A stretch of DNA of 28,075 nt, taken from positions 1 through 28,075 of the IMG/VR virus record IMGVR_UViG_3300017739_000077, one strand, 5' to 3'. Numbering within the stretch: the first letter of the stretch is position 1; each line of letters starts with the position of its first letter. A model generated the notes under the pieces. That model did no database searches. It saw nothing but the letters and a program-made list of their open reading frames with translations, and had not been told where the DNA came from. Made by a program: the position numbers and the translations under genes. This DNA is from a virus. Of this stretch, positions 1 to 28,075 are shown in pieces.

Positions 1-82
1 GCTATTTTGTTGTTGACTATTAGATATAGTTAGATGTAAGGTGGTATATAACCATGACTCATTATATCGGAGGAGAAGAGAC

Positions 83-322
83 ATGACAACAGAATTGCAA
101 AAAGTTCAGGACATAGGTTCGTGGATCGAGGACGGAGATTATCGGGTAGTTAATCATCATTCTATCTTCTTGTTCTATCCACAGAATGACGAGGCTTTAC
201 AGAACCTGATTGATAACACCGATGACGAGGCACAGTTTTTGGGTAATGCCTTGGTTGTTGAACATGGGTATGTGTCTCACTTGGTAGAGTTATTGAACAA
301 CGATGGCTGGAGGATTGTGTAA
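83..322 (+). CDS. Small acidic phage protein, unknown function (79 aa)
   Basis: This is the first gene of the early cluster. I chose ATG 83 because a strong ribosome site (GGAGGAG, 69-75) sits 7 bases upstream; an in-frame GTG at 41 has no such site. The protein is acidic and soluble, without membrane segments or Cys pairs. Its C-terminal half (ALVVEHGYVSHLVELL followed by NNDGWRIV) looks like one compact alpha/beta unit of a kind found in small phage proteins, but I cannot name a family. The stop codon overlaps the next start (TAATG), so the two genes are probably translationally coupled. Coding is well supported; function is unknown. Confidence 0.8.
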   Translation: MTTELQKVQDIGSWIEDGDYRVVNHHSIFLFYPQNDEALQNLIDNTDDEAQFLGNALVVEHGYVSHLVELLNNDGWRIV

Positions 323-495
323 TGGAAAAGCTAGTTTCTTTTGATTTCACGCTAGACAATATCATCAGTGTGAAAGCCCCGAAGGGTACAGACCCTGACA
401 CATTGTTAAACCAATTGCGCGGCAAGCTGTGTGAAGTTATCAACGATGAGTGCGAAGTTTTTATGTTCGAAGGTATTTTTGAGGAGGACGAATAA
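322..495 (+). CDS. Small phage protein, unknown function (57 aa)
   Basis: A short frame beginning MEKLVSFDFTLDN and ending FEGIFEEDE, locked between neighbours by TAATG overlaps at both ends (322 and 495). That arrangement, together with the absence of a gap, is the main evidence that it is translated. The residues suggest a strand followed by a helix (DTLLNQLRGKLCEVI) and then an acidic end. There is no recognisable domain. The role is unknown; by position it is one of the early, probably host-directed genes. Confidence 0.7.
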   Translation: MEKLVSFDFTLDNIISVKAPKGTDPDTLLNQLRGKLCEVINDECEVFMFEGIFEEDE

Positions 496-917
496 TGGGT
501 ACGAGAGCGGTTTATTTTTTCGAGGATAATGACGGTATGTATGGTGTTTACAAACACTATGACGGCTATCCGCAGGGTGCGGCACATCACATCGAGGCGG
601 CAAAGGAGTGGGCATGGAAGTTTCCAAGGTTCGAGGCTGACGAATTTGCGTCCGCGTTTGTTGCGGCAAACAAGAACAAGGACGGTGGCGAGATAAGGCT
701 GATACCATTGTTTGAACACACGTCGACAAGGCAAGTAATGGAAGACCATAGATGGTGTGACTATTACTATCGCATTTCTTATGACAGTGATGTCGGGGAT
801 TTGGTGGTTCAGGTCTTTGAAAGTTTTTACGATGAGGATATCGGTGAGACAGTGTGGAAGCTGATAAATTATATGCCGCATCAACAGATGTTACGCGCAT
901 ATGCGGAGGCAAGCTGA
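495..917 (+). CDS. Conserved phage protein of the GTRAVY type (140 aa)
   Basis: The protein opens MGTRAVYFFEDNDGMYGVYK and continues with HYDGYPQGAA and PRFEADEFASAFVAANK. I recognise this pattern from uncharacterised proteins scattered through phage early regions: an N-terminal beta hairpin with aromatic residues, then a helix with the EADEFASAFVAA segment. No catalytic motif is obvious. The start overlaps the previous stop (TAATG), and the stop overlaps the next start (ATGA), so it belongs to a coupled run of genes. The conserved-family statement is from memory; the function is not known. Confidence 0.85.
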   Translation: MGTRAVYFFEDNDGMYGVYKHYDGYPQGAAHHIEAAKEWAWKFPRFEADEFASAFVAANKNKDGGEIRLIPLFEHTSTRQVMEDHRWCDYYYRISYDSDVGDLVVQVFESFYDEDIGETVWKLINYMPHQQMLRAYAEAS

Positions 918-1078
918 TGACTAAGATAACACCAACACAAGTTGAAGCATGGCTAGGCAGTGATACACTGCCTAGCGAGATACATGAAATTCTGGCTGAG
1001 TTAGCTAATGGCGAATATGACCAGAAGCAGTTAGCTAAAGACATTAGATCCTATGGGTGGGATGAAGAACATGACTAA
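917..1078 (+). CDS. Small phage protein, unknown function (53 aa)
   Basis: The start at 917 overlaps the previous stop (ATGA), which favours it over an upstream in-frame ATG at 854 that would overlap by more than 60 bases. The product begins MTKITPTQVEAWLG and is mostly helical and acidic, ending SYGWDEEHD. A near-perfect DNA palindrome (952-976) lies inside its first quarter and is described separately; it encodes LGSDTLP. A 10-base direct repeat (AGTTAGCTAA, near 1000 and 1031) is also inside the gene. No family is recognised. Confidence 0.7.
   Translation: MTKITPTQVEAWLGSDTLPSEIHEILAELANGEYDQKQLAKDIRSYGWDEEHD
952..976. repeat. Perfect 11-bp inverted repeat with a 3-nt loop
   Basis: The arms GCTAGGCAGTG (952-962) and CACTGCCTAGC (966-976) are exact reverse complements separated by ATA. 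In RNA this would be a very stable hairpin, although the 3-nt loop is tight. No T-run follows on either strand, so it is not a standard intrinsic terminator. It lies inside a coding frame 35 bases after the start codon. It may be a protein-binding site, an RNA processing or attenuation hairpin, or chance. Confidence 0.9.
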
Positions 1079-1202
1079 AAAATATAAACCTGTCGATGGC
1101 TGTGAAGAGTGCGAGTTCTACGAGAGCGCGTGTATTGAATGCATTATGTATGGCGAGGCCGAGGAGATTGAAAATGGGCAAGTTAAAACAGAAGATGATT
1201 GA
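1071..1202 (+). CDS. Cys-pair micro-protein, zinc-ribbon-like (43 aa)
   Basis: ATG 1071 lies inside the end of the previous gene, and the frame runs 43 codons. It contains two Cys pairs, C11-E-E-C14 and C21-I-E-C24, with six residues between them. That is the spacing expected of a minimal zinc-binding knuckle pair. The rest is acidic (EAEEIENGQVKTEDD). The gene is too short to be certain from length alone, but the ordered Cys pairs and the coupled position argue for a real product. Zinc binding is inferred; the function is unknown. Confidence 0.65.
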   Translation: MTKKYKPVDGCEECEFYESACIECIMYGEAEEIENGQVKTEDD

Positions 1203-1467
1203 AGAGATGGACATGGCGCGTGAGTGCGGTGACCTGCGTGGTGATGGGGTTATGTTTACCTGTCACCCGACAGACCATCTGGATTGGTCGGAGGTATCAC
1301 GTTTCATTTATCGGTTACGCGATTACTACGAGTTGGATGGTCGGGAGATTATCGAGGTTAATACCTATCACAATTCAGGCCATGACCTGATGTCTAACAC
1401 ACAAACCAAACCAGCCGAGAACGGCATAGAAATTCAGTGGAGGGAAAGTAATGTCAACACAATTTAA
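1174..1467 (+). CDS. Phage protein of unknown function (97 aa)
   Basis: I chose ATG 1174 because GAGGAG lies at 1161-1166, seven bases upstream. A second in-frame ATG at 1195 overlaps the stop of the previous gene and is a fair alternative. The product begins MGKLKQKMIEEMDMARECG, followed by a mixed segment (VMFTCHPTDHLDWSEVSRF and IYRLRDYYELDGREIIEV). No known domain can be named. Its 3' end overlaps the next gene by 17 bases. Confidence 0.75.
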   Translation: MGKLKQKMIEEMDMARECGDLRGDGVMFTCHPTDHLDWSEVSRFIYRLRDYYELDGREIIEVNTYHNSGHDLMSNTQTKPAENGIEIQWRESNVNTI

Positions 1468-1903
1468 ATCATCAGACGAAGTGGTAAAGATATTGCGGCA
1501 AGCAGACGTGGAGATTGCCACCTACAAGAGGGACGAAGGTATATTGGAACTGACCATTCCTGTTGATGACCCAGTAGAAGATTTAGAATTGGATGATTTC
1601 GAGCGTGGGTTTGTCACTGCCTTTTGCCTAGAGATAAATGATAGGGTTCGGGCTGAGTATGCAGAGTTGGGTCATGTGGATACAGAAGAGTTACCATGTG
1701 ATGATTGGTCTGAAAGGTTTTGCCGTGTGCCGTGGCATTATTCGGCATCGGGTGAAGAGCCAGAGAAGGTGTTCGATATCAATTACGGCTTCATCGAAGA
1801 CAATGGCAGTTACAGGTTTTGGGCTACGGCTTATGCGTTGAACATGAAGGACAAAGGTGATGCATGGCAAACAGATGGCAACAGTTATGTGAGGATAGTG
1901 TAA
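1451..1903 (+). CDS. Acidic phage protein of unknown function (150 aa)
   Basis: The start has a clear ribosome site (GGAGGG just upstream of ATG 1451). The product is soluble and acidic: an N-terminal helix (SSDEVVKILRQADVEIATY), an acidic middle (DDPVEDLELDDFERG), then aromatic-rich segments (DWSERFCRVPWHY, GSYRFWATAYALN). No motif allows a functional call. The stop overlaps the next start (TAATG at 1903), continuing the coupled run. It is one of the two longest genes of the early cluster before the helicase. Confidence 0.85.
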   Translation: MSTQFKSSDEVVKILRQADVEIATYKRDEGILELTIPVDDPVEDLELDDFERGFVTAFCLEINDRVRAEYAELGHVDTEELPCDDWSERFCRVPWHYSASGEEPEKVFDINYGFIEDNGSYRFWATAYALNMKDKGDAWQTDGNSYVRIV

Positions 1904-2166
1904 TGGGTGTACATGATAAAAGCTTTAAGCGAATACAGAACAGACGCATCGTGTTGGATTTAGTGGATGGTCAGACAGGTGACCCTCGCTTGGCAGAAGA
2001 GGCTGTGTTCTACTTTGGGGATGACCCATTTATTATGACGCCTGTCGATATCAAGCATGGTGATACAACGTATCATTTCACAAAGATATTTATGATGGGG
2101 CGCGAGTTCATCGTGACGATGGGCTTGGAAGATTTAAACTACGCATTGTTTCATGAGGAGATGTAG
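1903..2166 (+). CDS. Small phage protein, unknown function (87 aa)
   Basis: ATG 1903 overlaps the previous stop and is preferred over an in-frame ATG at 1864, which lies inside the upstream gene. The sequence begins MGVHDKSFKRIQNRRIVLDL, basic at first, then with beta-type segments (AEEAVFYFGDD, TTYHFTKIFMMGREFIVTMG) and an acidic end. It has no Cys pairs or membrane segments, and no family is recognised. Confidence 0.75.
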   Translation: MGVHDKSFKRIQNRRIVLDLVDGQTGDPRLAEEAVFYFGDDPFIMTPVDIKHGDTTYHFTKIFMMGREFIVTMGLEDLNYALFHEEM

Positions 2167-2167
2167 A

Positions 2168-2398
2168 ATGCTTAATAAACGTGGAAGACCAAAGAAAGTT
2201 AAGACTGTACAGGTAAAGCTAACAGAAGCAGAAATTTCTACCCTGCTTAACTTAGTAGACCTGCGGCACGACAAGCTATTGGAAGATGGGTATGAGGATG
2301 ACTGGGCTTTTACGCAGGATGCATACCCTCAAATGGCGCGGATATACACCATTGGCGCGAAGTTGTTTGAACTGAAAAGGAAGGTGCAAGATGCCTAG
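2168..2398 (+). CDS. Small protein with an N-terminal AT-hook-like motif (76 aa)
   Basis: The start ATG 2168 follows the previous stop directly; GAGGAG at 2155-2160 can serve as its ribosome site. Residues 3-11 (NKRGRPKKV) contain the R-G-R-P core flanked by lysines that defines AT-hook motifs, which insert into the minor groove of AT-rich DNA. The remainder is helical (VKLTEAEISTLLNLVDLRHD, IYTIGAKLFELKRKV). A DNA-binding early protein, perhaps aimed at the host chromosome or a promoter, is a reasonable inference. A short basic match of this kind can also occur by chance. Confidence 0.75.
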   Translation: MLNKRGRPKKVKTVQVKLTEAEISTLLNLVDLRHDKLLEDGYEDDWAFTQDAYPQMARIYTIGAKLFELKRKVQDA

Positions 2399-2786
2399 AA
2401 TATACATCACATGGGAATGGGAAGAAGCCTTTGAAAAGTTCGGGTTCGGGGATGGCGATGGCTGGAACGGAACGCATGAGGTTGAAGGTGAGATTGAAAG
2501 CCTTGGCTATGAGGTCGAGACGGATAGCTGGGGCTGTCACAATTACATGATCTTTGACATCAAGAAGGACGGCAAGTCCATCCTGTTTCCCGAAGGCAAT
2601 GAAATCGGCAATCGTCTAGATGACTGGTTGCCAGAGGTAGAACAAAGGATCAAGGATCGAGGTCCAAGGAATCCGAACGTGGAACCATTGGGCTATGAGC
2701 CAGCGCGTAATTACTTGCCGAACGATATCATTGAACATCTGGACAAGGTATTCAACGAGGAGTGGGAGGATGATTATTATGCGTAG
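2391..2786 (+). CDS. Acidic phage protein of unknown function (131 aa)
   Basis: It overlaps the previous gene by 8 bases. The sequence is Trp- and acid-rich (ITWEWEEAFEKFGFGDGDGW), with a central segment resembling a small alpha/beta fold (DSWGCHNYMIFDIKKDGKS) and a very acidic C-terminus (FNEEWEDDYYA). Strong acidity and small size are common among phage DNA-mimic and inhibitor proteins, but nothing here proves that role. No family is recognised. The stop overlaps the next start. Confidence 0.85.
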   Translation: MPRIYITWEWEEAFEKFGFGDGDGWNGTHEVEGEIESLGYEVETDSWGCHNYMIFDIKKDGKSILFPEGNEIGNRLDDWLPEVEQRIKDRGPRNPNVEPLGYEPARNYLPNDIIEHLDKVFNEEWEDDYYA

Positions 2787-2964
2787 GGCGGCGGACATGA
2801 CAGTCGAGGAGTTCAAGGCGCATCTCAAACGACAGATGGATGAAGTGCTGCATTTTGATAACTATCGTGATGGGCAGAGACGCGCAACTAGGACGCAACA
2901 AACATACTCAACGAAGGTGGCTATGCAACGTGGGCGGACTAGCAAGTGGGGGTATTTTGGATGA
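2779..2964 (+). CDS. Small basic phage protein (61 aa)
   Basis: ATG 2779 is placed 9 bases after GGAGG (2765-2769) and overlaps the previous stop; an in-frame ATG at 2770 would sit on top of that ribosome site. The product starts MRRAADMTVEEFKAHLKRQM and turns strongly basic (DGQRRATRTQQ, MQRGRTSKWGYFG), which suggests nucleic-acid contact. That is inference from charge only. Its stop overlaps the next start (ATGA at 2961). Confidence 0.7.
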   Translation: MRRAADMTVEEFKAHLKRQMDEVLHFDNYRDGQRRATRTQQTYSTKVAMQRGRTSKWGYFG

Positions 2965-3086
2965 TACATTGCAGAAAGTGTGCCAAAAAGGCTATCGTCA
3001 TAGAGCAGGGGTGGTATTACTGTTGCGAATGTTGGATGAAAATATTTGGAGGAAAGTTTCGTGCAGTCACGGATGAAAAAAAGTAG
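2961..3086 (+). CDS. Cys-pair micro-protein, zinc-ribbon-like (41 aa)
   Basis: The start overlaps the previous stop (ATGA). The product, beginning MIHCRKCAKKAIVIEQG, carries C4-x2-C7 and then a C21-C22-x-C24 cluster, separated by a short strand segment (AIVIEQGWYY). This is the layout of a minimal zinc ribbon. The C-terminus is basic (KIFGGKFRAVTDEKK). It is the second of three Cys-pair products in this early cluster. Zinc binding and any regulatory role are inferred; it is short enough that translation needs confirmation. Confidence 0.65.
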   Translation: MIHCRKCAKKAIVIEQGWYYCCECWMKIFGGKFRAVTDEKK

Positions 3087-3279
3087 ACACAACGCCACAA
3101 AGTATAAGGTGCTGGTGGCTGTGGAATGCATCAAGGAATATAAAGTGGTGGCGCGAGACAAGGAAGAGGCTAGCGCATTTGCAGAGGCCAGAGCCATGAA
3201 AAACAACAACAGCCTTGCGGTAAAAGGATATGTCGTGGGGGATGTTGAAACAGCCTTGGTAGAGGAACTAAAGAAATGA
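3061..3279 (+). CDS. Small phage protein with a beta-alpha segment (72 aa)
   Basis: Two starts compete. GTG 3061 has a strong ribosome site 8 bases upstream (GGAGG, 3048-3052). ATG 3073 has none, and I prefer the GTG. The protein has a basic N-terminus (SRMKKSRHNATKYK), then a strand-helix-strand pattern (YKVLVAVECIKEYKVVARD, EEASAFAEARAM, VVGDVETALVEELKK). The strand plus 'EEA' helix is loosely reminiscent of DpnD/PcfM-like small proteins, but the match is weak and I would not transfer a function. Confidence 0.7.
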   Translation: MQSRMKKSRHNATKYKVLVAVECIKEYKVVARDKEEASAFAEARAMKNNNSLAVKGYVVGDVETALVEELKK

Positions 3280-3554
3280 AGACGGAAAAAGAAAAGGCGG
3301 ACAAGGCATCAGATTTGGTAATGGATTTGCTCGACCAGATGAAAGAGTTGGATCTAGACCCAGACTATGCGGCCTTTGTCATGCTGTCTACGGGCGCAGG
3401 ACTGGCGATAGCCAGCAATCGTGACTCGCCTATCGTGGTTAATCAGCTTATCGCAACAGCGTTGCTGGTAGCAAATCAAAACGTCCTGGGGGCAGAAGCC
3501 GACCAAGAGGAAGATGAAGATGAGGAGGGGGATACAGATGAAACATTTCACTGA
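3276..3554 (+). CDS. Helical protein with a highly acidic tail (92 aa)
   Basis: The start overlaps the previous stop (ATGA). The sequence has a charged N-terminal helix (KTEKEKADKASDLVMDLLDQ), a hydrophobic Ala/Leu-rich centre (VNQLIATALLVANQNVLG), and ends in an almost uninterrupted Asp/Glu run (DQEEDEDEEGDTDETF). The hydrophobic part is too short and too mixed for a confident membrane call. Such tails occur in nucleic-acid mimic and chaperone-like proteins. The function is unknown. Confidence 0.75.
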   Translation: MKTEKEKADKASDLVMDLLDQMKELDLDPDYAAFVMLSTGAGLAIASNRDSPIVVNQLIATALLVANQNVLGAEADQEEDEDEEGDTDETFH

Positions 3555-3915
3555 TGGCGATGGGTCATGGCAAATGCGGTTGGACGCAGGTCGCTGTCCC
3601 AAATGTTGTAGCAAACTTACGTTGAGTAAAGTAGACGGAACTATCTTTTGCGATGTATGTGGCCTTGAGGTTGTTGACAGTTCGATAGTATTTGATACTA
3701 TATCAAATAGGGACAAGGAGTCTGAGATGGAAACACATTTAATGCCTGACGAACAAACTATCGCGGACAAAGAACCGAGGATGCAGTGGCAAGAAGCAGT
3801 GTCTTTGATCGAAGGTATTCTATTGGATGAAGCCGAAGACATAGAAAAGCAGGACGGCAATCCTGAGTTAGCGAACGAAGTCCGTGCCGCATGGCATAGA
3901 ATTTTACAGGGGTAA
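3538..3915 (+). CDS. Zinc-ribbon protein with helical C-terminal part (125 aa)
   Basis: I chose ATG 3538 because AGGAGGGGG precedes it; upstream in-frame ATGs lie inside the previous gene. The N-terminal part has a complete four-Cys ribbon, C20-P-K-C23 and C38-D-V-C41 with 14 residues between, of the TFIIB or RNA polymerase accessory type. The C-terminal half is helical and acidic (MQWQEAVSLIEGILLDEAED). At residue 64 there is a second in-frame ATG (3727) with its own AAGGAG and an upstream promoter-like element, so the helical half may also be made alone. A transcription-related role is plausible but inferred. Confidence 0.8.
   Translation: MKHFTDGDGSWQMRLDAGRCPKCCSKLTLSKVDGTIFCDVCGLEVVDSSIVFDTISNRDKESEMETHLMPDEQTIADKEPRMQWQEAVSLIEGILLDEAEDIEKQDGNPELANEVRAAWHRILQG
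3674..3701 (+). promoter_or_regulatory. Internal promoter-like element with operator-like palindrome
   Basis: TTGACA (3674-3679) is followed after 16 bases by TACTAT (3696-3701), a plausible sigma-70-type pair. A perfect inverted repeat, ATAGTAT and ATACTAT around TTG (3685-3701), fills the spacer and covers the -10. AAGGAG (3715-3720) and an in-frame ATG (3727) follow. The element lies inside the zinc-ribbon gene, so coding constraint or chance cannot be ruled out. Confidence 0.45.
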
Positions 3916-3917
3916 TT

Positions 3918-4154
3918 ATGTCGGACGATAACGTAGTTTATCTGCACAGTAAACTTGTGTTCAAAGCAGACCCAGTTCCAACAGTGTGTGAACTTGCAGG
4001 AAAGATCCTAAAGGATGTGGTTATCATGGGGGAGGCAGAGGATGGGACTATCAAGATGATGACAACCCAGCCCGACCCCGCAGAAATTTTATTTTATTTG
4101 GAGTCTGCCAAGTTTGCTATCATGGCAGGAGGAGGATTGGATGACGGAGATTAA
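3918..4154 (+). CDS. Conserved-type small phage protein (78 aa)
   Basis: The gene begins two bases after the previous stop and starts MSDDNVVYLHSKLVFK. The rest includes VPTVCELAGKILKDVVIMG, then a strand pair (EDGTIKMMTTQ) and a helix (PAEILFYLESAKFAIM). The pattern is familiar to me from small proteins next to phage helicases, but no function has been attached to it that I know of. It overlaps the next gene by 14 bases. Confidence 0.8.
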   Translation: MSDDNVVYLHSKLVFKADPVPTVCELAGKILKDVVIMGEAEDGTIKMMTTQPDPAEILFYLESAKFAIMAGGGLDDGD

Positions 4155-4326
4155 TGTAAGCACTGCTGACTTTTTAGATGTGTGTGAATTGTATTACAAG
4201 GGCAAGGTCAACATCGAAGAGGCTACGGCTATGATTTGGGGCATACTTCCTGAACTAAAAGAGGAAGCTATTATGGATATGCTGGAGGGTTTCGAACGGG
4301 ACAACGTAGTTCCTTTCGGAAAATAA
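4141..4326 (+). CDS. Small acidic helical protein upstream of the helicase (61 aa)
   Basis: ATG 4141 has an excellent ribosome site (GGAGGAGG just upstream). The product is mainly helical (TADFLDVCELYYKGKVNIEE, LKEEAIMDMLEGFERD) and ends DNVVPFGK. Its stop is four bases before the helicase start, so it belongs to the same transcript. It could be a partner or regulator of the helicase, but that rests on position only. Confidence 0.75.
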   Translation: MTEINVSTADFLDVCELYYKGKVNIEEATAMIWGILPELKEEAIMDMLEGFERDNVVPFGK

Positions 4327-4330
4327 TAAA

Positions 4331-5788
4331 ATGTTCAAGTACAAAACAAAACCATACGCGCACCAAGAGACTGCGCTACAGAAGTCCTATAACAAAAAGA
4401 ACTACGGTTACTTTATGGAGATGGGTTGTGGCAAATCAAAGGTTCTCATCGACAACATCACTTGGCTCTACGAGGAGGGTGAGATCGACACCGCTATCGT
4501 CGTCGCACCCAAAGGAGTCTATCGCAACTGGCAGATATCAGAGATACCGACTCATTTACCAGAGGACATTGAACACGAGGTATATGTTTGGAGTGCGAAC
4601 CCAAACAAAAATCAACGTGAAAAGCTGTCCGCTGGGGTTGAGGAGCGTAAGAAGCTCCGCATTCTATTGGTCAACGTGGAGGGGTTTGGCGCGTCGAAAA
4701 AGGTTGCTCAATATGTGGAGCATTTTACACGAGGTTCGTGTTTCCTACTTGCGGTTGATGAGAGCACAACTATTAAGAACCCCAAAGCCAAGAGGACTAA
4801 GGCTCTGGTTAGCCTTGGTCAGAGTGCAGCGTACAAGCGTATACTTACCGGGTCGCCCGTTACTAAATCGCCTATGGATCTCTACGCGCAATGCGGATTC
4901 ATGGACAAGAAACTACTCGGCTTCGACAGCTACTATTCGTTCCAAGGACGATACGCTATCACGAGAACTCAACGCATGGGTTCGCACAGTTTCCAGCAGA
5001 TTGTGGGCTATCGCAACCTTGAAGAACTATCGGACAGGCTGACAGGCTTTTCCTATCGGGTGACCAAGGACGATGCTTTGGATTTACCTGACAAGGTTTA
5101 CACTACCCGCGAAGTAATGATGTCTAAGGAACAGCTAGAGTACTATCACTCTATCAAGACAGCGGCTATCGCTCTGCTAGATGATGGTCAGTTGGTGTCG
5201 GCACCAGCAGTCATGACCCAGTTACTGCGCCTACAGCAGGTGTTGTGTGGGCATCTGATGACGGACGATGGAGAGTTAGTCGAGTTCCCAACCAGACGCA
5301 TTGACGCCCTCCTGGACACGGTTAACGAGATGTCTGGTAAGGTAATCATCTGGTCTAGGTTTCGGTATGACATAAGAAAGATAGAGGCAGAACTAGCCAA
5401 GGTTCACGGACCGAGTTCCGTTGTCACATATTATGGGGACACCAGTGATGAGGACAGGCAGACGGCTGTTCGCAGGTTCCAGTTCGAAGATGCAAGGTTC
5501 TTCGTGGCGAACCCACAGACAGCGGGTTATGGTTTGACGTTAACTGCGGCAACAAATGTAATCTATTATGCCAATGATTTTAATCTGGAGACTCGCGTCC
5601 AGTCAGAGGATCGGGCACATCGGATTGGTCAGAATCATTCTGTGACGTATGTGGATCTGGTGACAAAGGGGACGGTGGACGTTCATATTGTGAAGACTCT
5701 TCGGAACAAGATTGATTTGTCTGCAAAGACGTTGGGTGAAGAAGCGCGTCAATGGTTGGAACTTGACCCCCGCAAAAGTGCTGATTAG
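4331..5788 (+). CDS. SNF2-type superfamily 2 DNA helicase/translocase (485 aa)
   Basis: This is an ATP-driven double-strand DNA translocase used by phages in replication or recombination. Visible motifs, in order: I/Walker A M31-GCGKS (K35), II D143-E-S-T, III T173-G-S, a second RecA-like domain beginning at KVIIWSRF (337-344), V A398-GYGLTLTAA, and VI Q424 to Q434, including R428, H430 and R431 (SEDRAHRIGQ). RIGQ is diagnostic for the SNF2 group. At 485 aa it is a minimal helicase core without accessory domains. The ribosome site is weak (GGAAAA), so translation may depend on the upstream gene, whose stop lies 4 bases before the start. The gene ends in a terminator hairpin, separating it from the replication block. 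Confidence 0.95.
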   Translation: MFKYKTKPYAHQETALQKSYNKKNYGYFMEMGCGKSKVLIDNITWLYEEGEIDTAIVVAPKGVYRNWQISEIPTHLPEDIEHEVYVWSANPNKNQREKLSAGVEERKKLRILLVNVEGFGASKKVAQYVEHFTRGSCFLLAVDESTTIKNPKAKRTKALVSLGQSAAYKRILTGSPVTKSPMDLYAQCGFMDKKLLGFDSYYSFQGRYAITRTQRMGSHSFQQIVGYRNLEELSDRLTGFSYRVTKDDALDLPDKVYTTREVMMSKEQLEYYHSIKTAAIALLDDGQLVSAPAVMTQLLRLQQVLCGHLMTDDGELVEFPTRRIDALLDTVNEMSGKVIIWSRFRYDIRKIEAELAKVHGPSSVVTYYGDTSDEDRQTAVRRFQFEDARFFVANPQTAGYGLTLTAATNVIYYANDFNLETRVQSEDRAHRIGQNHSVTYVDLVTKGTVDVHIVKTLRNKIDLSAKTLGEEARQWLELDPRKSAD

Positions 5789-6131
5789 CTATTTTGTTTG
5801 CGGCGTTTTTAGTGCCTTGGGCTGTGGGAAATCGGGATAGTTGATGTGGATACAGTGCACACTTCTCGGACTCTAGGTCTACATACAGAAGTCGAACACC
5901 AAGTTTTTGTTGAGTTGGTTTTAACATTCGTGAGATTATCGAGCCGTCTTTTCTGCGGCCTACAGTCTTCACATCAAACAAAAGAAATTCACCTTTAGGG
6001 GTGAGTGCGATAAGGTCGATAGGACCTTGTTCAATAAAAGGAGCATAGACGTAACAGTTTTGTGAGATTAACCATTGAGCCGCGATTAGTTCAGAGCGTT
6101 TACCGTCTCTAACTTTATGATCTGGTCTCAT
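5580..6131 (-). CDS. PD-(D/E)XK-type nuclease with antisense C-terminal tail (183 aa)
   Basis: Residues 10-60 carry the PD-(D/E)XK nuclease core. There is a helix with E14 (GKRSELIAAQWLIS), then P37-I-D39 after EQG, then D53-V-K55 at the end of a strand (GEFLLFDVKT). This resembles Holliday-junction-resolvase-like and VSR-like folds; substrate and polarity cannot be told. The core ends near residue 105. Residues 115-183 are read antisense to the last 209 bases of the helicase gene and are Ser/Pro/Asp/Gln-rich, probably disordered. It is the only minus-strand gene between 83 and 13854, and it is divergent from a ribbon-helix-helix gene. The ribosome site is weak (AAGTAAGA). The nuclease call is good; the extent of the tail is uncertain. 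Confidence 0.8.
   Translation of the reverse strand: MRPDHKVRDGKRSELIAAQWLISQNCYVYAPFIEQGPIDLIALTPKGEFLLFDVKTVGRRKDGSIISRMLKPTQQKLGVRLLYVDLESEKCALYPHQLSRFPTAQGTKNAANKIANQHFCGGQVPTIDALLHPTSLQTNQSCSEESSQYERPPSPLSPDPHTSQNDSDQSDVPDPLTGRESPD
5770..5810 (+). terminator. Intrinsic terminator at the end of the helicase gene
   Basis: CCGCAAA (5770-5776) pairs with TTTGCGG (5797-5803), with a small inner hairpin GCT-GATT-AGC, and CG plus five T (5806-5810) follow. The stop codon of the helicase lies in the loop. Only the + strand has the T-run, so it should end early-cluster transcription before the opposing nuclease gene. Confidence 0.7.
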
Positions 6132-6138
6132 ATCTTAC

Positions 6139-6167
6139 TTGACCCCCCGTCTAGTTTTAGATATGTT
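6139..6167 (+). promoter_or_regulatory. Promoter-like element upstream of the RHH gene
   Basis: TTGACC (6139-6144) and TATGTT (6162-6167) are separated by 17 bases in the 73-base gap between the divergent nuclease and RHH genes. Gap position and spacing fit a sigma-70-type promoter driving the RHH gene. Confidence 0.5.
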
Positions 6168-6204
6168 GTATAAAGGGTAACACATGAAACATGAGGTGGC
6201 AAAT

Positions 6205-6345
6205 ATGAACCAGAAGAAGTGGCGGTCAGTCGCAGTATCCGTAGACCTTTACAAGGTTTTGAAGGAACGTGCGGACAAGAATGACAGAAGTGTTAGTGGT
6301 GAGCTTGCACATATTATTAAAAACGCAGATCAAGAAGCTGCTTGA
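6205..6345 (+). CDS. Ribbon-helix-helix DNA-binding protein, Arc/CopG-like (46 aa)
   Basis: A 46-residue product with the classic short layout: a basic strand (KKWRSVAVSVD) forming the DNA-contacting ribbon, helix A (LYKVLKERADKND), a turn, then helix B (RSVSGELAHIIKNADQ). Such proteins bind DNA as dimers and usually repress their own or a neighbour's promoter. GAGG lies 8 bases before ATG 6205; an in-frame ATG at 6184 (adding MKHEVAN) is possible. It is divergent from the nuclease gene, and a promoter-like -35 overlaps its stop codon. Autoregulation, or control of the replication block and the nuclease, is a reasonable inference. Confidence 0.8.
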   Translation: MNQKKWRSVAVSVDLYKVLKERADKNDRSVSGELAHIIKNADQEAA

Positions 6346-6372
6346 CATACCTCTGGGGAGTGGGTTTATACT
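6342..6372 (+). promoter_or_regulatory. Promoter-like element for the replication block
   Basis: TTGACA (6342-6347) overlaps the RHH stop codon, and TATACT lies at 6367-6372, a long 19-base spacer (TTTATA two bases earlier gives 17). An 83-base gap with a good ribosome site (AGGAG, 6416-6420) follows before the next gene. It is likely the middle-gene promoter and a candidate RHH target. Confidence 0.5.
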
Positions 6373-6428
6373 CTCCATCACGCCCGAAGGGGATAAACTT
6401 TAACGTAGAAAGTACAGGAGATTGTACG

Positions 6429-6992
6429 ATGAGCGATGTGTTTTCGCTATTTGATGAGGAAGTCGATGCCTCTAAGTTCGACAAAGTCAGCGATGAGAAA
6501 GGCAGTACTCTGTCTACTCTTATCCGTCAATCAATGGAGGTTGATCAGAAGATTGCAGAAGCAGAGCAATATCTGAAAGACCTTAAATTCCAGAAACGAA
6601 AAGTAAATGAGGAAGACATCCCGAACCTGATGCAGGAGATGGGTATGGATTCTGTAACAGTCGATGGCAACAAGGTTGCTTTACGACAGTTCGTTCATGC
6701 GCGTATTGCTGATGACAAAAAGCAGGAAGCGTTTACTTGGCTTCGTTCTATTGGCGAGGGTGACATCATTAAGAACGATGTGACAGTCTCGTTTAAATCT
6801 GGTGAAGACAACATGGCAGGGGATGTCGTTGAGGATCTTCGCAGTAAGGGTCTGGAGCCAGCACAGAAGACTCATGTCCACGCACAGACGCTGAAAGCAT
6901 GGGTAAAGAACCGCATTGAAAGCGGCAAAGAAATCGACTTCGACACGTTCGGTGTTTACGTCGGAACTGAAGCTACAATTAAGAGGAGCTAA
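6429..6992 (+). CDS. Conserved phage replication-block protein (187 aa)
   Basis: ATG 6429 is chosen because AGGAG sits 8 bases upstream. A coiled-coil-like helix (STLIRQSMEVDQKIAEAEQY, continuing to KRKVNEED) is followed by an alpha/beta part (MDSVTVDGNKVALRQFVHA, KKQEAFTWLRSIG, DIIKNDVTVSF). The C-terminus has the pattern AQTLKAWVKNRIESGKEID then FGVYVGTEATIKRS. I recognise this pattern from unnamed phage proteins that usually sit beside the single-strand-binding-type protein, as here (2 bases apart). It may be an SSB partner or a Gam-like DNA-end protein; neither is established. Confidence 0.85.
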   Translation: MSDVFSLFDEEVDASKFDKVSDEKGSTLSTLIRQSMEVDQKIAEAEQYLKDLKFQKRKVNEEDIPNLMQEMGMDSVTVDGNKVALRQFVHARIADDKKQEAFTWLRSIGEGDIIKNDVTVSFKSGEDNMAGDVVEDLRSKGLEPAQKTHVHAQTLKAWVKNRIESGKEIDFDTFGVYVGTEATIKRS

Positions 6993-6994
6993 CA

Positions 6995-7789
6995 ATGGCT
7001 GAAGCAGTAGCAAAAAAAGAAAGCACAGCAGTTGCTAATATTATGGATGACCTGTACGAAGCAGCGGGTCAGGGTATGGAAACCATTGGCGCGGAGGATA
7101 TGCAGATACCGTTTCTGCGTCTGCTCCAGCCTCTGTCCCCACAGTTAATCAAGACTGACGCGAAGTTTATTAAAGGCGCATCCGCTGGCGATATCTTCAA
7201 CACAGTTACAGGTGAGTTCTGGGATGCCGAAGACGGTGTGAGTGTACTGATGTGTGCGTACACCACAAAGTTTCTGGAGTTTCAGCTTCGTGAAACAGGC
7301 GGTGGTTTTATGGGTGAGTTGGATGCAAACAATCCAGACATCCGTAAGACTCAGCGTGTCGGGGCAAACGAGTTACTGCCAAACGGTAATGAGTTGGTAC
7401 GCTCCGCTCAGTTCCTTGTGCTTGCGTATGACGAGAACGGCATGACTACTCAGATGATCTGTGACATGAAGAAGACACAGATGAAAGTAGCGAAGCAGTG
7501 GAACACACGTCGTGCGGGTCTGAAGATTATGCACCCGACCAAGGGCTTGTTCAATCCACCAATGTGGGCTGTGCCGTGGAAGCTTACGTCCACCCAGGAA
7601 TCCAATGACAAAGGTTCGTGGTTCAATTATCAAGTTCAGCAGTTAGAGATGGAGTCCGTGCCGATGCCAGCGTTGCAAGAAGCGCGTGACTTGTACACCT
7701 CTTACAGAGCGGGTGAGATTAAGATGAGTAGTGGGGAAGAAAGTCAGACTGAAACAGTCACGACTGACGATACCGACATACCATTTTAA
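6995..7789 (+). CDS. SSB-like single-stranded DNA-binding protein (264 aa)
   Basis: The body includes MQIPFLRLLQPLSPQLI and later GLKIMHPTKGLFNPPMW and VPWKLTSTQESNDKGSW, a pattern found in phage proteins commonly called single-strand-binding. It ends in an acidic, flexible tail closing with DDTDIPF, nearly the same as the bacterial SSB tip (DDDIPF) that recruits replication and repair partners. No OB-fold motif can be proved by eye. A very good ribosome site (GAGGAG) precedes ATG 6995. A terminator follows, so the protein may be made in higher amounts than the enzymes downstream. The function call is good but inferential. Confidence 0.8.
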   Translation: MAEAVAKKESTAVANIMDDLYEAAGQGMETIGAEDMQIPFLRLLQPLSPQLIKTDAKFIKGASAGDIFNTVTGEFWDAEDGVSVLMCAYTTKFLEFQLRETGGGFMGELDANNPDIRKTQRVGANELLPNGNELVRSAQFLVLAYDENGMTTQMICDMKKTQMKVAKQWNTRRAGLKIMHPTKGLFNPPMWAVPWKLTSTQESNDKGSWFNYQVQQLEMESVPMPALQEARDLYTSYRAGEIKMSSGEESQTETVTTDDTDIPF

Positions 7790-7795
7790 CCAGTT

Positions 7796-7849
7796 GGGGG
7801 CAGGGAAAGTGCTAACTATTGCCGTTCCCTAACATCCCTGCCCTCTTTT
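7796..7849 (+). terminator. Intrinsic terminator after the SSB-like gene
   Basis: GGGCAGGGA (7798-7806) pairs perfectly with TCCCTGCCC (7835-7843), extendable by two pairs outward (to 7796 and 7845), then TTTT (7846-7849) and a pyrimidine run. The loop is long (28 nt). It may be partial, dividing high SSB expression from lower expression of the primase gene that follows. Confidence 0.65.
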
Positions 7850-7870
7850 CTCTCTTGCCCGGAGTAAGTT

Positions 7871-9403
7871 ATGAACCAAGCTGAACGGTTCATGGCAGCG
7901 TTTGAAGGCTTCAGCGCCGCACATGGACAGACACAAATATCAGATGAAAGACGAGCCGGAAAGCAAAAGGCAAAGTCATTTATCGTTCGGAAGCCATTAA
8001 CATTAGAGCTTGTGGTCGGTCACCTTGAAGGTAAGAACGGCGTGGGTTCTATTCCTATCAATGAGAATAATCAATGTAAGTTTGGTGCGCTGGATATTGA
8101 CCAGTATCCACTAGACGTTGTTGCGCTGGATAAGAAGCTTCGTGATAACAACATCCCTTGCGTGGTGTGTCGTTCGAAGTCAGGGGGTGCGCACATATTC
8201 TTTTTCTTTACAGAGTTTTTTAGCGCGGGAGTTTTTCGTGATAAAGCTACAGAGATTTCAGCGTATCTTGGATACGGTGGTTGTGAAATATTTCCAAAGC
8301 AAGAAGAGATTCTCGTCGAGCGTGGTGATGTTGGCAACTTTATTAACCTTCCGTACTTTGATGCGGAACAAACTATGCGCTATGCAATTAAAGAAGATGG
8401 CGAAGAAGCAGACCTAACAGAATTTTTGGAGTTGGTAGAAGCCAGAAAGGTTTCACCAAAGGACTTTGAAAAGCTACAGCTAGGCGAACCTGCGGACGAA
8501 TTTGATCAATGGGCACCCTGCTTGTCGCACATGTTCAGTCAGGGCATACCTGAAGGAACCCGCAACACAGTTATGTTTGCGGCGGCAGTTGGTGCAAAGA
8601 AAGAACAGCCTGAGAAGTGGAGAGAACGTCTTGAAGAAATCAACGTCAAATACTGTACACCACCTTTGCCAGCTTCTGAGATCGTTACGATACAGTCTCA
8701 GCATGAAAAGAAAGAGTATGGGTTTCCGTGTGACCAAGAACCTCTGAAGTCTTTCTGTAACAAGAGCCTGTGTAAGACCAAGGCTTGCGGGATAGGCAGT
8801 CATGTTCAGCATGTAGAAGTTACCGGGCTGTGTGTTGTTAAGTCCGAGCCGCCTGTGTGGTTCTGTGATGTAGGTGGTCGCCGTGTTGAACTGACAACCG
8901 ATGACCTGCAAACGTCTCAGCGTTTTCAGAAAGCTTGTATGGAACAGATTCACGTCATGCCGCCCATGATGAAGACGGCGGACTGGCAAGAGGTTGTGTC
9001 CATGATGATGGCGGACATGAGCGAGATAGATGTGCCAGAAGAACTTACCTACAAAGGTCAGTTTATGGACTTGCTAGAAGCGTTCTGCGATGGTCGGGTA
9101 CAAGCACAATCGTTTGAGGAGATTGCACTCGGCAAGCCCTTTTCCGATGATGAAGACGGCATGACATACTTCAAGCTAGAGGCATTGATAAAGTTCTTAC
9201 GCAATCAGAAGTTTGACAGCTACAGCCGTGGACAGATTCAGGAACGCTTGAAAGAATTAAATGATAACGGCACTGCGAATGGGCAGAAAAGTTTTAAGAC
9301 AACAAAGGGTGATTGGAAAAACGCCCGTGTGTGGTGGGTTCCTTCCTTCAATGCCGAGGTCCAAGTACCGAGTATCGAGCTTGAAAGTGAGGTACCGTTC
9401 TAA
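7871..9403 (+). CDS. Archaeo-eukaryotic-type primase with Cys cluster (510 aa)
   Basis: The N-terminal domain has the AEP signature: motif I F72-GALDID with D75 and D77 (metal binding), motif II S102-KSGGAH108 followed by hydrophobics, and a later strand (FINLPYF, 157-163). Residues about 215-283 resemble a PriCT-like helical domain. C287, C296, C301 and C306 (C-x8-C-x4-C-x4-C, FCNKSLCKTKACGIG) form a metal or Fe-S cluster candidate. The domain resembles the TOTE-type AEP group. No DnaG-like TOPRIM or DnaB-like helicase domain is fused, and helicase work may come from the UvrD-type gene directly downstream. The C-terminus, ELESEVPF, resembles an SSB tip. Confidence 0.88.
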   Translation: MNQAERFMAAFEGFSAAHGQTQISDERRAGKQKAKSFIVRKPLTLELVVGHLEGKNGVGSIPINENNQCKFGALDIDQYPLDVVALDKKLRDNNIPCVVCRSKSGGAHIFFFFTEFFSAGVFRDKATEISAYLGYGGCEIFPKQEEILVERGDVGNFINLPYFDAEQTMRYAIKEDGEEADLTEFLELVEARKVSPKDFEKLQLGEPADEFDQWAPCLSHMFSQGIPEGTRNTVMFAAAVGAKKEQPEKWRERLEEINVKYCTPPLPASEIVTIQSQHEKKEYGFPCDQEPLKSFCNKSLCKTKACGIGSHVQHVEVTGLCVVKSEPPVWFCDVGGRRVELTTDDLQTSQRFQKACMEQIHVMPPMMKTADWQEVVSMMMADMSEIDVPEELTYKGQFMDLLEAFCDGRVQAQSFEEIALGKPFSDDEDGMTYFKLEALIKFLRNQKFDSYSRGQIQERLKELNDNGTANGQKSFKTTKGDWKNARVWWVPSFNAEVQVPSIELESEVPF

Positions 9404-10917
9404 TGCAGACCACAATCTTTGGGCCTCCGGGAACAGGCAAAACAACAAAGCTTATATCTATCGTTAAGCAGGAGCTTGAAGATGGTACAAGACCAGAGGA
9501 TATAGCGTTTGTGTCCTTTAGTCGCAAAGCTGCGGACGAGGCGCGAACCCGTTCTGCATCTGCTTTAAGTATAAACCCAGATCAAATGGTTTGGTTTCGT
9601 ACACTACATTCAATGGCATTTCAGTATCTAGGACTTAATAGTCAGATGGTACTGAAAGGGAATGACTTCACGCAACTTGGCAACATACTGGGGCTAGAGT
9701 TCTCCTCCAACTCCTCTATGCGCATGGAGGATGGGCAACTCTTCTCACCGGGCAAGGGTGGGGATGCTTATCTATCCATGATCCAGTTAGCCAGGGTGCG
9801 TGGAGTCAGCCTAGAAAAGCAATACAATGACAGTGCCAACAGGCACATACACTATCAGCAACTAAAGATAGTTGCCGAGGTGCTAGAGTCCTACAAGAAG
9901 GACACTGGCAAGGTGGACTTTGTAGACATGATTGAAGACTTCATAGCACAGGGCGAAGGTCCGAGGTTGGAGGTTCTGATTGTCGACGAGGCACAAGACT
10001 TGGCCCCGCTACAGTGGCGCATGGTTCACGAGGTGTTGAAGCCCAGAGCAAAGCGTATCTATTTCGCAGGTGATGATGACCAGTGTATCTATTCTTGGAT
10101 GGGTGTTAATGTGCGTGATTTCTTGACCGCATCTGACAACAAGATAGTGTTGGACAAGTCATATCGTCTTCCGAGAAACGTGTATAACATTGCAGATTCT
10201 CTTATAAAACAAGTGGTTATAAGACAGAAAAAAGTTTGGTCACCTGTACAAGAAGCTGGTCATGTTGTCTGGCATCATGATATCATGGAGGTGGACCTAA
10301 CCAGAGGCGAGTGGCTTATCCTTGCTAGAACAAATTACATTGCCAACAAGCTATCAACAGAACTTAAAGAACAGGGCTATCTGTTCTGGCGTGAGGGTTC
10401 TGGTTGGTCCATTTCCCCAAATGTACTAACAGGAATAGAGGTCTGGCTAAAATTATGCAAAGGTTTGACAGCTACTGCGACGGAACTGAAGACGTTATCT
10501 ACCTTATTGAAATCGGATATCGTGACCAAATCTGGAAGGAAGAACCTAGCCACCCTCGACAACGAAGTACCTTACGATCTCGAAAGCATAAAAGAGAACT
10601 TTACTATCAGCGACTTGAAGCAGAAGCCTTGGCACGAAGTGTTGAAGGTAGCGGAGAAGGAGCGGATTTATATCAGTTCGGTGAGACGTATGGGGGAGAA
10701 GATCCTGACGGACAAGCCGAGGATCAAGATATCGACTATTCACAAGGCCAAGGGTGGCGAGGCGGATAACGTCGCTCTCCTTTTAGATTCCTCAAAAGCT
10801 TGCGTTGAAAGCGCAGATCGGGACGGTGAGATTCGCACGTTCTACGTCGGGCTGACTCGCGCTAAAAAAGCATTACACATTATCGAATCACAATCAAAGT
10901 ATGGGTTTTTATTATGA
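9403..10917 (+). CDS. UvrD/Rep-type superfamily 1 DNA helicase (504 aa)
   Basis: All SF1A motifs are visible: I G7-PPGTGKT14, Ia FVSFSRKAADEA (36-47), Ic RTLHSMAF (66-73), II V194-DEAQD, III FAGDDDQCIYSWMG (221-234), IV L250-DKSYRLP, V ISTIHKAKGGEADNV (443-457), VI Y481-VGLTRAK. It should unwind DNA 3' to 5' using ATP. The Walker A motif begins at residue 7, so the usual N-terminal Q-motif is absent. At 504 aa it is shorter than host UvrD (about 720 aa), with reduced 1B/2B insertions. The start overlaps the primase stop (TAATG), so the two are coupled and probably partners in fork movement. Confidence 0.95.
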   Translation: MQTTIFGPPGTGKTTKLISIVKQELEDGTRPEDIAFVSFSRKAADEARTRSASALSINPDQMVWFRTLHSMAFQYLGLNSQMVLKGNDFTQLGNILGLEFSSNSSMRMEDGQLFSPGKGGDAYLSMIQLARVRGVSLEKQYNDSANRHIHYQQLKIVAEVLESYKKDTGKVDFVDMIEDFIAQGEGPRLEVLIVDEAQDLAPLQWRMVHEVLKPRAKRIYFAGDDDQCIYSWMGVNVRDFLTASDNKIVLDKSYRLPRNVYNIADSLIKQVVIRQKKVWSPVQEAGHVVWHHDIMEVDLTRGEWLILARTNYIANKLSTELKEQGYLFWREGSGWSISPNVLTGIEVWLKLCKGLTATATELKTLSTLLKSDIVTKSGRKNLATLDNEVPYDLESIKENFTISDLKQKPWHEVLKVAEKERIYISSVRRMGEKILTDKPRIKISTIHKAKGGEADNVALLLDSSKACVESADRDGEIRTFYVGLTRAKKALHIIESQSKYGFLL

Positions 10918-11192
10918 AAGACAGAAAGTATTTTTTAGACACAGCCGAAGGTTTAATCAACGGACCGAGAGCCAAGGAGTATGGTCCAGCTAAGATGAAC
11001 CATGAACGCATAGCCAAGATATGGGGCATCATACTGAAGCGCGACATCAGTCCTGAAGAAGTGGTTGCGTGTATGGTTGGCCTGAAGCTAGCGCGTTTAG
11101 CAGAGGACATCAGCAAGGATGATTCGTGGACGGACATCATAGGTTATGCAGCGTTGGGTGGGGAGATTATCAACGATGAGACCGTGGAATAA
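10914..11192 (+). CDS. DUF6378-like phage protein (92 aa)
   Basis: The pattern FLDTAEGLINGPRAKEYGPA, then NHERIAKIWGIIL, ISPEEVVACMVGLKLARLAE and finally SWTDIIGYAALGGEI is characteristic of a widespread all-helical phage family (DUF6378, by memory). Its resemblance to MazG-like nucleotide-pyrophosphatase helices suggests nucleotide metabolism, but the acidic metal-binding pattern is not clear enough to call an enzyme. The start overlaps the helicase stop (ATGA) and it precedes the DNA polymerase, so it belongs to the replication operon. Confidence 0.85.
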   Translation: MKDRKYFLDTAEGLINGPRAKEYGPAKMNHERIAKIWGIILKRDISPEEVVACMVGLKLARLAEDISKDDSWTDIIGYAALGGEIINDETVE

Positions 11193-11442
11193 AAGACGCG
11201 GTGATTTTGTTAGAGGCAAGATTGTCAACAACAATCCAATTGTTAGATTTGTTTTTGAAGAAATGCACAAGCAGAAAATCCATGAGTGCGACTTCAGCGA
11301 AAGGGTTGGGTTCCATCGGGATACACTACGCGGCTGGCGCACAAGGTATCAGCCAAGAATTTCTGACCTTGACGCATGTCTAGATTTTCTTGGGTATAAG
11401 TTAAAGATTGTGAAAAAGGGATACGGGGAAACAAATGAGTGA
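11176..11442 (+). CDS. Helix-turn-helix DNA-binding protein, XRE-like (88 aa)
   Basis: ATG 11176 has GGGGAG upstream and lies inside the end of the previous gene. A basic N-terminus (MRPWNKRRGDFVRGK) is followed by a helix (IVRFVFEEMHKQKI), then a helix-turn-helix (CDFSERVGFHRDTLRGWRTR) and a Cro/XRE-style closing pattern (ISDLDACLDFLGYKLKIV). It likely regulates phage transcription, or marks a replication site close to the polymerase gene. The HTH call is good; the target is unknown. It overlaps the polymerase start by 8 bases. Confidence 0.8.
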   Translation: MRPWNKRRGDFVRGKIVNNNPIVRFVFEEMHKQKIHECDFSERVGFHRDTLRGWRTRYQPRISDLDACLDFLGYKLKIVKKGYGETNE

Positions 11443-13348
11443 GTATCAAATGGACATCCTAGACCTAGATGTAAAAGACGCGGCGATACAGGGCACAGAA
11501 AAGCAGTGGACCCCGCCGTCAAACTTCCCTGACCTGACAATCTATGACAGGATTGCCGTTGACTTGGAGACCAGAGACCCAAACATCAAAACCCTGGGAC
11601 CCGGATGGTGTCGGGATGACGGGTATATTATCGGCGTGGCTATAGCGGCGGGAGATTTTGTAGGGTACTTTCCAATACGGCATGAGTCAGGCGAGAAGTT
11701 CTCAGAGAAAAAGGTTTTTAACTGGCTGAAGAAACAGCTAGAGACACCTAACATTGAGAAGGTCATGCACAATGCAATGTATGATTTAGGTTGGTTGCGC
11801 TGGGCCGGGATCGAGGTCCAAGGAAAGATAATCGACACCATGATAGCCGCGCCTTTGTTGAACGAGAACCGCCTGTACTACAATCTTGACTCGCTGGCAC
11901 GGGAATATCTGGGCGAACGCAAAGACGAGAAGGTACTAAAAGCAGCGGCTAATGCATTTGGTGTTGATCCAAAGGGCGGTATGTGGAGATTACCCGCACA
12001 CTTTGTTGGTCCGTATGCTGAACAGGATGCGGCGGTGACCTTACGTCTGTGGGACAGGCTTCGTACAGACTTAGTTAAAGACGAATGCACAGGCATCTTT
12101 GACCTAGAGTCCAATCTGTTGCCTGTATTGTTAGACATGAAGACTCGTGGTGTACGGGTTGACATTGACAAAGCAGAACAGGTCCGCAAGGAATTGAAGA
12201 GTAGAGAGAATAGTTTACTTGCCGAAATAAAGGATCTTACCCAAGTCAATGTTGAGCCTTGGGTCGCCACATCTATAGCAAAGGCGTTCGACGCTGTTGG
12301 GCTGACCTACGAGAGGACAGAAAAGACGGACGCTCCTGCCTTTACAAAACAGTTTCTTGCGAATCACGAGCACCCACTTGCGCAGAAGATAGTACGATTG
12401 CGCGAGTTTAATAAAGCCAACACAACATTTATCGAAACAATTCTTGAACATTCGCATAATGGTCGAATACATTGTGACTTTAATCCTCTTCGTTCTGATG
12501 AAGGTGGTACGGTAACCGGGCGATTTTCTTCAAGCAACCCGAACCTCCAGCAAATTCCGGCAAGAGACCCAGAGATTAAAGCCATGATCCGTGGTCTGTT
12601 TATCCCTGAAGATGGTTGCAAGTGGGGGTCGTTTGACTATGCGTCACAAGAACCACGCTGGCTTGCCCACTATTGTTCTACACTAAAAGGTCATCGTCGT
12701 CACCCGCAGATAGACGGCGTGGTAGAAATGTACCAAGAGGGCAACGCTGACTTCCATCAAATGGTCGCGGACATTGCAGGTATCAGCCGTAAGCAAGCTA
12801 AGACTGTTAACCTGGGTATCATGTACGGCATGGGCCGTGGCAAGCTGGCGGGTGTGATGGATATCACAGAAGATGAAGCCAAAGAATTACTCAGCAAGTA
12901 TCACGATAAGGTACCGTTTGTTAAAGGTATCGCGGACTTTGCAACGGAGAGAGCCGGAAAGGTTGGGCACATAAGAACATGGCTGGGACGGAAATGCCGA
13001 TTTGACATGTGGCAACCAAGGTCTTACGGTTTTAGTAAGCCCTTGCCGTTAGAGCAAGCAGCCGAAGAATATGGTGGAAAAGCCGCCATTAAACGTGCCT
13101 TTACATATAAGGCACTGAACAGATTGATCCAAGGTTCCAGCGCCGACCAGACAAAAAAAGCGATGGTCGATTGCTATGCAGAGGGATTACTTCCTGTGCT
13201 TACGGTGCATGACGAACTTTGTTTCAATATCGAGAGTCAGGAACAAGCGGACCGGGTCACAGAGATAATGACAACCTGTGTTCCTAACTTAAACATTCCC
13301 TTCGAGGTTGATGCTGCAATCGTAGACAACTGGGGAGAAGTAGAGTGA
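11435..13348 (+). CDS. polA: Family A DNA polymerase with 3'-5' exonuclease (637 aa)
   Basis: This is the replicative polymerase. The exonuclease domain is intact: Exo I D43-L-E45, Exo II H112-N-x3-D117, Exo III Y194-x3-D198. The polymerase domain has TGRFSSSNPNLQQIP (361-375), motif A D401-YASQEPRW (usual form DYSQIELR), motif B R452-x3-K456-T-x-N-L460-G-x2-Y464, and motif C V591-HDE. The residue equivalent to E. coli PolI Phe762 is Leu460. In marine phage surveys Leu762 polymerases are a distinct, common class, proposed to trade speed for accuracy and to accompany slower or temperate lifestyles. No 5' nuclease domain is present. It is the last large gene of the replication operon. Confidence 0.97.
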   Translation: MSEYQMDILDLDVKDAAIQGTEKQWTPPSNFPDLTIYDRIAVDLETRDPNIKTLGPGWCRDDGYIIGVAIAAGDFVGYFPIRHESGEKFSEKKVFNWLKKQLETPNIEKVMHNAMYDLGWLRWAGIEVQGKIIDTMIAAPLLNENRLYYNLDSLAREYLGERKDEKVLKAAANAFGVDPKGGMWRLPAHFVGPYAEQDAAVTLRLWDRLRTDLVKDECTGIFDLESNLLPVLLDMKTRGVRVDIDKAEQVRKELKSRENSLLAEIKDLTQVNVEPWVATSIAKAFDAVGLTYERTEKTDAPAFTKQFLANHEHPLAQKIVRLREFNKANTTFIETILEHSHNGRIHCDFNPLRSDEGGTVTGRFSSSNPNLQQIPARDPEIKAMIRGLFIPEDGCKWGSFDYASQEPRWLAHYCSTLKGHRRHPQIDGVVEMYQEGNADFHQMVADIAGISRKQAKTVNLGIMYGMGRGKLAGVMDITEDEAKELLSKYHDKVPFVKGIADFATERAGKVGHIRTWLGRKCRFDMWQPRSYGFSKPLPLEQAAEEYGGKAAIKRAFTYKALNRLIQGSSADQTKKAMVDCYAEGLLPVLTVHDELCFNIESQEQADRVTEIMTTCVPNLNIPFEVDAAIVDNWGEVE

Positions 13349-13355
13349 GGATGAT

Positions 13356-13562
13356 ATGTTTACTGCAATAATAATTGCTTGTCATGCATTGATAGCCGAT
13401 GCATGTATGAAGCTAACAGATGACAGAGGCCCTTATCGCACAGAAGAAAGGTGTGAAGAAAGGCTACAGGAAATGGTTAAGGACACAATTCGTATTTGGT
13501 ACAAGCATGATACCCCCGTAACCATCAAAGGCGTGAAGTGTGAGAGAAGAAATGGGGCGTGA
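13356..13562 (+). CDS. Small Cys-containing protein with hydrophobic N-terminus (68 aa)
   Basis: The N-terminus MFTAIIIACHALIADACMKL is hydrophobic and may be a short signal or membrane anchor, though it lacks a positive start. The rest is charged and helical (TEERCEERLQEMVKDTIRIW), with Cys at 9, 17, 33 and 63 that could form disulfides outside the cytoplasm. GAGG lies 8 bases before the ATG. It overlaps the next gene by 11 bases. No family is recognised; an envelope-directed role is only a possibility. Confidence 0.75.
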   Translation: MFTAIIIACHALIADACMKLTDDRGPYRTEERCEERLQEMVKDTIRIWYKHDTPVTIKGVKCERRNGA

Positions 13563-13710
13563 GTGCTGGGCGTGTGGTGCCGATTTAATTTGGGGCGGCG
13601 ATCACGACGAGGAAGATGCCGATGGCGTGGAGTATATTGCGTCGAACCTGTCGTGTAGCAAGTGTGATGCGTTTTATCTGGTATATTTGCCGCTAGAAAA
13701 GGAAGAATAG
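13552..13710 (+). CDS. Zinc-ribbon micro-protein of the ECWACG type (52 aa)
   Basis: The sequence begins MGRECWACGADLIWGGDHD, with C5-x2-C8, and ends with a second pair (LSCSKCDAFYLVYLP). This is a clean four-Cys zinc ribbon with an acidic insert. I recognise the CWACG/IWGGDHD pattern from small proteins of marine phages, usually near DNA polymerase or in the late-early region. It could be a small transcription or translation modifier. The gene overlaps its predecessor by 11 bases, and the next gene starts immediately after it. Confidence 0.8.
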   Translation: MGRECWACGADLIWGGDHDEEDADGVEYIASNLSCSKCDAFYLVYLPLEKEE

Positions 13711-14037
13711 ATGACAGAACAGACATGGTATTATCAAAAATGTTGGAGAGATAACGGCCCTGCTTTTTGGGACACCTATGTTCACGCAGAGTGTAAGGTT
13801 ATTAGAGAAGAAACAAGAATAAAACCCGATTCTCGTCGACCTGAAGGTACATAGACACAGCCATTGTTCACGAGCGGCCTGAGAATCGAAGTTAAAAAGT
13901 AATAAAAACAACCACATAGAAAAAGGAAGGGACTTGCCCTTCCTTGTGTAAGACCCCTTACCTTTGCGGGGTTTGACTATTTTTAGCCTGAATCGTCGTA
14001 GCTTCAGGCTTCTTGCGACTGGGTTTTTGGTTCGCAT
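13693..14037 (-). CDS. Small basic phage protein reading through its own terminator
   Basis: The start at 14037 has a strong ribosome site (AAGGAG 7 bases upstream on the minus strand). Residues 1-35 are very basic (MRTKNPVARSLKLRRFRLK, then KGKGSYTRKGK). I recognise this NPVA...RKGK pattern from very small last-in-operon proteins of marine podoviruses, which normally stop at about this point. Here no stop occurs: the frame passes through the terminator hairpin (encoding GKSLPF) and continues antisense to a + strand gene until 13693, with hydrophobic, shadow-like sequence. The real product is probably the first 35-45 residues. A lost stop, a frameshift or a nonstop message are all possible. 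Confidence 0.55.
   Translation of the reverse strand: MRTKNPVARSLKLRRFRLKIVKPRKGKGSYTRKGKSLPFSMWLFLLLFNFDSQAAREQWLCLCTFRSTRIGFYSCFFSNNLTLCVNIGVPKSRAVISPTFLIIPCLFCHLFFLF
13711..13854 (+). CDS. Small phage protein, last + strand gene (47 aa)
   Basis: The ATG follows the previous stop with no gap, and GGAAGAA in the end of that gene can serve as ribosome site. The product begins MTEQTWYYQKCWRDNGPAFW and ends basic (RIKPDSRRPEGT). The stop codon lies in the loop of a long inverted repeat (13827-13888). The minus strand over this gene is also open, as an extension of the small basic protein gene. No family is recognised. It is plausible, but short. Confidence 0.6.
   Translation: MTEQTWYYQKCWRDNGPAFWDTYVHAECKVIREETRIKPDSRRPEGT
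13827..13888. repeat. 8-bp inverted repeat around the last + strand stop codon
   Basis: CGATTCTC (13827-13834) and GAGAATCG (13881-13888) are exact reverse complements 46 bases apart. Downstream is A-rich rather than T-rich, so it is not a typical terminator. It could protect the 3' end of the + strand transcript, but may be chance. Confidence 0.5.
13921..13946 (-). terminator. Intrinsic terminator of the late minus-strand operon
   Basis: AAGGAAGGG (13924-13932) and CCCTTCCTT (13938-13946) form a perfect 9-bp stem with a 5-nt loop. Read on the minus strand it runs into TTTTT and then CTATG, a standard intrinsic terminator at the end of the lysis/late gene set. Confidence 0.8.
13952..13985 (+). 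terminator. Probable terminator for + strand transcription
   Basis: ACCCC (13954-13958) pairs with GGGGT (13969-13973), extendable by G-T and A-T pairs, with a 10-nt loop. After GACTA a run of five T (13980-13984) follows. It would stop + strand transcripts before they enter the late genes. Confidence 0.5.
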
Positions 14038-14171
14038 GACACTTCTCCTTGACAGCAGTCATTAATTACCTGACCACATGTAACACATTGCTCATGTCCG
14101 TGTACATAAACTGTCTTCAGATTACCCTGGCATCGGGGACAACGAGGTGAGCAGTGTTCTTTACTCTCCAT
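14004..14171 (-). CDS. Zinc-ribbon micro-protein CPRC...CVTC (55 aa)
   Basis: It starts 11 bases inside the end of the lysozyme gene and overlaps the next gene by 34 bases. It has C11-P-R-C14 and C29-V-T-C32, joined by QGNLKTVYVHGHEQ, then a C39-C40 pair and C46. I know the CP(R/V)C...YVHGHEQC...CC pattern from small marine phage proteins beside the endolysin or tail genes. A zinc ribbon is the likely fold; the function is unknown. Overlap on both sides suggests tight translational coupling. Confidence 0.75.
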   Translation of the reverse strand: MESKEHCSPRCPRCQGNLKTVYVHGHEQCVTCGQVINDCCQGEVSCEPKTQSQEA

Positions 14172-14622
14172 CTGCCAATGCCCTCATGCGTGATACCAAA
14201 CGACGTGCGCGATTTGGGACTTGCGTATACCACCTGGAATCGACCATCTCATCCGCTGCGGAGTTAAACTCTCGCGCATCAACCCCTGCTTTCATGCCTT
14301 TAAATTTTGACAGACGAGGATATCCCAGGTTGAACATCATATTTGCAATGATAAGCTGGCACTCTTCTGGCAGGTCATTCCAGTCTGGATATAGGCGGTG
14401 ACAATCTTCAAGCGTGACAGCGATGTCTAACTTAAACACATTGTCTACCCGCTCTTGCTCGATGACTGTGCCGACAGGCTTGCCGTACTCAGGGTCATCT
14501 TTCTTGATCAGGTGGCCTATGCCAAACGTAGGCAGATTTAGGTGGTCCAAATATATTTCGTACTTGCAGCCCTCGTCAGAAGCAAGCTCCTGTCGTAGCT
14601 GATCTATAGTTGTGGATTTCAT
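14161..14622 (-). CDS. T4-type lysozyme (endolysin), GH24 (153 aa)
   Basis: A muramidase that cuts the N-acetylmuramic acid to N-acetylglucosamine bond of peptidoglycan at lysis. The catalytic set E17, D26 and T32 (SDEGCKYEIYLDHLNLPTFG) has the same spacing as T4 lysozyme Glu11/Asp20/Thr26, followed by GIGHLI. Further GH24 patterns are visible: LPEECQLIIANMMFNLGYPR, FKGMKAG and W130-YTQVPNRARRL. There is no signal peptide, so a holin should exist elsewhere. Length is close to T4 lysozyme (164 aa). The start overlaps the stop of the giant structural gene (TAATG). Confidence 0.95.
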   Translation of the reverse strand: MKSTTIDQLRQELASDEGCKYEIYLDHLNLPTFGIGHLIKKDDPEYGKPVGTVIEQERVDNVFKLDIAVTLEDCHRLYPDWNDLPEECQLIIANMMFNLGYPRLSKFKGMKAGVDAREFNSAADEMVDSRWYTQVPNRARRLVSRMRALADGE

Positions 14623-17600
14623 TACTGTGTCCTCTGGAATATTTGTAAGTTCTTCAGCGCGTCAATCGGGTTGCTACCCAGTAACGAGGCGTCGGGTTGA
14701 GAAGTAGGTGCGGGAGCCGCCATTTGGGCAGGAGCGGCCCCCGCCTGCGCCACCGCTGGAGGAGGAGGTGCGGCGGCTGCAACTGGTTGTGCCTGACTAG
14801 GTGCAAGGTCCGGGGTCCGAGTTTCTTCGACCTGTGGTTCAGGGTTTAAAAGAGTTTTGTTTCGATACTCGTCTCGGATTTGATTGATTTCTTCTCTTGG
14901 AAACGATAAATCATTTTGCCGCATGTTTTTTCTAGCTGACGGACCCACAGAAGGAACGTCAAACAAAGGATTAGGCTTGCCTTGTTTTCTAATCAAAAGT
15001 TTTTTGTATCCAGCAATTCCAGCGTCTTTAAAGACTTTACGGATTTGTTGGTCATTTAAACCTATTGTTCTCATGTCTTCAATGACATTATACATTTCTT
15101 TCTGAACTCTAAACTTTGCTTCCGTAGATTTACGAAAAGCATCTACTAAGTCTTGAGAGCTTGCGTTTGCACGATTGGTGACCGCATTAAATATGTTTGA
15201 TGCGTTCGTATTGGCTTTCTGAAACTCAAAGCCTTTAAACTTTAATGAGGTAGATTCAATAGGGTTTTCGGTTATTCCACTAAAAGCACGAGCTAGTTCT
15301 TTAGAAAGTTCTCGTTCTCTTTTCATGCGATCCTTGGGTGATATACCTAGTTCCTCTAGCCCCAGTCCGTTTACAACCCCTCTTGCAAAACGGCTAGCTT
15401 CAAACTCCCCTGACCGAACATCAATAGGTGCGCCTCCTGGAATCAAAGCATCAACAATATGTGCAAAGCTTTTTCCTAGTTTGTCCCCGGCTGAGTCTTC
15501 TTTGTTGTATACTTTTGCCCCGGTAATGGTACGACCTGCACGACCCCCTGCAAATTGTGCAAGTTGCCTTACTCCAACAGTCTCTGCTTCCGGGTCAAGT
15601 ACGTCTCTAATCTTAGCCGTGATAATTGCTTCTTCTGTAAATGGTGCAAACAGTTCAGCAAGAGAGGCGTTAGCTGCTCCGGCAACAATCTCTGCCCCAC
15701 TCTTATTCATGCGCTTACCTTGCTCTGCACTATTAAGAGCGGCAATCGCTATTTTCTCAAGCATGTCATAAGGGTTAGAGTAGCTGTAGTTAACATATGT
15801 TGGCAGGCCAGTTTCTTTGTCTATTCCAGTGGGAAGAAGCCTTGCGTTTTTTTCCCAAGGAGGAGCACCAGAGCGTTGATAGGCTTTCATTTGCTCTTCT
15901 GTCACACCAGATAGCTCATAAGCAAGAGCGGATGCTGCCGCAGGCATGGCTCCAAATGTTGTGATAGCACCAGTTAATCTACGAAGACCAATCTTACGAA
16001 TATTAGCATTTGCGCTGGCTAATTCGTCAATCCCAAGTGCAATTGTGTTTGCGCCTGTTCTAAGAATTTCATATGGAAAAGCTATGAAGTTACCAACAGG
16101 TGCACGGCGCAAGGTCTTAATTAGTTGTGGAGCCATGTTGTAGTTTGGAACCGTGTTTCTAACAATACGAGCGGCTTGTTGCTTTAGCACAGCGTCAGAC
16201 GGAGCGTCTGCCATACCACGATATGCATTTTTTAACTTGTTAAACTCGAAGTTAAAGTTGTATATCTTCCAAACATCGTCTCCTGCTTGGTAAAGATTCT
16301 CTGCACCCTTACCAATGTTTCCTACAAAGGAACCTAACTTGTTGTCCGTAAACGCGCTACCAAACTTTCTGCCAGCAGGGATGCCGTTTACTTCATCTAA
16401 CCCATAGCCAAGACCTTTTTGAATTAGGTCTTGAAGTTCTCGTAACTGAGCCTGTGTACCTACAATACCCAACTCTTGCATCTCTTTAAAATTTTTCGCT
16501 GCCTCTTCCGATGTAACGTCCGTAAAAAGATTGTTGTATGTAAGGCGTATAGATTCACCTAAGTTGGAACCTCGACCAACATTGCCTTGAGCCAAAGCAA
16601 ACAAGGAGGCTGTGGTTACATTTCGTAACTGTGTGATTGGGGACAAAACTGTTTTACCAAACTGAGTTGCACCTTTTGTTCGAAGGAACCCAGAATAAGT
16701 CATTCTGGCGGCGTTGCCTAAAACATTGGTGTCACCAATGATAAGACGGGTCATGTCTCTATAAACAGCAGGAGACACCGCGAACCCTCTTAGTGAGCCA
16801 AAAGACCCGGAGTCCGCTTTTAACAGTTGAGTCGGCGTGTCCACCTGAGAATCTAATATTTTAAAGCCTTGATCTAGTAAGTCCTGCTTTTGAAGATCAG
16901 TCATATCTTCGGTGTTTCTAAATAAGCTAGCGACTCCTGGGTTCAACAGATTACCTGCTTCATCAGTTTCTGTAGCTAAATTTCTTATTCTTCCGAGGTA
17001 GTCATCAACAGCTTTAAACTCAGCTAGGTCTGCTACTGTACCAAGAAAACTTTCTTTTGGGTCCGTAATCTCCCCTAACAGTTCTCTTTTATATTTAGTA
17101 AGTTGTATTTTAGCAGTAAAAAGTTTGGGGTTTACTTTGTACTCAGCAACGCGAGAGATACCCACTCCTTTAGTAGCACTTCTTTTTGTGTGAGCTTTTA
17201 AAAAATGGTTGGCTGCTCTTTCAGCTTGGTCTTTAGTAGCCGCTCCTCCGATAAGCTCGAATGTTTTTCCTTCCAAATCGTCAACAGGATGGCGAATCCC
17301 CAGTTCTTTCATCAGGGTTTCTTTAGCCTCACCTTTGCTGGTGTTTGCTATTTTTCCTAATTCTTCCGCCACAGCTTTGGGATCTTCCTGAAACCCTTTG
17401 ACAGCCTTCGCCATTACCTCTGCGGTAGGTGTGTAATTCTTTACTTCAAAAGACTGATATCTTCGACGTAAATAAGTGTTTATGTTTTTTTCTATGTCGG
17501 CTCTTACTTTTTCACCAACACTCTTGCCGCTTTTGGTGGTTTGAGCGTCAAGGGTTTTCATGTAATCACTGTCTAAAACATCTTGGTTTAGCTTTTGTAC

Positions 17601-18839
17601 TAGACCTCTCATGCTTTTTGCTTGGTTCGCAACATTTTCAGGAAGTTCCCCAAGAGCACGGTTTCTTGCTGCCGCATCAGGAGCAGTTAAAAACTCTTCT
17701 ATGTTTGTAAAAATTCCTTGACGAGTTAGAGGGCTAGCCCCTTCACTAATCTTGTCAGACTCTTTAAGAACCTTGTCTACTTCCTTGTCAAGTTTAGACA
17801 AAACTCCCCTAGCCTCTTTAATCGCGGCGTCAGTCTTACCTGTAATCAAAAGCCTAGCCTCTGCAACATCTTCTGGTAAATATCCCCGATACCTGAGAAC
17901 AGATGCGACATCCGCAAGTGTGTTTGCAACAGTGCCTTGTTCTTGACCTAATGCTCGTTTTGCTTCGATAGTGTCAAGACCACGGGTCAAGGTTCTCGCA
18001 CCTTGTTGAAGACCGCTAGCTGTGCCGCGCACGGCATCACTTAAAATCGGTGTTTCTGTCAAAACTTTTCCCGCGACTGTGGCTGTCCCTGCCAGCGCGG
18101 CAGGAGCAACTGCGGTTATTAATCCTGTTTCGGCACCAATTGCTAGCTTATTCGTTATTCTTCTTAGTGCTTCTTCTCTTCCGCTTAATCCAATTTCTTG
18201 ATCTGTTTGTGTTGGGCCACCTTCAAAAAAGTCAGCGATTGTGGTGGCTCCGTCGGTAGCCACCACAGCATCAACGGCACCAGCAGCGGCAACCTGTTGT
18301 GCGCCAAGAGCAAGCGTTTCACCTTTTGTAAGTTTGCTTTCGGCCTTTCCTTCTCTTTTGAGAAGCTTACCTTTACCCGACTGAACCGCCTTTTGTAACC
18401 TGCCTAACTTTGAAGCTTTGCTTACAGCACTAGCGGCACCCAGTCCTGGTATAACAAACTGCGTAACAACTTCAGCGCCTTTTCCCACTAATCCTTCTGG
18501 GTCAATGCCTGCGGCATCGCGTAACTTGTTAGCCGCTTCAGTGACAGAGGATGCGTAGTCGGTGTCAGCCGCAAGGTCTACAACCGAAGCTCCAAGTTCC
18601 AAGATTCCCTGTGGTATGGCAATTAAACCAGAACCTACACCTTCAAAGAACTCTTGTGCCACGCCTTCGTACTCAGTCTCTGGTTCGGAAACTGGTTCGG
18701 AAACTGGTTCTGGATCAGTTGTTACTTGAGGGGCCGCTGGCTGAGAGGACAGGTAAGACTCAATTTTTTGTTTAGCCTCCTCGATAGAAAGCCCGTCCGC
18801 AAGCTCGTAGGTCTGCCCTTCGTACTCATAGATCGGCAT
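14622..18839 (-). CDS. Very large internal virion/ejection-type protein (1405 aa)
   Basis: Size, position before lysozyme and composition suit a gp16-like ejected core protein of podoviruses. It opens MPIYEYEGQTYELADGLSIE, a short N-terminal motif seen in marine phage virion proteins. Next come a Pro/Glu linker with a small tandem repeat, hydrophobic and Gly/Ala-rich segments (LGAASAVSKAS; LITAVAPAALAGTATVAG), then long helical regions. The middle (NYNMAPQLIKTLRRAPVGN, FPYEILRTGAN) is typical of these giants. The last 100 residues include a Pro/Ala/Gln-rich linker and a conserved-looking end (GSNPIDALKNLQIF). I see no lysozyme or transglycosylase triad. The function is inferred from context, not motif. 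Confidence 0.85.
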   Translation of the reverse strand: MPIYEYEGQTYELADGLSIEEAKQKIESYLSSQPAAPQVTTDPEPVSEPVSEPETEYEGVAQEFFEGVGSGLIAIPQGILELGASVVDLAADTDYASSVTEAANKLRDAAGIDPEGLVGKGAEVVTQFVIPGLGAASAVSKASKLGRLQKAVQSGKGKLLKREGKAESKLTKGETLALGAQQVAAAGAVDAVVATDGATTIADFFEGGPTQTDQEIGLSGREEALRRITNKLAIGAETGLITAVAPAALAGTATVAGKVLTETPILSDAVRGTASGLQQGARTLTRGLDTIEAKRALGQEQGTVANTLADVASVLRYRGYLPEDVAEARLLITGKTDAAIKEARGVLSKLDKEVDKVLKESDKISEGASPLTRQGIFTNIEEFLTAPDAAARNRALGELPENVANQAKSMRGLVQKLNQDVLDSDYMKTLDAQTTKSGKSVGEKVRADIEKNINTYLRRRYQSFEVKNYTPTAEVMAKAVKGFQEDPKAVAEELGKIANTSKGEAKETLMKELGIRHPVDDLEGKTFELIGGAATKDQAERAANHFLKAHTKRSATKGVGISRVAEYKVNPKLFTAKIQLTKYKRELLGEITDPKESFLGTVADLAEFKAVDDYLGRIRNLATETDEAGNLLNPGVASLFRNTEDMTDLQKQDLLDQGFKILDSQVDTPTQLLKADSGSFGSLRGFAVSPAVYRDMTRLIIGDTNVLGNAARMTYSGFLRTKGATQFGKTVLSPITQLRNVTTASLFALAQGNVGRGSNLGESIRLTYNNLFTDVTSEEAAKNFKEMQELGIVGTQAQLRELQDLIQKGLGYGLDEVNGIPAGRKFGSAFTDNKLGSFVGNIGKGAENLYQAGDDVWKIYNFNFEFNKLKNAYRGMADAPSDAVLKQQAARIVRNTVPNYNMAPQLIKTLRRAPVGNFIAFPYEILRTGANTIALGIDELASANANIRKIGLRRLTGAITTFGAMPAAASALAYELSGVTEEQMKAYQRSGAPPWEKNARLLPTGIDKETGLPTYVNYSYSNPYDMLEKIAIAALNSAEQGKRMNKSGAEIVAGAANASLAELFAPFTEEAIITAKIRDVLDPEAETVGVRQLAQFAGGRAGRTITGAKVYNKEDSAGDKLGKSFAHIVDALIPGGAPIDVRSGEFEASRFARGVVNGLGLEELGISPKDRMKRERELSKELARAFSGITENPIESTSLKFKGFEFQKANTNASNIFNAVTNRANASSQDLVDAFRKSTEAKFRVQKEMYNVIEDMRTIGLNDQQIRKVFKDAGIAGYKKLLIRKQGKPNPLFDVPSVGPSARKNMRQNDLSFPREEINQIRDEYRNKTLLNPEPQVEETRTPDLAPSQAQPVAAAAPPPPAVAQAGAAPAQMAAPAPTSQPDASLLGSNPIDALKNLQIFQRTQ
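18240..18267. repeat. 10-bp inverted repeat inside the giant virion gene
   Basis: TGTGGTGGCT (18240-18249) and AGCCACCACA (18258-18267) are exact reverse complements with an 8-nt loop. It lies in codons for DAVVATDGATT. No T-run follows, so it is not a terminator. It may slow translation or be chance. Confidence 0.85.
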
Positions 18840-18850
18840 GTGACATACCT

Positions 18851-20752
18851 TTACTTAACTTTTATAGGTTGTTGCTGTGTTCCTGCGGCACTTGTTTGTT
18901 GACCAGAGTTGGAAGGAATAGACGAGTAAAGCTGTTCCATTGCAGCTTCTGCACTTCCTAACTCTTTTGCAAGCGCAGAAACCACCCCTGACTGAGACCA
19001 GAAGAAAGCATTTTGAGGACTCATCCCCATTCCTACCAACTCACTAAATCTTCTTTGTTCGTCAGTTGCTCTTCCACCAGAACCTTTACCATACTCAAGC
19101 GCAACCAAATCTTGCATAGTATAGTCAGTTGTCTCTGCCAAAGCCTCCATTAAACGTAGTTTTTCAGGGGGCAGTTCTGCTTTATATTCTGCAAGTTGTG
19201 ACTCAAAAGTTTGTTTAGCCGCTAACAACGCATTTTGCTGTTCGATGTTTATCTCAGCCATAGCGACCTGTTGCTCAAAGGTTTTGTCAGACAAAGTGAG
19301 CTTAAACTCAAGGTCTCTTTTTTGTTTTTCTTGGTCAGCGTCAAGTGAGAATCCAAGTCTTTGCAGGGCAGCTAAATTGTTCTTGTCCTGAAGTTTTTCT
19401 GCGTGGTTTTGCTGGTCTTCCCGAACAAGGCTTTCGTATTGTCTTGTTTCCTGACGAACTTTGTCTTGATATTCTCTATCTTGCTCCTTGGTCATTTCAT
19501 CGCTGACCTCTTGCAGGGCCTGAAGAGCAATTGTTTCTTCTCTTTTACGCTCTTCTGCTGCCTTATCCGCAGTAGCTTCAGCATAATTTTGTAATCCTGC
19601 TGCGGCACCCTTCGCAATATTTGTCAAAGCGTCTGGACTCTCACCCGCAGCAATCATAAGACCCGTCATGATTAAGTTGTAGTTTGCATCAGTGCGCATA
19701 TCCTTGGCTTTCTCTTCACCAAGGATTTCTTTTAACATAGCTCTACGAGCTTCAACTCTTTCTTTGCGAGTAGCTTTCTTACCCACAGGTATAATACCAG
19801 CCTTCTCGTCGATTAACTTAGCCTTATCTGTTTCTGAAACATCTGGGTTTTGGATGTCCTGTTGCAGCTTAGTTATGGTAGAAGCTAGTGTGCCTGAGTT
19901 GGTTGCCGTAGCGACAGATGTATCCGCTTGGGATTGTTCCGCATTATGCTTACCAACAATGTCTTTAGCCTTGCTTATCGCACTTGACACATTTCCTGTC
20001 ACCGTTGGTTGCGGCGCACCTACTTTAGTACCAGTATCCGCACCAGAAACACTAGACGCAGAAAGCTCTTCACCCGGAGTAACGGGAGTCATAGAAGTGT
20101 ACTCGTCATCAACAATATCTTCGTCTTCTACTAGCGGTCCAGGGGTAAACGGGGAGCGAACTGACGGTCTGTCTGGGCTGTTAGGAAGCATAGACGGAAC
20201 ACCTGAAGCAGTGCCTGGAGTAGCCACTGACATTGCAGCTTCGGTCCGTGGATCTTCGGCATCAAACTGAGGTCCAAGCAAAGATTGAACCCCACTAGCT
20301 AGTCTGGTTTGAGTGGTTGTCGGACCGGGACGAGCTACCTGTCCTGTACCTTTGATAAGCTCAAGAAGAGACGATGTTCCTACGGGTGGAGTGCTTGTCT
20401 CATCCGGCATAGAGATAGCCATACGAGCCTCTTGAGGGCCACCTTTAAAAGAAAGGTCAGGGCCTTTTTGTTTATTCGCTGTCATAGCCCCAATGGCTTC
20501 ACGAGCAGCGTTACGGACATTTGTAGAAAGTCTTGTGTCTCTAAAGATATTTTCAAGTGTAGACTTATCGCCTTGCTGTGCAAGCTGTCCGATAGCCTGA
20601 ATGTACTGAGCATCACCTGTGTTCATGCCCCCTTGTGCACGTTTCTGCACAGTCTCCACCATCTCAGGTGAAGATGCGAGGATCCCGGCTGGAGAACGTG
20701 AGTCCGCTAATACAGTACGAAACAGTTTACGACGAAGAACTTCGTTGTTCAT
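18851..20752 (-). CDS. Coiled-coil virion protein, ejection-complex candidate (633 aa)
   Basis: The N-terminus (MNNEVLRRKLFRTVLADSRS) includes GMNTGDAQYIQAIGQLAQQG, followed by a disordered Ser/Thr/Pro/Gly stretch (about residues 110-270). A long charged helical region with coiled-coil character comes next (roughly residues 390-540, KAAEERKREETIALQALQEV, QEKQKRDLEFKLTLSDK). The C-terminus is Gln-rich (AAGTQQQPIKVK). No enzyme motif is seen. Position between the giant and the Gln-rich protein suggests an internal or tail-linked core protein. It is separated from the giant's start by 11 bases. Confidence 0.8.
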   Translation of the reverse strand: MNNEVLRRKLFRTVLADSRSPAGILASSPEMVETVQKRAQGGMNTGDAQYIQAIGQLAQQGDKSTLENIFRDTRLSTNVRNAAREAIGAMTANKQKGPDLSFKGGPQEARMAISMPDETSTPPVGTSSLLELIKGTGQVARPGPTTTQTRLASGVQSLLGPQFDAEDPRTEAAMSVATPGTASGVPSMLPNSPDRPSVRSPFTPGPLVEDEDIVDDEYTSMTPVTPGEELSASSVSGADTGTKVGAPQPTVTGNVSSAISKAKDIVGKHNAEQSQADTSVATATNSGTLASTITKLQQDIQNPDVSETDKAKLIDEKAGIIPVGKKATRKERVEARRAMLKEILGEEKAKDMRTDANYNLIMTGLMIAAGESPDALTNIAKGAAAGLQNYAEATADKAAEERKREETIALQALQEVSDEMTKEQDREYQDKVRQETRQYESLVREDQQNHAEKLQDKNNLAALQRLGFSLDADQEKQKRDLEFKLTLSDKTFEQQVAMAEINIEQQNALLAAKQTFESQLAEYKAELPPEKLRLMEALAETTDYTMQDLVALEYGKGSGGRATDEQRRFSELVGMGMSPQNAFFWSQSGVVSALAKELGSAEAAMEQLYSSIPSNSGQQTSAAGTQQQPIKVK

Positions 20753-20754
20753 AT

Positions 20755-21573
20755 TTAGGTTCCCATACCAAACAAGTTACCAAAACCGCCAGTCTGACCA
20801 GCCGCACCAAGACCCGCGACCCCAAGTCCGAGAAGCTGTGAGCCAAGGCTTGGAGGTGGTGTTGTAGATGTTTGCATAGTTGACTGCAACGCTGGTACAC
20901 CACGGAAGATGTCTGACAAGAAGCCGACTTCTTGAAACGGCAATGCTTGCTGTGCCAGTGTGTTGGCTCTGGCAACGTCGAAGCCAGCCTGCTGCTGACG
21001 CTGTTGCAGAGAACCGATACCCAAAAGCTGGTTGATGTCCTGCATACCCATCTGCTGTTGTGCTTGACCCAGACCAGCTTGTAGCTGTGCGGCTCTTTGC
21101 GCTGCCTGTTGTGCTTGTTGAAAGCCCTGCTGTCTTAGCTGACCAGCGGCTCGTGTCTGTTGTTCTAATGTCTTACCTGCTAGCTCACCCTGTGCCACAC
21201 CGAATCGAGAACCACCAAACGCGCCAGAGGCAACGCCTTGACCTGCTAGTTGTGTCTGAGCCTTTGCACCTTCACGACCAATGTCCTGCATTGTCTGCTG
21301 AACAACTTGCTGTTCGTATGGATTCATAAACTGCTGTGCGCCGCCGGGACCCGCAAACTGCTGCGCCGCTTGCATGTATGGCTGGTAACCACCAATACCC
21401 GACTGCGCTTGTGAGATAGCCTGCTGTTGTGCAGAAGATAACCCAGCTAATTGCTGTGGCGCAAAAGGCTGTGGTGTTCCTTTAAGCGCGGTAGCCTGCG
21501 CAAAGATATCTTTCAGAAACTGTTCCTGAAAGGGGGCTAGTCTTGCTACCTGTTCTACTGTTTGTGTTGCCAT
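20755..21573 (-). CDS. Gln/Ala-rich virion protein, ejection-complex candidate (272 aa)
   Basis: Extremely Gln- and Ala-rich (QQAQQAAQRAAQLQAGLGQA), mostly helical, with an N-terminal part MATQTVEQVARLAPFQEQF and a Gly/Leu-rich C-terminus (GSQLLGLGVAGLGAAGQTGG) that could insert in a membrane. This composition is common in podovirus ejected core proteins (gp14/gp15-like position). The GAFGGSRFG segment in the middle also recurs in such proteins. The start overlaps the previous stop (TAATG at 21573). Function is inferred from composition and neighbours. Confidence 0.75.
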   Translation of the reverse strand: MATQTVEQVARLAPFQEQFLKDIFAQATALKGTPQPFAPQQLAGLSSAQQQAISQAQSGIGGYQPYMQAAQQFAGPGGAQQFMNPYEQQVVQQTMQDIGREGAKAQTQLAGQGVASGAFGGSRFGVAQGELAGKTLEQQTRAAGQLRQQGFQQAQQAAQRAAQLQAGLGQAQQQMGMQDINQLLGIGSLQQRQQQAGFDVARANTLAQQALPFQEVGFLSDIFRGVPALQSTMQTSTTPPPSLGSQLLGLGVAGLGAAGQTGGFGNLFGMGT

Positions 21574-22418
21574 TATGCTGTCGCCTCTAGTTCTGACATC
21601 ATATCATATAAACGTGCAGCACCGATATCTCTATCTCCACCGCCTGCACCTTTAACAGCCTTGGCTGTTAAAACAAATTCCCCGTCGGAGAGTCTTGCAG
21701 GTACAGAATCAGATGTTCCTGTACCCGGTCCGTCAACCTCACCACCCCCTGCATGTACGTCCCCACCATGAGCATACCCAGAACTACGAGCAACAGGAGC
21801 ATACTTATCAGTGCGATAATCATAGCCTGGTTGCTGTAACTCTCTTAACTCCTGACGATAACTTTCCATCTGTCGTGGGTCATTTACATCATACGCTGTT
21901 CCTGACCGTCCGACAACCTTTCCAAAAGCCTTGCCGTCAGGGCCGTAGTCAATTGGTCTTGCTTCACCCTCTTCTTCTTGATCAAGGCCACCGAGAAGAC
22001 CTAATCCAGCAGCCCCCAGACCAAGCTTTGTGCCCATGCTCATATCGTCAAACATAGAGAAAATACCCTTCTTTGCCGGGGCAGAAACACCTTCTCCAGC
22101 CATCATGGACTGCATGGCCTGCTCTTTTGCTAAAGCAGCGGGAGAGGGGGCACCAAACCCAAGCATAGCTGTGCCTTTGTAACTTGGGACAAGACTGCCA
22201 ATACCAGTGCCCGTGCCCTGACCAAACCCTATACCTTTGGCAGCATATCCAGAGATACCACCTATTGCAGCGGCTTTCAATGCGTCTTCGACATCTCCGC
22301 CCCCAGCAAGTGAGCCAATGCCAGAGCCAATTGCAGCCCCCATAGGACCACCGATGGCAAATCCTACTGCTCCTCCTATCGGGGCTAATGCTTTTTTAAA
22401 TGATTTAAATAAACCCAT
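21573..22418 (-). CDS. Glycine-zipper virion protein with a GTGTSDS motif (281 aa)
   Basis: The N-terminus carries a Gly-rich hydrophobic zipper (GGAVGFAIGGPMGAAIGSGI), typical of membrane-inserting ejection or lysis-linked proteins. The C-terminus has GTGTSDSVPARLSDGEFVL, a motif I know from many phage structural proteins (GxGTGTSDSIPA.LSDGE.V), near virion-assembled modules. A perfect 10-bp palindrome (21651-21672) lies within the motif's coding region. It is coupled to both neighbours by TAATG overlaps. Best guess: small ejected or tail-core protein; not proven. Confidence 0.75.
   Translation of the reverse strand: MGLFKSFKKALAPIGGAVGFAIGGPMGAAIGSGIGSLAGGGDVEDALKAAAIGGISGYAAKGIGFGQGTGTGIGSLVPSYKGTAMLGFGAPSPAALAKEQAMQSMMAGEGVSAPAKKGIFSMFDDMSMGTKLGLGAAGLGLLGGLDQEEEGEARPIDYGPDGKAFGKVVGRSGTAYDVNDPRQMESYRQELRELQQPGYDYRTDKYAPVARSSGYAHGGDVHAGGGEVDGPGTGTSDSVPARLSDGEFVLTAKAVKGAGGGDRDIGAARLYDMMSELEATA
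21651..21672. repeat. 10-bp inverted repeat with a 2-nt spacer
   Basis: TTTAACAGCC (21651-21660) and GGCTGTTAAA (21663-21672) are exact reverse complements around TT. It lies in codons for LTAKAVKG of the glycine-zipper gene. With only 2 nt between the arms it favours a DNA-binding site over an RNA hairpin. It may be chance. Confidence 0.85.
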
Positions 22419-22645
22419 TACGCAACCTTTACCGTGCCGCTGTCGTTATACAAGGACCCAGTTTCGAGGCCCGTCGCTGAAGTAGGCAGATCCGTCAGCG
22501 TTAATTTAGTCCCCCGCATCTCACCAGGATTACGCTCTTGCTCAATAAAAGTCTGCAAAGAGCGAACCAAATCCGCCATGTACTGCTGCGAGTACTCTGC
22601 CTGCGGTTCTGGAAGTCTTGGCGGTGCGACTTGATTACTTGACAT
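22418..22645 (-). CDS. Small virion-block protein, unknown function (75 aa)
   Basis: Starts MSSNQVAPPRLPEPQAEYSQ, Pro-rich, then a helix (YMADLVRSLQTFIEQERNP) and a beta-type C-terminus (TKLTLTDLP, TGSLYNDSGTVKVA). The ending resembles short strand-rich tails of fibre-associated proteins. It is coupled by TAATG overlaps at both ends. No recognised function; probably a minor virion or assembly protein. Confidence 0.75.
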   Translation of the reverse strand: MSSNQVAPPRLPEPQAEYSQQYMADLVRSLQTFIEQERNPGEMRGTKLTLTDLPTSATGLETGSLYNDSGTVKVA

Positions 22646-24786
22646 TATCTTCTACCATCCTGCCTGATATCCACACGAGGGCTTCCTAACTTCCATTTAG
22701 ACCCTAGTGCCCCTGATTCTACACGAAGTGCAAAGGAACGTCCACGAACTCTTAAATCTAACTGTTCTGTAAATTCTTCTACAGGGGTGGTCTGTGTCCT
22801 AGTTGTAGTACCAGACTGTGTGCTGTCAAAGTCAGAACCAGGATTGTTTCTAGCCTTTACAGTAAACGTGGCCTGCGGCGATGCTAGGTTAGTTGACCCA
22901 TCAAATGTTAAGTCAGGTATTACCTTACGCAAATAAGCAAACCTGTCACCGTCACCAATGTCTATGGCTGCTGATTCGATAAACGAATTCATAGCCACGC
23001 CATCATCATCATAACCAAACTCGTGGTTATAGATATAGCCATCACCTACAGCTATAGGGAAGGTCCGGGTACCGCGATCCAACCACGCAGTTCTTTCAAT
23101 CGTACCGAAATACCACACCTTTTCAGAGTAATTGTATGTAACATAGCGGTCATTGTCACTTGCATTAGCAGACGGGTAGAACCAAGTTACTTCGCTGAAC
23201 TCTGAGTTCACGCCAGCAACAACCTTTTCCCGCTCACTAAGGTTAAAGTCTAAGAACACCTTGTCCTTTACAGTACATGGTAGCGTCTGTGTCTGCCCAG
23301 CATATACATAGAACGTATCAATACCCATCCAGAACACAAAGTCCTCGGTGGACACAGCAGAGTTTGGACTCATTATAGTAATATTGCTAGATAACTGCTG
23401 AAGTCCAAACGTGAACGGCGGTCCTATGAACCGCATGGATGTCAATGCAGTGTCCGTCCAAACCAGTATCTCACGCTTTGTTTCCACTGCCTGTACAAAG
23501 GTAGAACCAGCACCCAAGCGTAAATCACCAGCGGTGTTGGTTGTAGTGGGGTACCACTCTGTTGGGTTTTCTTGGTCAGAGAAACGAATCAGCAATGGAT
23601 CTTGTGTGCCGTCTCCATCTACAGCAGAAGAGCTTGCGTTGATGCCGTCTGAACCAAATGCAATAACGTGGCGGTCACGGTCCGACACTAGGATTTGTTT
23701 ACACAGAGTAGGCACACTTCTCTTTGTGCCAGCAATGCTGTTTAGTTTTACAGCGCGAGTGGACAAGTTGTTAGTTCTGTCCCAATAATAAATCTCATCA
23801 TCGCGTGGGTTAATAAGCAGGTCTTCACCAAAGTTATCGTGCGACCACAAGCGTATTTGAGTTGTAGCAGTAAGACCACCAGACGCTGCCTGACCCCAGC
23901 CTGAAAAATCATCAGCAGGATTAGCGTTACCTAAAGCCAATTGAACCACAGAACCGTCCGCGTGAGAGGCCGCTGCTGTGCCTGAGTGTCCGCGTGTACA
24001 GCTAGTAAGGTCGTTGCTGGATATGCCACCAACAAGAATAAGCTCGTTGCCTATTAGAACAACATCGCCTGCGATAATACCTGTGGTACTGGTAACGGTA
24101 ATCGTTGTGTCTGATGAAGAAAGAACCCCACCTTCATTAACAGTTGTCTGAAGAGCGGTGGTTGTTAAACCGCCATACAGACCAGCAGTCCAGCCCGTAC
24201 CACCAACAGTGGTGTTCAAGCCCACGTTGATTTGATATTCGCCCACGGCACTCGAACCGCCATTGCCTGTGTCTGAAGAGTTTGCCGCAACAGCGGCGGT
24301 AACTTCATATGTGTTTGCGTCAACGATACGAGCAATTTGATATTCAATGTTTAGAACGGCAGCAGTAATTACCCCGCCCAAGCTCACCGCGCCTGAGAAA
24401 GTCACAAAGTCAAACTGATTTGCGCCGTGGCTGACATCTGTAACTGTGATAGTTGTAGAGCCATTTGTTGCAGCAAAGGTTACATCACCTGCGGCGGTAG
24501 TGACACGGATAGGTGTGATATCGTTCAGCGTACCACCCTCTTCGATGTAATATTTTAGATGAGAACCAATGCCCAGATAGTTAGAGCCATCTAGTGCAAT
24601 CCAGTTGTGCAAAGCACGGGCTGTTCCTAAATAAGTGCTACTGGTGTATTTTTCCCAGCCACCCATCTTTTCAGGAAAGCCGAAACGAAACCGTATTTTG
24701 TCACAGTCACGCCAGCCACCTTCATTAGAGTATGAAGTAACTTCTCTATTAATACCGGGCTTAAACTGTAACTTAGTTAGTGGCAT
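22645..24786 (-). CDS. Structural protein of the P22 gp10-like (stabilisation) type (713 aa)
   Basis: The N-terminus MPLTKLQFKPGINREVTSYS followed by NEGGWRDCDKIRFRFGFPEK is very characteristic of a large family in marine podoviruses often annotated as packaged-DNA stabilisation or tail-hub protein. The body is beta-rich with propeller-like repeats (LLINPRDDEIYYWDRT, VETKREILVWTDTALTS, STEDFVFWMGIDTFYVY). A Thr/Gly-rich insert (about residues 90-285) contains an Ig-like stretch. It should sit at the tail base below the portal. The first half of the assignment (family) is good; the exact role follows from P22 gp10 and is inferred. Confidence 0.85.
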   Translation of the reverse strand: MPLTKLQFKPGINREVTSYSNEGGWRDCDKIRFRFGFPEKMGGWEKYTSSTYLGTARALHNWIALDGSNYLGIGSHLKYYIEEGGTLNDITPIRVTTAAGDVTFAATNGSTTITVTDVSHGANQFDFVTFSGAVSLGGVITAAVLNIEYQIARIVDANTYEVTAAVAANSSDTGNGGSSAVGEYQINVGLNTTVGGTGWTAGLYGGLTTTALQTTVNEGGVLSSSDTTITVTSTTGIIAGDVVLIGNELILVGGISSNDLTSCTRGHSGTAAASHADGSVVQLALGNANPADDFSGWGQAASGGLTATTQIRLWSHDNFGEDLLINPRDDEIYYWDRTNNLSTRAVKLNSIAGTKRSVPTLCKQILVSDRDRHVIAFGSDGINASSSAVDGDGTQDPLLIRFSDQENPTEWYPTTTNTAGDLRLGAGSTFVQAVETKREILVWTDTALTSMRFIGPPFTFGLQQLSSNITIMSPNSAVSTEDFVFWMGIDTFYVYAGQTQTLPCTVKDKVFLDFNLSEREKVVAGVNSEFSEVTWFYPSANASDNDRYVTYNYSEKVWYFGTIERTAWLDRGTRTFPIAVGDGYIYNHEFGYDDDGVAMNSFIESAAIDIGDGDRFAYLRKVIPDLTFDGSTNLASPQATFTVKARNNPGSDFDSTQSGTTTRTQTTPVEEFTEQLDLRVRGRSFALRVESGALGSKWKLGSPRVDIRQDGRR

Positions 24787-24787
24787 G

Positions 24788-25813
24788 TCATACCCCCGTT
24801 ACTGAGCCGTTGGTGTCGGCTCCTGTGAAGGTGTCTAATATACTGCTTCTGCGGCTGTTACTTGTGCTTAAAGCTGTTTGATTAGAATAACCGTCTTGTT
24901 TATAAAGCATTGTAGAGCCAAGCGTCATTGTAGATGCTTTAGCTGTGGTACCAAACCAAAAATGACGCTGACCGCTAATAATCTTAGAGCCGAAGGCTAT
25001 ATCTCTAGCGTCTCTGCCATGATAATTATAAATGGTGTTGATTAAATATTCGCTGGTGTCGGAATTGTCTAATGCTCCAGAACCGTCTAACGGGAAGATG
25101 GATGAAATATTATATGAACCCGCGCCCCTGTTACTGTAATCAAGTTCGTTGTATGTCCAGCTTACAGTAAAGGTGTTTCCTGAACGAGTAAGTTTACAGT
25201 TAAAACTTGCCCCATAATCAGAATGATAAATGTCTGGCCCAGAAGCGGAACCAAAACCACCTACCCAATAAATTACTGATTCACCGTTCCCAGAAAAAGT
25301 GGAGTTAAATGCTTCGCTGTTACTGCTTGTGACTGTGCCGTTGTTTGTTACAGCAACTGTCTCTGAGCTTAAATTATTTATGCAGAAAGAACCTGTTGCA
25401 GAAATCGTACCGTTATTTGTAATGGTTAGAGTGCCATCCCCACCAGAAGGATACTTGATAGCATCCACACCGTTAAGGCCAGAGATTGTAACACCTGAGT
25501 TAATAACAATTCTTTTTGGATAATCGACAGTATAGTCAGAACCAAAGATAGTAGAAGCATCTTGGCTAGAGTCATCGGAAGAAAAGGTCTTTTGAAAGCC
25601 TTTTTCTTGAGAGTGAAAACTGCCTAAAGAAACTGTACCGCTTGTAGGAACATTAGCAGACAAATTAGCTGCTGTATTGTTGCCAGCCAAAGCGCGAATA
25701 AAACCACCACCCCTGTAGTAGTCCGCCATAGATATCGCCGTGTTGCTACCAGTATTGTATTCCGTTCTGAGGTCGCCAAAACTGATAGGATTTCCAGATG
25801 CTGGTAGAGCCAT
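24788..25813 (-). CDS. Tail fibre-type adhesin protein (341 aa)
   Basis: The N-terminus MALPASGNPISFGDLRTEYN with AISMADYYRGGGF matches the pattern ISF..LRTE.....ISM..YRGG found in marine phage tail fibre proteins, likely the virion-attaching part. The middle is Thr/Ser/Asn-rich with repeat-like strands (GTLTITNNGTISATG, ETVAVTNNGTVTSS), as in beta-helical fibres. The C-terminus has aromatic-rich segments likely used in host contact. It lies 1 base from the gp10-like gene. Host specificity cannot be told. Confidence 0.8.
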   Translation of the reverse strand: MALPASGNPISFGDLRTEYNTGSNTAISMADYYRGGGFIRALAGNNTAANLSANVPTSGTVSLGSFHSQEKGFQKTFSSDDSSQDASTIFGSDYTVDYPKRIVINSGVTISGLNGVDAIKYPSGGDGTLTITNNGTISATGSFCINNLSSETVAVTNNGTVTSSNSEAFNSTFSGNGESVIYWVGGFGSASGPDIYHSDYGASFNCKLTRSGNTFTVSWTYNELDYSNRGAGSYNISSIFPLDGSGALDNSDTSEYLINTIYNYHGRDARDIAFGSKIISGQRHFWFGTTAKASTMTLGSTMLYKQDGYSNQTALSTSNSRRSSILDTFTGADTNGSVTGV

Positions 25814-26472
25814 TAAGGTGTTCCATAAGCTGTAATGTTATCAGAGGCGACAACCGCACCCGCGCTAGAAAGTTTAAATACTGTTGAGCCGTTGTACTTA
25901 AACAACAGGTCATCGTCCCCTGTGTCTAAAACAATTTCCCACTTGCTTGTGCCAAATTTAACTGACTGGTTGCCCATCAGAACATCATTACTGTTCGCAT
26001 CTAAATCTCCGCCCAACTGCGGAGTTGTGTCGTTTACAAGGTCGGTTGGTGCCGCAAGTGTGCCAGTAAAGTCAGATACTTGTGCGCCAGACCCCGCGCC
26101 GTTTGCATAAATAATTGCAGTATCACCGTTATTAACAGTAGCATTTCCGCCGCTGCCTTGCGTAAATATGGCCTGCTGGCCAGAACTATTTTGAACAAAA
26201 TACAGTTTTTCTTGGTCATTGGGGCTGATAGTAATTGTGTTTGTACCGCTGGGAGAGCCGCTAAGAACAAGAACCTTATAGTGACCATCAGAAAGAGAGC
26301 CATCGGTGGTGGTTAAAGTATGAGTGGTACCAGTAAGCGTGATGGTTCCAACACCGCCAGTAATGCGGTCAATAATGTCAAAGTTTGTATTTACAGTTGT
26401 ACCCCAAGCACCCGCCTGTTCACCTGAACCGGGTTTTTGTATGCCTGAATTAGAAGTATATGTGCTTGCCAT
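25813..26472 (-). CDS. Tail fibre-type protein (219 aa)
   Basis: Starts MASTYTSNSGIQKPGSGEQA then GAWGTTVNTNFDIIDRITGG, a pattern common at the start of phage fibre proteins. The rest is beta-rich Thr/Gly sequence (TITLTGTTHTLTTTDG, TNTITISPND) with TPQLGGDLDANSNDVLMG and VKFGTSKWEIVLDTGDDDLL, typical of marine phage fibres and baseplate-linked appendages. It overlaps the next gene by one base. The C-terminus is short, so this is probably a connector or short fibre rather than the main receptor-binding tip. Confidence 0.8.
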   Translation of the reverse strand: MASTYTSNSGIQKPGSGEQAGAWGTTVNTNFDIIDRITGGVGTITLTGTTHTLTTTDGSLSDGHYKVLVLSGSPSGTNTITISPNDQEKLYFVQNSSGQQAIFTQGSGGNATVNNGDTAIIYANGAGSGAQVSDFTGTLAAPTDLVNDTTPQLGGDLDANSNDVLMGNQSVKFGTSKWEIVLDTGDDDLLFKYNGSTVFKLSSAGAVVASDNITAYGTP

Positions 26473-27195
26473 TTAAACCACCCTTTGATTCCACTGCTCT
26501 ATTGTACCACCAGCGTTGATTTGTGTCCATGTATCACCTGTATGTGTGACAGGTGTCCATATCTCCACTGTACCACCAGCGTTAAGTTGCTCCCAGAGCA
26601 ACTCCCCATCCATTTCTGACAAGAAAGAGAAATCTACACTTGCGCCTGCGTCTACCAACAACCCGCCCAAAGCATCTGTCAAATCAAACTGTGTATTAAG
26701 CTCTACATCGGCAGAAAATAACATACCGCCTAAAGCATCTACTACTTCAGAATCAACAATTAAGTCTTGCAACCCATAGGCAATCATAATGCCGTCAGAG
26801 GTTTGTGTGAAGTTGCCACTAATGTCTGCAACGCCGCCAACAATTAATGTCTGTGTGCTGGTTTGTGTGAAGTTTGCGGATTGCTCAGACACACCAGAGG
26901 CAGTGATGTTTGGAACGCCTGCCTGTGTGAAGTTTGCGTCAAGCTCTGCTATGCCTGTAGCGAAGCGCAAGCCTTGCGAGGTTTGTGTAAAGTCAGATGT
27001 AATTTCTACATCTGCGGTTAGCAAACCAGAGGCAGCGGATATTTTGGAGAAAGCACCGATAACGTCCATGCTGCCGTCAAGTATGACGGACAAATCTGCG
27101 GACTGTGTAAAGTTCGCGTCAAGCGACTCAGACCCAAGAAGCACAATGCCTTGAGTAGAAAAACTATTCTCAGATATCGCCTGAACACCGAACAT
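26473..27195 (-). CDS. Fibre-associated repeat protein with 20-residue repeats (240 aa)
   Basis: A Ser/Thr/Asn-rich protein in which F29, F49, F69, F89, F109 and F129 recur exactly every 20 residues, mostly in (A/S/G)-(N/D)-F-T-Q-(T/S/A). Weaker, slightly shifted copies continue (SEVVDALGG, QFDLTDALGG, DFSFLSEMDG). The C-terminus is itself a duplication (LNAGGTVEIW and INAGGTIEQW, 22 residues apart). Such regular repeats suit a beta-solenoid or elongated fibre shaft. Start and stop are tightly packed with the neighbours. The function is inferred from position among fibre genes. Confidence 0.8.
   Translation of the reverse strand: MFGVQAISENSFSTQGIVLLGSESLDANFTQSADLSVILDGSMDVIGAFSKISAASGLLTADVEITSDFTQTSQGLRFATGIAELDANFTQAGVPNITASGVSEQSANFTQTSTQTLIVGGVADISGNFTQTSDGIMIAYGLQDLIVDSEVVDALGGMLFSADVELNTQFDLTDALGGLLVDAGASVDFSFLSEMDGELLWEQLNAGGTVEIWTPVTHTGDTWTQINAGGTIEQWNQRVV
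26503..26583 (-). repeat. Direct repeat encoding the duplicated C-terminal NAGGT motif
   Basis: TGTACCACCAGCGTT occurs at 26503-26517 and again at 26569-26583, 66 bases (22 codons) apart, in the same frame. It encodes NAGGT in both copies, the core of the C-terminal duplication of the repeat protein. Confidence 0.8.
26776..27135 (-). repeat. Six 60-bp units of a divergent tandem repeat
   Basis: The units of the fibre-associated gene keep an exact 60-base period: the (G/C)TGTGT(G/A)AAGT core occurs at about 26803, 26863, 26923, 26983 and 27103, and a degenerate copy near 27043. No insertion or deletion breaks the period. This is a divergent, in-frame protein repeat rather than a recent DNA expansion. 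Confidence 0.85.
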
Positions 27196-27377
27196 TAGTC
27201 AGCGTCCTGGATAGTTAGTTCGCCAGCCTCAGATTGTCTGATTATCTCCGCATAGTGGCGGTTGGCTGTGTCGAGGGGAACAGACATCTCTTTGCCGTCA
27301 ATAGTGGCTTTTACGCCAGCTTGATTGCCATCAAGGTCGTTGTAATATTGTGCATTTGCTATTTGCATATTATCCAT
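27195..27377 (-). CDS. Small conserved fibre-block protein (60 aa)
   Basis: The sequence (MDNMQIANAQYYNDLDGNQA; SVPLDTANRHYAEIIRQSEA; GELTIQDAD) has the pattern YY.D.......A.IDG....VPLD.AN..YAEI.RQ.EAG.LTI. I know this pattern from short proteins next to fibre genes of many marine phages. It probably forms a small alpha/beta unit; an assembly or connector role is possible. It overlaps the next gene by one base (TAATG). Family recognised by eye, function unknown. Confidence 0.8.
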   Translation of the reverse strand: MDNMQIANAQYYNDLDGNQAGVKATIDGKEMSVPLDTANRHYAEIIRQSEAGELTIQDAD

Positions 27378-27379
27378 TT

Positions 27380-28075
27380 TTATAACTCCGCATCAAAAGC
27401 AATGTAAGCAGATGGACCCCCTAAAATAATTCTGCCACCATGCCCTGCTGTTCCTGAAACATTACTGTTAGCTTGGATTGCCGCACCAAGAGGATGGGCA
27501 TCAAAAAGGTAATCAAAATTATTAAAATAATCAGAACCAGAATTTCTCCAGAACCTATAGGCATTTGTAGCATTTAGATGGTCAAGCGTAGGAGTTGCCC
27601 TCATTCTAACAGGAAATGAAACCGTACACATAAGGGCAGATGCACTATACATTGTTCCTGTACCAACGCTTGCAGTTGAAACGTCTCCACCATCAGCGTG
27701 TCTGTAATAATACCTCTGACACCTACGCAACTCATCCGCATAAGACCGATGCTCAAATGGTGTGTCCTGTTCACCTACCTCAAGCTGTACGCCTGTGATT
27801 TGCCATGTTGCACTAGAATCTGTTAATACATCCGCAGTATGACCGTAGCCAAATTGATTAACGTCATAATTTCTCCAGCTAGAACCATCTACAGTGCCCC
27901 TGCCTGAACCAGAACTTAGCACCCAATAAACACCCATACCCAAACCATTGTCGTTATCTATAGTACCACTTGTATCACCATCAATAGTTATGGTCTTATA
28001 TTCCCATGTGTTGGCTGTGTTTATAGTGTAATTTTTTGTAATGCCCCTTGCTGTTCCGTCTGCTAGATAGAACAA
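27380..28075 (-). CDS. Tail fibre protein, C-terminal part (partial, 5' end outside window)
   Basis: The frame is open to the right edge of the window, so the N-terminus is missing; the first residues seen (FYLADGTARG) are internal. The middle has ATWQITGVQLEVGEQDTPFE then HRSYADELRRCQRYYYRH, a well-known C-terminal domain pattern of phage fibres and tailspike-like carbohydrate-binding proteins (VQLE.G...TPFE.RS...EL..CQRYY). The last part (MRATPTLDHLNATNAYRFW to the stop) is the variable host-contact region. It lies 2 bases before the 60-aa gene. Role: receptor binding, by family knowledge. Confidence 0.85.
   Translation of the reverse strand: MFYLADGTARGITKNYTINTANTWEYKTITIDGDTSGTIDNDNGLGMGVYWVLSSGSGRGTVDGSSWRNYDVNQFGYGHTADVLTDSSATWQITGVQLEVGEQDTPFEHRSYADELRRCQRYYYRHADGGDVSTASVGTGTMYSASALMCTVSFPVRMRATPTLDHLNATNAYRFWRNSGSDYFNNFDYLFDAHPLGAAIQANSNVSGTAGHGGRIILGGPSAYIAFDAEL

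Follow-up and report, generated by a model that had tools for sequence, protein, structure and literature searches.

Dense overlapping genes at the left end of the window

The left end of the window (by which we mean the whole 28,075-nucleotide stretch analysed, from an uncultivated marine phage) carries a dense cluster of small genes that ends at a gene for an SNF2-type helicase (Table 1). ORF tiling indicated that positions 83-4326 are covered by 17 ORFs, each with an ATG start and with gaps of no more than 4 nt, and the same 17 genes were returned exactly by a gene caller that uses codon usage and ribosome-binding sites. (Note that this caller was trained on orthologs of these 17 genes and thus is not fully independent.) Neighbouring genes overlap at 14 of the 17 junctions when that between g17 and the helicase gene is counted; four overlaps are of 1 nt (TAATG or TGATG), two are ATGA, and the others span 8-29 nt. 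A sequence-only reading of this DNA had described eighteen overlapping micro-genes; the dense overlapping cluster is real and 17 of the genes were recovered, whereas the eighteenth exists only as a predicted in-frame gene, g15C, nested within g15.

The cluster lies directly 3' of a promoter region that diverges from the terminase genes; in relatives L002 and L017 a terminase small-subunit gene is located upstream on the opposite strand. Comparison of leaders indicated that TTGACT at positions 13-18 is kept in all relatives from the window's clade. The -10 element of the window's own leader promoter is weak.

Table 1 Genes and signals in and next to the cluster
Feature	Positions	Strand	Description
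Leader	1..82	+	5' of g01; Shine-Dalgarno GGAGGAG precedes g01 (leader comparison)
g01	83..322	+	79 aa; leads the row in nearly all relatives
g02	322..495	+	57 aa, cargo; travels together with g08 in L015-L018
g03	495..917	+	140 aa; cargo family widespread in marine phages
g04	917..1078	+	53 aa, cargo
g05	1071..1202	+	43 aa, cargo; four Cys
g06	1174..1467	+	97 aa, cargo; N-terminus MGKLK
g07	1451..1903	+	150 aa, cargo; acidic
g08	1903..2166	+	87 aa, cargo; placed elsewhere in relatives
g09	2168..2398	+	76 aa, cargo; weak AT-hook-like N-terminus
g10	2391..2786	+	131 aa, strongly conserved cargo with 67 relatives, also in other phages; charge -20
g11	2779..2964	+	61 aa, cargo; basic
g12	2961..3086	+	41 aa, cargo; putative zinc ribbon (weak Pfam matches)
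g13	3073..3279	+	68 aa; DpnD/PcfM-like (profile comparison)
g14	3276..3554	+	92 aa, near-core; acidic tail
g15	3538..3915	+	125 aa, core; putative zinc-ribbon domain, linker and helical domain; predicted nested gene inside
P2	3674..3701	+	Predicted sigma70-type promoter in g15 linker, TTGACA-16-TACTAT, TGA before -10
Internal Shine-Dalgarno	3715..3720	+	AAGGAG, conserved, 6 nt 5' of internal ATG
g15C	3727..3915	+	Predicted nested in-frame gene, 62 aa, METHLMPDE...RILQG
g16	3918..4154	+	78 aa, core; phrog_11040-like (function not known)
g17	4141..4326	+	61 aa; in part of the relatives only
Helicase	4331..5788	+	SNF2-type, fixed right-hand end of the array; Pfam SNF2-rel_dom 1e-20, Helicase_C 1e-13

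The cluster is without nameable functions, much as the sequence-only reading had stated: none of its genes scored above Pfam cut-offs, and the sole PHROG match was that of g16 to phrog_11040 (2e-7). The g13 product did not match Pfam PF14207; profile-profile comparison linked it at 85-90% to families F026 and F015, and the match between F026 and PF14207 (2e-5) scores 24.7 bits where the cut-off is 25. Megablast of the window against phages and tblastn of g03, g10, g15 and g16 against 50,697 phage records gave no match, and PDB profile searches with g01, g03, g10 and g16 returned designed proteins or chance matches only. For g03 a confident structure model was obtained, for which Foldseek found no solved counterpart in the PDB (best E 0.09) and, in a viral structure library, one significant match to an unnamed protein, the other matches being uncharacterised.

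Two products singled out earlier as very acidic, g10 (pI 4.3, charge -20) and g14 (pI 4.1, charge -17), are indeed so, but because 13 of the 17 products have a pI of 5.0 or below, acidity distinguishes none of them, and we rejected it as a sign of DNA mimicry for that reason. With respect to known DNA mimics such as Ocr and ArdA, g10 gave no Pfam or PDB profile match and g03 no fold match (g10 was compared by sequence profiles and g03 by fold). Cys pairs were likewise found in three products (g05, g12 and g15), the number given earlier. The AT-hook-like motif, KRGRPKK, is present in g09, but its Pfam match is weak (E 0.28; 11.6 bits against a cut-off of 17.4).

Constraint and exchange among relatives

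Relatives were collected via the SNF2-type helicase, giving a set of 80 related marine viral contigs. Each of the 17 frames is found again in relatives, where purifying selection acts on it, and none lacked either conservation or coding constraint: dN/dS is below 1 for every gene when compared to diverged orthologs (for g04, a single one) and is 0.03-0.56 in the closest informative pair. For g15, the value is 0.75 against the near-identical L003 and 0.26-0.40 against others. Complete clusters (23 loci, 21 of them distinct, window included) contain 12-21 genes with 65-94% of junctions overlapping, so that overlap, whose conservation had been proposed as support for genuinely coupled genes, recurs in every complete relative.

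Gene order follows a common plan in which g01 comes first, the middle is exchanged, and the row is closed by g15, often F003, g16, sometimes g17, and the helicase gene. (Note that in some distant relatives the sequence 5' of g01 looks coding, and g01 is thus not invariably the first gene.) Across 73 loci the exchanged middle comprises 112 families, of which hardly any can be named. Synonymous divergence differs up to ~30-fold among the genes of one phage pair; between the window and L003 the synonymous change per gene ranges from 0 to 0.33 (chi2 173, df 15, p 6e-29), with the right-hand block near-identical and g03 and g07 far diverged. As in an accessory (cargo) region, conserved flanks enclose a gene content that varies among close relatives. 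The genes at the right-hand end (g15, g16 and the helicase gene) act as conserved core genes linked to the replication module and not as cargo.

A predicted nested gene and promoter inside g15

The g15 gene appears to be two genes in one frame. AlphaFold modelled its product as two folded parts separated by a low-confidence linker that holds the internal start. As in zinc ribbons of the TFIIB/RNA polymerase type, the N-terminal half contains two CxxC knuckles (CPKC...CDVC) in a zinc-ribbon arrangement, the second pair being invariant and the first nearly so, and the best matches in a PDB profile search with g15 include zinc ribbons (E 0.006-0.04); the half stays below the curated cut-off of Zn_Ribbon_TF (17.2 bits against 29), and Foldseek of g15 returned zinc-ribbon-containing chains at a non-significant best E of 0.43. 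The two halves are separate genes in L024-L027, where another gene lies in between, and in L030-L031.

The internal ATG is codon 64 of g15 (position 3727) and is kept, together with its ribosome-binding site, in most relatives. In the family alignment a start codon occupies this column in 25 of 32 rows, and a Shine-Dalgarno sequence precedes all 25; the runner-up among 52 conserved internal start columns reaches 42%. Codon choice was examined in 31 distinct sequences chosen by the motif [MV]xETxL, in which the start is ATG in 30 and GTG in one. GAG is used in 29 of the 31 (background 0.52), and the preceding G in 24 of the 24 cases having a synonym (background about 0.5-0.6). Thus g15C combines two properties of a nested gene, a conserved internal start with a Shine-Dalgarno sequence and existence as a separate gene in relatives.

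The linker also contains the predicted promoter P2, and positions 3640-3730 hold the candidate signals TTGACA, TGATACTAT and AAGGAG. Across 257 kb of clusters, 27 of the 30 strong promoter matches fall in g15 and none in helicase genes. The P2 score exceeds that of synonymous recodings of the same protein (z 5.2 across 13 divergent groups); because the score was defined after the window's site had been seen and the relatives are not independent, the p-values are nominal. A collection-wide search for the pattern of promoter, Shine-Dalgarno sequence and ATG returned many unrelated phages among the matches listed, as expected for ordinary promoters. P2 is absent from some relatives with the fused gene (the L041 and L051 groups), in which the internal Shine-Dalgarno sequence and ATG are kept, and L014 and L069/L073 have neither. 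(An inverted repeat 5' of the internal start, a candidate RNA hairpin, occurs in the window and L013 and is absent elsewhere; it is not claimed here.)

We entertained the idea that the internal start is unused, with conservation of the linker reflecting the sequence of the fused protein itself and the Shine-Dalgarno and promoter matches being incidental. The partial conservation of residues around the site (D-S, D-x-I and E-x-E-M-x-E-T) and the loss of P2 in some groups are consistent with this explanation, which is nevertheless unlikely: among synonymous codons those that keep GGAG and the promoter are preferred to a degree that the protein sequence does not account for, the C-terminal half stands alone as a gene in two lineages, a conserved Shine-Dalgarno sequence is seen at none of the other conserved internal Met codons, and P2 matches are nearly confined to the g15 site. 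From these sequence patterns we infer that P2 and internal initiation are used.

Cargo, known systems and a model for the array

High turnover, which includes 29 singleton families, might also mean that the array consists mainly of passenger ORFs in neutral or slightly deleterious flux and not of functional cargo. That every gene in the window is under purifying selection, that unrelated marine phages share cargo families, and that ribosome-binding sites and overlap structure are maintained make this highly improbable. For the most part the cargo may serve to redirect the host or to counter host defences. The sequence-only reading had favoured takeover and anti-defence functions, and exchangeable middle genes at the leader of an operon are what is expected of accessory host-interaction loci, but profile searches placed no window product above the cut-off for any known anti-defence family. 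The stricter proposal, that most cargo inactivates restriction-modification, CRISPR or other defences immediately on entry, is a real possibility, though one we lean against. It fits the operon-start position, the turnover and the products, which are small and acidic; in about 30 other phage contigs a g03 relative is followed immediately by a cytosine (C5) DNA methyltransferase (absent from the helicase-defined relatives), some relatives carry DpnD/PcfM-like domains or an NrdR-like Zn ribbon (F066) with a weaker Lar match, and plasmid leading regions cluster anti-defence genes with orphan methyltransferases (PMC11541004). Against it, the window contains no recognised anti-defence gene, the weak Lar-like match being confined to relatives, PADLOC returned only HNH nucleases and two weak matches in relatives, and the g03 fold matches no solved protein. 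(A genome scan with g03 found one contig labelled Maricaulis, which is itself phage-like and thus gives no host identification.)

The takeover clusters of T4 and SPO1 are accessory-type regions. Such regions are also found in Pseudomonas Mu-like phages (PMC4378225) and in the lambda exo-xis region (PMC6213356). As in accessory regions of tailed phages generally, short ORFs without known function occupy specific loci, differ between close relatives and have conserved flanks; here, unlike there, they make up a single operon leader in which almost all junctions overlap, with a near-fixed first gene and a predicted restart at the core border. The array resembles plasmid leading-region anti-defence islands (PMC11541004) in clustering small, mostly uncharacterised genes at a leading end, with methyltransferases in relatives, but lacks recognised anti-defence genes within the window and belongs to a phage operon and not a conjugative leading strand. 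Also among the closest known systems are phages of the HTVC023P type and of the Roseobacter CRP-901 type (PMC9599517, PMC10149686). The DNA polymerase and the SNF2-type helicase have counterparts of 44-53% identity in the HTVC023P type, but in 023Pt_psg01, DSL-LC04 and HTVC023P the array does not adjoin the helicase gene. With respect to g15, lambda C/Nu3 provides an in-frame nested gene. Others are M13 pII/pX, phiX174 A/A* and plasmid TrfA and RepR (reviewed in PMC6854812). As in these systems, a shorter same-frame product is predicted from an internal start; what differs is that the parts of g15 are separate in some relatives and that in most the linker encodes a predicted promoter, whereas pIGRK repR was shown to be without an internal promoter.

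Comparison of the sequences establishes the genes, their constraint and exchange, the fixed ends, the conserved internal start and the enriched promoter sequence, and we think it probable that the array is a swappable leader of a replication-side operon, with a restart in g15. Transcription from the promoter region that adjoins the divergent terminase genes would cover g01 first and after it a series of small cargo genes, probably translationally coupled, that related phages exchange gene by gene and that closes in the fixed block of g15, often F003, g16, sometimes g17, and the helicase. Transcription and translation would restart at P2, the internal ribosome-binding site and the ATG in the linker between the zinc-ribbon and helical halves, so that g15C, g16, g17 and the helicase could be made irrespective of upstream content; such a restart may buffer the replication genes against cargo turnover. 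More specifically, and with confidence evenly divided, g15 could be a fused-gene insulator whose linker-borne promoter, ribosome-binding site and start codon decouple exchangeable cargo from the replication operon, with two products as the result: the zinc-ribbon fusion when expression starts at the first promoter, and only the helical domain when it starts at the second.

Accessory arrays are already known, and the predicted conserved restart within a fused gene adds a new variation to them. The analysis predicts a hidden gene and promoter missed by standard annotation and provides a list of about 100 families of small proteins whose positions are mapped, among which g03 and g10 are ranked for testing. 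It also offers a concrete layout for the exchange of small host-directed genes by marine phages, namely a near-fixed gene at the front, then coupled genes that can be swapped, and a further, predicted start within a core gene; with it, a phage could renew its cargo and leave the downstream replication genes undisturbed.

The gene row and its genomic setting

Positions 83-4326 of the window are covered by seventeen frames (g01-g17), all starting with ATG, and a gene caller written for this analysis, which uses codon usage and ribosome-binding sites, returned the identical set. The sequence-only reading had counted eighteen overlapping genes; the dense overlapping row stands (14 of 17 junctions), the count becomes seventeen. 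Contrary to the lack of coding constraint that this reading said would refute it, every frame has a dN/dS below 1 against diverged orthologs (g04 from one ortholog). The three genes said to have Cys pairs are g05, g12 and g15, whereas acidity is wider than the genes singled out (pI of 5 or less in 13 products), and the AT-hook-like motif, found in g09, is a weak match.

The window, a virus record of 28,075 bases, has no near match in a collection of 50,697 phage records. Its DNA polymerase I and SNF2-type helicase share 44-53% identity with their counterparts in phage 023Pt_psg01, in DSL-LC04 and in the pelagiphages HTVC023P and HTVC027P; unlike in the window, the helicase is flanked by other genes in the three phages of this group that we inspected. 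Searching viral contigs with the helicase gave 80 close relatives (L002-L081; 76-100% identity). One, L002, reaches 2.7 kb farther left than the window and has there a leftward terminase small-subunit type gene (named after its L202 equivalent, which Pfam matches), another leftward ORF and a gene for GP88 (PF17338, 5e-27). These upstream genes indicate that the cluster opens the rightward transcription unit, which runs on into helicase and polymerase. GC skew is 0.25-0.27 in the array (window 1-4000) versus 0.13-0.16 in the genes behind it.

Coordinates of features in the window and in related loci
Feature	Contig	Position (strand)	Description
g06	window	1174-1467	MGK[VL]K start
g15	window	3538-3915 (+)	125 aa
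P2	window	3674-3701 (+)	TTGACA-16-TACTAT, TGA ahead of second hexamer
Inverted repeat	window	3692-3708	TTTGATA-CTA-TATCAAA
g15C	window	3727-3915 (+)	predicted nested in-frame gene
Helicase	window	4331-5788 (+)	SNF2-type
Leftward gene	window	5580-6131 (-)	overlaps helicase end; resembles unknown-function phrog_5018 (5e-6); nuclease-like by eye
Repeat runs	L002	60-100, 710-735, 1555-1680	GCCGCAGG/GTCGCAGG-like; intergenic, upstream of cluster
F016 example	L024	968-1132	MGK[VL]K start
F009 example	L029	5430-5630	MGK[VL]K start
F031 example	L016	4205-5419	~385 aa, HNH_2-like domain
g03 relative, then methyltransferase	L202	4001-5579	C5 cytosine DNA methyltransferase (PF00145, 5e-41)

Exchange and possible roles of the cargo genes

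The complete stretch from g01 to the helicase is present in 23 loci (21 distinct, the window counted in), with 12-21 genes and 65-94% of junctions overlapping. In all of these but one the called genes begin with g01 (coding-like sequence precedes it in some distant relatives), and the right-hand end runs g15, often family F003, g16, sometimes g17, helicase. Between g01 and this block the order of the exchangeable genes, or cargo, varies: g08 follows g01 in L006, and the pair g02-g08 comes after g06 or family F011 in L015-L018. Across 73 loci the array uses 112 families. Of these, 29 are singletons, including a few probable false gene calls in low-complexity sequence. At codons that specify the same amino acid in the window and L003, the share with a synonymous change is 0.00-0.02 in g14-g17 and the helicase and 0.05 in g01, as against 0.33 in g03 and 0.22 in g07 (chi2 173, df 15, p 6e-29 between genes). 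Array genes are therefore swapped one at a time or in small groups. Other marine phages also carry cargo families.

That almost none of the products could be named was borne out: searches of 144 pan-array proteins against Pfam, PHROGs, NCBIfam and PADLOC yielded hardly any names apart from zinc ribbons, DpnD/PcfM-like domains, HNH nucleases (F031) and DUF3846. Family F066 is an NrdR-like zinc ribbon with a weaker match to Lar restriction-alleviation, and g13 groups with DpnD/PcfM-like families (profile comparison, 85-90% probability). A C5 cytosine DNA methyltransferase comes after the g03 relative in 31 loci of other marine phages (L185-L224), usually with F016 next; in L202 the pair has a divergent terminase small-subunit gene on its upstream side. 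The methyltransferase behind g03 relatives speaks for a counter-restriction role, short of proof. The g03 model is confident (pLDDT 92), and no counterpart was found for it among solved structures.

The MGK[VL]K N-terminus is seen in 54 proteins and is common to g06, F009 and F016, which otherwise lack overall similarity (F009 and F016 align over the first 16 residues only). In 8 relatives the array carries the F031 protein as an insertion, and F079 (L065, L079) looks like a piece of it minus the HNH.

A fused gene with a predicted internal start and promoter

In g15 an N-terminal zinc ribbon (CPKC...CDVC) is followed by a linker modelled with low confidence and then by a helical C-half that ends in W-x-R-I-L-x-G. 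In L024-L027 and L030-L031 each half is a gene of its own, and in L024-L027 an unrelated gene stands between the two; in L049 only the C-half was detected, and in L024/L025 the zinc ribbon is joined to a DpnD-like domain instead. Codon 64 of the window's g15 is ATG, with AAGGAG 6 nt upstream. A start codon occupies that column in 25 of 32 rows of an unselected family alignment, with a Shine-Dalgarno sequence in 25 of 25; the next best among 52 conserved internal start-codon columns, all families considered, has one in 42%. Among 31 distinct g15 sequences selected by the motif [MV]xETxL, the start is ATG in 30 and GTG in one, preceded at constant spacing by xxG GAG (GAA twice); the residues before E differ (K, Q, E, W), G is used in all 24 synonym-bearing cases and GAG in 29 of 31. 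Outside this motif, the L051 group has AAGGAGGAGTCA-ATG or AAGGAGGGGTCA-ATG, and g15 of L014 and of L069/L073 has a very short linker and lacks the signal. Fused g15 genes thus appear to retain a start for the C-half, a predicted nested gene (g15C).

The linker holding this start also contains P2, a predicted sigma70-type promoter whose transcript would begin about 20 nt upstream of the internal ATG. Scanning the arrays of 73 loci (257 kb in all) gave 30 sites with a combined score of at least 13, 27 of them in g15 and none in helicase genes; synonymous recoding of linkers lowers the score (observed mean 11.6 versus null 9.0, z 5.2, 13 groups), and the window has a single copy of the full promoter, Shine-Dalgarno and ATG pattern, which turned up in 0 of 100 shuffles, figures that rank the site, short of proof, because the scheme was defined after the site was seen and the relatives are non-independent. 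The embedded promoter is found in both deep clades of the helicase tree and is absent from the L041 and L051 groups. Note that an inverted repeat lies upstream of the internal start in the window and at the same place in L013 (TCTGATA-AAA-TATCAGA), and is not conserved beyond these two.

Place among known systems and proposed working

The array belongs among the variable regions of short ORFs of unknown function that many phages have (PMC4378225); it merely resembles the anti-defence islands of plasmid leading regions (PMC11541004). Phages and plasmids have in-frame nested genes (PMC6854812 and references there), of which the predicted g15 start appears to be a variant: it comes with a promoter of its own, also predicted, inside a fused gene's linker, and is present in both deep clades while the halves are separate genes in other relatives. 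A limited literature search found no published description of this arrangement.

We propose that a leader promoter would yield a polycistronic message translated via overlapping stops and starts, and that P2 and the internal ribosome-binding site would separately supply g15C and the genes behind it. Because the right-hand block would be expressible on its own, cargo could be inserted, lost or swapped without cutting off supply to the replication genes, which may in this way be buffered against cargo turnover by the predicted start of transcription and translation within g15.
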